Shown piece by piece: positions 1-64,000 of a stretch of DNA of 64,000 nt; the first letter of the stretch is position 1, and each line of letters begins with the position of its first letter. Made by a program: the position numbers and the translations under genes. Origin of the DNA: Hallella bergensis DSM 17361 (GTDB lineage Bacteria; Bacteroidota; Bacteroidia; Bacteroidales; Bacteroidaceae); the NCBI RefSeq assembly GCF_000160535.1, contig NZ_GG704781.1, positions 143,594 through 207,593 of the forward strand. The letters run 5' to 3'. Below the pieces are notes generated by a model. The model made no database searches. It saw nothing but the letters and a program-made list of their open reading frames with translations, and was not told where the DNA came from.

Positions 1-801
1 TTTGTCCATACCCTCGTTACGGAAGTTCTTTCCAATCTCATACACCCCCTCAAAACCGCCTACAATGAGTCGTTTCAGATAAAGTTCCGTGGCGATGCGC
101 ATATACATATCAATGTTGAGCGCGTTGAAGTGAGTGATGAACGGGCGCGCACTGGCACCGCCTGCAATGCTTTGCAGTATCGGGGTTTCCACCTCGGTGT
201 AGCCGGCCTCATCAAAGAATTTGCGCATGGTACGCAGTACGGTGGCGCGTTTCAGGAACGTTTCCTTCACGCCATCATTCACCACGAGGTCCACATAACG
301 TTGGCGGGCGCGCAACTCCGGGTCGTCAAACTTGTCGTAGGCCACGCCGTCTTTGTATTTCACAATGGGCAGTGGTTTCAAACTCTTGCTCAGAAGCTTG
401 ATTTCCTTGGCATGTACAGATATTTCGCCGGTTTGTGTACGGAACACGAATCCCTTGATACCGATAAAGTCGCCAATGTCGAGAAGTTTCTTGAATACCT
501 TGTTATATAGATCCTTGTCCTCTCCCGGACAGATGTCGTCACGGGTCACATAAACTTGGATTCGACCTTTGCTATCTTGCAATTCCATAAAACTGGCCTT
601 GCCCATCACACGACGGGACATCATGCGACCGGCTATCACCACTTCGCGTTCATCCCCGTCTTTAAATTCGTCCACGATATCTGCGGAGAATGCATTGGTG
701 GGAAATTCTTCGGCCGGATAGGGGTCAACCCCCATATTTTTTAGTTCTTGCAGGCTTTGGCGACGGCCAATTTCCTGCTCACTCAGTTCTAAAATGTTCA
801 T
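1..801 (-). CDS. lysS: Lysyl-tRNA synthetase, class II (N-terminal part)
   Basis: Charges tRNA-Lys with lysine in the cytoplasm. The visible 267 residues start [17 protein letters not shown] and hold the N-terminal helix, the OB-fold anticodon-binding domain (about residues 53-145, with [18 protein letters not shown]) and the beginning of the class II catalytic core: [15 protein letters not shown] near residue 193 is the motif 1 area, and [11 protein letters not shown] at the edge is the start of motif 2. The ATG at 801 lies 35 bases below a Bacteroidota-type -7 element. The C-terminal half, with motif 3, lies outside the window, so the gene is cut by the window edge and there is no sign that it is broken. 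The identification rests on clear family motifs. Confidence 0.96.
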
Positions 802-835
802 CTTAAATCTGTTCGAATATATTCTTTCTAACGTG

Positions 836-843
836 CAAAGTTA
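836..843 (-). promoter_or_regulatory. -7 element of the lysS promoter
   Basis: TAACTTTG on the minus strand matches the Bacteroidota -7 consensus TAnnTTTG and is followed by GC, as in other promoters here. No TTTG is found at the ideal 19-20 base spacing upstream, so the -33 part is weak. Confidence 0.5.
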
Positions 844-1324
844 CTAAAAAGTATTCAAAGTGTCGGCGTATTTGCTAAAAATAACCGTATGTATGCAACA
901 GTTGTGCAAAACGGGCAGCCTGTAGTCCGCATTGAGCGTGTCGTCAAATGGCACACCTGCTGCGGGAGGTGCTTCTGCTTGCTTGCGGAATCTTCTGTTG
1001 AGTAGCCATGTGTACATCAAAAACTTAACCCCAAGTTGGAACATAAACATTCGACGCATTCTTGTAAGTTTATTTTTTCTTTGTTTATGCTTGCAAATAT
1101 AACAAAAGGCAGGGAATCTATCCATGCCTCTATGGCTAATCTTTAAACATTCATAAGTTGCCACCATCTGATCAAGTTTTTCTATAAGTCTATATGCTTC
1201 TTTTGATTTTCCAAGACTTAATTGACAAATACCCTTTAGATATAAAGAGTCGTTTTTAAATAGACATTACTTTTTATGCCATTTTCATGAATTTACGTTA
1301 TTAATGTTTTTTTTGCAAATAGAG
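844..1324. other. Non-coding stretch between lysS and the calycin-like gene
   Basis: About 480 bases with no convincing gene. A 107-codon open frame on the minus strand (844-1167) overlaps the lysS promoter and has low-complexity, unrelated composition, so it is not called. The stretch contains the first copy of a 27-base direct repeat (1018-1044) and becomes strongly AT-rich after 1180. Confidence 0.5.
1018..1044 (+). repeat. 27-base direct repeat, copy 1
   Basis: CAAAAACTTAACCCCAAGTT followed by GGAACAT. It matches copy 2 at 2230-2256 at 25 of 27 positions in the same orientation. The two copies flank the calycin-like gene. Function unknown; it could be a trace of a mobile element or a shared regulatory or RNA element. 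Confidence 0.6.
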
Positions 1325-1358
1325 TTGCGTTTTTTTTACCACGATTTTCATACCTTTG
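1325..1358 (+). promoter_or_regulatory. Promoter of the calycin-like gene
   Basis: TTG at 1325-1327 and TACCTTTG at 1351-1358, a near-consensus Bacteroidota promoter. The predicted RNA starts near 1364, leaving an AT-rich leader of about 95 bases before the ATG at 1458. Confidence 0.6.
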
Positions 1359-1457
1359 CGCCACTTTTTTTGTGGTCGCAAACAAGTCGCAATGTTGTAT
1401 GTGAATTGTTGTGGTCACTTCATTAAATAATCAATCAAAAATTAAAAGAAAAAAACA

Positions 1458-2096
1458 ATGATGAAAATTTATCACAAAATTCCCATGTTATTGGTTGTGC
1501 TTTGTGCGCAGGTGAATATGATGATGGCTCAAGAAATCAGGCCTGAGGTTGTGCCGGATGTTTGGGGTACTTATGAGGGTGAGGCCACCACGGAGTTGTT
1601 CGACCGTACGACCGAGACGAAGACTCCGAGTGGTAAGAAACAAATGGTCATAGAGATAGGCAAGGGTGAACGTTCGTTCACTGTTTTAACCTTAAAAGAC
1701 GTTACGATCGGCCAATATGAGTTCGCGTCAATACCTTTCAAAGATTGCTATCTGTTGCCTAATAACAACAAATGGCATGTAGAGGCATACAACAATCTTG
1801 ATGACGAGGTGGCTACCAAGGACAAACAGCACATAGTATGGTTATCAGGTAGTATTGATGAGAAAGAGAGTTTTGTGGATAAGGACGGCAACTTGAAACT
1901 TAGTTTTTTCTTGTCTTTTAAGGAAGACTCGCATATACAATATGTATTTAAAGGAAAAAAGAAATCAACCCTCACGGGCATCGACCATGTGAACGCAGAC
2001 AAGAAAATACCAGATGTGTTCGATTTGCAGGGGCGTCGCGTGGGCAAGATAGGCAAAGGCGTGTATATCGTGAATGGCAAGAAAGTGGTGTTTTGA
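1458..2096 (+). CDS. Secreted calycin-like protein with Bacteroidota C-terminal tail
   Basis: A 212-residue exported protein of unknown role. Residues 1-24 form a signal peptide (MMKIYHKIPMLLVVLCAQVN, cleaved after MMAQ); no lipobox Cys is seen. The middle (about 35-170) is a beta-rich region resembling the calycin or lipocalin-like domains of Bacteroidota (VWGTYEGEATTELF at the start; alternating strands). The last 24 residues, with FDLQGRRVGKIGKGVYIVNG, match the short C-terminal module common in secreted Prevotella proteins and related to type IX-like sorting or anchoring tails. It stands alone, with its own promoter, between two copies of a 27-base repeat. The fold assignment is by resemblance only and the ligand is unknown. 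Confidence 0.75.
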   Translation: MMKIYHKIPMLLVVLCAQVNMMMAQEIRPEVVPDVWGTYEGEATTELFDRTTETKTPSGKKQMVIEIGKGERSFTVLTLKDVTIGQYEFASIPFKDCYLLPNNNKWHVEAYNNLDDEVATKDKQHIVWLSGSIDEKESFVDKDGNLKLSFFLSFKEDSHIQYVFKGKKKSTLTGIDHVNADKKIPDVFDLQGRRVGKIGKGVYIVNGKKVVF

Positions 2097-2229
2097 TGCA
2101 TCGATACGCTGTTTGAATGGTGATAATATCGGCGAGGGGTGGCTGCATGTCTACCCCTCGCTTGTTCTTATATCATGTCAATATATCATGTATTCCTTGT
2201 CATGTGTCAATGATGTGAGGATGAGAAGA

Positions 2230-2256
2230 CAAAAACTTAACCCCAATTTGGAGCAT
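2230..2256 (+). repeat. 27-base direct repeat, copy 2
   Basis: Second copy of the sequence at 1018-1044, differing at two bases (CCCCAATTTGGAGCAT against CCCCAAGTTGGAACAT). It lies about 130 bases after the calycin-like gene. Confidence 0.6.
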
Positions 2257-2262
2257 TGCCAC

Positions 2263-2481
2263 TCACTTCTTTTTATGAAAAAAAGGTAGTAGTAATAGAA
2301 GTAAAACCGTTATTACGTAGACTATTATGAGCCATGCATAGTTAATAATATGATTGATATCATCCACACTCATCGCATTATATTTTAAATTAACCTCCCC
2401 ATTCAATACTACACCTATACTTAAATATAGCACATATAAAGAGAATAAAATTACAGAATATTTTATTGTTTTATTTTGCAT
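2263..2481 (-). CDS. Small two-helix membrane protein (hypothetical)
   Basis: A 72-residue frame from an ATG at 2481. It shows two hydrophobic segments, about residues 7-28 (YSVILFSLYVLYLSIGVVL) and 47-67 (YAWLIIVYVITVLLLLLLPF), joined by a polar loop and ending in a basic tail HKKK. This arrangement is coherent for an inner-membrane protein, and base composition is very AT-rich like the surrounding DNA. No family is recognised and no clear promoter is seen. It may be real or a chance frame in AT-rich sequence. Confidence 0.42.
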   Translation of the reverse strand: MQNKTIKYSVILFSLYVLYLSIGVVLNGEVNLKYNAMSVDDINHIINYAWLIIVYVITVLLLLLLPFFHKKK

Positions 2482-2524
2482 AACATCAAACTTTTTTATC
2501 TTTAGACTCCATGAAGTTTGTATA

Positions 2525-2900
2525 TTTTCTTGACAAATGGTCTTGCAGTTTTCGCGAATTTAAAAATAAAAATCCTGTGAGCCGAAATACGTGAAATTTG
2601 AGATAATTTGTAGTTGGTTGACAGTCAGTAGTTTCGTAACCATACTCTCTCTTTCACAGTTTTATTGTCTGCGATTGCATATCAAACGACAGCATGGTTA
2701 GGCCCTGATCGCAAGGCGAGGAAGCTTCTATCGTGTCGCCATGAAGCCCAAGTCGTACCGTCATTAGATACTCATCGTACTGCCACGGATTTTTTTTGTT
2801 TGTCCAGACAGATTTTAGCCGTAAAAACATGGCTCTTTTTCTTCTGGTTGCTCCGGGAATTATCATCAGTTTTTGGTTATATTATTTTACACAGCATGGG
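2525..2900 (+). repeat. Dispersed intergenic repeat, copy A
   Basis: About 375 bases of non-coding DNA that align in blocks with copies B (18590-18985, inverted) and C (30453-30800). Shared blocks include TTCGCGAATTTAAAAATA, a GAAATACGTGAAATTTGAG block at 2584-2602 running into GATAATTTGTAGTTGGTTGAC, a central run of imperfect dyads such as TCGCAAGGCGA, and AAAAACATGGCTCTTTTTCT near 2823. The far end has a GGCGTGTGCAGAGG motif also seen in copy B. No protein-coding content is convincing. Confidence 0.7.
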
Positions 2901-2923
2901 GCGTGTGCAGAGGAAGCGTATGC

Positions 2924-4051
2924 TTAGATTTTAATGTAGATGTGGCGTTTCCAGAGGGGGTAGCCAATGGCGGCGTGCAAAAGGACAAATAGTGTTGCAT
3001 AGGCTGCGCTGGCCCAGTAGCCATTGGTGATGATGGTTTGGAGTCCGGCAAAGACAGCGTCTTTGATGCCGGCAGCTCCCAAGCTGATGGCAAGAACCTC
3101 ACTGGCAACGTAAAGAAAGAGGGGGTTGGAGCCGAAAATCAAAAAGAAAGTCCATGCACGCCCTTTGTCTTTGTTGAGAAAAGAGGCTGTTTGGCGAGTG
3201 TCTTCGATGAGATAAACGAGCAAACCTTGTGTGAAGGACGCAAGTCCGCAGGTTGTAAGCACGTAGGAAGGACTCCAAATTCGCTTGTTAAGTGGCAGGA
3301 GAAGGGTGAGGATAATGCCTGACACGACAAGCATTGCGCCAGCCAACAAGAACATTCTGACAGTGTTTTGAGTGGAGTGCGAGCCTTGCTTCCCGATTGT
3401 CAGGCGGGCAACCCAGAAGCCGATGAGCGTGTGGGCAATGGCGGGCAGGGTGGAAAGCAGCCCCTCGGGGTCTACGGGCGAGCGGTGGTAAAGGTGGTCG
3501 TAGCCCAGGATGTGGGTGTCGACGATAGCCAATAGGTTTGTGGCACTGCTGTAGTCGTATCCGCCACCAATGATGAGTAATAGGGAATAGGCGATGAGCA
3601 AGACGGCAATGAGCCACGGAATGAGATGCAGGCGCTGTGGCACTTTGGATGAGAGAATGGCCACGAAAGCTGTTGCGCCATAGCATAGGGCGATGCGCTG
3701 CATCACGCCCATGATGCGCAGGTGTGCCAGGTCTAAAGGACTCCCGTTGCAGGCCATGTCGAACCAGTTAATGGTCAATCCGATCAGGAACAGAAGCGCC
3801 GTTCGGCGGGCAATTTTTCGGAGTGTTTTTGCCGACCATGCAAAGTTGGACTTTCTGAGGCTCAGGTATGTGGAGACGCCCACCATAAACAGGAAAAACG
3901 GAAAGACAAGGTCGCAGAGCGTCATGCCATTCCATCGGGAGTGTCGAAGAGGGGAGAAGATTTGTGTTCCGGCTCCGTTGTTCACGAATATCATGAGCAT
4001 CACGGTGAGTCCGCGAAGCACGTCAAGGCTGATGAGTCGCTGTTGTGGCAT
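2924..4051 (-). CDS. Heparan-alpha-glucosaminide N-acetyltransferase-like membrane protein (DUF5009/COG4299)
   Basis: An integral membrane protein of 375 residues with about ten hydrophobic segments. The family signature is at the N-terminus: LISLDVLRGLTVMLMIFVNN, then SRWNGMTLCDLVFPFFLFMV, with the DLVFP motif typical of COG4299 and human HGSNAT, which moves an acetyl group from cytosolic acetyl-CoA to terminal glucosamine on the other side of the membrane. The start at 4051 (MPQQRLISLDV) is preferred over the upstream ATG at 4093 because homologs begin just before the SLDVLRG motif. It lies 132 bases downstream of menB on the same strand. The substrate is not shown by the sequence; a GH89 alpha-N-acetylglucosaminidase 20 kb away would act on the acetylated product, which is suggestive only. 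Confidence 0.82.
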   Translation of the reverse strand: MPQQRLISLDVLRGLTVMLMIFVNNGAGTQIFSPLRHSRWNGMTLCDLVFPFFLFMVGVSTYLSLRKSNFAWSAKTLRKIARRTALLFLIGLTINWFDMACNGSPLDLAHLRIMGVMQRIALCYGATAFVAILSSKVPQRLHLIPWLIAVLLIAYSLLLIIGGGYDYSSATNLLAIVDTHILGYDHLYHRSPVDPEGLLSTLPAIAHTLIGFWVARLTIGKQGSHSTQNTVRMFLLAGAMLVVSGIILTLLLPLNKRIWSPSYVLTTCGLASFTQGLLVYLIEDTRQTASFLNKDKGRAWTFFLIFGSNPLFLYVASEVLAISLGAAGIKDAVFAGLQTIITNGYWASAAYATLFVLLHAAIGYPLWKRHIYIKI

Positions 4052-4183
4052 AAGGGTAAGAATGGATATTGATACACCATTTTCCCGATGCATCGGCCTG
4101 ACGAAAACTCTACGGTGACCGTAGGTTCGTGCCGGTGATACCGGGAAAAATGGGGGAGAGCAGGGTTGCTTCCGAGGGATTGA

Positions 4184-5047
4184 TTATGGGAATTTGGGAT
4201 ATTTGTCGAAGTCTGGCTTGCGCTTCTCGAGGAATGCGCGGCCGCCCTCGTGGGCTTCGTCGAGCGTATAGTAGAGCATGGTGGCATCTCCGGCCAACTC
4301 TTGGATGCCCGCCTGGCCGTCGAGTTCGGCGTTGAAGCCCGCTTTCATCATGCGCAGGGCCAGCGGCGACCGCTCCATCATGGTCTCTGCCCAAGCCACG
4401 CAGGTGTCTTCAAGCTGCTCGAACGGTACCACCTTGTTGACCAGTCCCATGTCTAACGCCTCTTGGGCGGAGTATTGCTCGCAGAGAAACCATATCTCGC
4501 GCGCTTTCTTCTGTCCCACAATGCGAGCCAGGTAGCTGGCGCCGAAACCCGCGTCGAAACTGCCCACCTTGGGACCGGTTTGTCCGAAGATGGCATTTTC
4601 GGAAGCCACGCTGAGGTCGCACATCACGTGTAGCACGTGTCCGCCACCAATAGCATAGCCGTTGACCATGGCGATGACAGGCTTGGGCAATCGGCGAATC
4701 TGCATCTGCACGTCGAGCACATTCAGGCGGGGCACGCCGTCGTCGCCCACGTATCCGCCGTTGCCCTTGACGTGCATGTCGCCTCCTGAGCAGAAGGCCT
4801 TGTCGCCAGCACCGGTCAATATCACCACGCGAATGTCCATGCAGTCGCGGCAATAGGTGAAGGCCTGCCCCATTTCCATCACTGTGCGTGGGGTGAAGGC
4901 GTTCCGGTAGCGCGGTCGGTTGATGGTTATCTTTGCAATGTGATGATACTCCTCAAAGAGTATTTCTTTGAAGTCGAAACCCTCTATCGCTTTCCAATGA
5001 CGTTGGGTCGTCGTTTTGTCTTTAGCTTGATCGTTGTTTGTTGTCAT
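4184..5047 (-). CDS. menB: 1,4-dihydroxy-2-naphthoyl-CoA synthase
   Basis: Closes the second ring of the menaquinone naphthoquinone by converting o-succinylbenzoyl-CoA to DHNA-CoA. The 287 residues form a crotonase fold: oxyanion-hole segments at [14 protein letters not shown] (about 82-95) and [20 protein letters not shown] (about 128-147), and the MenB-type [15 protein letters not shown] (156-170) with its active-site Asp. The C-terminal [16 protein letters not shown] is the usual MenB ending. Its ATG overlaps the last base of the menD stop codon, so the two are translationally coupled. Confidence 0.97.
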
Positions 5048-6717
5048 CAGTTCAATTTTTTCTTGTCACCGTAGAGGTAGTCGCGCAGCACCCGATCGTC
5101 TTCTTCCCGGTCGGTAAACACTTCTAAGAGTATGGGGACCATGCTGTTTGGGGCTGTCAGCGCTTCTATTCCCTCAGCCAGTTGTTCGTTATTGTATGCG
5201 GCATAATATTTGATGTTGTTCTCCTCACATATTCCCTCGGCTGTCGTGTTGTGTGACGCCATGATATAGTTCTCGCTGGCAGGGCTTTCCTGCAGACCGG
5301 ACAGCTGTCCGAAAATACCCCCACCGCCATTGTTGAGGAGCAATATTCGGAGGTTGCTGGTGAGGTTTTGATTCCACAATGCATTTTGATCGTAGAAGAA
5401 ACTGAGGTCGCCAATGACACAGAACACCAAGTCTTCGATTCCGCAGGCCAATCCGGCGGCCGTGGAAAGGCACCCCTCTATGCCGTTCACTCCACGGTTG
5501 ACGTATATATATTGACTGGCATAAATCAGTCCTAAACGCACGGCCATGCTGTTGGCAAACTGGAGTACACAGTTCGTTTTGCCGATATTCTTACACAGAA
5601 GGCGCACGGCTGACATCTGCGAAAAGTCCGGCTCGTAGCTTTCGCAAAATGCTATGCAGTTTTGCTTCAGGGTGTCCCATTTGTCGTGATAGGCGGTTGG
5701 CTTTTTATCATTAACGGCCAGAGCCAATGCGCTCAGGGTTTCGACAAGGGTAGATTGCAACACCTCGGTGGCATTCATAAATACGTCATAAAGTATTCCG
5801 TCACGATTGACGATGACGGTGCGGGCACTTTTGGCCTTTCGCAGGAATTGTTTGATGCGCTTGCTCACCAAGTGCCCACCAAAATATATAATGAAATCGG
5901 GCAGATAGTCCTCTTCTTCTTCTTCGATCATCAAAAGCATCTTGTCGATATGAGCGGGCGGTGTGTAATAATCATGGCCTAATTTCTCGTAGAGCACCAC
6001 AGCGTATTCCTCCAAGTCCGCCAGCTGGTTGTCGGCACCTTCAAAGTTTTCTGCCTTGGTTTGTCCAATGATAATCATCGGGCGTTTGGCCTTCTTGAAG
6101 TCCTCGGCAACGTCCGGTTGTGTGTAGAAATTAAATTCGGCCAAATGCGGTAGAATTGCTCGCTCGTCGGGAAGTGATTCGACCGAAAATTCGAATAAGG
6201 GTTCGCTGATGGGCACGTTGATGTGTATGGGACCACCTTCACCGCGTTGCATCTCGATGAAGGCTTCATTGATGAGTCGGTTGCAGTACCACCGCTCGGT
6301 GTCGTCGTGGGGTTCGGGCAGGTTGACAGCCTTGCGGACGAAGTCGCGCAAGGCGTTGGGTTGGTGCAAGGTCTGGCCTTGCAGTTGGTCGATCATACAG
6401 GCTGGTCGGTCTGCTGAAATGATGATGAGCTTGCGATGCTGATACAGAGCCTCAGCCGCAGCAGGTGCCACATTGAGCAATGCCGACCCCGAGGTAACGC
6501 AAACGGCGACAGGTCCGTCGTCTATCTGGCTCAGGCCCAGGGCGAAAAAACCTGCCGAGCGTTCGTCGGTTACCGGAAAGCAATCGATCTCCGGGCATTC
6601 GTTGAGGTTGTGTACAATAGGCGCGTTGCGGCTCCCAGGGCATACTACAGCGTATTCAACACCCCATTTCACTAACAAGGCGGTAAGTATATTGACGTTG
6701 TCTTTATTCGAATACAT
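5047..6717 (-). CDS. menD: SEPHCH synthase (2-succinyl-5-enolpyruvyl-6-hydroxy-3-cyclohexene-1-carboxylate synthase)
   Basis: Thiamine-diphosphate enzyme that adds a succinyl semialdehyde unit from 2-oxoglutarate to isochorismate, the committed step of menaquinone synthesis. The 556-residue protein has the MenD N-terminal signature [13 protein letters not shown] (about 24-36), and the ThDP/Mg binding region [14 protein letters not shown] begins at residue 436, followed by [14 protein letters not shown]. Length is normal. It needs thiamine diphosphate, which is made by the operon that starts near 9.1 kb. It follows menF by 11 bases and overlaps menB by one base. Confidence 0.97.
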
Positions 6718-6728
6718 AGCTTTTGATA

Positions 6729-7778
6729 TTAGTTGTTAAGCAGACGGTGCATGGTCAGCATTTTCGTTTGCGTTTCTTTCCACTCCCGCTCCATGTTGCT
6801 GTCATGGAGGATACCTCCTCCCGCATAGAGGTTTGCTGTTTTGCCAACGATCTCCATGCATCTCAGGGCTACATATAAATGGGTTTCCCCATGCAGCGAG
6901 AGGGGTCCGCAAAAGCCGCTGTAATATTTCCGGTCTATCTGTTCGCTGGCAGAAATAAAAGCACGGGCTTTCTCTTTGGGAATGCCGCATACCGCCGGGG
7001 TGGGATAGAGGGCTTCTATCAGCGCGCCGATGTTGGCGGTGTTGTTCAGTTTGAAAGTAAAATCCGTTCTCAGATGCAGCAGATGAGCTGCAGCCACGGT
7101 GTAGGGTCCTTGCTCCGAAATGTGATCAGCGTGTTTGCTGAGTACGTCTTTTATATACGTGCTTACATACTGTTGCTCTTCTCTATTCTTCTTTGTCCAT
7201 ACGGTTTTGCTGACATGTGGTATGCCCTCTTCTCGTTTCATGGTGCCGGCCAAAGCCATGGTGTGCCATTCTTCCGGGTTGCCATCGAGCAGAATCTCGG
7301 GCGTGGCCATGAGCCAAGTACCGGCTTGTTGCAGGCACACAAGGGCTACAAATTGGTGGGGATAGATGTTGCAGGCTTTCAGGAATAGGTCTTGGGGAGT
7401 GATGTCATCGGGCAAGTCAGTTGGTGAGCACCGTGAAAGCACAATCTTGCCAAACTTCCTCGTCTGCGTCTCTGCATGGAATTTGGCGAAGGCGGAGGCG
7501 TAGGCGGCTTTTTCTGTCGGCCGTTCTGGTGCAGTTGTTTTGGTGCTTGCATGATTTTGCTGGAACTGAATCTCATGGTTTTCTACCACGTCAGGATGCA
7601 TCACCAAGACAGGATGTTGTCTTGAAACCATAAAGGGAGCCATTACAAAGCCCTCTTCTTCATCCAATTCGGCTACCGAACCGTATGCCGACGGCTCACC
7701 CTTCGACTGTGCCATAAACGTATAATGGCTCTGTCCGGGCAGTCTGTAATATGCAAAGTTGTTCAGTTTTCTATCCAC
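6729..7778 (-). CDS. menF: Isochorismate synthase
   Basis: Converts chorismate to isochorismate, feeding MenD. The chorismate-binding domain is intact: FGKIVLSRCSP, TPEILLDGNPE, MALAGTMKREEG, LHLRTDFTFKL, PTPAVCGIPKEKARAFI and YAGGGI follow in family order. The open frame extends further upstream to 8027, but that part is the antisense-frame shadow of the thioesterase gene. The likely start is the GTG at 7778 (VDRKLNNFAYYRLPGQ), 11 bases after the thioesterase stop, because homologs begin just before a FAYYRLPG-type segment; no ATG is available before residue 22. With that start the protein is about 349 residues, somewhat short but complete for Bacteroidota MenF. The exact start is the uncertain point. 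Confidence 0.93.
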   Translation of the reverse strand: MDRKLNNFAYYRLPGQSHYTFMAQSKGEPSAYGSVAELDEEEGFVMAPFMVSRQHPVLVMHPDVVENHEIQFQQNHASTKTTAPERPTEKAAYASAFAKFHAETQTRKFGKIVLSRCSPTDLPDDITPQDLFLKACNIYPHQFVALVCLQQAGTWLMATPEILLDGNPEEWHTMALAGTMKREEGIPHVSKTVWTKKNREEQQYVSTYIKDVLSKHADHISEQGPYTVAAAHLLHLRTDFTFKLNNTANIGALIEALYPTPAVCGIPKEKARAFISASEQIDRKYYSGFCGPLSLHGETHLYVALRCMEIVGKTANLYAGGGILHDSNMEREWKETQTKMLTMHRLLNN

Positions 7779-7789
7779 AGAATGGTTTT

Positions 7790-8236
7790 CTATTCGTCTT
7801 CGTAGGGCTGAGTGGGCTGTCCGTCTTTTTTCGGCGTCATCACGTAGTTGGTTACCTGAACGGTGGACACCAGCTTGCCGTGCGAGTTTTTCACATCCAC
7901 CTGCCATACGTGCAGCGTTCGTCCTCGATGTTGCAGCTTGCCGTATGCGGTCACGGTGTCGCCTTCCATCACGGTGCTGATATGGTTGCCGCTCACATTG
8001 ATGCCCACGCTGATCTTGTCGGGGCATAGCGACATCGACCCCACACCGGCTAAGTTTTCAGCCAAAGCCAGTGTTGCGCCACCCGAGAGAAAACCAAACG
8101 GCTGCCGGTTGAGTTTGTCCACTTTCATGCGAGCCATACAAGTGTCTGGTTCGGGAGTGGACAAGAATTCCATGCCCAGCGTGTTGGACAGGCCGTCCTG
8201 TCGCTCTATCATTTCTTTTTGCTGTTCTACGTTCAT
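7790..8236 (-). CDS. Hotdog-fold thioesterase, probable DHNA-CoA hydrolase
   Basis: A 148-residue PaaI/YdiI-type hotdog protein. The family core is GMEFLSTPEPDTCMARMKVD, then FGFLSGGATLALAENLAGVG (the central helix, with a Glu suited to catalysis) and GINVSGNHISTVMEGDTVTA. In other bacteria such proteins release 1,4-dihydroxy-2-naphthoate from DHNA-CoA, and its place as first gene of the thioesterase-menF-menD-menB run supports that role here (a MenI function). Spacing to menF is 11 bases. The acidic C-terminal tail is variable in the family. Another acyl-CoA substrate cannot be ruled out from sequence alone. Confidence 0.85.
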   Translation of the reverse strand: MNVEQQKEMIERQDGLSNTLGMEFLSTPEPDTCMARMKVDKLNRQPFGFLSGGATLALAENLAGVGSMSLCPDKISVGINVSGNHISTVMEGDTVTAYGKLQHRGRTLHVWQVDVKNSHGKLVSTVQVTNYVMTPKKDGQPTQPYEDE

Positions 8237-8310
8237 TGCAATCTTCTTTGGATGTTGTTATTGCAAAGATAATAAAAAGAATCGTAGAAAGGTCCTATAT
8301 GTATGGTTTT

Positions 8311-8946
8311 TTACAGACTTATTGCTCCGGAAGAATTGCCCTTCATCCCCCCTTTTCTGTTCGCCCATTGTTCCAGCTGTTGCATATAGTTCTGAAAGTT
8401 CCTTTCTTGGGCATGTTTCCAAACGTCGCCCAACATGGCGGCACCGCCAAAACCGTAGTCAGCCACTTGTTGAAGTTTCTCCGTCGATACCCCTCCCAAA
8501 GCGATGACGCGACCATCGATAACACCTTCTTCGTGGGCTTGTCTTAATTGTTGTTCCGAAAAGGTGGAACGATAACCTTGCTTGGAGATGCTGTCGAATA
8601 TCGGGCTGAGAAAGACATAGTCCGTTAATGGTTTGGTTGCCTTTAATTCGTCTAAAGAATGGGTTGATTTTGAACACGAACCACGATGTCCCTCCGGAGC
8701 GATAGGATTCCGTCGGTTCAGGTGTATACCTTTCAGGCCGTAGGGCGCACACAGGTCGAAATGGTCGTGAAGCACGATTTTCGGTCTGCATATTTCCGGA
8801 ATCTCCTCGATGAGCCGTGCCATATCACGGCTGTCCGACTGTGGTTTGCGCAGGTGTACAGCCCACACGCCATGTCTAAGCAACTGTTCTATGACAGCCG
8901 CTTCACCCACAATGAAATCCGGAGAGGTGATAACGATGATTTTCAT
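8311..8946 (-). CDS. ThiE-like thiamine phosphate synthase paralog (ThiE/TenI family)
   Basis: A 211-residue TIM-barrel protein of the thiamine phosphate synthase family. Recognisable parts are MKIIVITSPDF at the start, WAVHLRKPQSD, IVLHDHFDLCAPYGLKGIHL (diphosphate-side strand), FLSPIFDSISKQGY (replacing the TTTK-type loop) and VIALGGVSTEKL. It differs more from classical ThiE than the gene at 9380 does, and resembles the second ThiE paralog often found in Bacteroidota thiamine loci. The start at 8946 is chosen because MKIIVITSP is the family N-terminus; an ATG at 9009 would add 21 atypical residues. It is transcribed away from the riboswitch-controlled operon and is not downstream of the riboswitch. 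It may be a synthase, or a TenI-like helper. Confidence 0.85.
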   Translation of the reverse strand: MKIIVITSPDFIVGEAAVIEQLLRHGVWAVHLRKPQSDSRDMARLIEEIPEICRPKIVLHDHFDLCAPYGLKGIHLNRRNPIAPEGHRGSCSKSTHSLDELKATKPLTDYVFLSPIFDSISKQGYRSTFSEQQLRQAHEEGVIDGRVIALGGVSTEKLQQVADYGFGGAAMLGDVWKHAQERNFQNYMQQLEQWANRKGGMKGNSSGAISL

Positions 8947-9038
8947 AGTCAATATCTGTTTACGCGTTGCTCCCAACAAAAAGCCTCCAATCGGTTGAGA
9001 TCGGTTCATGGAGCCACGTTGATATTAATATATGATGA

Positions 9039-9046
9039 CAAAGATA
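9039..9046 (-). promoter_or_regulatory. -7 element for the ThiE-like gene
   Basis: TATCTTTG on the minus strand, divergent from the thiamine operon promoter about 45 bases away. No good -33 element is seen. Confidence 0.45.
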
Positions 9047-9088
9047 CAATTTTATTGAAGATTATTTTTCTCTTTAAACAAAAAAGGC

Positions 9089-9096
9089 TAACTTTG
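9089..9096 (+). promoter_or_regulatory. -7 element of the thiamine operon promoter
   Basis: TAACTTTG followed by C, with only a T-rich -33 area. The predicted start near 9103 puts the TPP riboswitch fully inside the leader RNA. Confidence 0.6.
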
Positions 9097-9123
9097 CTAT
9101 CGATGAACTTCGGAAAGAATCCG

Positions 9124-9203
9124 AAAGAGGGGTGCTGTGCTCATGGAAGCAGGCTGAGATTAGACCCGTATGACCTGATGCAGGTAATGCTGCCGTAGGA
9201 ATT
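9124..9203 (+). promoter_or_regulatory. TPP riboswitch (THI element)
   Basis: The conserved aptamer core is present in order: AGGGGTGCTG, GGCTGAGATTAGACCCGTAT, GACCTGATGCAGGTAATGC and CCGTAGGAA. It binds thiamine diphosphate and lies upstream of thiE-thiC-thi4-thiD. It is followed by an intrinsic terminator, so control is most likely by transcription attenuation. Bases 9125-9132 (AAGAGGGG) can pair with 9232-9239 (CCTCTCTT), a candidate antiterminator. Confidence 0.95.
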
Positions 9204-9231
9204 GCGAAACTTCGCGTTTATCGTGGAAGAG

Positions 9232-9270
9232 CCTCTCTTAAATGATTGTCGTTTAAGAGAGGTTTTTTTT
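9232..9270 (+). terminator. Riboswitch-controlled intrinsic terminator
   Basis: Perfect 11-base stem CCTCTCTTAAA / TTTAAGAGAGG (9232-9242 and 9252-9262) followed by eight T residues. It sits between the TPP aptamer and thiE and would stop transcription when TPP is bound. Confidence 0.9.
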
Positions 9271-9379
9271 TCTTGGCGTTTGCCGATTGTGCCCATTTGT
9301 ATCTCTTTTGCGTTCCTTGTCACAGTTCTCTGTACTTGTTGTCGTTCTAAGACAAGGCGACAATCCTAAAAAAACACCT

Positions 9380-11570
<2,191 letters not shown>

Positions 11571-11628
11571 TTCTTAGAGGTGTTCATTCGTAGAATGCCA
11601 CTTTATAATCAATTTATAATACATTACA

Positions 11629-12405
11629 ATGATTGAGACACAAGTTTCCAAAGGTATTATCAGCACCTATTATGAAAAGCTGGAGAAGAATTTAAACCTC
11701 GACGTGGCCATTGTGGGCGGCGGTCCGTCGGGTATCGTAGCCGCCTATTATCTGGCCAAAGCCGGACTGCGTGTGGCCCTGTTCGACCGTAAGCTGTCAC
11801 CCGGAGGCGGTTTGTGGGGTGGCGCGATGATGTTCAACCAAGCTGTGATTCAAGAGGAGGCCATATCCATTGTTCGTGAGTTTGGCATTAATTTCAAGCC
11901 ATACGAAGATAGTCTTTACACCATAGACACGGTGGAAAGTACGGCCGGACTGCTCTATCATGCCGTGCACGCCGGAGCAACGGTGTTCAACTGTTACTCG
12001 GTGGAGGATGTGGTTTACAAGAACAACCGTGTGAGTGGGGTAGTGGTGAACTGGACTCCTGTGCTGCGCGAGGGGATGCACGTAGATCCATTAAATATCA
12101 GAGCCAAATGTGTAATCGACGGAACGGGGCACGACAGTGAGGTGTGCCAAACCGTAGCGCGCAAGAACGGAGCCCGGCTCAACACCGTTACAGGTGGAGT
12201 CGTGGGTGAGCGTTCGCTTGATGTTACTGAGGGTGAGCGTCAGGTGGTAGAAGGCACGAAGGAGATCTATCCCGGGCTTTGGGTTTGTGGCATGGCGTCG
12301 AGTGCTGTGGGCGGTACGCCGCGCATGGGACCTATCTTCGGCGGAATGTTGATGTCGGGCAAAAAGGTGGCCGACAGCATTATTGAACAACTAAAGACCC
12401 CATGA
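11629..12405 (+). CDS. thi4: Thiamine thiazole synthase, Thi4 family (His type)
   Basis: Makes the thiazole half of thiamine from NAD and glycine. The 258-residue protein has the N-terminal nucleotide-binding motif DVAIVGGGPSGIVAAYYLAK (25-44), GGGLWGGAMMFNQAV (59-73), VIDGTGHDSEV and the C-terminal GTPRMGPIFGGMLMSGKK. By my alignment, the yeast Cys205 position, whose sulfur is sacrificed, falls at His151 in GMHVDP. Prokaryotic Thi4 proteins of this kind use free sulfide with iron and can turn over repeatedly, mainly in anaerobes. ThiG, ThiH, ThiS and ThiF genes are absent from this locus, so Thi4 probably replaces the usual bacterial thiazole route. It overlaps thiD by four bases (ATGA). Confidence 0.95.
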   Translation: MIETQVSKGIISTYYEKLEKNLNLDVAIVGGGPSGIVAAYYLAKAGLRVALFDRKLSPGGGLWGGAMMFNQAVIQEEAISIVREFGINFKPYEDSLYTIDTVESTAGLLYHAVHAGATVFNCYSVEDVVYKNNRVSGVVVNWTPVLREGMHVDPLNIRAKCVIDGTGHDSEVCQTVARKNGARLNTVTGGVVGERSLDVTEGERQVVEGTKEIYPGLWVCGMASSAVGGTPRMGPIFGGMLMSGKKVADSIIEQLKTP

Positions 12406-13238
12406 GCCGCCGTTGCGTTCCCGTGCTGACCATTGCCGGTTCCGACAGTAGTGGCGGAGCCGGCATTCAGGCCGACATCAAGACGATTTCTGCCTTGGGA
12501 GGTTATGCTGCAGCTGCCATCACTGCGGTGACGGCACAGAACACTTTGGGAGTGACGGCCGTTGAAGCCGTGTCTCCCACGATGGTTGAGGCGCAGATTC
12601 GTGCCGTGATGACCGACATTGTGCCCCGTTCTGTCAAGATTGGTATGACGGGGAGCCGGGAAACGATAGATGCTGTGACTTGTGGACTGTCGGCCTATGC
12701 TACTGTTCCCATAGTGCTCGACCCCGTGATGGTATCCACTTCAGGCTGCCGTCTCACAGAAGAAGATGCGATAAAATCACTGATCGAACGCCTCGTGCCA
12801 ATGGCCACGCTGCTCACGCCCAATTTGCCGGAAGCCGAACAGTTGGTGGGGCATCGCGCTTCTACAATAGCCGAGCGCGATGAAGCAGCTCGCCGCATAC
12901 TCGACATGGGGTGTGGCGCAGTGCTCATCAAGGGCGGGCACGATATGGATGGCGACACGATGGAAGACCGGTTGTATAGGTTTGATGCACGGGGCAGTAT
13001 GGTAATTGACCGGTTTGTTCACACCCGTATAGACACATCAAATACACACGGAACGGGTTGTACCTTGTCGTCGGCCATTGCCACTTATCTGGCCATGGGT
13101 GAGCCGCTGGTCGAGGCGGTGGAGAAAGGTGTCAACTATCTGCAGGAAGCGCTTCTACATGGAGTCGATTTGGCCATTGGACAAGGTCATGGTCCGGTAA
13201 ACCATACGTTCAACCCGCTGCCCATGTGGGCAGACTGA
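12402..13238 (+). CDS. thiD: Hydroxymethylpyrimidine (phosphate) kinase
   Basis: Phosphorylates HMP and HMP-phosphate to HMP-diphosphate, the partner for ThiE. The 278-residue ribokinase-fold protein has the start LTIAGSDSSGGAGIQADIKT, the MTAVTAQNT-type segment AITAVTAQNTLGV, the strand VPIVLDPVMVSTSG, LLTPNLPEAEQLVG, and the anion-hole and catalytic-base motif NTHGTGCTLSSAIATYLAMG (with the Asp equivalent just before in HTRIDTSNTHG). It is the last gene of the TPP-controlled operon, coupled to thi4 by an ATGA overlap. Confidence 0.96.
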   Translation: MSRRCVPVLTIAGSDSSGGAGIQADIKTISALGGYAAAAITAVTAQNTLGVTAVEAVSPTMVEAQIRAVMTDIVPRSVKIGMTGSRETIDAVTCGLSAYATVPIVLDPVMVSTSGCRLTEEDAIKSLIERLVPMATLLTPNLPEAEQLVGHRASTIAERDEAARRILDMGCGAVLIKGGHDMDGDTMEDRLYRFDARGSMVIDRFVHTRIDTSNTHGTGCTLSSAIATYLAMGEPLVEAVEKGVNYLQEALLHGVDLAIGQGHGPVNHTFNPLPMWAD

Positions 13239-13328
13239 TGGTGTGAACTCGTCTTGACGACATCGTTTTAAAATATAGAAAACTCTTAACAAAAGCTGTC
13301 TGTAGAACAGCGTGTGTTAGTAATGAAA

Positions 13329-13344
13329 AGAATCGAACGATTCT
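13329..13344. terminator. Short palindrome between convergent genes (weak terminator candidate)
   Basis: AGAATCGAACGATTCT, followed on the minus side by TTTTC and on the plus side by ATTTCTT. It sits exactly between thiD and the convergent phosphatase gene, but the stem is short. Confidence 0.3.
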
Positions 13345-14290
13345 ATTTCTTCATAGGCAGAGTATAGAGAATCTTTCCTTCTTTGTTAATGGCATAGAGC
13401 GTGAGCTGCTGCTTGTCGGCACTGACTACTGTGAATCCCGTTGAGGGATCGCACCAACGCGTGCCCTCCATAGGCTGCACGGAACGCGAGAGTGCAGCCG
13501 CAGAGTTCACCCAATAGTTGATGTTGTCGCCCGGCTTTTTGATGTACTGGAAGTTATGGATGTGCCCGCAACCATAAACCGACACATTGGGGTGGCGACG
13601 CAGCACGGGCAAAAGGTATTTCTGCATATCGGCGCGCTCCGAGTTTGCCTTGGACGTCTGCGCATAAATGGGATGATGCCCCACGCAGATAACCCAATCT
13701 TCCTTGGCTGCGGTCAGCGTGCTGTCGAGCCATGCCAGTTGCTTGTCGCGATCCTGCAAGTGTGCATCGGGATAGGTTTCGGTGTCTTTGCGATATTTGC
13801 CCATCAATGGGGTGGTGTCGATGAAGACCACACGCACGGAGCAATCCTTGCCTTCGAATACCTTGGAGTAATAGCGTGCGGGCATGGCCCAGCGACGGCT
13901 CACTTTGGCATAGTCGAGTACGGCCTGTGTGTTGCCGCGATATTCATGGTTGCCCAATAGAGGATACCAAAAGCACATCAGTTCCGGATGGGAATAGATG
14001 AGCTCGTAGTTGGTCATCCACAAGGGGTCGGTGACGCTCTCCACACCACTGAAATGGTGGACATCACCCACCGCAATGACGGCTTCCGGGCCAACGGTTT
14101 CTGCCATTGTACCCATCAGTTCGCCAATCGTTTTCTGGTCGTAATAGCCGTTACGGCCCATGTCGTTTACCCAATAGAGATTGACGTCTGCCTTCATCTG
14201 CTTCCACTCTGCGGGCGTTTGAGCCTGCAAAGAAATGAAAGACGAAACGAGGAGGCCTGCAAATAATATATGTCTGAATAGTTTATTCAT
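13343..14290 (-). CDS. Exported purple-acid-phosphatase-like metallophosphoesterase
   Basis: A 315-residue secreted or periplasmic phosphoesterase. Residues 1-24 are a signal peptide (LFRHILFAGLLVSSFISLQA). The calcineurin-like motifs follow in order: WVNDMGRNGYYDQ, AVIAVGDVHHF (GD), PLLGNHEYRG (GNH), ICVGHHPIYA and YGCGHIHNFQY, as in tartrate-resistant acid phosphatase (type 5) proteins. The DMGRNG start and the tyrosines after it fit the PAP group, which uses a di-metal centre to release phosphate from organic esters. Third gene of an operon behind a TonB receptor and a beta-helix lipoprotein (12-base gap), pointing to processing of a phosphorylated nutrient at the cell surface. The real substrate is unknown. 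Confidence 0.85.
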   Translation of the reverse strand: MNKLFRHILFAGLLVSSFISLQAQTPAEWKQMKADVNLYWVNDMGRNGYYDQKTIGELMGTMAETVGPEAVIAVGDVHHFSGVESVTDPLWMTNYELIYSHPELMCFWYPLLGNHEYRGNTQAVLDYAKVSRRWAMPARYYSKVFEGKDCSVRVVFIDTTPLMGKYRKDTETYPDAHLQDRDKQLAWLDSTLTAAKEDWVICVGHHPIYAQTSKANSERADMQKYLLPVLRRHPNVSVYGCGHIHNFQYIKKPGDNINYWVNSAAALSRSVQPMEGTRWCDPSTGFTVVSADKQQLTLYAINKEGKILYTLPMKK

Positions 14291-14302
14291 TGTTGTGCGT
14301 GT

Positions 14303-15694
14303 TTATTTTGTACCAAATGCTCCGAAGAAGTTGCTCGGAACCGGTGCTGTGACATAATAGTTTTGGTCGTCGGCATTGCTTGTCCACTTCACTTTCTTCA
14401 TACCAAAGAAGGCAAGTCCTCCGGGGAAGTTGCGCATCACGGCAGACGTTGCACCGGAAAGCTGTGGTGCACTCGGCTGCAAATGGAAATCCCAAGAGGC
14501 GTTCCATTTCAGTGGTGCGCCGTTGGCTACGTTGTCGCTTTCGCAGTTGATGTTCATCTTGTCGTTTTGGGCGAAGCTGACAAACAGTTTTGACAAATCT
14601 TCCGGAGCCGCTCCCGTGATGTTGCGGTCGTCCCAGACAATCATCTTGAAGTCCTTACCCTGCTGCTTGACGCCCGTTTCGGTGGATGCGAAGAAGTAGT
14701 TGGGGTGGAGCACACTGTTGTCAATATCGCCACCATTTTTGTCAGGCTGCCGTATGCCATAACGGTTGTCGACCATCAAGTTGTTGACAAAGACCGGTGC
14801 GATGCCTTTCTCAATCCATACGTTGCCACCTTTCTTATTCTTCGTTCGGCGCCATCCGCAGTCCACAGCCGTGTTGTTGTAGATGACAAGCTTCGACGCG
14901 AAGTTCTTCTCCACACCCGACCCAGAGAGCTTGAAAGCATTGGTGCAGGCATTGTATATCAGGTTGTAGGAGATATCGAGTATGCATCCCGACTTCACGT
15001 TGATGGCCTCACCACCGTCGCTCTCGTTCCCGCTATCGGCAAACACTGAGCCATGGATAACTCCGTTCCCACCGGTGAAGTAAGTCTGGTCGTTGTAATT
15101 GTCGTGGAAGAAACAGTTGACAATGGCAAAGCGGCCGTTGGTATTGCAGAAATGGAACGCGGGGACACCACCGTCGATGGTTGTTTTAAAGAGTTTGTTT
15201 TGGAAAGACAGGGAACTTTCCGTCGGCGTGGCACCGGCATGGGCGATTTCCGCGTGACTCAACACCACCTCGCCACAGTCGTATCCGCAGATAATGCCGC
15301 CCCAGTCGTTGGGTTTACCAGTGTCCGACTTGATGACTACGGGTTTTTCCTTGGTCCCCATGACGTAGAGATTACCCAAGGCTACAATCTCGACGGGGTG
15401 GTCTTCCGTAGGCTTGGAACTGACGGTCACTTTCACGCCCGGCTCGATATAGAGCGACGCGCCGGCGGGAATCTTGAACGACGAAGTCAGTGTGGTGTCG
15501 TGGCTCCACACCATAGAGCCTGTGGGATAAGAGGCTATGGCTGTCTTCACTGTGTTGCCATCGCCCGTATTGATGGTTATGGTGTCGGTTTTGGCGGCAT
15601 AGTCGTATGGGTTGATATTCTCATTCTCGCACGAACTCGTGCCGGCAGCAAATGCTATGGCTAAAATGCCTGTAAACAAATTAAATCTCTTCAT
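14303..15694 (-). CDS. Right-handed beta-helix lipoprotein
   Basis: A 463-residue lipoprotein: signal peptide with lipobox-like FAAGTSSC (Cys22), placing it probably at the outer membrane. From about residue 80 the sequence has the short repeating strands of a parallel beta-helix (ASLYIEPGVKVTV, VEIVALGNLYVMGTKEKPVV, then GGVPAFHFCNTNGRFAIVNC and YNLIYNACTNAFKLSGSG). No classic pectate lyase catalytic motif is visible, so it may bind rather than cleave its ligand. The gene lies 22 bases after a TonB receptor and 12 bases before a purple-acid-phosphatase-like gene on the same strand. It may be the surface ligand-binding partner of that receptor, in the way SusD serves SusC, but this is inference. 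Confidence 0.75.
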   Translation of the reverse strand: MKRFNLFTGILAIAFAAGTSSCENENINPYDYAAKTDTITINTGDGNTVKTAIASYPTGSMVWSHDTTLTSSFKIPAGASLYIEPGVKVTVSSKPTEDHPVEIVALGNLYVMGTKEKPVVIKSDTGKPNDWGGIICGYDCGEVVLSHAEIAHAGATPTESSLSFQNKLFKTTIDGGVPAFHFCNTNGRFAIVNCFFHDNYNDQTYFTGGNGVIHGSVFADSGNESDGGEAINVKSGCILDISYNLIYNACTNAFKLSGSGVEKNFASKLVIYNNTAVDCGWRRTKNKKGGNVWIEKGIAPVFVNNLMVDNRYGIRQPDKNGGDIDNSVLHPNYFFASTETGVKQQGKDFKMIVWDDRNITGAAPEDLSKLFVSFAQNDKMNINCESDNVANGAPLKWNASWDFHLQPSAPQLSGATSAVMRNFPGGLAFFGMKKVKWTSNADDQNYYVTAPVPSNFFGAFGTK

Positions 15695-15716
15695 ATTGAT
15701 TTTTACAAATTACTGA

Positions 15717-18500
15717 TTATAAATTTACTCTCACGCCCAACAAATATGTGCGTCCATATTTGTAGTTTCCCACGATGGTGCAGTCGCCGGGTTGTCCCGG
15801 AATGCTGGTGTTGAACTCGTTTACGGTCTTCAAGTAGCGCTCACGCTTGCTGTTGAGCAAGTTGTTGGCCTTGACAAATATTGATATTCCGTTCTTGAAA
15901 CTCTTCTCACCACTAAGGTCCAAAGAGAAAATATGCTTCTCCCACTCATCTGAATTATAATAAGGTGAAACAAGCACGAGTCGTGTTCCGGTATACGCGG
16001 CGGCCAGTTGTCCGTTCCAGCCGTGGTTGGTATCTTTATAAAGCAGTGAGACATTGGCTGTGTGTGGTGCCTGATTGATGAGCGGACGGGTCTGATCCAC
16101 GTTCTCAACTTGGTTCTTTGCAACATAGTGTTTCTTTGTTGTCGTGATCGCCGAGTGTGTGTAGGTATAGTTTGCCTTCACACCGAAGTGGCGGATATAC
16201 TTCACCACATCCAGCTCCACACCAAAGTTCTTGGCATTGCCCAGGTTTTGGGGCATATAGTAACTGGCGTTGGTCTGACGCTGATCCACATCGAAGGTCG
16301 TCTCTATCGGATCTTTCAGATACTTGTAGAACACGCCAATCATCACCTGCTCATCCTGCGAGGGCAACCACTCCCAGCGCAGGTCGAGGTTGTCGATACG
16401 TGTGCGTTTCAGCAGCGGATTACCCTTCTCGGTGTAGTCTTCACCGTCAATCTGATAGGGAACAAGCTCATAAAATCCCGGACGATTGATGCTCTTGTAA
16501 TAATTGAGGCGAAGATTCATCTTGTTGTTCATCATCCAACGCAGCGACACGGAAGGCAGATAATCCCAATACGACTGCTCGCCGAGAGACCCCGTCGTCT
16601 CGAAACGTTGCAGCATGGTGTAAAGTTGATTGGTGTGTTCGGCACGGAATCCCGCTACCAACTCACCATGATCCGAAGTAAGCGTCACCATACCATAGGC
16701 TGCACCTATGCGCTCCTTGGAGTCGTAGTTGAGCTGCGAGGCCTGCGAGCGTGGTGTCTTGAGTGTCCAGTCGATGCCGTCGAATGCGTCGAGGTTGTTT
16801 GAGGACAAGACGATGCCATTGTCGGAGGGTGAGAAAATATAGGAATAATAATGGTTGTTGCGTTTCTTGTTGCGATACATCGCACCCGCTTTCCACAGCG
16901 CTTTCATGTTACGCTCAAAAGGTGTCTCCCAGGAAAGGTTGATATATCCCGTCCAGTCCTTGTCATCATTGTGCTGGAAGCGCCGCTCCTGCGATGTCGG
17001 AAATATCTTCGACACTTCTCCACCTGTCACCGTGTTTTTGATAGTTGTGTAAATGCGGTCGGGGTCTTTTTCTCTTGCATCGGCAAAGAGACCGGCCCAG
17101 TCCACGGTGAAGTCCGGGGTCAGCCGGTGGACTCCCTTGATGTTCGACGCAAAGATAGTCTGCGTCTGTGTCATGGTGCGCATTTCGTCGGCTCGCGTCC
17201 AGTTGGAGTTGGCGAGGTCGAAGTCGTAGTCGGTGGTGATGTCCATGCTATAACGCGTGTTGTCCTCCTGACGATGCACAAGCATGTTATACCATTCCAA
17301 TTTGTGATTGCCCAGCGTGAGGTCTATCTTGCCATGTGCCCCCAGGTTGAGGTCGTGTATCGAATAGTGCCTTTTCTTGATCGAACTGATGTACGCTGTC
17401 TCCTCACCATTAGCCATCACTTCCTTGTTGAGCTCCCGCTCTGTGCCACGATAGACGTTCTGCAGGTTGCCCGCAAGTATAACGCCAAGTTTTTTATCCC
17501 AGAATCGGTCGCCAACGGAGATGCCGGCATGAACGTTTGGCATAGGCATGCTGTGGCGCGAAATCTGCGAACCACCGTTTTTGAAGTCTGCGGCAGTGGC
17601 ATCGTAGGTGCTTCCATATTGCTCGTAGGGTGCTTTCGAAGTGGTATTGCCGCGCTTGGCACTCAGGTAGTCGTAACTGATGTTGCCGAATGGCGACTGC
17701 GTTTTGTCGCCCTGCCAGAAGAAGTCGCTTGCTCCTGTTGCCAAGTTGGCCTGAAGCCTGAAGCTGCCCGGCGCGTCCTTCATGTTCATATCCACAACTC
17801 CACCTGCCGCATCTCCCTCCATATCTGCTGTGAGCGATTTGGAAACGATCACCCTGTCCATCAGGTCTGACGGGAAAAGATTCAGTGGAATATAGCGGTT
17901 TTTGTCGTCAGGACTTGGTATTTTCACACCATTGACCAATGTGTAGTTGTAGCGCTTGTCCATACCTCTTAATATCGCATATGAGGCTTCGCCCGATGCA
18001 TCTTGTTGCATCGTTACGCCGGAGACGCGCTGCAGCACAGCCGCCACATTGACGTCAGGAGAGATTTGAATGGCCTGCGCACTCATCACATTGAGCACCT
18101 GCGACGAATTTTTTACCATCGAGTAGGCACTTTGGTCCGTGTCGTTACGGCGAAAGCCCTTCACGACAACTTCATTCAGCTCCTGTGCCTCTGGCTTCAA
18201 TTCCAGATTGACAGCCTTGCCGGAGGAAAGATCCACCTGAATTTCAACAGGCTCATAACCCAGATAGTTGGCTACAAGCGTGATAGTACCTTCGTCGGGA
18301 AGGTTTTTCAACACGAACGAACCGTCCAATCCGGTCGTCGTGCTGTTATCCCTGTCTCCCTTCACATGGACTACGGAGCCTATGAGTGTCTCACCCGTCG
18401 TCTTGTCTTTCACCACACCATTCAATGATCCGGCAAGACAAGCAGGAATGACCAAACAACTCAAGGCTACCATGAGAACAATCTTCTTCATAAAATTCAC
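15717..18500 (-). CDS. TonB-dependent outer-membrane receptor
   Basis: A 927-residue receptor that takes up a substrate across the outer membrane using TonB energy. Order of parts: signal peptide (about 1-23), a carboxypeptidase-regulatory-like beta-sandwich (SLNGVVKDKTTGETLIGSVV, to about 105), a plug domain (INVMSAQAIQISPDVNVAAV region, then GMDKRYNYTLVNGVKIPSPD and GDAAGGVVDMNMKDAPGSF) and a 22-strand type barrel ending in GRTYLLGVRVNL with a terminal aromatic-containing strand. It lacks the SusC-specific length and no SusD gene follows. Homology to FecA/CirA-type receptors is evident, while the ligand is not. The ATG at 18491 (MKKIVL) is an equally possible start. First gene of an operon with the beta-helix lipoprotein and the acid-phosphatase-like protein. 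Confidence 0.92.
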   Translation of the reverse strand: MNFMKKIVLMVALSCLVIPACLAGSLNGVVKDKTTGETLIGSVVHVKGDRDNSTTTGLDGSFVLKNLPDEGTITLVANYLGYEPVEIQVDLSSGKAVNLELKPEAQELNEVVVKGFRRNDTDQSAYSMVKNSSQVLNVMSAQAIQISPDVNVAAVLQRVSGVTMQQDASGEASYAILRGMDKRYNYTLVNGVKIPSPDDKNRYIPLNLFPSDLMDRVIVSKSLTADMEGDAAGGVVDMNMKDAPGSFRLQANLATGASDFFWQGDKTQSPFGNISYDYLSAKRGNTTSKAPYEQYGSTYDATAADFKNGGSQISRHSMPMPNVHAGISVGDRFWDKKLGVILAGNLQNVYRGTERELNKEVMANGEETAYISSIKKRHYSIHDLNLGAHGKIDLTLGNHKLEWYNMLVHRQEDNTRYSMDITTDYDFDLANSNWTRADEMRTMTQTQTIFASNIKGVHRLTPDFTVDWAGLFADAREKDPDRIYTTIKNTVTGGEVSKIFPTSQERRFQHNDDKDWTGYINLSWETPFERNMKALWKAGAMYRNKKRNNHYYSYIFSPSDNGIVLSSNNLDAFDGIDWTLKTPRSQASQLNYDSKERIGAAYGMVTLTSDHGELVAGFRAEHTNQLYTMLQRFETTGSLGEQSYWDYLPSVSLRWMMNNKMNLRLNYYKSINRPGFYELVPYQIDGEDYTEKGNPLLKRTRIDNLDLRWEWLPSQDEQVMIGVFYKYLKDPIETTFDVDQRQTNASYYMPQNLGNAKNFGVELDVVKYIRHFGVKANYTYTHSAITTTKKHYVAKNQVENVDQTRPLINQAPHTANVSLLYKDTNHGWNGQLAAAYTGTRLVLVSPYYNSDEWEKHIFSLDLSGEKSFKNGISIFVKANNLLNSKRERYLKTVNEFNTSIPGQPGDCTIVGNYKYGRTYLLGVRVNL

Positions 18501-18519
18501 TTCTATACTTTTTCGTCGG

Positions 18520-18527
18520 CAAAATTA
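18520..18527 (-). promoter_or_regulatory. -7 element upstream of the TonB receptor operon
   Basis: TAATTTTG followed by C on the minus strand. A second match, TAACTTTG, lies at 18549-18542. Which of them is used is unclear; neither has an ideal -33 partner. Confidence 0.45.
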
Positions 18528-18589
18528 GATAACAGATGTTACAAAGTTAGAAAGAGAATATGACGAAGTTGTGAAGATGAGATTGGTTT

Positions 18590-18985
18590 GATTATCGCAA
18601 GTCAGTTGCTGCACACGCCATGGAATGGGCTGTAAAACAGAATTACTGTTTTCCTGTGATTGTTTTTGGAGCAACCAGAAAAAAATGCGCCATGTTTTTG
18701 CCGAAAAAACCTGCCGGGAAAACAAAAAAATATTGGAGACGTCACGAATACTATCTTGTCGTCCTGCGTTTTGGGCTTCATCATCGCGCGAATGAACCTT
18801 AGTCATGGTGCGATTAAGGTTCAATCGTAATGCCATTCGATATCCAACGTCGCATGACAAAATCGGAGTCACAAGGACATTTTTGGTAAATGGTTGATTA
18901 TTAGCTAACTACAAATTATCGCAAATTTCGCGTATTTCGAACCAAAGGAATTTTGTTTTGAAATTCGCCAAACACAGAAGTGCAT
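18590..18985 (-). repeat. Dispersed intergenic repeat, copy B (inverted)
   Basis: Read on the minus strand it follows the same order as copy A: GAAATACGCGAAATTTGCGA, then ATAATTTGTAGTTAGC, a run of short dyads around AAACCTTAATCGCACC-like units, GATGAAGCCCAAAACG, AAAAACATGGCGCATTTTTT (near 18697) and CATGGCGTGTGCAGCAAC at the far end. Copy A carries each block with small changes. Only its orientation and the central section differ. Confidence 0.72.
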
Positions 18986-19228
18986 TTGTAAAAAAGTATC
19001 GTCATGTTTGAGCCATTCCATTTCAGGGATAGCGGGCAGTTCACTGCAACTCGCCCGATATCTTTGAGCGTTCTGGTCGAACAATAGTTCGTTGATCCTA
19101 ATATAATCGTTTGAAGATGAGTGAGTCAATTAACTATATATAAATAATAAAGTCTGGTTAACTGGCTGATGAGCAGTAACTTTATAGTAGGCTCATGTAC
19201 AAAAATGAGGATGTTAGGTAGTACGGAT

Positions 19229-19242
19229 CGTGATAAATCACG
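19229..19242. repeat. REP-like palindrome
   Basis: CGTGATAAATCACG, flanked by CCCCTACGG. Variants of the longer form GTAGGGGCGTGATTTATCAC recur in many bacterial genomes as short palindromic repeats; only one copy was noticed here. Confidence 0.4.
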
Positions 19243-19484
19243 CCCCTACGGAATCGCCCCTTGGCGGAGCGTGACCTTCTTCTACAACGCATCATTCGCA
19301 AAACAGAATGTGGCAAAGGCGATGTAGCATAACAATGAAAAAGATGCCGGAAAGCATGGTTAGTCATCAACTAATGTGTATTTTTGTAAAAAAGATGCGC
19401 ATGCTCGGAAAATAGGGGCGGAGCTCAACAGCGCATAGCAACATCATTATCATTGCGGAATGGTTGAACTAAAATAGGACTTGA

Positions 19485-20516
19485 ATGAAAAAGAAAGCAT
19501 TGTTTGTGGGCGGAACGGGAACGATCAGCTCGGCTATCACCCGGCTGGTGGCCACACAGCCCGACTGGGAACTGACGTTGTTGAATCGAGGGACGAGAAA
19601 CGAGGACCTGCCCGATAACGTGAAGGCCATCACGGCTGATATCAAAAAAGACGATGTGTCGGCCATGATCGGAGACGAAGTCTATGATGTCATAGCAGAG
19701 TTTATCGGATTTGTGCCCGAGGATGTGGAGCGCGATTTCCGCATCTTCAACGGTCACACCCGCCAATATATGTTCATCAGCTCAGCCTCAGCCTATCAAA
19801 AGCCTATGGAACACTATCTCATCACGGAAGAAACGCCGCTTGAAAACCCTTACTGGGCGTATTCGCGCAATAAAAAAGCCTGTGAGGAGCTGCTCCACCG
19901 ATATGCGTCCGAAGATGGATTCCCGGTGACGATCATCCGTCCGAGTCACACCTACTGCGAGCGTTCGGTGCCCGTGGCCGTGCATGGTGACAAGGGCAGT
20001 TGGCAAGTAGTGAAGCGCATGATGAAGGGAAAGCCTGTGATTATCCACGGAGACGGTAGTTCACTGTGGACGTTGACCCACAACACCGACTTCGCCCGTG
20101 GTTTTTTCGGACTGATGGGCAATGCCCAAGCCATAGGTGAGACATTCCATATTACCTCCGACGAGTCGATCACCTGGAATCAAATCTACCAGGTTTTGGC
20201 CGATGCTTTGGGTGTAAAGTTGCAGGCCTGCTATGTGCCGTCGGAGCTATTGGCGGCTAATGACAAATACGACATGACCGGAAATCTGCTTGGCGATAAG
20301 GCCAGCACGGTGGTTTTTGACAACAGCAAGCTGAAAAGCGTGGTACCCGACTTCAAGGCAGAGGTGAAATACCGAGACGGAGTGAAACAGGTTGTGGACT
20401 ACATCTTGAAACACGAGGAATGTCAGATACCTGACCCGGAATTTGACTTGTGGTGCGATCACGTTGTGGCAGTGATGCAAGAAGCATCGCGCAAGATTGC
20501 AGCTGTCACGGTATAA
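19485..20516 (+). CDS. NAD-dependent epimerase/dehydratase-family protein
   Basis: A 343-residue atypical or extended short-chain dehydrogenase. The N-terminal nucleotide-binding glycine motif is LFVGGTGTISSAITRL (residues 6-21), MFISSASAYQKPM supplies the catalytic Ser/Thr region, and YSRNK (in NPYWAYSRNKKACEELL) fits the YxxxK catalytic pair. The second half has TIIRPSHTYCERSVP and a substrate-facing GDGSSLWTLTHNTDFARGFF segment, as in nucleotide-sugar epimerase-like and CSP41-like proteins. No sugar-biosynthesis genes surround it, so the substrate cannot be given. It has its own AT-rich leader and no operon partner. Confidence 0.85.
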   Translation: MKKKALFVGGTGTISSAITRLVATQPDWELTLLNRGTRNEDLPDNVKAITADIKKDDVSAMIGDEVYDVIAEFIGFVPEDVERDFRIFNGHTRQYMFISSASAYQKPMEHYLITEETPLENPYWAYSRNKKACEELLHRYASEDGFPVTIIRPSHTYCERSVPVAVHGDKGSWQVVKRMMKGKPVIIHGDGSSLWTLTHNTDFARGFFGLMGNAQAIGETFHITSDESITWNQIYQVLADALGVKLQACYVPSELLAANDKYDMTGNLLGDKASTVVFDNSKLKSVVPDFKAEVKYRDGVKQVVDYILKHEECQIPDPEFDLWCDHVVAVMQEASRKIAAVTV

Positions 20517-20722
20517 AGACCGAATGATCTCCAAAGATATGCCAGCCGGTTGTTACTTGCCTGTGATGCGCTGTGCTGCCACTGTGTAGGTACATATCAT
20601 GCACAGTAAAGAGCCTATGTTCTGTTTTTGTCCTGATTATCAATATAGAAGATACTATGTGTGCAAAATCAAATCATGAAGAAACTAAATACGTATAGCT
20701 TATTGAAAACAATCGATTTCAA

Positions 20723-22717
20723 TTAATTTTGAGAATCCTTCTTTGAAAGGTAATATATCTGTTTTTCAAATTCCAATAAATTTCGAGGATCAACATTGAT
20801 GTCCATTAACGATCCATTAGGGGCAATCAATCTATATGCTGGATAAGATGTTACTTTCATATATTTCTCAAGCAATACTTGTTGATGACGGGGTAAATTA
20901 TAATGTACGCAGTTTTCCTTGGTCAGTTTATATTCCTGAATCGTGTTTCGCCATGATTTTTCCGGACTGTTATTAGCAAAATACATAAAAACCATATTGT
21001 ATGGAGATAATTTGTCATAGAGAACCTCACTATGTGACAAAGCTTCTTTACATGGACCGCACCATGTTCCCCAAATATCTATGAGAATATAGTGTCCTCG
21101 ATACGGCTCTGTTATTTTTGCCAACAATTCCCTGCCGTCACTAATTCCTGCCACATCATCATTGGATTTCAAGTATTTTACATTGTTTCCTTTTAGTTGC
21201 TCCATAGATAGATATTTAAGATGCTCACTCATAATAGCATCTTTGGCGGTAGTCATACTTATGTCTGTATTCAGACAAGCAAGCAAAGGTTGGGACAGAG
21301 ATTGACGATTTGTATTTATGATTTGAAAATAACGACGTGCCAACAGAATGTCCTTTAAATCTTGATCGCAGCCCAACGAGTCAATGACCTGCTTATATAT
21401 TTTTAGTTTTGCCACTTCAATTTGCGTGGCATACTTTTGCGACAACATGATATAAGCATCCCAAATATTTGTATTCTTGTCTCGATACATCTCATATATT
21501 TTTCTCTTCTCTTCGTCATTAACTATCTTTTCAAGGTGATGCTGCATTTCGCCTATGATTTGGTCCCATTTTGCACCTAAATTCTTTTCAGCGTCAGTTA
21601 AGTGTACGTTGCATAGCTTTTCTGCAGCATCAAGTTTTTCTGAAAAGGTGCTTGGAGTGTAATTGCTTACCATATCTTCCATAAACCAAATCATTTCTCG
21701 ATATAAAGAATATGGGTGTAATGGACTTTTCCAAAAGTTTTGATAAAGATAATCGCAGAGGTATTTTGGCAATTTAAAAGAGGAAGTCATATACTTAGAC
21801 TGACTTATTGTGTATGCCTCCGCAAATTTCAAAGTCATTCTGGTATACTCTTTGAAGCGACTTGAAAGATTAGAATGTTGGTTAATAAGTTCATTAAGCG
21901 ACCGATAGACATTGTTTTTGTTATGTTCTAATTTTTTCATAAAACAGGTGAAATCTTCTGATTCATCCTTCCGTTTAAATGTTGGGAAGAAATTTGTCCG
22001 CAGAAGTTCATTTTGCAGACGTGCACTTGTGCCCATAAAAAACCTTTCACCTGTTTGATAGTCACAAAGTAGAAAGTAAGTCTCACCAGGCTCAAACACT
22101 GACACGATATTAGTGCGTTGCCAATCAAGATAGACTTCTGTTGTGTTGATTAAGGGTAATGTCAAACAAAAGTGTCCATCAGGATTAATTCTTGCAGAAT
22201 ATGTACGTTCCAGATTTGTAAACAGGTCATCAAAGGTCACGCCAAAATCACCGTTAGAAGATTTGTCTTTTTCAGACATATTACGTAGCCATCCAATTAT
22301 TGTTACAGAATCTTTATGTAAATAGCCGACGTTTTTGATGGGCGAATCATCTTTCGCAGGATAATCTGGTAGATACTTTGTTGTTATTTTCTCGCAAACA
22401 ATAGTCTTGAGATTAGCAATTGTAATCTCGCTCGTATTATTTCTTAGTACTTTTACTTGTACAGGAATATCTTCCTTGCCATCTGTAATAAGAATATTAT
22501 AGATATCTCCTTTCCTTTTTTTTGACTTATATCTCCAAAAATGCGAATTGTAAATAACACCCTCTTCATAAAAACCTATTTCCCAGTTACCGGTTTTCAG
22601 GTTTCTCCAATTGGATAAAGTGAGTTTATTATCACAAGTTATATTTTGAAGACAGAGATTGCTAAATGCTGTTATACTATTGAGTAAGAGTATTGCAATA
22701 AGGAGTATTCTATTCAT
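20723..22717 (-). CDS. Exported TlpA-like thioredoxin-domain protein (664 aa)
   Basis: An exported protein whose C-terminal 150 residues are a thioredoxin-like domain with the redox pair in DIWGTWCGPCKEAL and a cis-Pro loop (VTSYPAYRLIAPNG). The N-terminus is a signal peptide (LLIAILLLNSITAFS); whether it is a lipoprotein is unclear. The large middle part (about residues 20-500) is helical and beta mixed sequence seen in Bacteroidota TlpA relatives and is of unknown function. The gene is visibly richer in A+T than its neighbours. A related gene follows the same layout immediately upstream (22843-24399). Likely role: disulfide reduction or a peptide-linked redox function in the periplasm, unproven. 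Confidence 0.8.
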   Translation of the reverse strand: MNRILLIAILLLNSITAFSNLCLQNITCDNKLTLSNWRNLKTGNWEIGFYEEGVIYNSHFWRYKSKKRKGDIYNILITDGKEDIPVQVKVLRNNTSEITIANLKTIVCEKITTKYLPDYPAKDDSPIKNVGYLHKDSVTIIGWLRNMSEKDKSSNGDFGVTFDDLFTNLERTYSARINPDGHFCLTLPLINTTEVYLDWQRTNIVSVFEPGETYFLLCDYQTGERFFMGTSARLQNELLRTNFFPTFKRKDESEDFTCFMKKLEHNKNNVYRSLNELINQHSNLSSRFKEYTRMTLKFAEAYTISQSKYMTSSFKLPKYLCDYLYQNFWKSPLHPYSLYREMIWFMEDMVSNYTPSTFSEKLDAAEKLCNVHLTDAEKNLGAKWDQIIGEMQHHLEKIVNDEEKRKIYEMYRDKNTNIWDAYIMLSQKYATQIEVAKLKIYKQVIDSLGCDQDLKDILLARRYFQIINTNRQSLSQPLLACLNTDISMTTAKDAIMSEHLKYLSMEQLKGNNVKYLKSNDDVAGISDGRELLAKITEPYRGHYILIDIWGTWCGPCKEALSHSEVLYDKLSPYNMVFMYFANNSPEKSWRNTIQEYKLTKENCVHYNLPRHQQVLLEKYMKVTSYPAYRLIAPNGSLMDINVDPRNLLEFEKQIYYLSKKDSQN

Positions 22718-22842
22718 TTCCTAGATTTATATTAGATATTTTGCGATGAAACTTGCAATGAAGTTCTATACTTCTTGGCCTATAATCCTTTATGAAGGAT
22801 ATGATATGGGTTCGTCATGAGAATGTAGGATTGTTTTATAAT

Positions 22843-24399
22843 CTATTCCTTTTTATTTAGTTCTTTATTCAGTTCCTCCTCTATAGATTTATGCTGTATC
22901 TCGTGAACGTTTCCCTTTCGATCCATTAGAATGTATGTAGGTAATACTCTAATGGTAAATAGTTGATTAAGCGAGTCCATCTGCTGATCATTCAAACGGA
23001 GGTGATCTCCTCGTATTTTGTTTCTATATTGTTGCCAGCGACCTACGGGGGAACTCTGATCAGTGATATATACAAAAGCTAAATCAGGATGATTGAACTT
23101 ACTGTCCTTATACGGTTCCATCTCATTCATAGTAGCTATACACCCGCCACACCATGTAGCCCAAAAATCAATAAGCACCACTTTTCCTTTATAGCGACGT
23201 TTCAAGTCTTCAAGGACATTGCTATACACTTGGTGTTCAATACTCTTCTGCGCAATTACTAATTGTTGAAACAGTTGATGAAAATATGAAAGACGCACAT
23301 TGTCCATTGATCCGTCTGGCAGTTTACCGTAGAAGTTTATATGACGTGGATAGTCTTGTACGATGCGTAGATCGTGAATAAAATCGCACGGATTGTCACC
23401 TGAAATAGCATCCCAGTACTTTGGTGTTGTATTATGGGGTTGAAAAAAGTATGCCCGAAAGTTATTGTTGGTTCCAAGTGAGCGTAAAAATTCTGTTTGC
23501 TGTTGACTCATGGGCCTTTCTTCATATTTGTTTGGAGAGTTACCTTCTTTGCATGCAGCCATAACATCTTGTAATTGCACATTCCCCCAGAGGAAACTTT
23601 CTGCATTGAGGTCTACTGAAAAAGAGCAGAGTTGCTTGGCACAAAGAGGAAGTCGAGTGTCAGTTACAATCTTGTGCTTTAAGTAATTGCGCCATTTCAT
23701 CATCCCGTCAACATAACTATCTGCGAGAGGTCGATTCAGAGACAGATCGGCTTCTAAGTTTAGATTCCATCCATATCCCTCCTGAAAAGGCATGTATCTA
23801 TGGATAGCCGTGTTGAGATCGGCATAATGTCCTTCAAACCACAAATAGGGATGATGTGACAAATCATATTCCTCTTTTATAAGAAGCCTCTCCTGCTGTT
23901 CCGCAGTCAATGTGTCCGTTTGGCTTAGGCTATAGGTCTTATTGTTGATCCCATTGTTTTCGAAGCTATCGCAAACTTCTGCAAGTCTCGGTAAATCAAC
24001 ATATATATCCGCTGTTTCACCGGGAAATAAATAAAATTCTTTAGAAATGTTGCCTACTCTTAGTGACGCACGGCTCGACCCATGTTGAAAGAAACGTATC
24101 ACGGCATGTCCCTCATTATTGATATGCCCGTTATAGTGATCTGTATAATTGGGGAATACCCCCGCTGCGGATAGCAGAACTTCTTTAAATGTATTCTTTT
24201 CTGTGTTCCAGTTCAGAAAATGAATCCGTACAACCGTTGTGTCCATTCTGAACGAAGGCTCTGGCAACGGTGCTTTCATGTCCATTTGATGGTTCTTTAT
24301 ATGCTCGGGAACTTGTGTCAGAACTTGACTTTTTACAGTTATCGTGACAACAGCAAGAACAGTAATGGCAAGTAGTCTTTCAATCCTTTGTCCAATCAT
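22843..24399 (-). CDS. Exported TlpA-like thioredoxin-domain protein (518 aa)
   Basis: Second member of a tandem pair. A hydrophobic N-terminal segment (RLLAITVLAVVTITVKS) is followed by a beta-rich domain, a long helical middle, and a C-terminal thioredoxin-like domain: KVVLIDFWATWCGGCIATMN gives the CGGC pair, and FTIRVLPTYILMDRKGNVHE the cis-Pro loop. CGGC rather than CGPC suggests a different redox potential from its neighbour. It lies 125 bases upstream of the 664-residue gene on the same strand and may be co-transcribed with it. A TAATTTTG -7 element lies 115 bases above the ATG. AT-rich compared with flanking genes. Confidence 0.8.
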   Translation of the reverse strand: MIGQRIERLLAITVLAVVTITVKSQVLTQVPEHIKNHQMDMKAPLPEPSFRMDTTVVRIHFLNWNTEKNTFKEVLLSAAGVFPNYTDHYNGHINNEGHAVIRFFQHGSSRASLRVGNISKEFYLFPGETADIYVDLPRLAEVCDSFENNGINNKTYSLSQTDTLTAEQQERLLIKEEYDLSHHPYLWFEGHYADLNTAIHRYMPFQEGYGWNLNLEADLSLNRPLADSYVDGMMKWRNYLKHKIVTDTRLPLCAKQLCSFSVDLNAESFLWGNVQLQDVMAACKEGNSPNKYEERPMSQQQTEFLRSLGTNNNFRAYFFQPHNTTPKYWDAISGDNPCDFIHDLRIVQDYPRHINFYGKLPDGSMDNVRLSYFHQLFQQLVIAQKSIEHQVYSNVLEDLKRRYKGKVVLIDFWATWCGGCIATMNEMEPYKDSKFNHPDLAFVYITDQSSPVGRWQQYRNKIRGDHLRLNDQQMDSLNQLFTIRVLPTYILMDRKGNVHEIQHKSIEEELNKELNKKE

Positions 24400-24513
24400 T
24401 CATATAGGTTCTTGACAGTGTAAATGTGGGATAAGATGATCATTCTTCATACTTTGACAGATTAATTCCAACGTCTTATAGAATTTAATCAAAAGTTCGT
24501 ATATCTCTATTTG

Positions 24514-24521
24514 CAAAATTA
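24514..24521 (-). promoter_or_regulatory. -7 element for the thioredoxin-like gene pair
   Basis: TAATTTTG followed by C on the minus strand. The predicted start near 24507 gives a leader of about 108 bases. The -33 part is not clear. Confidence 0.5.
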
Positions 24522-24672
24522 CATCATTTACGTATGGTTACCTAATAAAGTCTTCAATATTTAAAAAAACAACGAATCTATGCTGGTCTCTTTTTCATCA
24601 AGAGGAAAGGGCATTTGGGAAATTATTTTTTTGTTTTTTATTCCCACTGGCTTATATGTCGCGAAATATATG

Positions 24673-24680
24673 TAAATTTG
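24673..24680 (+). promoter_or_regulatory. -7 element of the GH89 gene
   Basis: TAAATTTG. It ends two bases before an upstream ATG (24682), so translation from that ATG would leave no leader; this favours the ATG at 24703. Confidence 0.5.
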
Positions 24681-24702
24681 TATGAAACGTAATCATGAGC
24701 TT

Positions 24703-27000
24703 ATGAGAAACTTGTTGATAACTTTGTTTTGCATGTGTGCCTTGACCATACAGGGCAATCCTGTTGATGATCTGATAGAGCGTGTCGCTCCCGGGGCATC
24801 ACGACATTTCAAAACTGTCCTGCAACCGTCAGAACGAGACTTCTTTGAACTCTCGCAGCAGGGAAAACGTGTCTGCATCAAAGGAAACTCCTGGGTGAAT
24901 ATCGCCTCGGGGTTGAACTGGTATCTGAAATATTATGCCGGCATACACCTCACATGGAACAACATGAAGGTGAAAGCCCCTGTAACCTGGCCAACCGTGC
25001 CGAAGGTAGAGCGGCGTGAGACCGATTTGACATGGCGATACAATTTTAATTATTGCACATTTTCCTATTCCATGGCTTTCTGGGACTGGGAAAGATGGGA
25101 GCAGGAAATAGACTGGATGGCATTGCACGGGGTAAATATGCCACTGGCTGTAGTAGGGGCAGAAGTAGCGTGGCGCAATATGCTGATGAAACTTGGCTAC
25201 AGCAAAGACGAGGTCAACAAGTTTATTGCTGGTCCCGCGTTTTTGGCGTGGTGGGAGATGAACAATCTTGAAGGGTGGGGCGGTCCGCTGCCCGATGCGT
25301 GGTACGCCCAGCAAGAGGCACTGCAAAAACGTATACTCAAGCGTGAGAAGGAGTTGGGGATGAGTCCTGTGCTTCCCGGATACTGTGGCATGATGCCCCA
25401 CGATGCCAAGGCGAAACTGGGACTCGACGTCACTGACGGCGGTACGTGGAACGGCTACACACGTCCGGCCAACCTTTCTGCCACCGACCCGAAGTTTGAC
25501 CATATAGCTGATCTGTATTATCGAGAACTTACTCGCCTTTATGGCAAGGCTGATTACTATTCGATGGATCCGTTTCATGAGTCACCGGATGATGCTTCGG
25601 TAGACTATGCTGAGGCCGGGCGCAAATTGCTTGCTGCTATGAAGCGGGCAAATGGCAAGTCAAACTGGGTGATTCAGGGATGGATGGAGAACCCGCGCCC
25701 ACAAATGATAGAAGCTCTGCCCGAAGGCGACATCATCATTCTCGACCTTTTCTCGGAGTGTCGTCCAATGTTCGGAGCACCGTCGATTTGGCAGCGCAAG
25801 GAAGGTTATGGCAGGCACAACTGGCTGTTTTGTATGCTCGAGAATTTTGGTGCCAATGTGGGGCTGCATGGCCGTATGGATCAGCTTGTCCATAATTTCA
25901 AACTTGCAGCATCGCCCTCAACACCTTATCAGAATGCCCGGAAACATCTCAAGGGCATTGGATTCACGATGGAGGGCTCTGAAAATAATCCTATCATGTT
26001 CGAGTTGATGAGTGAACTGGTTTGGCGTGCCAACGATCTTGTTTCCGCAGAACGTGACAGGAGGGACTTCAAGGAGGGCTGGACGCGCAACTATGTCAAG
26101 GCTCGCTATGGTATAGACAACCCGAAGATACAGGAGGCTTGGCAATTGCTTATAGGCTCGATATACAACTGTCCTGTTGGCAACAATCAGCAGGGACCTC
26201 ACGAAAGTATTTTTAACGGGAGACCGTCGCTTGATAACTTTCAGGTTAAAAGTTGGTCGAAGATGCGCAACTATTACGACCCCAACGTCACGCTCAGGGC
26301 TGCACAACTCATGACGAGTGTGGCCGACCGGTATCGTGGTAATAACAATTTTGAGTACGACCTTGTGGATATCGTGCGCCAAGCCATGGACGACCAGGCT
26401 CGCTTGCAATATCTTCGCACCATAGCCGATTACAAGGGTTTCGATCGAACGGCCTTCTCGGCCGACTCTGCTCGCTTCCTTAATATGCTGTTGCTACAGG
26501 ACAAGTTGCTCGGCACGCGTCAGGAGTTCCGTCTGGGCACCCGTATTGAACAGGCTCGAAGTCTGAGCACTACACTCGAGGAAAAGAATCTTTACGAATG
26601 GAATGCCCGGGTTCAGATTACGACATGGGGCAACCGCACGTGTGCCAACGAGGGCGGACTGCGCGACTATGCCCACAAGGAATGGCAGGGACTGCTCCGC
26701 GATTTCTATTTTATGCGCTGGCATACTTATCTTGATGCGCTCTCCAAACAGATGACAGCCCATGCGCAGCCCGATTTCGACGCTCTCGGAGCAGGTTCTT
26801 ATGCCGGAAAAACTGCCGACGAATTGTATGAGCTGGCTCTGCCGGCCGCACCACAGATCGACTGGTATGCCTTGGAGGAGCCTTGGACCAAGCAGCATAA
26901 CGTTTATACATCGGCTCCCGAAGGCAACAGTGTGGATGTGGCTAAGGAGGTGATGAGGTTTCTGAGCCAAAGCCGATCATGCTTGTTGGACGTGAAATGA
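24703..27000 (+). CDS. Alpha-N-acetylglucosaminidase, GH89 (NAGLU family)
   Basis: Removes terminal alpha-linked N-acetylglucosamine, as human NAGLU does on heparan sulfate and clostridial GH89 enzymes do on mucin. The 765-residue protein starts with a signal peptide (MRNLLITLFCMCALTIQG). The N-terminal domain is followed by the (beta/alpha)8 core: WRYNFNYCTFSYSMAFWDWE, ALHGVNMPLAVVGAE, PGYCGMMP, YYSMDPFHES with Glu293 as likely acid/base, and GFTMEGSENNP with Glu424 as likely nucleophile by comparison with the family. The all-helical C-terminal part ends in LDVK. An upstream ATG at 24682 is less likely because it overlaps the -7 element. menC follows 23 bases after the stop. Confidence 0.93.
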   Translation: MRNLLITLFCMCALTIQGNPVDDLIERVAPGASRHFKTVLQPSERDFFELSQQGKRVCIKGNSWVNIASGLNWYLKYYAGIHLTWNNMKVKAPVTWPTVPKVERRETDLTWRYNFNYCTFSYSMAFWDWERWEQEIDWMALHGVNMPLAVVGAEVAWRNMLMKLGYSKDEVNKFIAGPAFLAWWEMNNLEGWGGPLPDAWYAQQEALQKRILKREKELGMSPVLPGYCGMMPHDAKAKLGLDVTDGGTWNGYTRPANLSATDPKFDHIADLYYRELTRLYGKADYYSMDPFHESPDDASVDYAEAGRKLLAAMKRANGKSNWVIQGWMENPRPQMIEALPEGDIIILDLFSECRPMFGAPSIWQRKEGYGRHNWLFCMLENFGANVGLHGRMDQLVHNFKLAASPSTPYQNARKHLKGIGFTMEGSENNPIMFELMSELVWRANDLVSAERDRRDFKEGWTRNYVKARYGIDNPKIQEAWQLLIGSIYNCPVGNNQQGPHESIFNGRPSLDNFQVKSWSKMRNYYDPNVTLRAAQLMTSVADRYRGNNNFEYDLVDIVRQAMDDQARLQYLRTIADYKGFDRTAFSADSARFLNMLLLQDKLLGTRQEFRLGTRIEQARSLSTTLEEKNLYEWNARVQITTWGNRTCANEGGLRDYAHKEWQGLLRDFYFMRWHTYLDALSKQMTAHAQPDFDALGAGSYAGKTADELYELALPAAPQIDWYALEEPWTKQHNVYTSAPEGNSVDVAKEVMRFLSQSRSCLLDVK

Positions 27001-27023
27001 CTCCCAATATCCATTCAACGACA

Positions 27024-28046
27024 ATGAAAATATCATATACAGACAGAGTTCTTCACTTTAAGCAACCGGCAGGAACAAGCCGCGGTGTGTACACCACGCA
27101 CCATTCCTACTATGTGCGCATGGAGCAAGAAGGCGTGGCGGGTATTGGCGAATGCTCGGTGTTGCCCGACCTCAGCTGCGATGCCATGCCGGACAAACGC
27201 TATGAGCAGATTCTCGACAGGGTGTGCAGTCTTGTGGAAAAGACGGGCGGCATACCTTATGAGATGCTCCGCCCTTATCCCTCTATACTTTTTGGGCTCG
27301 AGACTGCCTTTGCCCAGCTTGACGCCAAGGGTTCTACGGCTCTTTTCGACACGCCCTTTTCACGGGGTGAGGAAGGCATCACCATTAACGGATTAGTATG
27401 GATGGGCACTTTTGAAGAGATGTATGCACGGATAGAGGAGAAGCTGAAGGCCGGCTTTGGATGTGTGAAACTCAAGATTGGTGCTATTGACTGGCAGAAA
27501 GAGATTGCACTCATCAAGCATATCCGACAGTGCTTTTCCCGTGAACAGGTAGAACTTCGGGTGGATGCCAACGGCGGGTTCACGCCTGAAAATGCCATGA
27601 GTCGCTTGGAGGAATTGAGTCGATACGACATCCATTCCATAGAGCAGCCCATACGTCAGCACCAGTGGCGTGAGATGGCTCGGCTCTGTCGGGAGTCGCC
27701 TTTGCCCATTGCGCTCGACGAGGAACTTATCGGTGTGAATCGACCAGACATGAAGGCGAGGCTGTTAGACGAGATACGTCCGGCCTATATCGTGTTGAAA
27801 CCCAGTTTACATGGGGGTATGATGGGCACCCGGGAGTGGATAAGACTTGCGCAGGAGCGTGGTATTGGTTCATGGATTACGTCGGCCTTGGAAAGCAATA
27901 TTGGGCTGAACGCGGTGGCACAACTGTGTGCAAAGGTGTACGGACCGGACATCACGATGCCCCAGGGGTTAGGAACGGGACAGCTCTACATTGATAATAT
28001 TGAGACGCCCTTACAGATTAGGGGAGACAAGCTGTGGGCCATTTAG
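27024..28046 (+). CDS. menC: o-Succinylbenzoate synthase
   Basis: Dehydrates SHCHC to o-succinylbenzoate in menaquinone synthesis. The 340-residue enolase-superfamily protein has the lid and N-terminal domain (FKQPAGTSRGVYTT), the KxK catalytic pair in CVKLKIGAIDW, then Mg ligands in VELRVDANGGF, HSIEQPIRQ and IALDEELIG, and the second-side Lys in VLKPSLHGGMMG. ITSALESNIGLNAVAQL completes the barrel. The start at 27024 (MKISYTDRVLHFKQ) fits the family N-terminus; an ATG at 26997 that overlaps the GH89 stop is an alternative. menE follows after 10 bases. The pair is 20 kb from the rest of the men genes. Confidence 0.94.
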   Translation: MKISYTDRVLHFKQPAGTSRGVYTTHHSYYVRMEQEGVAGIGECSVLPDLSCDAMPDKRYEQILDRVCSLVEKTGGIPYEMLRPYPSILFGLETAFAQLDAKGSTALFDTPFSRGEEGITINGLVWMGTFEEMYARIEEKLKAGFGCVKLKIGAIDWQKEIALIKHIRQCFSREQVELRVDANGGFTPENAMSRLEELSRYDIHSIEQPIRQHQWREMARLCRESPLPIALDEELIGVNRPDMKARLLDEIRPAYIVLKPSLHGGMMGTREWIRLAQERGIGSWITSALESNIGLNAVAQLCAKVYGPDITMPQGLGTGQLYIDNIETPLQIRGDKLWAI

Positions 28047-28056
28047 AATTAATGTC

Positions 28057-29043
28057 ATGTTGTTGGATGATTTTTTAAGTGAGTGGAAGAATGGTGAGTC
28101 GTGCCTGACGGTGCATACCAGTGGGTCTACAGGCAAGCCCAAGGCAATGTTGGTGGAGAAGGAGCGTATGCTTCATTCTGCCAAAACGACCTGTGATTTT
28201 CTTGGGCTCACGGCTGGAGATACGGCTCTACTCTGCATGAATCTCGATTATATCGGAGCCAAAATGATGGTGGTTAGGAGTTTGGAGCGAGGCATGAAAC
28301 TTGTGGCGGTGCCGCCCATGGGTCATCCATACGCCGGACTTCCTGCCGAATATCGAGAGCATGGGCGCATCACGTTTGCGGCAATGGTGCCTCTGCAGGT
28401 GTACAACTCGTTGCAGGTGGCGGAGGAAGCCGACTGGCTGCGCAGCATAAACCACTTGATTATAGGCGGCGCGGCTGTTGACGGACAACTCGCCCGACAG
28501 CTGAGGACATTCCCAAATCATGTCTGGAGCACCTATGGCATGACGGAAACGCTTTCGCATGTTGCCCTCAGACAGCTCAATGGGCCCGATGCAAGCGAGT
28601 GGTACAGGCCGTTTGATACGGTGGAAATCAGCAAGAACGCGGAGGGATGCTTGGTCATTAACGCACCGATGATACATGATGGGGCTTTGGTCACCAATGA
28701 TATGGTGGAGATATGCCCAACCAAGGGGTTTAGAATCTTGGGTCGGAAAGATAATGTTATTGTTTCGGGTGGAGTGAAGATACAGATTGAAGAGGTGGAG
28801 AAAACGCTCAGGCCTTTTCTTGCCAAGCCTTTCCTCATTTCTAAGGCACCGTCCGAAAAATTTGGCGAGGAGGTGGTGCTACTCACCGAAGACACCGATA
28901 TGGCAGAGGTATCGGAGATTTGTTTGAATGCCTTGCCTAAATATTGGGTGCCCCGAAAATATGTCCATGTGGACAAAATTCCATTAACCGAAACCGGGAA
29001 GCCGGCGAGATTTAATTCACAATTCATAATTCACAATTCATAA
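28057..29043 (+). CDS. menE: o-Succinylbenzoate-CoA ligase
   Basis: Activates o-succinylbenzoate with ATP and CoA. The 328-residue protein is the short Bacteroidota form, lacking much of the N-terminal domain of the 450-residue enterobacterial enzyme. The AMP-binding motif is LTVHTSGSTGKPKAMLVEKE near the N-terminus, followed by STYGMTETLSHVA, FRILGRKDNVIVSGGVKIQI (hinge) and a C-terminal Lys in TETGKPARF. The start at 28057 (MLLDDFLSEW) lies 10 bases after the menC stop. The last nine residues (NSQFIIHNS) and the stop are encoded by the first arm of a repeat-rich inverted repeat shared with aroB. Confidence 0.93.
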   Translation: MLLDDFLSEWKNGESCLTVHTSGSTGKPKAMLVEKERMLHSAKTTCDFLGLTAGDTALLCMNLDYIGAKMMVVRSLERGMKLVAVPPMGHPYAGLPAEYREHGRITFAAMVPLQVYNSLQVAEEADWLRSINHLIIGGAAVDGQLARQLRTFPNHVWSTYGMTETLSHVALRQLNGPDASEWYRPFDTVEISKNAEGCLVINAPMIHDGALVTNDMVEICPTKGFRILGRKDNVIVSGGVKIQIEEVEKTLRPFLAKPFLISKAPSEKFGEEVVLLTEDTDMAEVSEICLNALPKYWVPRKYVHVDKIPLTETGKPARFNSQFIIHNS

Positions 29044-29095
29044 TTGCCACCGCGCAGCCTTAATTATGAATTATGAATTGTGAATTATGAATTAT
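29014..29095. terminator. Repeat-built inverted repeat between menE and aroB
   Basis: Left arm 29014-29045 consists of 7-base units AATTCAC/AATTCAT; the right arm 29062-29095 is nearly its reverse complement, built from AATTATG and AATTGTG units. The central spacer is GCCACCGCGCAGCC. It would fold into a long, AT-rich hairpin in either transcript, and both genes end at it, so it probably acts as a bidirectional terminator. It encodes the C-terminus and stop of MenE and reaches the aroB stop. Confidence 0.65.
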
Positions 29096-30156
29096 CAACC
29101 TCCTTCGCGAAAGAAATCGAGTGCTTCTTTGATCTCTTTTTCGGTAGCGGTTTGGTTGATACGAATGTCACCAATGTCGCCCAAGAGTGTGAAGTTAATG
29201 ATGCCGGCAGTGTTTTTCTTGTCGTGCATCATTAGTGAGATGAGCTCTGGATAATTGTCGCAAGTGATGTGATACGATCCATAATAGTCGCGTATGAAGC
29301 GTGTGGTTTGCTGCATTCGGTCGGTTGGGAATCCTGTTTTGACAGCAGATAGGTAGAGTTCGCATATCATACCAAAAGCCACGGCATAACCATGGAGCAA
29401 GGGTGGCGTGACGTGATCGTATTTCATCGAGAAACTTTCGAAAGCATGTCCGAAGGTGTGACCGAAGTTCAGGGCTTTCCTAAGGCCTTGCTCCTTGGGA
29501 TCTTGCTCAACGATGTGCTCTTTCACCTGTACCGATTTTTCCAACATCGACTGCAGTTGGTTGAGGTCAGGCTCTGCAAGGTCGAAACGAAGCAGTTCTG
29601 CCCAGTGGGCGGTGTTGGAGATAAGCCCGTGCTTGATCATCTCGGCATAGCCCGAACGGAGGTTTTGTGGGTCGAGGGTTTGTAGAAAATCAGTGGAAAG
29701 AATGACATATTCGGCATTGCAAAAAACACCTATCTCGTTTTTCAGACCACCGAAGTTAATGCCCGTTTTGCCACCCACCGAAGCATCGGTCATGGCAAGG
29801 AGCGTGGTGGGCATGTTGATGAAACGGATGCCTCGCTTAAAAGTGGCGGCTGCAAAACCGCCAAGGTCGGTCACCATGCCTCCCCCGAGATTCAGCATGC
29901 ACGAGTGCCGGGTGGCACCTCCGTTCTGCAGAGCTTGCCAGACGTGGGTAAGCGATTCGATGTTTTTATGTGTGTCGGTGGGGCTGATGGTCATCAGGTG
30001 TGCATCCTGCAGGCAACTATAGTGCTGTACTACGGGCCAGCACTTGGCCTTGGTGGTGTCGTCTGTCAATACAAAAAGTTTGTCGTGTCTGTACTCAGAG
30101 AGAGCCGTGGTCAAGTCGGCCTCGATGTTGTTGGAAATAATCACTCTTCTTTCCAT
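29095..30156 (-). CDS. aroB: 3-dehydroquinate synthase
   Basis: Second step of the shikimate pathway, converting DAHP to dehydroquinate with NAD and a metal ion; its product feeds chorismate, the substrate of MenF. The 353-residue protein has the NAD and metal core: LNLGGGMVTDLGGFAAATFK, INMPTTLLAMTDASVGGKTG, EMIKHGLI, and KALNFGHTFGHAFES with the metal-binding His residues, then PLLHGYAVAFGM. The true ATG is at 30156 (MERRVIISN); the TTG six bases earlier is not needed. A strong promoter lies just upstream. It converges with menE. Confidence 0.97.
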   Translation of the reverse strand: MERRVIISNNIEADLTTALSEYRHDKLFVLTDDTTKAKCWPVVQHYSCLQDAHLMTISPTDTHKNIESLTHVWQALQNGGATRHSCMLNLGGGMVTDLGGFAAATFKRGIRFINMPTTLLAMTDASVGGKTGINFGGLKNEIGVFCNAEYVILSTDFLQTLDPQNLRSGYAEMIKHGLISNTAHWAELLRFDLAEPDLNQLQSMLEKSVQVKEHIVEQDPKEQGLRKALNFGHTFGHAFESFSMKYDHVTPPLLHGYAVAFGMICELYLSAVKTGFPTDRMQQTTRFIRDYYGSYHITCDNYPELISLMMHDKKNTAGIINFTLLGDIGDIRINQTATEKEIKEALDFFREGG

Positions 30157-30181
30157 GATCAATACAAATTATGTTCAGATG

Positions 30182-30213
30182 CAAATATAGTGAGAATATG
30201 TGTTTTGTGCCAA
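30182..30213 (-). promoter_or_regulatory. aroB promoter
   Basis: TTGG at 30213-30210 and TATATTTG at 30189-30182 on the minus strand, separated by 20 bases, close to the Bacteroidota consensus. Confidence 0.7.
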
Positions 30214-30452
30214 CTTTTTACCCTTTATATTGTTTTCTATACGTGTGTTTAAGAGTTAAGAGTCTTCGATGGGGTGATATTTTTGGTTCATACGACATTT
30301 GGAGTGATTTAACACGAGAAGCAAGATTATACCTGACGAGGATGCTTTCTGTGTCCTATTACATCAGCTAAAATGGATCATCGGTCATCCATGCAGTTTT
30401 GTTCTCATCAACAGTTGTCCGGGATGAATCCTGAGACAACAGATACTGATAT

Positions 30453-30800
30453 TTTTTCTGACAAACATCTCTCTATATTTCGCGAATTTAAAAATATAAA
30501 TCCATCGGTTTGAAATTCGAGAAATTTGAGATGATTCGTAGTGGGTTGACAATCAGAGTTTTACTAAATACGATTTTACTATACGATTTTTGTTGTCTAC
30601 GATTAGATATTAAACGCGATTGCGTTTAAACTTTAATCACGATGCGACAAAGCTTTGGTCGCACAATCGATAAGCTCGAATCGCGGTGCCACAAGGCTAT
30701 AGTCGCATCGGGCTTATGTTTTTGATACTCTTCGGGATTAGAATTATTTGCAAAAACATGGCGCATTTCTGTCCAGATGAGACGAAAGAAAATGACCGGA
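30453..30800 (+). repeat. Dispersed intergenic repeat, copy C
   Basis: Same order and orientation as copy A: TTTCGCGAATTTAAAAATAT, GAAATTCGAGAAATTTGAGA, GGGTTGACAATCAG, TGTCTACGATTAGATATTAA, several TCGC/GCGA-type dyads (CGCGATTGCG, ATCACGATGCGA, AATCGCGGTGCC, TAGTCGCATCGG) and AAAAACATGGCGCATTTCTG at 30752. The clear drop in similarity outside these limits sets the approximate ends. Confidence 0.72.
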
Positions 30801-30824
30801 AACGGTAATAATATTTTATAAAGT

Positions 30825-30915
30825 GAAGAATGAAGAGTGAAGAGTGAAGAGTGAAGAATGAAGAGTGAAGAATGAAGAGGGAAGAATGAAGAGGGAAGAA
30901 TGAAGAGGGAAGAAT
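30825..30915. repeat. Thirteen-unit 7-base tandem repeat
   Basis: Thirteen exact 7-base units GAAGARK (GAAGAAT, GAAGAGT or GAAGAGG) without interruption: a polypurine-rich stretch on the plus strand with only T at unit ends. It starts 25 bases after repeat copy C and ends about 130 bases before a large outer-membrane protein gene. Confidence 0.85.
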
Positions 30916-31046
30916 ATGCACTATATGACTGTCGTATCACTCGAAATGTCGGATGAACCATATTTTTCAGGATGACAGGTTAAACCAAAGGACGGTCATT
31001 ACGTCTTAAAAATGTAAACTATTATTTTCAATAGCATATTAAAGTG

Positions 31047-34001
31047 ATGAAAAAAGGTCTTCTGCTGGCTATGATGATGTTGATATCTGTGATAACCGTA
31101 GCCCAGAAAAGAGAAATTTCAGGTATTCTCATTGATAGCGATTCTAAGGAATCTATTCCGATGGTGACGGTACAGCTGCTGAAGCTGGACTCCACGTTTG
31201 TTGGTGGGACAGTGTCAAATGACAGTGGAAAGTTTGTACTCCGCGCACCAGCCAATGGACGCTACATACTGAAAATGTCGAGTATAGGATATGTTTCCAC
31301 TTTTAAACGGATGCATATCCAGTCTAATCACAACCACCATGTCGGCAAAATCGAGATGAAGTCTGATGCGGTGATGCTGAAAGAGGCACAGATTACCGCC
31401 CAGGCTCTGAAGGTAAGTGTGAAGGAGGATACCTTTGTTTATAACAGTGCAGCCTATCGAACACCAGAAGGATCGGCCATCGAGGAACTCGTCAAACGTC
31501 TGCCGGGAGCGCAGGTAGACGACGATGGAAAGGTCACGATCAATGGCAAGGAGGTGAAAAAGATTCTTGTGGACGGCAAGGAATTTATGACCGGTGATAC
31601 GAAAACGGCTTTGAAGAATATACCAACCTCAATAGTCGACAGGATCAAATCGTATGACCAAAAGAGCGATTTGTCTCGCGTGACGGGTATTGACGATGGA
31701 GAAGAAGAGACTGTGCTCGACTTCGGCGTGAAGCCAGGTATGAATCGGGGGCTGATGGCTAACGCCGATGTGGGTATTGGCACCAAGGATCGCTATGGCG
31801 CCAAGGTGTTTGGTGCCTATTTTAACAGCAAGTTGCGCGTATTCGGCATCGGCAATGCCAACAATGTGAACGACATGGGGTTTGGCGGCCGAGGGGGACG
31901 GTTTGGTCGAGGGCGCAATGGCCTGAATGCCTCGAAAATGACAGGCTTGAACATGAACTATGAGAAGAAAGATGTGCTGAAAATTGACGGCAGCGTGAGA
32001 TGGAACCATAATGATGGCGATGTGCTGACCAAGAGGTCGACGGAAAATTTTGTGAGTCGGTCGGGATCTTTCTCAAACAGTCGTAGTCAGAACTACTCGC
32101 GTGGCGACAACTGGAACGCGCAGGCTCGTATAGAATGGATGCCCGACTCGATGAGCAACATTATGTTCAGACCTAACGTGAGTTTCGGCACCAGCGACGG
32201 ACTTTCGGATAGTCGGTCAGCGTCGTATAACGAGGATCCCTACCAATATGTGACCGACCCGCTTTCGCCAGAATCAATGGAACTGCTCAGCAAAGACAGT
32301 CTGATGGTCAACTCCAGCGACCGCAAGGGCATGACCTATTCTGACAACAAAAATTTTGGAGCCATGCTACAATACAACCGCCGGCTGAACAACAAGGGAC
32401 GCAATGTAACGCTGAGGGCTAATGTGGATTATGGCGACAGGGAGTCGAGGAATCTCTCGACCAACAATGTGCACCTATACCAACTGAAAAACTTGTTTGG
32501 CACAGACTCTACCTACCAGACCAACAGATATACCCTGACTCCAAGCAAGAACTGGGGATATGGGTTGCAAGCCACCTACAGCGAACCACTGTGGAAAGCC
32601 ACGTTTTTGCAGTTTCGCTATCAGTTTCGCTACAATTACAGCAAGAGCGACCGTTCGACCTACGACTTCTCGAATCTTGGAGAGAATTTCTTTACAGACA
32701 TCCAAGGGGGATACCGCACATGGGACAATTACTTAGGTCGTTTGGAGAATGCCTATACTGATTATCTGGACAAGGACCTGAGCCGTTTCTCGGAATATAA
32801 AAACTACAGGCATGTTATTGAGGTGATGTTCCGAATGATTCGTCAGAAATACCAGTTGAATGCCGGAATTATGATGCAGCCTCAGACATCCAAATATGTT
32901 CAGAATTACCAGGGAGTGAATGTGGATACCACGCGCAATGTGTTCAACGTGTCGCCAACGTTAGACTTTCGTTATCGTTTCAACAAAGTGACTAATCTCC
33001 GCATAAACTACCGAGCCAATACGACGCAACCGGGCATTAACCAGTTGCTCGATATTTATGATGACTCAAACCCTCTGAACATCTCCACGGGTAATCCTGG
33101 ACTGAAACCTTCGTTTACACAAAACTTCAGGCTGTTTTACAACGGGTATTTCGAATCCACACAACGGTCGGTGATGACTCACCTCCGCTTCTCTACAACG
33201 AGCAACTCCATTAGCAACAAGGTGACCTATAATGAGCAAACCGGAGGTCGAATTACACGTCCTGAGAATATCAACGGCGACTGGAATGTGAACGGATCAT
33301 TGATGTTCAATACGCCGATTGACTCGGCTGGCCATTGGAATATCAATACATTCACCAATATGGAGTATTCTAATAATGTGGGATATGTGAGTCTGAACAG
33401 GACATCCAGTTCTGAGAAGAACACCACCAAGGATCTGAATCTTGGTGAACGCTTGTCCGGAAGCTATCGTAATGACTGGTTGGAGGTGGAGCTTGATGGT
33501 TCGCTGAACTACCGACACTCCCGCAATAAGCTACAAAGAACGGCCAATATGAATACGTGGCAGTATGCGTACGGAGTGAATGTCAATGCCACAGCACCTT
33601 GGGGCACAACTCTGTCCAGCGATATCCACATGAACAGTCGACGCGGATATAATGACAATTCACTAAATACCAATGAATTGGTGTGGAATGCTCAGATGTC
33701 GCAGAGTTTCCTGAAGGGACGCCCGTTGGTGGTTATGCTACAGTTCTACGATATCCTGCACAATCAGAGCAATCTCAGCAGAAGCATCAATGCCATGATG
33801 CGCAGCGATACGGAATACAATTCTATCAATAGTTTTGTTATGCTGCACGTGAATTACCGACTCAATCTCTTTGGTACGAGAGCGGGACGACGCGGTATGG
33901 GTGCCCCGGGCATGGGTCATGGTGGTGATTATCACAGAGGTAGCCATGGGCGTGGCGGCAGAGGGCCGAGAGGTGGCGGCTTCGGCAGACCGATGTTCTG
34001 A
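31047..34001 (+). CDS. Large outer-membrane beta-barrel protein, TonB-receptor-like
   Basis: A 984-residue outer-membrane protein: signal peptide (MKKGLLLAMMMLISVITVAQ), an N-terminal carboxypeptidase-regulatory-like domain (ISGILIDSDSKESIPMVTVQ, about 23-110), a plug-like region (YRTPEGSAIEELVKRLPGAQ, then INGKEVKKILVDGKEF) and a long barrel region of the OMP_b-brl_3 kind (NYRLNLFG near the end). The last 40 residues are unusually rich in Gly, Arg and His (GMGHGGDYHRGSHGRGGRG), perhaps an exposed or metal-binding tail. The ATG at 31047 is used; a GTG three bases earlier is in frame. No partner gene follows, and the ligand is unknown. Confidence 0.88.
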   Translation: MKKGLLLAMMMLISVITVAQKREISGILIDSDSKESIPMVTVQLLKLDSTFVGGTVSNDSGKFVLRAPANGRYILKMSSIGYVSTFKRMHIQSNHNHHVGKIEMKSDAVMLKEAQITAQALKVSVKEDTFVYNSAAYRTPEGSAIEELVKRLPGAQVDDDGKVTINGKEVKKILVDGKEFMTGDTKTALKNIPTSIVDRIKSYDQKSDLSRVTGIDDGEEETVLDFGVKPGMNRGLMANADVGIGTKDRYGAKVFGAYFNSKLRVFGIGNANNVNDMGFGGRGGRFGRGRNGLNASKMTGLNMNYEKKDVLKIDGSVRWNHNDGDVLTKRSTENFVSRSGSFSNSRSQNYSRGDNWNAQARIEWMPDSMSNIMFRPNVSFGTSDGLSDSRSASYNEDPYQYVTDPLSPESMELLSKDSLMVNSSDRKGMTYSDNKNFGAMLQYNRRLNNKGRNVTLRANVDYGDRESRNLSTNNVHLYQLKNLFGTDSTYQTNRYTLTPSKNWGYGLQATYSEPLWKATFLQFRYQFRYNYSKSDRSTYDFSNLGENFFTDIQGGYRTWDNYLGRLENAYTDYLDKDLSRFSEYKNYRHVIEVMFRMIRQKYQLNAGIMMQPQTSKYVQNYQGVNVDTTRNVFNVSPTLDFRYRFNKVTNLRINYRANTTQPGINQLLDIYDDSNPLNISTGNPGLKPSFTQNFRLFYNGYFESTQRSVMTHLRFSTTSNSISNKVTYNEQTGGRITRPENINGDWNVNGSLMFNTPIDSAGHWNINTFTNMEYSNNVGYVSLNRTSSSEKNTTKDLNLGERLSGSYRNDWLEVELDGSLNYRHSRNKLQRTANMNTWQYAYGVNVNATAPWGTTLSSDIHMNSRRGYNDNSLNTNELVWNAQMSQSFLKGRPLVVMLQFYDILHNQSNLSRSINAMMRSDTEYNSINSFVMLHVNYRLNLFGTRAGRRGMGAPGMGHGGDYHRGSHGRGGRGPRGGGFGRPMF

Positions 34002-34017
34002 AGATAATAAACAATCA

Positions 34018-34048
34018 GGGGCATTTCATCGTCAAGATGAAATGCCCC
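34018..34048. terminator. Bidirectional terminator hairpin
   Basis: Perfect 13-base stem GGGGCATTTCATC / GATGAAATGCCCC with a five-base loop, extended by AATC/GATT flanks. It lies between the convergent outer-membrane protein gene and purN. The minus-side T-run is better than the plus-side one. Confidence 0.8.
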
Positions 34049-34095
34049 CGATTGCAAGATGATGGCATCTACTGATGCAGGGGAGAGACAGATTT

Positions 34096-34668
34096 TTATA
34101 ATTGTCCTTTGATAATCTTTTCGATGGTCTGGGGGAAATACTCCATCTCCAAACGATGCTCCTTGGCTGCGATGTCATCGGCTGTATCGCTTGGAGAGAC
34201 TGGTGTCTTGTATTGTACGATAATTTCTCCGCCATCTATTTCAGGACTTACCCAATGGACGGTCATGCCCGTTTCGGTATCGCCGGAAGCCTTGACAGCT
34301 TCGTGGACATGGTGCCCCCACATTCCCTTGCCCCCATACTTGGGTAGAAGGGCTGGGTGGAGGTTGATGATACGATGGGGAAAAGCTTTGATGAGGAAAT
34401 CGGGAATGAACAACAGGAAACCGGCGAGCACGATGAAGTTGATATCATGGTTTTGGAGAATGGGCATGAGGTGGCTTGGAGTGTTGAACTCTGCCTTGGG
34501 TACAACATATGTTTTGATTCCAAGTTTTTGCGCTCTTACCAAGGCGTATGCATCAGCCTTGTTGCTCAAAACGAGCCTGATGTTGATGTCTGCACTGTTT
34601 TCAAAATAGCGAATGATATTCTCGCAGTTGGTTCCATTGCCTGAAACGAAGATAGCTATGTTGGTCAT
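34096..34668 (-). CDS. purN: Phosphoribosylglycinamide formyltransferase
   Basis: Third step of purine synthesis, using 10-formyltetrahydrofolate to formylate GAR. The 190-residue protein has IAIFVSGNGTNCENIIRYF at the N-terminus, the catalytic region FPHRIINLHPALLPKYGGKG with Asn and His, and GMTVHWVSPEIDGGEIIVQ with the catalytic Asp. The ATG at 34668 (MTNIAIFVSGNG) fits the family; an upstream start adds 19 atypical residues. It lies 59 bases below the S4-domain gene on the same strand and converges with the barrel protein gene. Confidence 0.97.
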   Translation of the reverse strand: MTNIAIFVSGNGTNCENIIRYFENSADINIRLVLSNKADAYALVRAQKLGIKTYVVPKAEFNTPSHLMPILQNHDINFIVLAGFLLFIPDFLIKAFPHRIINLHPALLPKYGGKGMWGHHVHEAVKASGDTETGMTVHWVSPEIDGGEIIVQYKTPVSPSDTADDIAAKEHRLEMEYFPQTIEKIIKGQL

Positions 34669-34727
34669 GGTTTTATAGTTTAGGAGCTGCTGTTTCTCTC
34701 GATAATGCGGACTGTGGATAATCAAAT

Positions 34728-35183
34728 TTAGTCAATATCTTCCCAGTCTTCATCATCAAACCCATACATGGCAGGTTCTATAAAGGCGTCAATGGCACGA
34801 CGATCTTTCTTTGTGGGTCTTCCAGTACCACGTGCCCTGTCTACGAATCCACTGATGCGGCTCATCTCCAGCAACTCATACTGTTTGGGGTCGGTAACGT
34901 TTTCATAGACCTGAGGCAAAAGCTTGGCTCCGACGCGCTGTTCTATACATGCCAACACTTTGAAAGAATAGGTGACAGGAGGTTTCTTCACACTGATCAC
35001 TTCGCCCTCCTTGATGACGCGGCTTGGCTTGACGGAATTGCCGTCTATCGTTACACGATTGTTTTTGATGGCATCTGAAGCTACTGTTCGGGTTTTGAAG
35101 ATGCGAGCTGCCCATAACCACTTGTCGATGCGTGCCGATTCTCCATGTTTGGGAAGACGAAGATTAGAATTGTCGTTAGCCAT
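34728..35183 (-). CDS. S4-domain RNA-binding protein (Hsp15-like)
   Basis: A 151-residue RNA-binding protein of the ribosome-associated Hsp15 kind. The S4 domain covers about residues 16-75 (ARIDKWLWAARIFKTRTVAS, then VTIDGNSVKPSRVIKEGE), and the C-terminus has the conserved RGTGRPTKKDRRAIDAF helix that characterises the family. E. coli Hsp15 rescues 50S subunits holding a nascent chain. The following acidic tail is common in Bacteroidota. It overlaps pth by eight bases, and the two functions (stalled-ribosome rescue and peptidyl-tRNA release) fit together. Confidence 0.9.
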   Translation of the reverse strand: MANDNSNLRLPKHGESARIDKWLWAARIFKTRTVASDAIKNNRVTIDGNSVKPSRVIKEGEVISVKKPPVTYSFKVLACIEQRVGAKLLPQVYENVTDPKQYELLEMSRISGFVDRARGTGRPTKKDRRAIDAFIEPAMYGFDDEDWEDID

Positions 35184-35760
35184 TGTTTTTGCGTTTTCCT
35201 AATCGGTTATACTGATTCATCGTATTATTGATGCCTTGTAACACAAAACTCTTGATCATTTCAATAGAGAGGTCGAATGTAGGCTGAAGCACTTTCATCT
35301 CGTCTTCCGAATAGCGCCCCAACACCCAGTCCACTTGTCCTCCGCGCGGGTAGTCATTGCCCACCCCAACACGTAGCCGGGCATAATTGTCGCCAATGAG
35401 TTGTATGATATGACCAAGCCCGTTGTGTCCGCCGTTGCTTCCGCCTGCCTTCAGTCTGAATTCTCCAAGGGGGAGAGCTACATCGTCACTGATAACGAGT
35501 AATCGGCTTTGGTCTATCTTTTCTTCATTGAGCCAGTACCTCACAGCATTTCCACTGAGATTCATGAACGTTGTAGGCTTGAGCAGTATGACCTTGCGTC
35601 CCTTGATGGACGTGTTGGCTACGAACCCATACCGCTTGTCCTCAAAACAAATATTGGACGCCTTAGCAAAAGCGTCCAATATCATAAAGCCTGTGTTGTG
35701 TCTGGTGCCGGCATATTCATCACCGGGGTTACCCAGTCCACAAATCAAGAATTTATCCAT
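35176..35760 (-). CDS. pth: Peptidyl-tRNA hydrolase
   Basis: Cleaves peptidyl-tRNA released during abortive translation. The 194-residue protein shows GLGNPGDEYAGTRHNTGF with Asn11 and the catalytic His21, KPTTFMNLSG, the Asp pair in VISDDVALPLG (92-93) and GGHNGLGHIIQ with Asn113. Length is normal. The gene sits between rplY (10-base gap) and the S4 protein gene (8-base overlap), a cluster common in Bacteroidota. Confidence 0.98.
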   Translation of the reverse strand: MDKFLICGLGNPGDEYAGTRHNTGFMILDAFAKASNICFEDKRYGFVANTSIKGRKVILLKPTTFMNLSGNAVRYWLNEEKIDQSRLLVISDDVALPLGEFRLKAGGSNGGHNGLGHIIQLIGDNYARLRVGVGNDYPRGGQVDWVLGRYSEDEMKVLQPTFDLSIEMIKSFVLQGINNTMNQYNRLGKRKNNG

Positions 35761-35770
35761 TTAGTAAGTT

Positions 35771-36424
35771 TTACTCTCCGTCAGCAGGTTTTTCTGTTGT
35801 TTCTGCTTCTGCCTCTGTGTCGGCACTTTCTCCTTCTTCTGCTGACCCGGTTGTGTCAACCACATTACGTGTCATCTTGATCGAGCAAATAACAACATTT
35901 TTGCTTGTAGCATATTTGAGTCCTTCGTAGCTCAGGTCGCCAACTCGAATGCTCTTGCCAATTGTCAGTTTTGAAACATCAATGTCAAGATGCTCTGGAA
36001 TTTGCTGATACGGAGCGGTAACTTCAATCTTGCGGATGGAGAGGTTCATGCGGCCACCATCACGGACACCCTGTGCAAGGCCTACCAACTTAACCGGAAT
36101 ACCGATAGTAATAGGTTTCTGGTCGTTTACCTCGTAGAAGTCTACGTGCAGGGGAGCATCTGTTACTGGGTGGAATTGAATCTCCTTCATAATAGCGGTG
36201 TGTTCTTCACCGTCCAGCGAAATCTTGATCACGTAGATATGAGGAGTATAGATGAGCTTGCGAAGCTCCTTGAAAGGCGATACGAAAGCTGTGGCAACTG
36301 GTTTGCCGTTTTCTTTTGCTTCACCATAAAGGTTACATGGAATAAGGCCTTCCTTGCGGAGGGTTTTGGAAGCTTTCTTGCCAAGGTCTACGCGCTTCTT
36401 ACCTGTGAGACTAATCTCTTTCAT
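35771..36424 (-). CDS. rplY: 50S ribosomal protein L25/general stress protein Ctc
   Basis: Binds 5S rRNA in the large subunit. The 217-residue protein is the long CTC form: an L25 domain at residues 1-90 (KEISLTGKKRVDLGKKASKT, then LRKEGLIPCNLYGEAKENGK), a second beta domain (VTDAPLHVDFYEVNDQKPIT to about 185), and an acidic tail rich in Glu and Ala. A strong promoter precedes it and drives rplY-pth-S4-purN as a likely transcription unit, divergent from nusB. Confidence 0.97.
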   Translation of the reverse strand: MKEISLTGKKRVDLGKKASKTLRKEGLIPCNLYGEAKENGKPVATAFVSPFKELRKLIYTPHIYVIKISLDGEEHTAIMKEIQFHPVTDAPLHVDFYEVNDQKPITIGIPVKLVGLAQGVRDGGRMNLSIRKIEVTAPYQQIPEHLDIDVSKLTIGKSIRVGDLSYEGLKYATSKNVVICSIKMTRNVVDTTGSAEEGESADTEAEAETTEKPADGE

Positions 36425-36516
36425 GATTTTACTTTTAAATGTGTTACTCTAAATTAAACTGTATAATTAATTCACCATCACACTGGAAATCATTTTACCA
36501 AAGTGAAAATGCGGTG

Positions 36517-36548
36517 CAAAGTTACAGTTTTTATTTTTAATGTGCAAA
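36517..36548 (-). promoter_or_regulatory. rplY promoter
   Basis: TTTG at 36548-36545 and TAACTTTG at 36524-36517 on the minus strand, 20 bases apart: a full consensus match. Confidence 0.8.
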
Positions 36549-36583
36549 GTTTCCCTAAAAAATAACGTTTTATACAGTCGTTC

Positions 36584-36615
36584 CTTGCAGGAGTATGGAA
36601 AATTACTTACTTTTG
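36584..36615 (+). promoter_or_regulatory. nusB promoter
   Basis: CTTG at 36584-36587 and TACTTTTG at 36608-36615, 20 bases apart. Divergent from the rplY promoter, about 35 bases away. Confidence 0.7.
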
Positions 36616-36652
36616 CACGTATATAATACATATACATCGAAACGTAAGAGTA

Positions 36653-37762
36653 ATGATCAATAGGGATTTAATACGCATTAAGGTAGTTCAGCTAACCTAC
36701 GCTTACTATCAGAATGGTAACAAGAACATGGACACCGCTGAGAAAGAATTGCTTTTCAGTTTGTCTAAGGCGTACGACCTTTACAATTTCCTATTAGAAC
36801 TCATTGTTGCTGTAACCAGGGAAGAGCGTTATCGCTCCGATGTGCTGAGTCAGCGTGCTGAGCGTGAGGGCGAGGAGGCACCCTCCCAGAGGTTTGCTTT
36901 CAATCGGTTTGCTGTACAACTTGAGGAGAATAACATGCTCAACGAATTTGTTGAAGATAAGAAGTTGACATGGAATGACGATATAGAGTTTGTGAGGAAG
37001 CTTTGTAACCAGATCGAACAGAGCCAAATATACAAAGACTATATGGCAGGTGCGGAAACCGATTATGAGACTGACCGTGAGTTGTGGCGCAGGCTTTACA
37101 AAGCACTCATACAGGATAATGCCGACTTGGACGCACTCTTAGAGGAAAAGAGTCTCTATTGGAACGACGACAAGGATATAGTGGATACATTTGTTGTCAA
37201 GACCATCAAGCGTTTCGCACCTGAAAATAGGAGCAAGCAGGATTTGTTACCGGAATATAAGGATGAAGAAGACAAGGATTTTGCATGCAAGCTGTTTCGA
37301 GCAACGATTCTCAATGCCGATGACTACCATCGCTACATGAGCGAGACATCCCGCAACTGGGATTTTTCCCGGTTGGCCTATATGGATGTGGTGATTATGC
37401 AGATTGCAATTGCCGAAATGTTGACTTTCCCCAATATTCCTGCCACAGTAACTATCAATGAATATGTGGAGTTGGCTAAGTTGTATTCCACTCCGCGCAG
37501 TGGAGCATATATTAACGGAATGCTTGATTCCATAGGGCGTTACCTCATTGAAACGGGAAAGATGTTCAAAGAACTGCCAGACACGCGGCAGCGCAATCAA
37601 GAGTCTGGCGACGGAAGTTTCGGTAGTAGCAGCAAGACTCCTGTACGATTTGTCCACCGTCCCCGAATCAAAGAGCAGCCAGATGCCCAGACTCCAGATG
37701 CAGACAGTAACTCGGAGTCTGTGGAAAATGGGGAGACAGAGGATCAGAAGAATAATCTTTAA
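36653..37762 (+). CDS. nusB: Transcription antitermination factor NusB (long Bacteroidota form)
   Basis: Binds boxA RNA with NusE (S10) in rRNA antitermination. The C-terminal NusB fold is clear at about residues 205-300: FACKLFRATILNADDYHRYM, MDVVIMQIAIAEMLTFPNIP and VTINEYVELAKLYSTPRSGA, ending in INGMLDSIGRYL. The preceding 200 residues are a helical extension typical of Bacteroidota NusB proteins (about 300 or more residues, against 140 in E. coli). A Gln/Asp/Glu-rich tail follows. First gene of nusB-yajC-ybbR-coaE-DUF5606, all closely spaced. Confidence 0.95.
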   Translation: MINRDLIRIKVVQLTYAYYQNGNKNMDTAEKELLFSLSKAYDLYNFLLELIVAVTREERYRSDVLSQRAEREGEEAPSQRFAFNRFAVQLEENNMLNEFVEDKKLTWNDDIEFVRKLCNQIEQSQIYKDYMAGAETDYETDRELWRRLYKALIQDNADLDALLEEKSLYWNDDKDIVDTFVVKTIKRFAPENRSKQDLLPEYKDEEDKDFACKLFRATILNADDYHRYMSETSRNWDFSRLAYMDVVIMQIAIAEMLTFPNIPATVTINEYVELAKLYSTPRSGAYINGMLDSIGRYLIETGKMFKELPDTRQRNQESGDGSFGSSSKTPVRFVHRPRIKEQPDAQTPDADSNSESVENGETEDQKNNL

Positions 37763-37786
37763 CAGAACTCAATTAATAATTACTCA

Positions 37787-38107
37787 ATGAATACATTAGT
37801 TTTAGCTGCACAGGCAGCACAGGGAGGAGGCATGGGAGGCATGCTGGTTATGATGGTGGTTATTTTTGCCATCATGTGGTTTTTCATGGTTCGCCCACAG
37901 CAGAAGAAGCAGAAGAAGATTCGCGAATTTCAGAATTCTCTTCAAGAAGGCACGAAAGTAGTGTGTGGCGGAGGTATATTCGGCACGGTGAAGCGCATTG
38001 ATCAAGCCAAGAACATTGTCGAGGTCGAAATTGCGCGTGGCGTTGTTATCTCTGTTGACAGGAGCTATGTCTTTGCAGACGTAACTCAGCAGCAACCTAA
38101 TGCATAG
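37787..38107 (+). CDS. yajC: Preprotein translocase subunit YajC
   Basis: Small inner-membrane partner of SecDF. The 106-residue protein has a Gly/Met-rich start, one membrane helix (LVMMVVIFAIMWFFMVRPQQ, about residues 20-39) followed by the family motif RPQQKKQKKIREFQNSLQEG, then the cytoplasmic beta domain (VVCGGGIFGTVKRID). Located 24 bases after nusB. It overlaps ybbR by eight bases, so translation is coupled. Confidence 0.97.
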   Translation: MNTLVLAAQAAQGGGMGGMLVMMVVIFAIMWFFMVRPQQKKQKKIREFQNSLQEGTKVVCGGGIFGTVKRIDQAKNIVEVEIARGVVISVDRSYVFADVTQQQPNA

Positions 38108-39077
38108 TCTTAGCAAGACATATCATATTTTCAGAGGCTTCTTGTTTAAATTGTTGAACAGGGAGTTTCTGTTTTTTCTGTTCTTTTTGGCGCTCAGCGG
38201 TATCTTCTGGTTGATGATGACGCTCAATGAGACCTATGAGCAGGAGATCCCCGTCGGTTTGCGCCTTACCGGGATACCGAAGAATGTGGTGATGACGACC
38301 GAAATGTCCGACACCGCGTATATCACCGTGCGCGATAAGGGGTTCATGCTGTTGTCATATATTACCAGCAGCAAACTTCATCCGCTTACCTATAATTTTT
38401 CGGATTATGCTGATCGTCAGACGAACAAGGGGCAGTTAAGCGTTGCCGATATACAGAAGTCTGTTCGCCAACAGCTTTTTGCCTCAACAGTTATTACCGC
38501 CATCAAGGCAGAGCGCTTGGAGTTTTATTTCAACTACGGACTAAATAAAGAGGTGGAGGTCAAACTTGTGGGCAACGTCGTTCCGGCCAGCAACTTCTAT
38601 CTCTCTCATGTGCAGTTTTCGCCCGAGAAGGTCGTGGTTTATGCGACTAAGGACAAATTAGACAGCATCCATTCGGTGACTACGGAATACCAGAACATTG
38701 TCAACTTCGATGACACCGTTGTTCGTAAGGTCAGACTCAAGCCCATCGTGGGTGCCAAAATAGTCCCGAGCACCATTAGTCTCACCTTGTACCCCGACAT
38801 CCTTACCGAAGAGAGCGTCGAGGTTCCCATCACGGCTATCAATAAGCCCGAAGGTCTGACGGTTCGCACATTCCCTCAAAAGGTCAAGGTGCGTTTTACG
38901 GTAGGTGCCAGCATGTTCCGCACGATAAGGCCAAGCGACTTCCAGGTGGTGGTAGACTACCGTGAAATAGCTGCTCGTCCGTCTGATAAATGCAATCTGT
39001 ATCTGCAAAGCAAGCCCCGTGGGGTGAGCAATGCACATTTGGAAATTAAACAGATTGACTATCTTATTGAACAGTAG
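38100..39077 (+). CDS. YbbR-domain membrane-anchored protein
   Basis: A 325-residue protein with one N-terminal membrane helix (FLFFLFFLALSGIFWLMMTL, about 24-43) and an extracytoplasmic part made of YbbR-like beta repeats (EQEIPVGLRLTGIPKNVVMT; VEVPITAINKPEGLTVRTFP). In firmicutes YbbR/CdaR proteins regulate the diadenylate cyclase CdaA, but no cdaA gene lies here. The order nusB-yajC-ybbR-coaE is conserved in Bacteroidota. Function in this phylum is not established. Confidence 0.88.
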   Translation: MHSLSKTYHIFRGFLFKLLNREFLFFLFFLALSGIFWLMMTLNETYEQEIPVGLRLTGIPKNVVMTTEMSDTAYITVRDKGFMLLSYITSSKLHPLTYNFSDYADRQTNKGQLSVADIQKSVRQQLFASTVITAIKAERLEFYFNYGLNKEVEVKLVGNVVPASNFYLSHVQFSPEKVVVYATKDKLDSIHSVTTEYQNIVNFDDTVVRKVRLKPIVGAKIVPSTISLTLYPDILTEESVEVPITAINKPEGLTVRTFPQKVKVRFTVGASMFRTIRPSDFQVVVDYREIAARPSDKCNLYLQSKPRGVSNAHLEIKQIDYLIEQ

Positions 39078-39080
39078 TCT

Positions 39081-39647
39081 ATGAGAGTTGCCATTACTGG
39101 AGGAATAGGCAGTGGTAAAAGCCATGTATGCCGTCTGCTTGCCAAGCGGGGGATCAAAGTGTACGATTGTGATGCTGCTGCTGAGCGATTAATGCATGAT
39201 GATGTGCAGCTTTGCCGGGAGCTGTCCGACCTTGTTGGCCCCGATGTCTATTCTGGCGGCGTTTTGCAGAAGGCGGTATTGGTTAGGTATCTCCTCATGT
39301 CGGAGCACAACAAACAGGCCATCAACAATGTTGTTCACCCTGCGGTGGCTCGCGATTTTATAAATAGTGACTATACGTGGTTGGAGAGTGCCATACTCTT
39401 TGAGAGTGGGTTCAACAACCGTGTCTCTTTCGACTTTGTCGTTTGCGTGTGTGCTCCTCTTGATGCCCGCATCGCCCGGGTGATGCGCCGAGACAACACT
39501 ACGTTTGAGAAGACGATGGAGTGGATAAATCGCCAGATGCCACAAGAAGCAGTTGCCGAGCGGAGCGACTTTATTATAGAAAATGATGGGAGGAAAGACT
39601 TGGAAGTACAAATAGATCAATTATTAATTCAAATCAACAATAAGTAA
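39081..39647 (+). CDS. coaE: Dephospho-CoA kinase
   Basis: Last step of coenzyme A synthesis, phosphorylating the 3'-hydroxyl of dephospho-CoA. The 188-residue P-loop kinase begins MRVAITGGIGSGKSHVCRLL (Walker A at residues 7-14), with VYDCDAAAERLMHDD (the conserved Asp), a lid with Arg-rich DARIARVMRRDNTTFEKTME and the C-terminal NDGRKDLEVQIDQLL. Three bases follow the ybbR stop. Confidence 0.96.
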   Translation: MRVAITGGIGSGKSHVCRLLAKRGIKVYDCDAAAERLMHDDVQLCRELSDLVGPDVYSGGVLQKAVLVRYLLMSEHNKQAINNVVHPAVARDFINSDYTWLESAILFESGFNNRVSFDFVVCVCAPLDARIARVMRRDNTTFEKTMEWINRQMPQEAVAERSDFIIENDGRKDLEVQIDQLLIQINNK

Positions 39648-39648
39648 A

Positions 39649-40095
39649 ATGGAAACAATACTATCAATTGCAGGCAAGCCTGGACTCTACAAACTGGTGT
39701 CTCGTGGCAAGTCTAATCTTATCATTGAAACAATAGACGAAAACCGTCGTCGCCTCCCCGCTTTCGCTACCGATCGTGTAACGAGCTTGGGCGACATTGC
39801 CATGTATACTGAATCGGACGATGTCCCACTTTGGCAAGTGCTGGCGAACCTAAGTAAAAAAGAGGATGGCAAGGAGACCACCATAAATTATAAGAAATGT
39901 TCTGGCAAGGAGCTCCGCGACTATTTTGGTGAGGTGTTACCCAATTTTGATCGTGATCGCGTGCATGACAGTGATATCAAGAAGCTGTTGCAGTGGTACA
40001 ACATCCTGGTAAAAAACGGATATACTGACTTTAAGACCCTTCTGGCTCCTGTCGAAAACGACAGTGAGACCGACCAAGAGAGTGCAACTGAATAA
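39649..40095 (+). CDS. DUF5606-family protein
   Basis: A 148-residue protein of a family nearly limited to Bacteroidota. It begins METILSIAGKPGLYKLVSRG and continues KSNLIIETIDENRRRLPAF, a compact beta-rich domain to about residue 60, followed by a helical region including RDYFGEVLPNFDRDRVHDSD and SDIKKLLQWYNILVKNG, and an acidic tail. The function is unknown; its steady link to coaE suggests a housekeeping role. An intrinsic terminator follows, so the nusB unit ends here. Confidence 0.88.
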   Translation: METILSIAGKPGLYKLVSRGKSNLIIETIDENRRRLPAFATDRVTSLGDIAMYTESDDVPLWQVLANLSKKEDGKETTINYKKCSGKELRDYFGEVLPNFDRDRVHDSDIKKLLQWYNILVKNGYTDFKTLLAPVENDSETDQESATE

Positions 40096-40104
40096 ATCAT
40101 ACAG

Positions 40105-40134
40105 CCCCGTTGTCCACAAGATAACGGGGTTTTT
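40105..40134 (+). terminator. Terminator of the nusB-coaE-DUF5606 unit
   Basis: Seven-base stem CCCCGTT / AACGGGG with an 11-base loop, followed by five T residues, ten bases after the DUF5606 stop. Confidence 0.8.
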
Positions 40135-40169
40135 CTTGTCTTATATCTCAGAACATAAACAAAGGTCTG

Positions 40170-40202
40170 TGTCAAAATGGCGCACATGGGTGACAGAATG
40201 GC
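40170..40202 (+). promoter_or_regulatory. Direct repeat upstream of hsp20 (candidate operator)
   Basis: TGTCAAAATGGC at 40170-40181 and TGACAGAATGGC at 40191-40202, 21 bases apart (two helical turns), 80 bases before the hsp20 ATG. No TAnnTTTG element is obvious in this leader, so the repeats may mark a heat-shock control site. Confidence 0.45.
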
Positions 40203-40281
40203 TTCTTATTATTGATGGTATGGTTGTTGCATTTCAGAGGGTGAACATAACAAACAACACAACAACTTAAAAATAGGAGAT

Positions 40282-40698
40282 ATGATTATGTACACACGTA
40301 ACGGATGGCTTCCAGAAGTCTTTAATAGTTTTTTTGACACGAACAGTATGAACCGCTCAAGCTCAACCTCACCGGCTATCAATGTACGGGAGAATGACGA
40401 CAAATACATCGTCGAACTTGCTGCACCGGGCTTGAAAAAGGAGGATTTTGACATCAATGTAGATGCTGAAGGAGACCTTACCATCAAGATGGAAAAGCAA
40501 AATAGCGACAAGGAGGAAAATGGTCGCTATCTGCGGCGCGAGTTCTCATACGCTAAGTTTGAGCAGACACTTATTCTGCCAGATGACGTAGACTGCGAGA
40601 AGATAGCAGCGTGCATGTCCGACGGCGTGCTCACCATTGAACTTCCGAAGCTCAGCAAGGAAGAAAAGAAGGTGATGAGAGCCATTGAGGTCAAGTAG
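40282..40698 (+). CDS. Small heat-shock protein, Hsp20/alpha-crystallin family
   Basis: ATP-independent holdase for unfolding proteins. The 138-residue protein has a short N-terminal arm, then the alpha-crystallin domain at about 33-130: AINVRENDDKYIVELAAPGL, KKEDFDINVDAEGDLTIKME, YLRREFSYAKFEQTLILPDD and the closing ACMSDGVLTIELPKLSK. There is a purine-rich AGGAGA just before the ATG, unusual in this genome; the second ATG at 40288 is also possible. Flanked by a terminator on each side, so it is monocistronic. Confidence 0.96.
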   Translation: MIMYTRNGWLPEVFNSFFDTNSMNRSSSTSPAINVRENDDKYIVELAAPGLKKEDFDINVDAEGDLTIKMEKQNSDKEENGRYLRREFSYAKFEQTLILPDDVDCEKIAACMSDGVLTIELPKLSKEEKKVMRAIEVK

Positions 40699-40744
40699 TT
40701 TGCTGCACATCTCATAAGTAAACAACAACATAATAGTTGGTTTT

Positions 40745-40778
40745 AGTCCCAAACGTATAAGTGTTTGGGACTTTTTTT
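40745..40778 (+). terminator. hsp20 terminator
   Basis: Stem AGTCCCAAAC / GTTTGGGACT (10 bases, eight-base loop) followed by seven T residues. Confidence 0.9.
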
Positions 40779-40779
40779 G

Positions 40780-40787
40780 TAATTTTG
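40780..40787 (+). promoter_or_regulatory. -7 element of the exchanger gene
   Basis: TAATTTTG followed by C, immediately after the hsp20 terminator and 25 bases before the ATG at 40813. The -33 part is weak. Confidence 0.5.
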
Positions 40788-40812
40788 CATAGTTATTTAT
40801 ACTATTTTCAAG

Positions 40813-41796
40813 ATGAATACTATGCTCCTTTTTTCGTTTGCAGCTTCAGAGATGTGGCTTCAAATCGTACTTTTTATTGTAGGAATTATCGTGGTTTTGT
40901 GGGGGGCCGACCGCCTTACCGATGGTGCTGTGGGCTTGGCCGAGCGCATGGGGGTTCCTCAAATTGTCATTGGTCTCACCATTGTGTCCATTGGAACGTC
41001 CATGCCCGAGTTTTTCGTGAGCCTGATGTCGGCCGTGAATGGTACGCCCGATCTCGCTGTCGGTAATGTCGTGGGAAGCAATATTTTCAACACTGCGCTC
41101 ATCGTTGGCGTCGCGGCAATGATATGTCCCATACACGTTTTGCCTGCAACGGTGAAAAAGGACATGCCCTTTGCCATCCTTGCATCGGTGGTATTGCTGG
41201 TGATGTGCATTGATTCGAGTATCTCTCGGATTGATGCGCTGTTGTTGTTTATTCTATTTGTCGTGTTCATGTATATTACGCTTAAAGGTGCTCGTGCTAG
41301 TTTTGGACAGGGATCTGATGAGGGTGCTACCGAAAAACAACCGAGGACCGTTCTTCGGTCAGTGTTGCTGGTCATTCTCGGTTTGGCGTGCTTGGTGTTG
41401 GGTTCCAATGTCTTTGTGGACAATGCGTCGGCCATTGCCACCAATCTCGGCATGAGCGAGGCGCTCATCGGTCTGACCATCGTGGCTTGTGGCACGTCGC
41501 TTCCCGAACTTGCCACCACCGCAGTAGCTGCTCGCCGAGGCAACAGTGGCATCGCCATTGGTAATGTTTTGGGTTCCAATGTCTTCAATATATTAATGAT
41601 ACTTGGTATCACCGGACTCATTTCGCCCATGAACATCCAGGGCATAACCAATATTGACCTTGGTATGCTGTTGCTATCTATCGTTGTGTTGTGGCTCTTC
41701 TCGTTCACCAAATATCGTGTTGAACGATGGGAGGGAGCACTGCTCACGGCCGGTTTTCTGGGCTACATGACCTATCTGATCGTCCAGACCGTCTGA
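40813..41796 (+). CDS. Sodium/calcium exchanger-family protein (CaCA, YrbG-like)
   Basis: Inner-membrane antiporter with about ten helices and 327 residues. The two inverted alpha-repeats of the CaCA family are well conserved: GTSMPEFFVSLMSAVNG, then AVGNVVGSNIFNTALI in the first half, and GTSLPELATTAVAARRGNSG, then IAIGNVLGSNVFNILMI in the second. The Glu residues in the GTSxPE motifs bind the cation. A short acidic cytoplasmic loop (SFGQGSDEGATEKQPRT) joins the halves. It may exchange Na+ or H+ for Ca2+; ion preference cannot be told from the sequence. Confidence 0.93.
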   Translation: MNTMLLFSFAASEMWLQIVLFIVGIIVVLWGADRLTDGAVGLAERMGVPQIVIGLTIVSIGTSMPEFFVSLMSAVNGTPDLAVGNVVGSNIFNTALIVGVAAMICPIHVLPATVKKDMPFAILASVVLLVMCIDSSISRIDALLLFILFVVFMYITLKGARASFGQGSDEGATEKQPRTVLRSVLLVILGLACLVLGSNVFVDNASAIATNLGMSEALIGLTIVACGTSLPELATTAVAARRGNSGIAIGNVLGSNVFNILMILGITGLISPMNIQGITNIDLGMLLLSIVVLWLFSFTKYRVERWEGALLTAGFLGYMTYLIVQTV

Positions 41797-41897
41797 TGTT
41801 TAGCTTGTGAAGGCTGGCAAAAGTGGGTTTTGGTGTCATTTTTTATACCCGTTATTGCCATAATCGCTGGGCACTAAACACTTTTTTAGATACTTAT

Positions 41898-41935
41898 CGG
41901 TTGCAAATGGAAATATAATCGTACCTTTGCAACCG
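41898..41935 (+). promoter_or_regulatory. Promoter of yhhQ-queF within a perfect inverted repeat
   Basis: TACCTTTG at 41922-41929 is the -7 element and TTG at 41901-41903 the -33. Both fall inside a perfect 10-base inverted repeat, CGGTTGCAAA at 41898-41907 and TTTGCAACCG at 41926-41935, separated by 18 bases. The arms cover both promoter elements, so a symmetric repressor could block it. Confidence 0.6.
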
Positions 41936-41972
41936 AAACAGAGTGCTTGATAAACCTCTTAAAAAACAAGAC

Positions 41973-42662
41973 ATGAATAATAACAAACAGACAGTGAGTG
42001 TGCTGTTTATGCTTTTCAGCATACTCTTTTGCGTTTGCCTTATTGCAGCAAACGTTCTCGAAACAAAGCAAATAGCGGTTGGTCCAATTAGCCTTACGGG
42101 TGGTCTTATCGTGTTTCCGATATCTTATATCATTAACGACTGTGTTTGCGAAGTCTGGGGATTCCGCAAGGCACGATTGCTTATCTGGATGGGTTTTGTC
42201 ATGAATTTCTTCTTCGTGGCCATGGGAGCCATCTGTGACCTCATTCCGGGAGCTGACTATTGGAACAACGATGAGGGCTTTCATGCCATCTTTGGGTTGG
42301 CTCCGCGCATCGCGTTAGCATCGTTTGTGGCGTTTGTTGTCGGCAGCTTTGTGAATGCCTATGTGATGAGTCGTATGAAGATACGAGACGGCGGCAAACG
42401 TTTTTCGGCTCGCGCCATACTCAGTACCATTGCCGGTGAGACTTGTGATTCGGTCATATTTTTTCCCTTGGCTCTGGCCGGTGTGGTGCCGACAAGCGAG
42501 CTGCCGTGGCTTATGCTGTGGCAGGTTGTCCTCAAGACGGCCTATGAGGTGGTGGCTTTGCCTCTCACCATGAGGGTTGTGAAGGTACTGAAGCAGTATG
42601 AGGGAGAAGACGTTTACGACACAGACGTGAATTATAGCATTTGGAAAGTATTTAGTTTGTAG
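41973..42662 (+). CDS. Queuosine precursor transporter (YhhQ/vut-1 family)
   Basis: Imports preQ0 or preQ1 for queuosine modification of tRNA. The 229-residue membrane protein has six hydrophobic segments and the family pattern [40 protein letters not shown] and [16 protein letters not shown]. The ATG at 41973 ([12 protein letters not shown]) gives the normal start; the open frame continues ten codons upstream only from a TTG. queF follows after five bases, so both are on one transcript. No queC, queD or queE in the window. Confidence 0.92.
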
Positions 42663-42667
42663 AGACT

Positions 42668-43135
42668 ATGGCATCAAACCGAGAGCAAGAAGGATTGAAA
42701 TCATTGGGCGCCAAAACACGCTACAGCATGGATTACGCCCCCGAGGTGTTGGAGACTTTCAACAACAAACATCCGGAAAACGACTATTGGGTTCAGTTCA
42801 ACTGTCCCGAGTTCACATCGCTGTGTCCCATCACGGGGCAGCCTGACTTTGCTGAGATACGCATCAGTTACGTGCCAGCGGAACGCATGGTGGAAAGTAA
42901 GAGTCTGAAACTTTATCTCTTCAGCTTTCGAAACCACGGCGACTTCCACGAGGACTGTGTCAATATCATCATGAAAGACCTCATCAAACTCATGGCACCC
43001 AAGTATATTGAGGTGACCGGTTTGTTCACACCCCGAGGGGGCATCAGCATTTATCCGTATGCCAATTATGGACAGCCCGGCACTCCATACGAGAAGATGG
43101 CTGAGGCGAGGTTTCTCAACCATGGCCAACGGTAG
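42668..43135 (+). CDS. queF: NADPH-dependent 7-cyano-7-deazaguanine reductase
   Basis: Reduces the nitrile of preQ0 to the aminomethyl group of preQ1. The 155-residue protein is the short unimodular QueF type: catalytic Cys53 and Asp60 in [18 protein letters not shown], and the QueF NADPH motif [20 protein letters not shown] (76-95). Normal length for the short type. It is translated from an ATG five bases after the transporter gene. With the transporter it forms a salvage pair for a precursor taken up or made elsewhere. Confidence 0.97.
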
Positions 43136-43251
43136 GTAGAACTCGTTGCGGGTCATATTTGTGCGGCGAATTTGTCGACAGGAATTTTGATCTGATTGAA
43201 ACACAGTACGCTTTCCGTTTCATTTTATGATTAGCGTATTCCGACCGAGAG

Positions 43252-43317
43252 ACACGTGTCTTCCGTCCGCCGTACACGTGTCTTCCGTCCGCCGTACACG
43301 TGTCTTCCGTCCGAAGC
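43252..43317. repeat. Three-copy 22-base tandem repeat with ACACGTGT palindromes
   Basis: Units at 43252-43273, 43274-43295 and 43296-43317. Each starts with the 8-base palindrome ACACGTGT and continues CTTCCGTCCGCCGT; the third ends CCGAAGC instead. The period of two helical turns puts all palindromes on one DNA face, as in multi-site operators or iterons. Confidence 0.8.
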
Positions 43318-43487
43318 ACGCTGTGGTTTGAGTCTTGTCGCCCTGTCACAGAAGTTTCGCGGCAACATGAAGGATGTCTCGCGAGTTGTACCTGATTATC
43401 AGTGCGTTTTAAATTTTATGTGTCAAAAACATTCGTTATAAATGAATAAAAAATAATAGCTTGCTCGATATTTCGGGAAATTTTATC

Positions 43488-43495
43488 TAATTTTG
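43488..43495 (+). promoter_or_regulatory. -7 element of the carboxyltransferase gene
   Basis: TAATTTTG followed by C. The leader to the ATG is about 80 bases and contains a stable hairpin. Confidence 0.55.
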
Positions 43496-43516
43496 CAAGT
43501 CTATCATGGACATTTT

Positions 43517-43553
43517 AATCAGTCCGGCTTTCTGACGGTCTGTCGGACTGATT
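43517..43553 (+). promoter_or_regulatory. Leader hairpin before the carboxyltransferase gene
   Basis: Perfect 10-base stem AATCAGTCCG / CGGACTGATT with a 17-base loop, in the 5' leader, 29 bases before the start codon. No T-run follows, so it is not an intrinsic terminator; it may affect RNA stability or translation. Confidence 0.6.
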
Positions 43554-43582
43554 GATGAAACTGTCAGAAAAGGAAGAAATAA

Positions 43583-45358
43583 ATGAGCAAGAAAATTCAG
43601 TTCAGTCTCCTCTACAGGGACATGTGGCAGAGTTCCGGAAAATTTCAGCCACGCAAGGATCAGTTAGAGCGCATCGCCCCGGTCATTATAGACATGGGAT
43701 GTTTCTCCCGTGTGGAGACCAATGGTGGTGCTTTCGAGCAGGTGCAACTGCTTGCCGGTGAGAATCCAAACGAAGCCGTGCGCGCTTTTTGTAAGCCCTT
43801 CAATGAGGCCGGCATCAAAACCCATATGCTCGATCGTGGCCTGAACGCACTTCGTATGTATCCTGTGCCCGATGACGTGCGTGCCATGATGTATCGAGTG
43901 AAGCATGCACAGGGCGTGGACATTACCCGTATTTTTGATGGCTTGAACGACATCCGCAACATTGCACCCTCCATCAGATGGGCCAAGGAAGCCGGAATGA
44001 CTCCGCAGGGAACATTGTGCATCACCACGTCTCCTGTCCATACGCTCGACTATTATGAGCATTTGGCCGATCAGGAGATTGCTGCCGGTGCAGAGGAAAT
44101 ATGTCTCAAGGATATGGCCGGCATTGGTCAGCCAGCATTTTTGGGTCAGCTTACGAAGCGCATCAAGGACAAACATCCCGACATCATTATCGAATATCAC
44201 GGCCACTCGGGTCCGGGTCTGAGCATGGCTTCCATGCTTGAGGTTGCGCGCAACGGTGTCGACATAATTGATACGGCCATAGAGCCACTATCGTGGGGCA
44301 AGGTACATCCTGACATTATCTCGGTGCAGAGCATGCTGAAAGGTGCCGGCTTCGACGTTCCGGAAATCAACATGGGTGCGTATATGAAGGCACGTGCCAT
44401 GACACAGGAATTTATTGATGAGTGGCTCGGCTACTTTATCAATCCCGGCAACAAAATCATGAGTTCGCTCCTCTTGGGCTGTGGTTTGCCCGGTGGCATG
44501 ATGGGTTCGATGATGTCGGATCTGAGTGGCATTCACGGCACCATCAACAATCTGCGCAAGAAGAAGGGAGAACCTGAGCTGAGCGTGGACGACCTGTTGA
44601 TAAAACTGTTCGACGAAGTGGCCTACGTGTGGCCTCGTGTGGGCTACCCACCATTGGTGACCCCGTTCTCACAATATACCAAAAACATCGCACTCTTCAA
44701 TCTCCTGACAATGGAGCAGGGCAAGGGTCGCTATGCCATGATGGACGACGCCATGTGGGGTATGATTCTCGGCAAGAGTGGCAAGGTACCCGGCAAGATC
44801 GACGAAGAGCTGGTGAAGTTGGCCAAGGAGAAAGGCTTTGAGTTTACCGATGCCGATCCTCACACGTTGCTTCCAAACGCACTCGACGACTTCAAGAAGG
44901 AGATGGATGAAAACGGTTGGGTCTACGGACAGGACGACGAAGAACTCTGGGAGCTGGCCATGCACCCCGAGCAGTACCGTAACTACAAGAGCGGGCAGGC
45001 TAAGAAAAACTTCTTGGCCGACTTGCAGAAAGCCAAGGATGCCAAGCTCGGTAGCAATGCCACGCCCGAGCAGTTGGCTGCGTATAAGCATGCCAAGGCC
45101 GATGCCATCGTGGCTCCGGTCAAGGGACAGGTGTTCTGGGAGTTCCAAGGTGATGGCGAAGCTGCCCCGGCCGTAGAACCCTATATAGGCAAGAGCTATA
45201 AGGAGGGAGATGCCTTTTGCTGTATCCAGGCTCCTTGGGGCGAATTTGTGCAGGTCAGTGCTGCCTTGGGTGGCAAGCTTGTGGAAATCAATGCCCGACA
45301 GGGATCAAAGGTTCAGAAAGGCGACGTCATAGCCTATATCGAGAGAGAACATGAATGA
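43583..45358 (+). CDS. Carboxyltransferase of the oxaloacetate decarboxylase-alpha/PycB family, degenerate biotinyl domain
   Basis: A 591-residue protein resembling oxaloacetate decarboxylase alpha or pyruvate carboxylase B. The N-terminal HMGL-like TIM barrel holds YRDMWQSSGKF, NGGAFE, DITRIFDGLND, the carboxylatable Lys176 in EEICLKDMAGIGQ and metal ligands His206 and His208 in IIEYHGHSGPG. A helical PYC-OADA domain follows (to about 430). The last 83 residues look like a biotinyl domain (IVAPVKGQVFWEF, then GGKLVEINARQGSKVQKGD), but the site where families carry an A/VMKM loop reads CCIQAPWGEFVQV (549-555 is QAPWGEF), with no Met-Lys. The barrel also diverges from classic OadA (GHSGPG rather than HDTSG-type). 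Either biotin sits on another protein or the enzyme works differently. Confidence 0.85.
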   Translation: MSKKIQFSLLYRDMWQSSGKFQPRKDQLERIAPVIIDMGCFSRVETNGGAFEQVQLLAGENPNEAVRAFCKPFNEAGIKTHMLDRGLNALRMYPVPDDVRAMMYRVKHAQGVDITRIFDGLNDIRNIAPSIRWAKEAGMTPQGTLCITTSPVHTLDYYEHLADQEIAAGAEEICLKDMAGIGQPAFLGQLTKRIKDKHPDIIIEYHGHSGPGLSMASMLEVARNGVDIIDTAIEPLSWGKVHPDIISVQSMLKGAGFDVPEINMGAYMKARAMTQEFIDEWLGYFINPGNKIMSSLLLGCGLPGGMMGSMMSDLSGIHGTINNLRKKKGEPELSVDDLLIKLFDEVAYVWPRVGYPPLVTPFSQYTKNIALFNLLTMEQGKGRYAMMDDAMWGMILGKSGKVPGKIDEELVKLAKEKGFEFTDADPHTLLPNALDDFKKEMDENGWVYGQDDEELWELAMHPEQYRNYKSGQAKKNFLADLQKAKDAKLGSNATPEQLAAYKHAKADAIVAPVKGQVFWEFQGDGEAAPAVEPYIGKSYKEGDAFCCIQAPWGEFVQVSAALGGKLVEINARQGSKVQKGDVIAYIEREHE

Positions 45359-45404
45359 TTGCAGCGTCCGTTTAGGGGCGATGTGATGAATTGACAGTAG
45401 TATG

Positions 45405-45436
45405 CGCCCTCTTCTCCAATGGTGGAGGAGAGGGCG
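45405..45436 (+). other. Strong stem-loop before the HD-domain gene
   Basis: A 14-base stem CGCCCTCTTCTCCA / TGGAGGAGAGGGCG with one G-U type wobble and a four-base loop. AAAAC follows instead of a T-run. It lies 46 bases after the carboxyltransferase stop and 15 bases before the next ATG, so it may protect the upstream RNA or separate the two genes. Confidence 0.6.
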
Positions 45437-45451
45437 AAAACTTTGGAAAAT

Positions 45452-46009
45452 ATGAAAGCAAACGACAACACGGAATGGGTTATGCGGCTGATTGACAGGT
45501 ATTACCCTGAGGGAAGTGAACTTCGTCGCATCTTTTTGACACATAGCAGGGCAGTTTGTGAGCGCGCCTTGCAGATATGCGACCGTCATCCCGAATTGCA
45601 TCTTGATAGGCAATTTGTGGAGGAGGCAGCTATGTTGCACGATATTGGTATCTTCGAATGCGACGCGCCGGAAATACATTGTTTCGGTCATGAACCCTAT
45701 TTGCTGCATGGACGCATTGGGGCAACGCTGCTCAGGGCAGAGGGCTACCCACGCCACGCCCGAGTGTGTGAGCGACACACGGGAGCCGGATTGAGCAAGG
45801 AGGCCATTATCGCAGGTAAACTTCCGTTACCTGCAGAGGATTTTCTGCCCGAGAGCTTGGAAGAAAAGGTGGTGTGTTATGCCGATAAGTTTTATAGCAA
45901 ATCGAAGTTGGAGCGCGTGAAAACCACGGCCGAGGCTGAGCGAAGTCTGGCTCGCTTCGGAGTCGACGGATTGGCACGTTTTAAGGAATGGGAAACAATG
46001 TTCGGCTGA
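45452..46009 (+). CDS. HDIG-domain protein
   Basis: A 185-residue HD-superfamily phosphohydrolase. Metal-binding residues are seen in LTHSRAVCERALQICDRHPE, AAMLHDIGIFECDAPEIHCF (the HD pair), and HGRIGATLLRAEGYPRHARV with CERHTG. The C-terminal half is a helical segment with DKFYSKSKLERVKTTAEAER. The ATG at 45452 (MKANDNTEWV) is preferred because an upstream start lies inside the stem-loop. Related proteins act on nucleotides or tRNA; the substrate here is unknown. Confidence 0.85.
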   Translation: MKANDNTEWVMRLIDRYYPEGSELRRIFLTHSRAVCERALQICDRHPELHLDRQFVEEAAMLHDIGIFECDAPEIHCFGHEPYLLHGRIGATLLRAEGYPRHARVCERHTGAGLSKEAIIAGKLPLPAEDFLPESLEEKVVCYADKFYSKSKLERVKTTAEAERSLARFGVDGLARFKEWETMFG

Positions 46010-46055
46010 CAACGTTAAAATAGCGAAATCAGTCGGTTATTCATCATTATTTATT

Positions 46056-46063
46056 TACTTTTG
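46056..46063 (+). promoter_or_regulatory. -7 element directly before the LptD-like gene
   Basis: TACTTTTG followed by CACTCC. It ends only eight bases before the ATG at 46072, which would make the transcript nearly leaderless. No good -33 element is visible at the right spacing. Confidence 0.4.
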
Positions 46064-46071
46064 CACTCCAA

Positions 46072-48930
46072 ATGAGGACAAGGTTTTCCATCATATTCTT
46101 GGTTTTTGCCTTGGTTTTTGCCATGGCAGAAAGCCGAGTGTCCCCGTACTGGGGAGAGGATCGGGCCGAGGCGGGCATGGATGCCGAAGCCCCGAGAGAT
46201 TCAGCCGGCAAGGACTCGACGCAAGTGGGTTCGGCCGACAAGTCTGTCGCGGGGCAGGTGGTCAAGGACACCACAGAGATGGACTCCTTGGAGCTGGCCA
46301 TATATCATCACAACAGGGCGATTGACGACTCCATACATCTCGACTCCCTGAACAGGAAGAAAAAAAGCGGCATTGATGCCCCCGTGAAATACCAGGCTCA
46401 GGACTCTTTGGTCTATGAGGCTGGGACGAAAACAGCCTATCTGTATGGTGGGTCAGAGGTGGACTATGAGAATATGAACCTCAAGAGTGACAAGATTCAC
46501 ATGAGTCTTGACAGCAGTCTGGTGCACGCCACGGGCACGGCTGATTCAACAGAGAAGCGGGGAATCAAAGGGCGCCCTGTCTTCACAATGGGGCAGGATA
46601 AATATGACACCGACACCATTTCGTTTAATTTCAAAACCAAGAAGGGGCTTGTGCAGAATGCCTATACTGCTCAGGAGGACGGTTTCCTGACGAGTGAGAT
46701 CTCCAAGCGAAATGACAAGGGTGAAATGTTTTTGGCCCGTGGACGCTACACCACGTGCGACCTCGAGCACCCCGACTTTTATATTGCCTTGTCGAGGGCA
46801 AAGGTACGCCCCGGCAAGGATGTAGTTTTCGGTCCGGCATATCTCGTCGTGGCCGACGTGCCCTTGCCACTGGCCGTTCCCTATGGGTTCTTTCCCTTTA
46901 CCAAGAGCTATTCCAGCGGATTTATCATGCCAACCTACGGCGATGAGAACAGTCGCGGTTTCTACCTTCGCGACGGAGGATATTACTTTGCCATGAGCGA
47001 CAAGTGGGATTTGAAGCTACTGGGTGAGATCTACACCAAGGGTTCATGGGGGGTATCTGCTGCCAGCAACTACCGCAGACGTTACAAGTACAACGGCTCT
47101 TTCTTTGTGAGTTTTCAGAACACCAAGACGGGTGACAAGGGCATGCCCGACTATCAGGAACAAGAGAGTTTCAAACTGCAATGGAGTCACCGCCAAGACC
47201 CTAAGTTCAACCCGTTCAGTTCTTTGTCGGCAAGCGTCAACTATGCATCGCAGAGCTACGAGCGCAATAACCTGACGAGCATGTACAGCCCACAGGCCAT
47301 GACACAGACCACGCGTACATCGTCGGTGAGCTGGAGCACCACATTCTCAAGCATAGGCATGTCATTGAGCACGTCGGCCAACCTCTCGCAGAACATGCGC
47401 GACTCGAGCATCGCCATGACTCTGCCCGATCTGAATATTTCCATCAGTCGTTTTTATCCCTTCCGTCGCAAGCACCGGGTTGGCAACGAGCGCTGGTACG
47501 AGAAGATTTCGATGAGTTATACCGGACAGCTGAGCAACTCGATCAACACCAAGGAAGATAAACTCTTGCACTCCAATTTTATCAAGGATTGGCGCAATGG
47601 TATGCAACACAGCATACCGGTGAATGCCAACTTCACGCTGTTTAATTATATCAACGTCACTCCCTCGTTTAGTTTTACCGACCGCATGACCTCCAGCAAG
47701 GTAATGAAATCATGGGATGAGGCTAACCAAAAAGAAGTGGCTGACACCACCTATGGATTTCACAATCTTTATAATTGGAACATGAGCGTGTCGGCGAACA
47801 CCAAGTTTTATGGTTTCTTCGTTCCCAACAGAAAGCTGTTTGGCGACAAGATACAGGCCATTCGGCACGTGTTCACACCACAGATAAGTTTCAGTTACGC
47901 ACCGGATTTTGGTTCATCGCGATATGGATATTACGAAACTTACCAGAGGACGGATGCCAACGGCAACGTGTCATTGGTGGAATATTCGCCCTATTTGAAT
48001 AGTTTGTATGGAGTTCCGGGCAAAGGGCGCACGGGAAGTATTTCGTGGGATGTGAGCAACAACGTTGAGATGAGAATTAAGACTGACAAAGACTCCACGG
48101 GTTTTAAGAAAATAAGTATTATCGACGAGCTTGGTGCCTCGATGTCCTATAACATGGCTGCTGCCAAGCGTCCGTGGAGTGACCTGTCCATGCGCATCCG
48201 ATTGAAGTGGTGGAAAAACTATACGTTCAACATGAATGCAGTGTTTGCCACTTATGCCTACGAACTCGATGAGAACGGCAAACCATACGTGGGTGATCAC
48301 ACAGAATGGGGCTACGGACGCTTCGGGCGTTTTCAGGGCATGTCGCAAAATATCTCGTACACGCTGAATCCTGAAAAAATCAAAAAACTGTTTGGTGGTG
48401 GTGAGCACGAGGAGGACAAGACAAACAAGGATGACGAGGAAGGAATTGACACTGGCCGGGAGAGCAATATAGACAAGGATATGGTTGAAGGGCAACGTGG
48501 AGCCAAGAACAAAAGCGGAAGCGGGAAAGCTACGACTGACGAGAATGGCTATATGGCATTCTCCATGCCATGGTCGTTGACGTTTGGCTATGGCATCACG
48601 ATGCGTGAGAATACAAGTGGCAAGTTCAACGAGAAAACCATGCGCTATCCCTATAAGTTCAGCCAGACGCTGAATGTGAGTGGTAACCTTCGCATCAGCG
48701 ACGGTTGGAATATCAGCTTTTCCAGTGGCTATGATTTTGAAAACAAGAAGATTTCCATGACCACGGCGTCTCTTCAGCGCGATCTTCACTGTTTCAACAT
48801 GAGTTGTTCGGTGGTGTTGGCACCTTATACAAGTTATAACTTCTCTTTCCGAGCCAATGCTGCGACGCTTACCGATGCTCTGAAATATGACAAGCGAAGT
48901 GGCTACAGCAATGCTGTGCAATGGTATTAG
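46072..48930 (+). CDS. LptD-like outer-membrane LPS-assembly protein
   Basis: A 952-residue outer-membrane protein that probably inserts LPS into the outer leaflet. A signal peptide (FSIIFLVFALVFAMAES) is followed by an OstA/LptA-like periplasmic region (VYEAGTKTAYLYGGSEVDYE; DKIHMSLDSSLVHATGTADS; KTKKGLVQNAYTAQEDGFLT), then GRYTTCDLEHPDFYIALSRA with the Cys and VADVPLPLAVPYGFFPFTKS, both hallmarks of Bacteroidota LptD. The remaining 650 residues form the beta barrel, interrupted by a charged loop (EHEEDKTNKDDEEGIDTGRE). The DPDE-like order and length fit LptD of this phylum, not TonB receptors. No lptE gene is adjacent. Confidence 0.9.
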   Translation: MRTRFSIIFLVFALVFAMAESRVSPYWGEDRAEAGMDAEAPRDSAGKDSTQVGSADKSVAGQVVKDTTEMDSLELAIYHHNRAIDDSIHLDSLNRKKKSGIDAPVKYQAQDSLVYEAGTKTAYLYGGSEVDYENMNLKSDKIHMSLDSSLVHATGTADSTEKRGIKGRPVFTMGQDKYDTDTISFNFKTKKGLVQNAYTAQEDGFLTSEISKRNDKGEMFLARGRYTTCDLEHPDFYIALSRAKVRPGKDVVFGPAYLVVADVPLPLAVPYGFFPFTKSYSSGFIMPTYGDENSRGFYLRDGGYYFAMSDKWDLKLLGEIYTKGSWGVSAASNYRRRYKYNGSFFVSFQNTKTGDKGMPDYQEQESFKLQWSHRQDPKFNPFSSLSASVNYASQSYERNNLTSMYSPQAMTQTTRTSSVSWSTTFSSIGMSLSTSANLSQNMRDSSIAMTLPDLNISISRFYPFRRKHRVGNERWYEKISMSYTGQLSNSINTKEDKLLHSNFIKDWRNGMQHSIPVNANFTLFNYINVTPSFSFTDRMTSSKVMKSWDEANQKEVADTTYGFHNLYNWNMSVSANTKFYGFFVPNRKLFGDKIQAIRHVFTPQISFSYAPDFGSSRYGYYETYQRTDANGNVSLVEYSPYLNSLYGVPGKGRTGSISWDVSNNVEMRIKTDKDSTGFKKISIIDELGASMSYNMAAAKRPWSDLSMRIRLKWWKNYTFNMNAVFATYAYELDENGKPYVGDHTEWGYGRFGRFQGMSQNISYTLNPEKIKKLFGGGEHEEDKTNKDDEEGIDTGRESNIDKDMVEGQRGAKNKSGSGKATTDENGYMAFSMPWSLTFGYGITMRENTSGKFNEKTMRYPYKFSQTLNVSGNLRISDGWNISFSSGYDFENKKISMTTASLQRDLHCFNMSCSVVLAPYTSYNFSFRANAATLTDALKYDKRSGYSNAVQWY

Positions 48931-49013
48931 GAAATATGGACTTAAAAGGACGGATGTGGTTTTTTTGACTTTTTGCTGCCGTCTGAAACGTGATGTTCGA
49001 TAGGAATACAGAT

Positions 49014-49589
49014 TTATTCTGAAGGCAGGTTTGAGTGCCGGGAGGCAAAATATTTCCACAATGGTGCCACCATCATGGCTTGGAGAAACACTCCCTGTTG
49101 CAGCATGGCAAACACTTCTTCTTCGTTTTTCAGAAACACTTCAAGGTCTTCGGTGGCATCCCAATGTTGTTCGGTGGTTCGCTCCACACCTTCTGCGAGG
49201 AAACAATGACAGAGGTTGGTCATGGTGCTGGGGTTGGGCGAGATGGTCATCAGCTCTGTCCATTTACCACCTGTGTAGCCCGTCTCCTCCTGTAACTCCC
49301 GCTGGGCACCCTCAATTGGGGTTTCACCCTCTTCCACACAGCCGGCCACAATTTCTGTAGACACTACCCCGAGGGCATGTCGGTATTGTCGTTCGAGTAT
49401 AATTTTCCTTTCTTTTGTCAGTGCAATCACGTTGACCCATGTGGGATATTCCAGCACATAGTATTCATCGAACACTTTGCCGGTGGGCAACTCCAATTTG
49501 TCGCGACGTGCAGTGAGCCATGGTCGTTTGATAAGATACTCGCTGCCGAGTGTCTTCCAACGCATCTCTTCATCGGTTCTTTGTTTCAT
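49014..49589 (-). CDS. Nudix hydrolase (ADP-ribose pyrophosphatase-like)
   Basis: Hydrolyses a nucleoside diphosphate linked to another group; ADP-ribose is the likeliest substrate. The full Nudix box is present at residues 83-105: Gly83, Glu89, then RELQEETGY with Arg97, Glu98, Glu101, Glu102 and Gly104. Upstream lie FDEYYVLEYPTWVNVIALTK and ERQYRHALGVVSTEIVAG, features of the ADPRase subfamily; the proline-containing SPNPSTMTNLCHCFLAEGVE follows the box. The protein has 191 residues. It converges with the LptD-like gene. The TrmH-type gene precedes it on the same strand by 47 bases. Confidence 0.92.
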   Translation of the reverse strand: MKQRTDEEMRWKTLGSEYLIKRPWLTARRDKLELPTGKVFDEYYVLEYPTWVNVIALTKERKIILERQYRHALGVVSTEIVAGCVEEGETPIEGAQRELQEETGYTGGKWTELMTISPNPSTMTNLCHCFLAEGVERTTEQHWDATEDLEVFLKNEEEVFAMLQQGVFLQAMMVAPLWKYFASRHSNLPSE

Positions 49590-49636
49590 TGCTGCATTAT
49601 TTGAAGGGGAATTTATAGTGCAGTGTATGTGATGCT

Positions 49637-50446
49637 TTATTTAAAACTGCGTTGACGCACAGCCTCAAACATCAATATTGCTGCACTTACCGACACGTTG
49701 AGTGAATCCAGTTGACCCAGCATCGGAATGCGGATGTGGGCGTCGGCAGCCTTTCGCCAAGCGTCGGTCAGACCTGTTGATTCGGTACCCATCACGATGG
49801 CTGTGCCCCCACGCATGTCGGAGTCATAATAGGGAGCGGAATCCTGCAATTGTGCCGTGAGAATCTTGATGTTTCGCTCTTTGAGAAAATTCATGCATGC
49901 TTGGGAAGAGCAAGCTACTGTGGGCACCGTAAAGATTGCCCCGATGCTGCTTCGAATCAGGTTGGGATTGAAAAGGTCGGTCAGGGGGTTGCACACGATG
50001 ACAGCATCTGCTTTCGATGCGTCTGCACTGCGCAACACAGCACCGAGGTTCCCCGGCTTTTCCACGCTTTCCAGAACAACGATCAATGGGCTTTCGGGCA
50101 AATCGAGGTCGGCCAATGTCCTGTTCTTTACCTTGACTTCGGCCATCATGCCCTCCGTACTGCCGCGATAAGCCATCTTCTCATACACAGCCTGTGTGAC
50201 TTCGTATATGGTTGTTTGCCCAATGAGGCTGTCCAACTTCCATGCCTCTGGGTTTTTGTCAAGAATATCGCGGCAGCAAAACAAATTTTCTATTTCATAT
50301 CCAGCATGCGCGCAATGAATCAGCTCACGCACTCCCTCTACTACAAAAAGTCCTTGCTTGCGGCGTTCAGACGATTTCTGTTGTAATGCCACAAGATTTT
50401 TTACCTTTGCATTTTGTAGGCTGGAGATGATAAGTTCAGTATTCAT
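49637..50446 (-). CDS. TrmH/SpoU-family RNA 2'-O-methyltransferase
   Basis: SAM-dependent methylation of ribose in rRNA or tRNA. The 269-residue protein has an N-terminal substrate-binding domain (SSLQNAKVKNLVALQQKSSE, then LFVVEGVRELIHCA) and a knotted SPOUT domain: motif 1 in VLESVEKPGNLGAVLRSADA, motif 2 in AIVMGTESTGLTDAWRKAAD and motif 3 in IPMLGQLDSLNVSVSAAILM. The target nucleotide cannot be given. Together with the Nudix gene it follows the antiporter gene (40-base gap), all on the minus strand. Confidence 0.93.
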   Translation of the reverse strand: MNTELIISSLQNAKVKNLVALQQKSSERRKQGLFVVEGVRELIHCAHAGYEIENLFCCRDILDKNPEAWKLDSLIGQTTIYEVTQAVYEKMAYRGSTEGMMAEVKVKNRTLADLDLPESPLIVVLESVEKPGNLGAVLRSADASKADAVIVCNPLTDLFNPNLIRSSIGAIFTVPTVACSSQACMNFLKERNIKILTAQLQDSAPYYDSDMRGGTAIVMGTESTGLTDAWRKAADAHIRIPMLGQLDSLNVSVSAAILMFEAVRQRSFK

Positions 50447-50486
50447 GTCGTGTCGTTGTGGAGTAATGGGGTGGAGTGAGTGGATG

Positions 50487-52739
50487 TTAGTTGGCCTGTG
50501 CGAGTTGCAACAGCGATGCCTTTTCGCCCACTACCCAAATGATGTCGCCTTTCTTAAAAACGTGTAGGGGATTAATCATGGTGAGATTGGCCTGCCCCTC
50601 CTCGATACCCACGACCATGCAGTTGAACCGGCTACGAATGCCACTCTCTTTCAGTGTTTTGCCGACAAATGGGCAGCGGTCGGTAAGGATGAGCTTCTGG
50701 AGCTTCATTTCTCGCTCTTCAATGTGTTCGTCCTCGGGTACAAGTTCTTCCTTCAGCGCCTTGCCGAACTGATGTAGCTGCTCGTCGTTTCCAATGGCTT
50801 GGAGGCGATCGTCGGGAAACAAGATGGTTTCGCCATAGGGGATGTTCATGCGCTGCCTGCCACGAAGGATGCTGCTTACATGTACTCCAAACCGGTTGCT
50901 CAGGCGCAGTTGGTTCAGTCGTTTGCCTGCCCATGCAGAGTCGGGTGGTACTTCAAAGTCTGATATGTGGATGGAGCGATCGAGCAACCTGCCTTCATAG
51001 AGTGGGCGTCGCCGCCCGTGTACCTGTGCTTCAATATCCCTGCTTTGAAGGTTTTTGACAAACATGCGTTCCAATCGGATAGCGCGGTGTTTGAGTTTTC
51101 GCGACAGTATCATGATCACGATAATGACCAGAGCCAGCGTGATGACCACGGCACTGGCAAAATGTGTGAGGAGGTTGCAGATGTAAAAGAGGAGTGCTGC
51201 CACAATAACGATGCGGACTAAGATCGTGAATATGAGCGGCAAGCGGTTGAGACGGTTCTCTATCCACAGAACCTTGAATTCCTGGCCGTGGTTGTGTTTC
51301 ATGATGAGCGAGCGCATAAGTGGAGCCAAGACGGCAAGTGTGGCAACTCCGCAGACGGCATTAGCCCACCAATGTGGCAGTATGCTGCGTATAAAAGGCA
51401 GGAAGAATGTCAACATCAGCGTCGTGACAGCAGTACAGAGAATGGTATAAATCAAGGTACTGACAATAATCTTTCGCAACAGTTTCTTCCAGTTGCTCTG
51501 TTCCTGTGGGGTGGTCACCTGGGCTGAGCCAAGGTGATCAAGCCGCCTGATCCATCGTTTGGGAAGATGCCTTTCCAAACTGTTATAGCATGGTTCGGCG
51601 AATCGAATCATATAGGGGGTGAGAAATGTAGTGATAACCGATACGGCCACAACTACAGGATAGAGGAAATCGCTGATGACGCCGAGCGAAAGTCCAAGCG
51701 ATGCAATGATAAAGGCAAATTCTCCAATCTGTGCCATGGAGAATCCACACCGCATGGCGGTCTTCAGCGGTTGGCCGCTAAGCATGAAGCCGGCAGAACC
51801 GAAGATGCCCTGTCCCAACAGAACGGTAGCCACCAGGATTATAATAGGTAGAGCATGCTCCACGATGATTTTGGGATCGACAAGCATACCAACGGATACA
51901 AAGAAGATGGCTCCAAAGAGATTCTTTACGGGTTCTACCAATCTGATGATCTTGTCAGCCTCGATGGTTTCGGCAAGGATGCTGCCCATGATGAAAGATC
52001 CAAAGGCAGAACTGAATCCGACGGTGGTGGATATCCATGCCATCAGGCAACACAGGCCGATTGAAACGATGACCATGGTCTCATCGGTCATGAGTTTCCT
52101 GGTGTTGCGCAAGAGGGATGGAACGATAAATAACCCCACCACAAACCAGAGAATTAGGAAGAACCCAATGCGGAGGACGGAGGCCAGCATCTGCTCGCCA
52201 TCCGGGTTTTGTCCATTGGCCAGCGACGATAGCATGATCATCATGACAATAGCCAGGATGTCTTCCAGTATTAGAACACTCATCACAAGACCGGCAAATC
52301 GTTGTGGCCGCAGCCCCATCTCGTCGAAAGCCTTGTATATGATGGTGGTGGATGACATAGCCAGCATTCCGCCCAGGAAAAGGCTGTCCATTCGGCTCCA
52401 GTGGAAGGCGTGCCCGACTCCAACGCCCAATAGGGACATGGAGAAAATAATGGACATGGCAGCAATGATGGGCGACATTCCCATCTTGAGAATCTTTTTG
52501 AAAGAAAAGTCAAGCCCTAATGAGAAAAGCAAGAACATCACGCCGATGTCAGCCCAAGTCCGGATAGCTGACTCGTCCATGACATGCATGGTGTAAGGCA
52601 TGTGTGGACTTACCAGAAAACCGGCCACCAGATATCCCAAGACAAGGGGCTGTCTGAGCTTTTTGAATATCAAGGTCACTGTTCCTGCAACTACAAGAAT
52701 CAATGCCAAGTCTTTGATGAGGTCGGGAAGTTGTGCCAT
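50487..52739 (-). CDS. Kef-type cation/proton antiporter with two TrkA-C domains
   Basis: A 750-residue monovalent cation:proton antiporter (CPA2). Residues about 1-390 are the exchanger with roughly twelve helices (LILVVAGTVTLIFKKL, VLGYLVAGFLVSPHMP, STTIIYKAFDEMGL, GFSSAFGSFIMGSILAETIE). A second membrane block follows (about 415-545). The cytoplasmic C-terminus holds two TrkA-C regulatory domains, around DFEVPPDSAWAGKRLNQLRL and LTDRCPFVGKTLKESGIRSR. No TrkA-N (RCK) domain with its Rossmann motif is seen, in contrast to E. coli KefB/C. Likely K+ or Na+ homeostasis and pH control. pepT precedes it on the same strand. Confidence 0.9.
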   Translation of the reverse strand: MAQLPDLIKDLALILVVAGTVTLIFKKLRQPLVLGYLVAGFLVSPHMPYTMHVMDESAIRTWADIGVMFLLFSLGLDFSFKKILKMGMSPIIAAMSIIFSMSLLGVGVGHAFHWSRMDSLFLGGMLAMSSTTIIYKAFDEMGLRPQRFAGLVMSVLILEDILAIVMMIMLSSLANGQNPDGEQMLASVLRIGFFLILWFVVGLFIVPSLLRNTRKLMTDETMVIVSIGLCCLMAWISTTVGFSSAFGSFIMGSILAETIEADKIIRLVEPVKNLFGAIFFVSVGMLVDPKIIVEHALPIIILVATVLLGQGIFGSAGFMLSGQPLKTAMRCGFSMAQIGEFAFIIASLGLSLGVISDFLYPVVVAVSVITTFLTPYMIRFAEPCYNSLERHLPKRWIRRLDHLGSAQVTTPQEQSNWKKLLRKIIVSTLIYTILCTAVTTLMLTFFLPFIRSILPHWWANAVCGVATLAVLAPLMRSLIMKHNHGQEFKVLWIENRLNRLPLIFTILVRIVIVAALLFYICNLLTHFASAVVITLALVIIVIMILSRKLKHRAIRLERMFVKNLQSRDIEAQVHGRRRPLYEGRLLDRSIHISDFEVPPDSAWAGKRLNQLRLSNRFGVHVSSILRGRQRMNIPYGETILFPDDRLQAIGNDEQLHQFGKALKEELVPEDEHIEEREMKLQKLILTDRCPFVGKTLKESGIRSRFNCMVVGIEEGQANLTMINPLHVFKKGDIIWVVGEKASLLQLAQAN

Positions 52740-52872
52740 AAGCCCTTGCTGTGCGGAGGCTATGTTTTAATGTCGGGTTTTATGATTGAACCTTGAGGAA
52801 GCCAGATGACGACATGGCCTATCCCATATTTTCAACCTATATAGTAGATGAAGGTGATTAGTAGAAATCACC

Positions 52873-54096
52873 TTAATCATTATACGTTCCAGTGATTTCG
52901 CAAATCTTCGTAATGACCTGCACAGCCTTTTCCATAACCTGCACGGAAACAAATTCGTAGGGGCCGTGGAAGTTTACGCCACCGGCGAAAATGTTGGGGC
53001 AGGGAAGACCCTTGAAAGAGAGCTGCGCACCGTCGGTGCCGCCACGGATAGGCTCTACCTTAGGCGTGACACCCGTTTCCTGCATGGCCTTGAGCACGAT
53101 ATCGATGACATACATGTTGGGATCGATCTTCTCCTTCATGTTATAGTACTGGTCGCGTAATTCCACGGTTACAGTTCCGTCACCGTATTTTTCATTCATC
53201 TGCCGGGCAATGTCCTCGATGAAGTCTTTTCGGTCTTCGAATTTCTTGCGGTCGTGGTCGCGAATGATATAGTTCAACTTGGCCTCTTCACAACGACTGT
53301 CAATGCCAAGGAGATGATAGAAACCCTGATAGCCCTCGGTGGTTTCGGGGATATCGGTCTCGGGAATAAAGCTGTTGAACTCGCAGGCCAGTCGGCTGGC
53401 ATTTATCATTTTGTCTTTTGCATACCCCGTATGGACGCTCACGCCTTTAATCAGGATTTTGGCTGCAGCAGCATTGAAGTTTTCATATTCCAGGTTGCCA
53501 ATGTCGCCACCGTCCATGGTGTATGCCCATTGGCATCCAAACTTCTCCACGTCGAAGTGATGGGCACCCATGCCAATCTCCTCATCGGGATTGAAAGCCA
53601 CGCGAATATCGCCATGTTTAATCTCGTTGTGGTCGCGCAGAAAACACATGGCCTGCACAATCTCGGCAATACCAGCCTTGTCGTCGGCGCCGAGAAGGGT
53701 TGTGCCGTCGGTCACAATGATATCCTCACCCTTGTGAGCCAGAAGCTCTGGGAATTTTTGGGGAGAGGAAATAATACCTGGTGACAGTTCGATGTCGCCG
53801 CCATCATAATTTTTGATGATGCGAGCCTTGACATTGGCACCACTGGCATCAAGTGCCGTGTCGTAATGGGCAATAAATCCAATGGTAGGAACTTCTTTCT
53901 TGGTGTTGGAAGGCAATGTGGCGTAGATGTATCCCATCTCGTCCATCTCAACGTCTTTGAGGCCTTCGCGCTCAAGTTCCTCCTTCAGATATTTGGCAAA
54001 AACAAGCTGTTTTGATGTACTGGGCACGGTGTCGGAATCTTCTGCCGACTGTGTGTCGAACTTCGTGTAGTTAATAAATCTTTCAGTTATATCCAT
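52873..54096 (-). CDS. pepT: Peptidase T (tripeptide aminopeptidase)
   Basis: Zinc metallopeptidase that removes the N-terminal residue of tripeptides. The 407-residue M20-type protein has [20 protein letters not shown] (metal His and catalytic Asp), [20 protein letters not shown] (bridging Asp), [20 protein letters not shown] (catalytic Glu and Glu ligand), [20 protein letters not shown] and a C-terminal [20 protein letters not shown] with the last His. Its ATG lies only 36 bases after tRNA-Arg, with a weak terminator between, so it may be read through from the tRNA promoter. Confidence 0.98.
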
Positions 54097-54103
54097 ATTT
54101 TCA

Positions 54104-54132
54104 AGGAAAAAATAACGTGAAGCAATGCTTCA
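54104..54132 (-). terminator. Short terminator after tRNA-Arg
   Basis: On the minus strand TGAAGC / GCTTCA with a three-base loop (54132-54118), then CGTTATTTTTT. Modest stem, good T-run. It sits between tRNA-Arg and the pepT start. Confidence 0.6.
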
Positions 54133-54209
54133 TGGTGACTCCGGCGGGACTCAAACCCGCGACACCCAGAACCGGAATCTGGTGCTCTATTCAACTGAGC
54201 TACGGAGCC
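54133..54209 (-). tRNA. tRNA-Arg(CCG)
   Basis: Cloverleaf on the minus strand: acceptor GGCTCCG / CGGAGTC, D-arm TAGCTCAGTTGAATAGAGC, anticodon stem CCAGA / TCTGG with loop TTCCGGT (anticodon CCG), T-arm CGCGGGTTTGAGTCCCGC. The discriminator A is followed by CCA at 54135-54133, so the CCA end is encoded. Confidence 0.95.
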
Positions 54210-54226
54210 GTGAATTAAAATATGTG

Positions 54227-54257
54227 CAAAAATAATAATAATTTTGGGAAATACAAA
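54227..54257 (-). promoter_or_regulatory. tRNA-Arg promoter
   Basis: TTTG at 54257-54254 and TATTTTTG at 54234-54227 on the minus strand, with the ideal 19-base spacing. Transcription would start about 12 bases before the tRNA. Confidence 0.75.
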
Positions 54258-54309
54258 GACTATGAAGAAAAAAAACAGGGGATACGTTGCCGGGTCAAAG
54301 ATTCTACAA

Positions 54310-54344
54310 TAAAAAACCGAATGGCTTGTTGTCAGTCATTCGGC
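54310..54344 (-). terminator. Terminator of tRNA-Pro
   Basis: On the minus strand GCCGAATG ... CATTCGG with a 13-base loop (stems 54343-54337 and 54323-54317), followed by TTTTTT. It lies right after tRNA-Pro. Confidence 0.75.
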
Positions 54345-54354
54345 TTTTCCAAAG

Positions 54355-54428
54355 TCGGGGCGACAGGATTCGAACCTGCGACCACCTGGTCCCAAACCAG
54401 GAGCGCTACCGGACTGCGCTACACCCCG
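54355..54428 (-). tRNA. tRNA-Pro(UGG)
   Basis: Cloverleaf on the minus strand: acceptor CGGGGTG / CGCCCCG, D-arm TAGCGCAGTCCGGTAGCGC, anticodon stem CCTGG / CCAGG with loop TTTGGGA (anticodon TGG), T-arm CGCAGGTTCGAATCCTG. After discriminator A comes CTT, so unlike tRNA-Arg the CCA end is not encoded. Confidence 0.96.
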
Positions 54429-54481
54429 TGAAATGTCAGGTATACGGGCTCTGTGGAATATGCCCACCTGAATTTCGACTG

Positions 54482-54512
54482 CAAAGGTATATCTTTTTTG
54501 TTATACCACCAA
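54482..54512 (-). promoter_or_regulatory. tRNA-Pro promoter
   Basis: TTGG at 54512-54509 and TACCTTTG at 54489-54482 on the minus strand, 19 bases apart, about 55 bases before the mature tRNA. Confidence 0.75.
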
Positions 54513-54729
54513 GAAAATTTCTTCTTTTTCTTAAAAGTATCTGCCTACCCGTTCTGCAGTTGTCAGGATGTGAACAAGACGAGATATACTCCACATGGAG
54601 TCGTTGGAGGTTTTCTCGTTTCGGTTTTCCAGTATACTGATAGGTGTTCAAAAAGATATCTAAAAAAATAAATTGCTGCCATTTTGCAAAATAAAACGCA
54701 ATTGAGTGTGCATTTATTCAATAAATGAT

Positions 54730-54737
54730 TAACTTTG
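54730..54737 (+). promoter_or_regulatory. -7 element of asnA
   Basis: TAACTTTG followed by C; TGTG lies 19 bases upstream as a poor -33. The leader is about 30 bases to the ATG at 54773. Confidence 0.6.
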
Positions 54738-54772
54738 CACGCAACTGTAAAAAGAACGAAAGGTTATATACA

Positions 54773-55810
54773 ATGAGCAATCTGATCAAACCAGAAGGGT
54801 ATACGGCTCTGCTCGATATGCGCGAAACGGAGCAGGGTATCAAGAAAATCAAGGATTTTTTTCAGCAGAATCTGTCCACGGAATTGCGTTTGCGCCGTGT
54901 CACGGCACCTCTTTTCGTATTGAAGGGACTGGGTATCAATGATGATCTGAACGGCGTAGAACGTCCGGTTAGTTTTCCCATTAAGGATTTGGGCGAAGCT
55001 AAGGCTGAGGTTGTTCATTCGTTGGCCAAATGGAAACGACTCACGTTGGCTGAATACAACGTAGATCCGGGGTATGGTATCTATACTGACATGAATGCCA
55101 TTCGGGCTGACGAGGAGCTGGACAATCTCCATTCTTTATATGTGGATCAGTGGGACTGGGAAGCTGTTATAACGGAAGCTGATCGCACTGTTGCATTCCT
55201 TGAGGATGTGGTGCGACGCATTTATGCAGCTATTCTCCGCACGGAGTTCCTTGCCTGTGAATGCTATCCGCAAATCAAGCCTTTCTTGCCCAAGGAGATT
55301 CATTTCATACACAGTCAGGATTTGCTGGATGAATATCCTGACCTGTCGGCCAAGGAGCGCGAGGAGGCAGCATGCAGGAAATATGGTGCTGTGTTCATCG
55401 AGGGTATCGGTGGAAAACTGTCGAATGGTGAGAAGCATGATGGTCGTGCACCGGACTACGACGACTGGTCTACGGTGGCAGAGAACGGCAAGGCTGGCTT
55501 GAACGGCGATATATTGGTTTGGTACCCCATTTTGCAACGTTCCATAGAACTGAGTTCCATGGGTATTCGTGTAGACAAGAAGGCCTTGCTGCGGCAGTTG
55601 GAGTGCACGGGAAAAGAAGACCGCAAAAAACTCTACTTTCATCAGCAGCTGCTCAACGACCAACTGCCTCTCTGCATCGGTGGAGGTATCGGCCAGAGCC
55701 GTCTGTGCATGATACTATTGCACAAGGCACATATAGGCGAAATCCAGGCAAGCATCTGGCCTGAAGACATGAAGAGAGAATGTGGCGAGCTGGGTATGCC
55801 CCTCATTTGA
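54773..55810 (+). CDS. asnA: Aspartate-ammonia ligase (asparagine synthetase A)
   Basis: Makes asparagine from aspartate, ammonia and ATP; the protein is related to class II aminoacyl-tRNA synthetases. The 345-residue sequence is full length: RRVTAPLFVLKGLGINDDLN and VERPVSFPIKDL near the N-terminus, HSLAKWKRLTLAEYNVDPGY, DQWDWEAVITEADRTVAFLE, and the C-terminal ATP motif PLCIGGGIGQSRLCMILLHK. The ATG at 54773 (MSNLIKPEGYTALLDMRETE) fits the family start; the frame continues upstream through the -7 element and so is not used. Monocistronic, converging with the SulP remnant. Confidence 0.97.
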   Translation: MSNLIKPEGYTALLDMRETEQGIKKIKDFFQQNLSTELRLRRVTAPLFVLKGLGINDDLNGVERPVSFPIKDLGEAKAEVVHSLAKWKRLTLAEYNVDPGYGIYTDMNAIRADEELDNLHSLYVDQWDWEAVITEADRTVAFLEDVVRRIYAAILRTEFLACECYPQIKPFLPKEIHFIHSQDLLDEYPDLSAKEREEAACRKYGAVFIEGIGGKLSNGEKHDGRAPDYDDWSTVAENGKAGLNGDILVWYPILQRSIELSSMGIRVDKKALLRQLECTGKEDRKKLYFHQQLLNDQLPLCIGGGIGQSRLCMILLHKAHIGEIQASIWPEDMKRECGELGMPLI

Positions 55811-55827
55811 TTCGGAGCATCTGCCTT

Positions 55828-56284
55828 TTAAATTTTCATTGTCGACACAATTTTATTGGCACGTTCCAATGCAAGATTGATATGGGGGCAGATGTTTTCT
55901 TCGCCCAGCAAGTCGTTAACCCTTGCCTTGTCGAGCACGTCTTTCACTTTTGGAAGCACCCCGGACAGCACGACAGGCACGCCTGCTTGGCGTGAGTGCT
56001 TGCAAAGTGTTGTGAGGTTGTGGATCCCCGTGGAGTCGACAAAAGGAACCCTGCGCATACGTATGATGCGCACCTTGGGGTGTTTCCGCATTTCGTCCAT
56101 CACCTCCTCAAATTTATTGCCGGCTCCAAAGAAGAAGGGGGTCGTTTATTTCATACACTTCAACCCCGTCAGGAATCGTAAGGCTTTCTGTGTCCAATTG
56201 CATATCCGTCTCGTCGTTGGTGTCTATCTCGTCTGTCGCCACGCTGGTATCTACAGCCTCAGATATGCGCCGCATGAAGAGCAA
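55828..56284 (-). pseudogene. SulP-family transporter remnant (STAS domain) with frameshift
   Basis: Only the C-terminal cytoplasmic part of a SulP anion transporter remains. One frame gives LLFMRRISEAVDTSVATDEI and continues to IPDGVEVYEINDPL; then the reading moves to another frame giving FFFGAGNKFEEVMDEMRKHP, IIRMRRVPFVDSTGIHNLTT and VPVVLSGVLPKVKDVLDKAR. The switch falls at a run of five C on the minus strand (56141-56137). The upstream membrane domain of about 400 residues is missing: similarity stops near 56284 and the DNA beyond holds repeat copy D. So the gene is both truncated and frameshifted, unless the frameshift is a sequencing error; the truncation stands either way. Confidence 0.88.
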
Positions 56285-56763
56285 ACACGGCTTATAGTGA
56301 ATCATATCAATTTTGTCAAGAAAATATAACGCCAAACCAGACTATTTTTTCGGATGAAATAGAATGGAAAACCTGATGTATACGAGGTTTTACGTCTCTT
56401 TTGAGCGGAACAAGCTGTCGGGTTTTGGCGAGAAAGGTTTAATCGCATGGCGTCTAAGCTCTAATCGCGTTGCGTTTAGGCTTTTGTCGCCTTGCGACTA
56501 AGGCTTATTGATGTTGCCATTAAGGCTTAGTCGCGGTCGGAAAGAAAGTGGAAATAATGAGGAAAAAGGGTGATTGAAAGCCAAATGACTGAGGATTAGG
56601 GAGTTGTAAAAACGCACCATTTTTCGAGTATTTCGGAGAAAAGGTTTTTTGTTTCAGAATACGAGAAATACGGAAGCCGGTTTGTTCGTATTTTTCGTGG
56701 AATATAGAAGGCGTGGATTTGCAGTGGAATGATGGTTGCGAAAAGCATGGAACTGCACAACCG
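56285..56763. other. Intergenic region with repeat copy D
   Basis: About 480 bases between the SulP remnant and dnaX, without a gene. Most of it is the degenerate repeat copy D. Confidence 0.6.
56400..56700 (-). repeat. Dispersed intergenic repeat, copy D (degenerate, inverted)
   Basis: The central dyad block is clearest here: on the minus strand AAGCCTTAGTCGCAAGGCGA, then AAGCCTAAACGCAACGCGAT, then AGCTTAGACGCCATGCGATT form successive units of about 24 bases, each with a CGC-nnn-GCG dyad. A CCGAAATACTCGAAAAATGG segment at 56637-56618 matches the GAAATAC block of the other copies. The AAAAACATGGCGC block is not recognised, so this copy is partial or more eroded. Confidence 0.6.
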
Positions 56764-58572
56764 TCAGGCGAGTTCCAAACCTAACTTGACTCTGAGTTTC
56801 TCAATGGCAGGGTTTTTCTGCCGCAGTTCATCAAAGATTTCGCGCTTGGTATAGGCTCTTCGCCTGTTGTCGATGTCAGCAAGTTTCAGGCTGACGGTTA
56901 TCCCGTCGTTGCCCAGCGTCTTCTTCATCGTGGCAGCAATGCTGTTCTTGATATCGTTGACTTGACTGAGCAAGATTTCATTATCAATAACCACCTCAAT
57001 ATTGGGGTAGTCTGCAATGTGCGGGGTGATGTTCTTGAGCCGTGATGCCAACCCAACCAGGCGTTGCGGCATACGGTTGCACATCAGTGTCCATTGAATG
57101 CTGAGTTCTTCCTCGGTAAACTTCTTGTTGTTGTCTGGAACGCTTTTTTCTTCGGCCTTACTTACCGCGATGCTGTTGGGTTGCTGTACCCCACGCCGTA
57201 GATTGCCGAAGGTTATTCCTACATTCTTCAGCTTTACGCGGGATGCCGAAGGCTTGGCATGAGTGGTGTTTTGTGGGATGTTGTGTGTCTTTGCCTCGTT
57301 AGGGGATATTGCAGAGGAGTTGGCAGCAACGGCTTGCGAGAGCTCTGCAGCTGCTTGTACACGTTTCTCGGCCCCGGCTACCTGCTGCGCCGGTTTAGGC
57401 TGAGAAGTCTTGATATTCTTGAACAGGATTTTCAAACACTTGGGGCTACGCCCCGCCCCCTCGGCATCATCATCGCTCGGTTGGGTGATTTGTGCCACAC
57501 GGATGAGCGTCAGTTCTGCCAGAAGCCGCTTGTTGCTGCTCTGTCGGTAGTTCACGTCGCATTCGTTCATGATTTTAAGAGCTTGATACAGAAAGCGTTT
57601 AGGGCACTTTTTCGCTTGTTCCTGATATTTCTGCCGCTGCTGTTGGCTCACCTCGAGCAGTGGGAGTGTCTGAGGATCGTTGGCCATCATGACGTTGCGC
57701 ACATGGGAGGCCAGTCCGTTGATAAGGTTTCCGGCATCGAATCCCTTGGCAATAATACGATTAACCAGCACCATGATGTCGCTCACCTTGTTCTCTATGG
57801 CGAGGTCAATGATGTGGAAATAGTTCTCAGCATCGAGCACGTTCAGGTCTTCAAGAACCTTCTGGAAGGTGATATTGCCTTGGCAGTAGCTGGCCACCTG
57901 GTCGAAAATTGACAATGCATCCCGCATGCCGCCATCAGCTTTCTCGGCTATAATGCCGAGCGCCTCCTCCTCGTATGAGATACCTTCCTGGTCGGCCACC
58001 TTCTTCAGATGGTCTATGGTCTCTGGTACTGTCATGCGCTCAAAGTCGTATATCTGGCACCTTGACAATATCGTGGGCAGTATCTTGTGCTTCTCTGTGG
58101 TGGCGAGTATGAAGATGACGTGTGCTGGCGGTTCCTCCAAGGTTTTCAGAAAAGCGTTGAAAGCCGACGTGGACAGCATGTGCACCTCATCGATGATAAA
58201 CACTTTGTAACGGCCGGTTTGTGGTGGAATCTGTGTCTGCTCCATCAGTGTCTTGATGTTTTCCACCGAGTTGTTGCTGGCAGCGTCGAGTTCAAAGATA
58301 TTCATCGACCTTCCCTCATTGAACGACTTGCAACTGGAACATTCGTTGCAGGCCTCGCCGTCAGCGCTGGGATGCTCGCAGTTAATGGTTTTGGCGAATA
58401 TACGTGCACATGTGGTTTTACCCACTCCGCGTGGCCCACAGAACAAATAGGCATGAGCCAGCTTGTCGCCCTTGACGGCATTTTTGAGTGTCGTAGTCAG
58501 AGCCTCCTGCCCCACCACGGCGCTAAATGTCATCGGGCGGTATTTTCTGGCCGATACGATGTAGTTTTCCAT
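56764..58572 (-). CDS. dnaX: DNA polymerase III subunits gamma and tau
   Basis: Clamp-loader ATPase of the replisome. The 602-residue protein shows the AAA+ core: Walker A in AYLFCGPRGVGKTTCARIFA (GPRGVGKT 46-53), a zinc site with Cys65, Cys75, Cys78 and Cys81, Walker B in VFIIDEVHMLSTSAFNAFLK, and the sensor and arginine-finger region FILATTEKHKILPTILSRCQ. Domain III follows to about residue 370. The C-terminal part is variable and rich in Ala, Gln and Lys, then a conserved end (AIEKLRVKLGLEL). I did not establish a frameshift site for a shorter gamma form. A strong promoter precedes it, divergent from the FtsB-like gene. Confidence 0.97.
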   Translation of the reverse strand: MENYIVSARKYRPMTFSAVVGQEALTTTLKNAVKGDKLAHAYLFCGPRGVGKTTCARIFAKTINCEHPSADGEACNECSSCKSFNEGRSMNIFELDAASNNSVENIKTLMEQTQIPPQTGRYKVFIIDEVHMLSTSAFNAFLKTLEEPPAHVIFILATTEKHKILPTILSRCQIYDFERMTVPETIDHLKKVADQEGISYEEEALGIIAEKADGGMRDALSIFDQVASYCQGNITFQKVLEDLNVLDAENYFHIIDLAIENKVSDIMVLVNRIIAKGFDAGNLINGLASHVRNVMMANDPQTLPLLEVSQQQRQKYQEQAKKCPKRFLYQALKIMNECDVNYRQSSNKRLLAELTLIRVAQITQPSDDDAEGAGRSPKCLKILFKNIKTSQPKPAQQVAGAEKRVQAAAELSQAVAANSSAISPNEAKTHNIPQNTTHAKPSASRVKLKNVGITFGNLRRGVQQPNSIAVSKAEEKSVPDNNKKFTEEELSIQWTLMCNRMPQRLVGLASRLKNITPHIADYPNIEVVIDNEILLSQVNDIKNSIAATMKKTLGNDGITVSLKLADIDNRRRAYTKREIFDELRQKNPAIEKLRVKLGLELA

Positions 58573-58597
58573 AATGTGTAACTGATTATAGTTGATG

Positions 58598-58628
58598 CAA
58601 AGATACTGTAATTAGGGCGAAGGACAAA
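58598..58628 (-). promoter_or_regulatory. dnaX promoter
   Basis: TTTG at 58628-58625 and TATCTTTG at 58605-58598 on the minus strand with 19-base spacing. Confidence 0.8.
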
Positions 58629-58646
58629 ACAAATGTTTGGTTTTCT

Positions 58647-58677
58647 TTTGGTTTTCAACCGAATTGCATTAACTTTG
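58647..58677 (+). promoter_or_regulatory. Promoter of the FtsB-like gene
   Basis: TTTG at 58647-58650 and TAACTTTG at 58670-58677, 19 bases apart. Divergent from the dnaX promoter. Confidence 0.8.
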
Positions 58678-58699
58678 CAAAAGGTTATAACAAAGGGGT

Positions 58700-59059
58700 A
58701 TGAGTAGTAAATTTGCCTATGTTTGGGGCGTTCTGTCACGGTACAAATATCTGATAACAGTTGTTGTCGGTGTAGCTGTGGTGGGCTTCATCGACGAGAA
58801 CAGTTACATGAAGCGCATACAGTATGATTTGCAGATAGGACAGATGAAGGAGGAAATCCGCAAATACAATATCCAGAACGAGCAGTCTACCCGAGCTCTT
58901 GATGAATTAAAACGAAATCCTAAGGCTATACAGAAAATAGCTCGCGAGCGCTATTTCATGAAAGCCGATGATGAAGATATCTATGTACTGAGTTCCGATC
59001 GACAGGTTTCCGACGGGATGCAGACAACAACGAAAGAATTTGATGAAGCAACTCAATAA
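58700..59059 (+). CDS. FtsB/DivIC-family septum formation protein
   Basis: A 119-residue bitopic membrane protein of the divisome. Membrane helix at about 17-32 (YLITVVVGVAVVGFID), then a coiled-coil stretch (RIQYDLQIGQMKEEIRKYNI; NEQSTRALDELKRNPKAIQK) and the family motif KIARERYFMKADDEDIYVL, which matches the septum formation initiator family. It likely links FtsL and FtsQ-type partners at the septum. The next gene starts inside its end, with a 17-base overlap. Confidence 0.9.
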   Translation: MSSKFAYVWGVLSRYKYLITVVVGVAVVGFIDENSYMKRIQYDLQIGQMKEEIRKYNIQNEQSTRALDELKRNPKAIQKIARERYFMKADDEDIYVLSSDRQVSDGMQTTTKEFDEATQ

Positions 59060-59459
59060 ATTACAAAGTTTACTATTTATTATCGGGGGAATATTGATGG
59101 TCGTTGGTGCCGGATGCTTCGCCCTGATTTGGCAGCAGTCTATTGCCTGCTGGGTGTTTTTGGCGGGTGCGTTGCTGTTTACCACGATGCAAATTCTCCA
59201 ATCCTACGAGGGGCGTGACATCACCATCAGGCGACTGAAGCGTATCCAGGGCTTGGCCGACATCCTGTTTTTGTTGGCCGGTATGCTGATGGCCGATAAG
59301 GTGTATGGCTTTTTCCGTCCTTTGTTCTCCAATATGGTGGATTATACCAACTATCTGTTTAACAAGTGGGTGGTGGTGTTGCTCATCGCAGCTATTTTGG
59401 AGGTGTATACTGTTCATCGTCTCGACCATGAACTTTCCAAAAAAAATATAAAAGAATAG
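59043..59459 (+). CDS. Four-helix inner-membrane protein (conserved, unknown)
   Basis: A 138-residue protein with four hydrophobic segments: LLFIIGGILMVVGAGCFALI, CWVFLAGALLFTTMQIL, ADILFLLAGMLMADKVYGF and WVVVLLIAAILEVYTVH. The arrangement resembles small Bacteroidota membrane proteins of unknown function that sit next to the FtsB-like gene. The ATG at 59043 is used; a TTG three bases earlier is in frame. Its overlap with the upstream gene suggests coupled translation and perhaps a role at the cell envelope or division site. Confidence 0.75.
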   Translation: MKQLNKLQSLLFIIGGILMVVGAGCFALIWQQSIACWVFLAGALLFTTMQILQSYEGRDITIRRLKRIQGLADILFLLAGMLMADKVYGFFRPLFSNMVDYTNYLFNKWVVVLLIAAILEVYTVHRLDHELSKKNIKE

Positions 59460-59509
59460 GTTATATCTTTAAATAGCATAATTTTTTTTTATGCTTCACG
59501 AATAGATAT

Positions 59510-59517
59510 TATCTTTG
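59510..59517 (+). promoter_or_regulatory. -7 element of the DUF4369 gene
   Basis: TATCTTTG, with a T-run 19 bases upstream in place of TTTG. It rests 25 bases before the ATG at 59542. Confidence 0.5.
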
Positions 59518-59541
59518 TGAGACTTGAACAAACATTGGTTT

Positions 59542-60369
59542 ATGAACAAAGTTTTATACGCAATCATCAGTATGCTTACCCTAACATCGTGTGCCGACAC
59601 CTATAACATAGCTGGTACATCCAATGTGTCTACGCTCGATGGACAGAAGCTGTACCTGAAGGTGTACAAGGATGCAGAGTTGAAGGAAATTGATTCATGC
59701 GATGTGGTGCATGGGCAGTTTCATTTTCAGGGAACGATTGATTCGGTGCGTATAGCCAATATTTTTATGGACGACAATGCCGGCTTGCCGGTGGTTCTTG
59801 AGAGTGGGGAAATCATGGTCAAGATAGATAACACACAGGAGTCTGTCACCGGAACCCCTCTCAACGACAAGCTTTCGGAATTCCGTGAGAAGTTCACGCA
59901 GCTTATGAACCAGAGCATGGACTTGGTGCATCGTCATGACCAGGCGATTATGAATGGCAACGACATGACCGTTGTCAACGCTAAATTGGCTGCTGAGGAT
60001 GCAAACATCAACAAGGAGATGGATAAGCTGGTAACTTTGTTCGTTACCGAAAATTTTGACAATGTGCTCGGTCCGTATGTTTTTATCAACACATGCATGA
60101 GCCGGTATCAAGTGCCTATGCTTGACGCTTGGATAGAGGACATTATGAGCAAGGCAACCGGGAAGTTCAAGAACGACCAACAAGTGAAAGAATATTATGA
60201 GGCCGCCCAGCAGAACCAGAATATCATGAATGGTATGCAGGAAGCACCGCAGCAAACACCAGCACAGCCAACAGTGCCGCCGGTGGACGGTCCAACGCCC
60301 AATCAGCTGGCTTCACCTCAGGGCTCCCAGCAGTCTCCTGCGCAGGATGCAACGTCCGAAGTAAAGTAA
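59542..60369 (+). CDS. DUF4369-domain lipoprotein
   Basis: A 275-residue lipoprotein: signal sequence MNKVLYAIISMLTLTSCADT with lipobox LTSC. The DUF4369 domain follows at about 22-120 (YNIAGTSNVSTLDGQKLYLK; EIDSCDVVHGQFHFQGTIDS; NAGLPVVLESGEIMVKIDNT), a domain often placed before thioredoxin-like folds in Bacteroidota. Here the remaining part is helical, with no CxxC and no thioredoxin domain, and the last 45 residues are rich in Pro, Gln and Ser (QQTPAQPTVPPVDGPTPNQL). The function is unknown. The ATG at 59542 is chosen over a TTG 18 bases upstream. pyrC follows after 24 bases. Confidence 0.85.
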   Translation: MNKVLYAIISMLTLTSCADTYNIAGTSNVSTLDGQKLYLKVYKDAELKEIDSCDVVHGQFHFQGTIDSVRIANIFMDDNAGLPVVLESGEIMVKIDNTQESVTGTPLNDKLSEFREKFTQLMNQSMDLVHRHDQAIMNGNDMTVVNAKLAAEDANINKEMDKLVTLFVTENFDNVLGPYVFINTCMSRYQVPMLDAWIEDIMSKATGKFKNDQQVKEYYEAAQQNQNIMNGMQEAPQQTPAQPTVPPVDGPTPNQLASPQGSQQSPAQDATSEVK

Positions 60370-60393
60370 TCTTGTCCGCTAATTTACTGAACT

Positions 60394-61755
60394 ATGAGAA
60401 CAATCATTGATGGCGGAAACATTGTCAATGAAGGCAGAATGTTTATAGGCACTGTCATTATAGACGATGACCGCATCTCTGATATTATTGAAGGGAAAAA
60501 TACCCCCCGTGGAAACTGCGACCGGTTCGTAGATGCCACGGGGTGTTTCGTACTACCCGGGGTAATCGACGAGCATGTCCATTTCCGCGAACCCGGACTA
60601 ACGCGTAAGGCAGACATGGAGAGCGAGACGCGGGCTGCGGTTGCAGGAGGGGTGACCTCGTTCCTCGACATGCCCAATACCGTGCCGCAAACAACGACAC
60701 CCGAAGCCTTGGACGACAAAATAGCAATGGCAGCCGGCCGGAGCCATATCAACTATGGATTCTTCTTCGGAGCCGGTAGGGACAACTGTGAGCAATTTGC
60801 TGGCCTCGACACCACTCGTATTCCAGGCATCAAACTGTTTATGGGAGCTTCCACGGGCAACATGCTTGTGGATCGTAAAGAGGTGCTTGAAAAAATATTC
60901 AAGACCTGTGCCGAACTCGGTCTCCCACTGATGACACATTGTGAGGACACGGCCATGATCAATGAAAACATGGCTCGGGCCAAGCAACAATATGGCGATG
61001 ACCCTGACATCACGCTCCATTCATCCATTCGTTCGGCTGAGGCCTGCTACACATCTTCTTTGCAGGCAGTGGAACTGGCACACCAATATGGCACTCGCCT
61101 GCACATCGCCCACGTTAGCACAGCCCGCGAGGTTTCGCTGTTTGAGCCGATTCAAACGGGTTGCCCGTTGCCGCAAATCACGGGAGAGGTTACCTTGGCT
61201 CACCTGTGGTTCTCCGAAGAGGACTACCAGACGAAGGGGGCACTCATCAAATGCAATCCGTCGGTGAAAAGTAAGAACGACCGTGAAGCCTTGCGTAACG
61301 CCTTGCGCGACAGCCGAATCGTTGCTATTGGAACAGATCATGCTCCACACGAGTTGAAGGATAAGTTTGGAGGTTGTGCCAAGGCGGCTTCGGGAATGCC
61401 AAGCATACAGTTTTCGTTGGTTACCATGCTAACCTTGGCAGACGAGGGAGTAATTCCCATTGAACGTTTGCCGGAGCTTATGGCTCATCATCCGGCACAG
61501 TTGTTTTCCATCAGTGACCGTGGATTCCTGCGCAAAGGTTATAAAGCCGATGTTGTTATTGTGCAGAAAACAGCCCCTTGGCAGGTCACCGAAAGCCTGA
61601 TAGAAAGCAAATGTGGATGGAGCCCATTGCTCGGACAGCAATACCAATGGAAAGTAAAATACACGTTCTGCAATGGTCATTTGGCTTATAACGATGGTCA
61701 CATCGACGAGAATTACTTTGGCGAGGCTCTGCGATTCAGGATTGACGAAGGTTAA
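60394..61755 (+). CDS. pyrC: Dihydroorotase
   Basis: Third step of pyrimidine synthesis, closing carbamoyl aspartate to dihydroorotate. The 453-residue protein is the class I (long) type: zinc ligands in GVIDEHVHFREPGLTRKADM, AAVAGGVTSFLDMPNT, the carbamate-loop GIKLFMGASTGNML, PLMTHCEDTAMINE, HIAHVSTAREVSLF, the catalytic Asp in VAIGTDHAPHELKDKF and the C-terminal GFLRKGYKADVVIV. It follows a DUF4369 gene closely and may share its transcript. Confidence 0.96.
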   Translation: MRTIIDGGNIVNEGRMFIGTVIIDDDRISDIIEGKNTPRGNCDRFVDATGCFVLPGVIDEHVHFREPGLTRKADMESETRAAVAGGVTSFLDMPNTVPQTTTPEALDDKIAMAAGRSHINYGFFFGAGRDNCEQFAGLDTTRIPGIKLFMGASTGNMLVDRKEVLEKIFKTCAELGLPLMTHCEDTAMINENMARAKQQYGDDPDITLHSSIRSAEACYTSSLQAVELAHQYGTRLHIAHVSTAREVSLFEPIQTGCPLPQITGEVTLAHLWFSEEDYQTKGALIKCNPSVKSKNDREALRNALRDSRIVAIGTDHAPHELKDKFGGCAKAASGMPSIQFSLVTMLTLADEGVIPIERLPELMAHHPAQLFSISDRGFLRKGYKADVVIVQKTAPWQVTESLIESKCGWSPLLGQQYQWKVKYTFCNGHLAYNDGHIDENYFGEALRFRIDEG

Positions 61756-61843
61756 ACGTCTTCATCTGCATTGGTTCAGACTGCCGCAATACATAGGCTG
61801 TTCCTCTCGCTTCCCAATTCTTAACTTATAAAAACAACGTCTT

Positions 61844-63007
61844 TTGATAGCTCGAATATTTTTTCTTATCGTTCTTGTCATTGTCTTACCTGAACTCTAT
61901 TTTGAATGGTACAGGCGTAAGCGTCGCCGCAGACAAACCTGGAAAAGGAGGGTGTTGAATTGGATTCCGGAGGCGGGCATGTTGGTCTACACGATCTTCT
62001 TGGCGGTTTGCAAGAACTTTGTACCGGATGACATGAGGATAACCTATGTCTATCTGTTGATCATCGGACTGTATGTCGTACCCAAAGCGCTCTATGCCTT
62101 GTGTTCGATGGTGGGTTTGGCATGCAAACGCTTAACCCGTAGCCGTTACAACTGGGGCAATCTTGTGGCATTCTTCCTGGTTTTGCTTTCATGGTACATA
62201 ACAATATATGGGTCAACGTTGGGTTTCAGAAAACTTGAGGTCAGGCATGTTGATTTGTATTTTAACGACCTCCCCAAAAGTTTTGAGGGGTATAAAATCG
62301 TGCAATTTACCGATGCTCACGTAGGCAGTTTGCTCGGAAACGACACCCGTCAGCTGCAAAGAGTAGTCGACAGTATCAATGCACAAAAACCCGATTTGAT
62401 TGCCTTTACCGGCGACTTGCAAAACCTTCGTCCCCAGGAGTTGTATCCCGTGCAGGATATTCTTGCTGGGTTGAGCGCCCGAGATGGCGTCGTTTCGGTC
62501 TTGGGAAACCACGACTACAGCGAGTATATTGATGAAGATCCAGTTATAGAGGTCGCTAACTGCAGGGAGATGATTTCCCGTCAACGGCAGTGGGGATGGA
62601 GGTTGCTGCTCAATGAGCATACAGCCATTCATCGCGACAAAGACTCAATTGTCATTGCCGGAGAGGAAAACCTTGAGCGACCGGCACGGGCGGACTTTGC
62701 CAAGACGATGGCTGGGGTGGGCGAGAGAGCCTTCGTGGTGATGTTGCAGCACGATCCCCGAGCCTGGGACAGACACATCAAGTCTGACAAGCGTGTACAA
62801 ATCACCTTGAGCGGCCATGTGCATGGAGGACAGGTGGCACTTTTCGGTTTTCGTCCTTCATCCTTGATACTCAAACGGGACTACGGGCTTTTTGAGGAAA
62901 ACAAGCGATTTTTATATGTCTCCTCGGGCATAGGCGGACTCATCCCGTTTCGCTTTGGAGTCTCGCCTGAAATCGTGGTTTTCACCTTACATCAATCACA
63001 TCCATGA
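61844..63007 (+). CDS. Membrane-anchored metallophosphoesterase (YkuE-like)
   Basis: A 387-residue calcineurin-like phosphoesterase with an N-terminal membrane region. The start is a TTG at 61844 giving MIARIFFLIVLVIVLPELYF; no in-frame ATG exists before the third helix, so the first helix requires this start. Four helices (to about residue 120) precede the catalytic domain: IVQFTDAHVGSLLGND, LIAFTGDLQNLRP, VVSVLGNHDYSEY, FVVMLQHDPRAWD and ITLSGHVHGGQVALFGF. The last motif gives the GHxH metal site. The next gene overlaps by four bases. Related YkuE proteins act on membrane-linked phosphodiesters such as UDP-lipids, but the substrate here is open. Confidence 0.88.
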   Translation: MIARIFFLIVLVIVLPELYFEWYRRKRRRRQTWKRRVLNWIPEAGMLVYTIFLAVCKNFVPDDMRITYVYLLIIGLYVVPKALYALCSMVGLACKRLTRSRYNWGNLVAFFLVLLSWYITIYGSTLGFRKLEVRHVDLYFNDLPKSFEGYKIVQFTDAHVGSLLGNDTRQLQRVVDSINAQKPDLIAFTGDLQNLRPQELYPVQDILAGLSARDGVVSVLGNHDYSEYIDEDPVIEVANCREMISRQRQWGWRLLLNEHTAIHRDKDSIVIAGEENLERPARADFAKTMAGVGERAFVVMLQHDPRAWDRHIKSDKRVQITLSGHVHGGQVALFGFRPSSLILKRDYGLFEENKRFLYVSSGIGGLIPFRFGVSPEIVVFTLHQSHP

Positions 63008-63762
63008 AGTATCTTTACAGATTATACCAGCTGTTCTTTTTTCTCCCTCTGTTTTTAGCAACAACTATTGTCATCGCGTTGGTCACGATTGTGGGCAGTT
63101 TTCTTGGCAACGGACATTTCTGGAGCTATTATCCAGGCAAACTTTGGTCCTGGCTCACTATTCGGTTGCTGTTGTTGCCCATCAAGGTGGAGGGTAGGGA
63201 GAACCTTGTGAAGGGACAATCGTATGTGTTTGTAGCCAATCATCAAGGCATGTTCGATATCTTTCTTATTTATGGTTTTCTTAACCGCAACTTCAAGTGG
63301 ATGATGAAGAAGTCGCTCCGCAAGATTCCTTTCGTGGGGGCGGCCTGCCAGGCGTCACATCAAATTTTTGTGGATCGAAGTAGCACGTCGGCTATTAGGC
63401 ATACCTACGACCAAGCGCGGACGATGCTCTGCAACGAGATGTCGCTGGTGGTTTTTCCCGAGGGAGCCCGCACTTTCACGGGACACATGGGATTTTTCCG
63501 ACGTGGTGCGTTCTTGCTGGCCGATGAACTGCAGTTACCTGTGTGTCCACTCACCATCAATGGATCATTCGATGTCATGCCCCGCATGCGGGATTACCGT
63601 TGGGTGAAGTGGCATCCGCTCAGTCTCACGATACATAAACCCATCGCGCCGATTAGTCAGGGGCGGGAGAACATTGAATATTTGAAAAATGAGAGCTACC
63701 GGGTGGTGATGAGTGGCCTTGAGAAAGAACATCAGGGCTATGTCGAAAATCCTGACCAATAA
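63004..63762 (+). CDS. 1-acyl-glycerol-3-phosphate acyltransferase
   Basis: Makes phosphatidic acid by acylating lysophosphatidic acid in membrane lipid synthesis. The 252-residue PlsC-type protein has an N-terminal membrane helix (LYQLFFFLPLFLATTIVIAL), the catalytic HX4D box in VFVANHQGMFDIFLIY (NHQGMFD), KKSLRKIPFVGAACQASHQI with FVDRSS, and the FPEGARTFTGHMGFFRRGAF glycerophosphate-binding motif, then VCPLTINGSF. It starts within the ATGA overlap of the phosphoesterase gene, so both are translated together. Confidence 0.93.
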   Translation: MKYLYRLYQLFFFLPLFLATTIVIALVTIVGSFLGNGHFWSYYPGKLWSWLTIRLLLLPIKVEGRENLVKGQSYVFVANHQGMFDIFLIYGFLNRNFKWMMKKSLRKIPFVGAACQASHQIFVDRSSTSAIRHTYDQARTMLCNEMSLVVFPEGARTFTGHMGFFRRGAFLLADELQLPVCPLTINGSFDVMPRMRDYRWVKWHPLSLTIHKPIAPISQGRENIEYLKNESYRVVMSGLEKEHQGYVENPDQ

Positions 63763-63777
63763 ATATCGTTTTTAGCA

Positions 63778-63807
63778 TTGCTATTATCATTTTATTTTAT
63801 AATTTTG
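63778..63807 (+). promoter_or_regulatory. Promoter of the GT2 gene
   Basis: TTG at 63778-63780 and TAATTTTG at 63800-63807 with 19-base spacing, 25 bases before the ATG at 63833. Confidence 0.65.
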
Positions 63808-63832
63808 CACGAAACGGAAATCCTATACCACT

Positions 63833-64000
63833 ATGCATGAAAGTGATTCGATAGTTATCATTCCCACATACAATGAAAAGGAGAACATGGAAAAGATTAT
63901 CCGTGCCGTCTTTTCATTGGATAAGTGTTTCCATATTCTTGTCATCGACGACGGCAGCCCAGACGGCACGGCGCAGATTGTCAAAGGTCTGATGGCATCA
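63833..64000 (+). CDS. GT2 glycosyltransferase, polyprenol-phosphate mannose synthase-like (N-terminal part)
   Basis: The first 56 codons of a family 2 glycosyltransferase. MHESDSIVIIPTYNEKENME gives the nucleotide-binding strand and the TYNE motif, and FHILVIDDGSPDGTAQIVKG the DDGSxDGT metal-binding region. This pairing is typical of dolichol/polyprenol-phosphate mannosyltransferases (DPM1-like). Cut by the window edge; the frame is open to the end. It has its own promoter. Confidence 0.85.
   Translation, partial: MHESDSIVIIPTYNEKENMEKIIRAVFSLDKCFHILVIDDGSPDGTAQIVKGLMAS

Follow-up and report, generated by a model that had tools for sequence, protein, structure and literature searches.

The window, a stretch of 64,000 nucleotides of Hallella bergensis DSM 17361, contains the gene of a carboxyltransferase whose C-terminal domain resembles a biotinyl domain but lacks the biotin lysine. 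The locus raises the question of where such an enzyme would find its biotin and which reaction it would then serve. The gene reads as one open frame encoding 591 aa, and the product has the order carboxyltransferase barrel, PYC_OADA domain and biotinyl-fold domain (from about residue 506). Its features are as follows.

43583..45358, + strand: carboxyltransferase, 5S/OadA-like, 591 aa, with a biotinyl-like C-terminal domain without the biotin Lys (stop included)
43616..43630, + strand: RDMWQ, residues 12-16, with Arg12, Asp13 and Gln16, all three invariant in 129/129 homologues without the biotin Lys
44108..44110, + strand: Lys176, invariant in 129/129, aligned with the LKDMA motif of 5S
44198..44206, + strand: His206-Gly-His208, both His invariant in 129/129, aligned with HCH of 5S
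44594..45025, + strand: PYC_OADA conserved carboxylase domain, residues 338-481 (PF02436, 61.8 bits against a cut-off of 27)
44660-44662, + strand: Thr360, inside the PYC_OADA domain, 129/129
45098..45346, + strand: biotinyl-fold domain without the biotin Lys, residues 506-588 (Pfam, profile-profile comparison, AlphaFold model, dN/dS)
45227..45247, + strand: hairpin QAPWGEF, residues 549-555 (alignment of homologues)
45236-45238, + strand: Trp552, codon TGG, at the biotin-Lys column (alignment of homologues)

The catalytic roles of the active-site residues are general background for carboxyltransferases. By homology, Asp13, His206 and His208 are presumed to be metal ligands and Lys176 is taken to be the carboxylated metal-ligand lysine of the family. 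Eight catalytic residues were checked (Arg12, Asp13, Gln16, Arg85, Lys176, His206, His208 and Thr360) and all are invariant among the 129 homologues without the biotin Lys. The retention of Lys176 and His206/His208, claimed in an earlier note on this DNA, is thus confirmed. The same note had described the other barrel motifs as divergent, which is true of the surrounding sequence and not of the eight catalytic residues. The metal and lysine site of a 5S-type keto-acid carboxyltransferase appears intact at the residue level, and by its residues the protein is classed as a carboxyltransferase of the pyruvate/oxaloacetate type whose active site is intact. The solved relative with the best sequence score is transcarboxylase 5S (E 1e-51). 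In structure comparison OadA 2nx9, PycB 5ks8 and 5S were tied (Z 36.8-36.0), so the fold alone cannot choose among OadA, PycB and 5S. The genome is Prevotella-like: the closest named homologues among the matches listed, from which records of the own genome may be missing, belong to Prevotella sp. UBA7764 (89%) and P. jejuni (86%).

The quotations and coordinates given earlier for the C-terminal domain proved exact, with IVAPVKGQVFWEF, CCIQAPWGEFVQV and GGKLVEINARQGSKVQKGD all found within residues 509-591 (45107-45355). The Met-Lys biotin site is indeed missing, as Trp552 occupies the biotin-Lys column. Pfam recognises only the second half of the domain, beyond the hairpin, with 29.2 bits for Biotin_lipoyl_2 (cut-off 29.8) and 19 bits for Biotin_lipoyl (cut-off 22.1). 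A profile-profile comparison (hhalign) with the Lys-bearing OadA domains gave 97.2% probability and an E value of 4.4e-11. The best match of the domain-only AlphaFold model (pLDDT 80.8) was the E. coli biotinyl domain 1bdo (Z 12.8, rmsd 1.8, 80 residues). On the evidence of profiles and predicted model, the C-terminal domain is a biotinyl domain despite its sub-cut-off Pfam scores.

The homologues collected numbered 144, counts that are not independent since the named loci and the genomes with G handles overlap in species. After L056 (fused) and L197 and L066 (fragments) were set aside, 129 without the biotin Lys and 12 with it were left. Met-Lys stands at the biotin site in 12 of the 144 collected. 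Among the 129, the biotin-Lys position holds Trp in 116, Tyr in 6, His in 3, Gly in 3 and Phe in 1. The alignment indicates that the lysine loss is common to the whole clade and far from chance. Of the hairpin, whose conservation among homologues the earlier note proposed to check, the Trp is shared by 116 of the 129; the spread of the Lys-less form and the selection on it exclude a motif that is confined to this genome and in decay.

The barrel part has a median dN/dS of 0.089. For the biotinyl-like domain, which is less constrained, the median is 0.215 and 75% of pairs lie under 0.3. These values come from the 712 pairs out of 5995 that had a dS under 1.2 in the barrel and over 0.05 in the domain. 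The biotinyl-like domain is under purifying selection and is kept without its biotin site, not decayed. A frameshift, already denied in the earlier note, and a pseudogene are both ruled out by the single open frame and this purifying selection. Together, the invariant catalytic residues and the low dN/dS suggest that the catalytic part is intact and that the domain is maintained without the biotin site. The dead domain is probably a docking or assembly module, which is a guess.

The suggestion that the domain is a relic, or that the whole protein is one, moonlights or works alone as a biotin-independent oxaloacetate decarboxylase, has in its favour the lost biotin site and the divergence of the barrel surroundings from textbook motifs. 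The invariance of the catalytic residues (129/129), the median dN/dS of both parts and the shared Trp speak against it, and a lone decarboxylase would leave unexplained that presence of the protein goes with absence of biotin carboxylase (below); this group of explanations is unlikely. Biotinylation at another lysine of the domain would be conceivable from the several Lys left there. Any Met-Lys in the domain was found in only 5 of the 129 homologues, none at the biotin position, and this explanation is extremely improbable.

OadA has the same order of carboxyltransferase, conserved carboxylase domain and biotinyl domain, and the protein is 55-59% identical to the Bacteroidales OadA, its close Lys-bearing paralogues beside OadB. 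On this basis it could belong to a Na+-translocating oxaloacetate decarboxylase as its alpha subunit, with biotin supplied by a separate carrier. The differences are considerable: Trp552 takes the place of the biotin Lys, the score against TIGR01108 is 239.2 bits (cut-off 756.5), and of the 32 genus genomes that encode the protein, 16, this one among them, gave no OadB match. The close Lys-bearing paralogue adjoins OadB in 12 of 12 loci, compared with none of 19 loci checked for the form without Lys, at 14 of which the flanks extend only 1 kb. In all 19 genomes with both, within a set of 60, that form and OadB lie on separate contigs. One genome, G058, has both the Lys-bearing and the non-Lys forms. 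In a quick tree of the carboxyltransferase part, 11 Lys-bearing OadB-linked rows and the truncated L197, tagged as lacking Lys only for its missing C-terminus, formed one clade with support 100, outside which the 591-aa protein fell; the fragment L059 was omitted, and L056 was assigned to the Lys-bearing rows manually, its carrier motif being located further downstream. The tree gave no resolved backbone among the lineages without Lys, so the lysine may have been lost once or several times. A role as decarboxylase alpha subunit is very unlikely, and a Na+-pumping oxaloacetate decarboxylase was rejected for this genome as there is no OadB match.

For the biotin economy of the host genome, there are 12 matches to PF00364 at E <= 1, one of them over the cut-off, and this protein adjoins the sole Carboxyl_trans match of the genome.

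Contig C29:708999-710564: MmdA, 12S-type, 521 aa
Contig C29:710757-711194: biotin carrier, 1.3S-type, 145 aa, with EAMKM, after MmdA and a 49-aa ORF

MmdA matches 12S 1on3 with an E value of 2.2e-171, other PCC beta chains scoring higher. All 30 Prevotella carrier loci that were read, which come from 30 of the 36 genus genomes, retain EAMKM in the carrier. The locus is about 0.5 Mb from the 591-aa gene and the genes are unlinked. The 49-aa ORF between mmdA and mmdC (L229:6602-6751, C29 of the own genome) has a homologue in 30/30 Prevotella carrier loci read and no match in Pfam or NCBIfam; it is taken to resemble the small epsilon (MmdE) subunit of Veillonella. FabD, PEPCK and two proteins of the BPL/LplA/LipB (biotin/lipoate ligase) family are present. 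No match was found in this genome to biotin carboxylase (PF02785), OadB (PF03977) or methylmalonyl-CoA mutase (PF01642); it is 97% complete in 30 contigs, and single absences could be gaps. The gene neighbourhood of the 591-aa protein, viewed by eye in 80 named loci and the window at 4 kb or less per side, contained no biotin partner among the recurring flanking ORFs, which include QueF-like and LptD-like ones.

The earlier idea of a biotin carrier encoded elsewhere is hence supported by gene content, and it is very likely that the 591-aa protein uses such a carrier, with contact between the two still presumptive. The decarboxylase membrane subunit that was also to be looked for was not found in the 97%-complete genome, which makes a Na+-pumping decarboxylase unlikely here and a transcarboxylase the better fit. 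As no biotin carboxylase, OadB or mutase was found, the two carboxyltransferases would be the only enzymes to form and consume carboxybiotin. Deduced from gene content, the sole closed reaction with these parts is oxaloacetate + acyl-CoA -> pyruvate + carboxyacyl-CoA. Similarity to PycB (5KS8) in fold, domain order and length might instead point to the carboxyltransferase subunit of a two-part pyruvate carboxylase. The biotin Lys is missing here, though, and of the 32 genus genomes that encode the protein 31, the own one among them, gave no biotin carboxylase match; such a subunit is a highly improbable reading, and pyruvate carboxylase was rejected on the lack of a PF02785 match in the own genome.

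The distribution of the protein was followed through the genus (own genome and 35 others, 36 in all), the set of 60 genomes and 219 genomes of the family. Within the genus, where G014 was classed by identity alone (82%), the protein without biotin carboxylase was found in 31 genomes, biotin carboxylase without the protein in three (G001, G008 and G021, where it adjoins a Carboxyl_trans gene), both in one (G004) and neither in one (G032). This complementarity has a Fisher p of 0.002, shared ancestry being ignored. In the 60-genome set both occur in two (G004 and G037) and neither in 10, the near-complete G032 included. The counts for the family are 103 with the protein only, 55 with biotin carboxylase only, 35 with both and 26 with neither (Fisher p 1e-9, shared ancestry again ignored). 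Here the non-Lys form was defined by score, with a best hit of at least 767 bits; score and sequence agreed in 19 of 20 family genomes fetched, the sequence of the twentieth being cut off. In the Bacteroides-like group g27 both routes occur in 19 of 35 genomes.

The 26 genomes with neither speak against a simple rule. In at least three of them (G091, G164 and G193) a Lys-bearing OadA is encoded next to OadB and, having biotin of its own, could fill the same role. Four others, G135, G145, G146 and G238, gave no match at all to the 591-aa protein. G032 and G238 are near-complete genus members in which neither the protein nor biotin carboxylase was found, perhaps owing to assembly gaps; FabD is present in G032.

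The protein occurs with no biotin carboxylase, OadB or mutase found in 16 of the 36 genus genomes, the own genome included. MmdA was matched in 14 of these and the carrier in 15, the exceptions being G011 and G023 (86% and 56% complete), both without an MmdA match and the latter also without a carrier. Among genus genomes at least 90% complete, 11 of 22 show this pattern, and in all 11 the searches for MmdA, the carrier and FabD gave exactly one match each. Two of these, G016 and G024, are single-contig assemblies. OadB and mutase occur together in 18 genus genomes, OadB only in two incomplete ones and mutase only in none, as would be expected if the OadB of the genus is mostly the MmdB of the propionate pathway.

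The reading that these data moderately favour is a split transcarboxylase of the 12S/5S/1.3S kind, with a 5S-like subunit that has a dead biotinyl domain, which would make malonyl-CoA in place of acetyl-CoA carboxylase. In this scheme the 591-aa protein would act on the keto acid as the 5S-type carboxyltransferase. The transcarboxylase would have three or four parts, the others being MmdA (12S-type), the biotinylated carrier (1.3S-type) and perhaps the 49-aa protein. PEPCK would supply oxaloacetate. The biotin of the carrier would take the carboxyl group from oxaloacetate in the barrel of the 591-aa protein, leaving pyruvate, and MmdA would hand it to an acyl-CoA. With acetyl-CoA as acceptor, the product would be malonyl-CoA for type II fatty acid synthesis, replacing the ATP-dependent acetyl-CoA carboxylase. 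The own biotinyl domain of the protein would carry no biotin and serve in docking or assembly.

Membership of a transcarboxylase in this genome, the complex itself being presumptive, is likely. Malonyl-CoA for fatty acids as the main product is put at even or slightly better odds, acyl-CoA substrate and reaction direction being deduced. It is suggested as the most useful product because no biotin carboxylase, OadB or mutase was found: methylmalonyl-CoA would have no evident role without mutase, whereas FabD needs malonyl-CoA. Malonyl-CoA could in principle also come from some unrecognised enzyme. Across much of the gut genus Prevotella and related bacteria, it is an evenly balanced proposition that an oxaloacetate-driven transcarboxylase replaced ATP-dependent acetyl-CoA carboxylase in fatty acid synthesis, with a 5S-like subunit that keeps a dead, Trp-marked biotinyl domain as carrier docking module.

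The same parts list would suit a transcarboxylase for propionate, which converts methylmalonyl-CoA and pyruvate to propionyl-CoA and oxaloacetate as in propionibacteria, alongside or instead of a Na+ pump. Both uses are possible in the 18 of 36 genus genomes with mutase and OadB, and the best match of MmdA is TIGR01117 mmdA, though at 781, below the cut-off of 998.8. In the 16 genus genomes that keep the protein with neither mutase nor OadB found, however, methylmalonyl-CoA would be without a visible source, and a propionate role is rather unlikely. According to PMC11575231, propionate formation in Xylanibacter ruminicola depends on a Na+-pumping decarboxylase, not a transcarboxylase, and mmdA, a 50-aa gene and mmdC are part of the decarboxylase. 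Mutase-free relatives still keep a locus of this mmdA - 50-aa gene - mmdC type. The Na+-translocating methylmalonyl-CoA decarboxylase MmdABCDE of Prevotella/Xylanibacter shares MmdA, the protein of about 50 aa and the carrier with the present system (locus I, PMC11575231; PMC10542786). It differs in needing MmdB, of the OadB family, which was not found in the own genome.

The substrate-specificity position of MmdA is Ile in 29 of 29 readable genus genomes (13 without mutase and 16 with), the motif of G011 and G014 lying outside the stretch read. Ile also stands in the engineered glycolyl-CoA carboxylases 6ybq, 8pn7 and 8pn8 where 6ybp has Asp. The matching change in Streptomyces PccB/AccB (Asp422/Ile420) shifts the enzyme towards acetyl-CoA. 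In 12 genomes of other families the copy read has Ile in 4, Cys in 4 and Asp in 4; the genomes with the non-Lys form among these 12 are G043, G054 and G058, with Ile, and G036 and G037, with Cys. As a discriminator between genomes with and without mutase the residue was rejected, since it does not separate them. Ile at this position is a weak hint, compatible with use of acetyl-CoA.

Among known systems, the closest parallel to the proposed malonyl-CoA-forming transcarboxylase is the Propionibacterium transcarboxylase 12S/5S/1.3S (5S = 1RQB). The 5S-type barrel and catalytic residues are shared, a separate acyl-CoA carboxyltransferase and small biotin carrier are present (here on gene content alone), and there is likewise no biotin carboxylase or membrane pump, neither having been found in the own genome. 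The 5S subunit, about 30% identical, has no biotinyl-like domain, whereas the 591-aa protein carries an extra dead one and would thus be a variant, not a plain member. Further differences are that the genes here are unlinked and that the substrate is perhaps acetyl-CoA in mutase-free genomes. The Giardia transcarboxylase (Jordan et al. 2003) is presented in PMC8700996 as a fused ACC-like and PC-like protein with a carrier domain; this eukaryotic enzyme is one fused chain of 1338 aa, unlike the split parts here. In the Bacteroidetes table of PMC3199775, acetyl-CoA carboxylase subunits are marked '+++' (over half of 20 genomes), and Prevotella is unnamed in the main text. For Bacteroides thetaiotaomicron, PMC8865466 has BT1450 and BT1917 deleted singly and cites a deletion of BT1686-9; there are several such loci, so this is neutral here. 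In the open-access literature searched, no publication was found that puts forward this route for Prevotella or Bacteroidales.

Acetyl-CoA carboxylase is generally regarded as the near-universal way into fatty acid synthesis in bacteria and as a drug target. If the proposal of malonyl-CoA formation by transcarboxylation is true, oxaloacetate would be the carboxyl donor and lipid synthesis would be tied directly to oxaloacetate/succinate metabolism. The malonyl-CoA step itself would cost no ATP, and biotin carboxylase inhibitors would be without a target in these bacteria. The mmdA-mmdC genes would gain a role where no methylmalonyl-CoA source was found; in those genomes, annotating them as methylmalonyl-CoA decarboxylase cannot account for everything. 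A biotinyl domain retained after loss of its cofactor is also a testable case.

Related arrangements were noted among other homologues. In L056:1074-3281 (G047) an ESMKM biotin carrier is fused to a carboxyltransferase similar to the 591-aa protein, with flanking ORFs that by eye are enoyl-CoA hydratase-like and HMG-CoA synthase-like; OadB was not found on its 4.6-kb contig. This fusion counts in favour of the proposed transcarboxylase. Neither L060 nor L064, distant Lys-bearing homologues with about 30% identity, adjoins OadB. At L060 (G050:C3:1034303-1037826) a Carboxyl_trans gene is followed closely by an OadA-like gene with EAMKM, and with no biotin carboxylase match in G050 the pair looks like a linked two-gene transcarboxylase. 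The carboxyltransferases L063, L062, L061 and L065 (of G038, G040, G055 and G059), of about 565-577 aa and about 30% identical, end before the biotinyl domain in the alignment. This would be a further arrangement in which biotin has to come from a carrier encoded at another locus. Thermotoga maritima, the only one of 14 control genomes without a biotin carboxylase match, has matches to FabD, Carboxyl_trans and OAD_beta and is possibly another case of malonyl-CoA by transcarboxylation.
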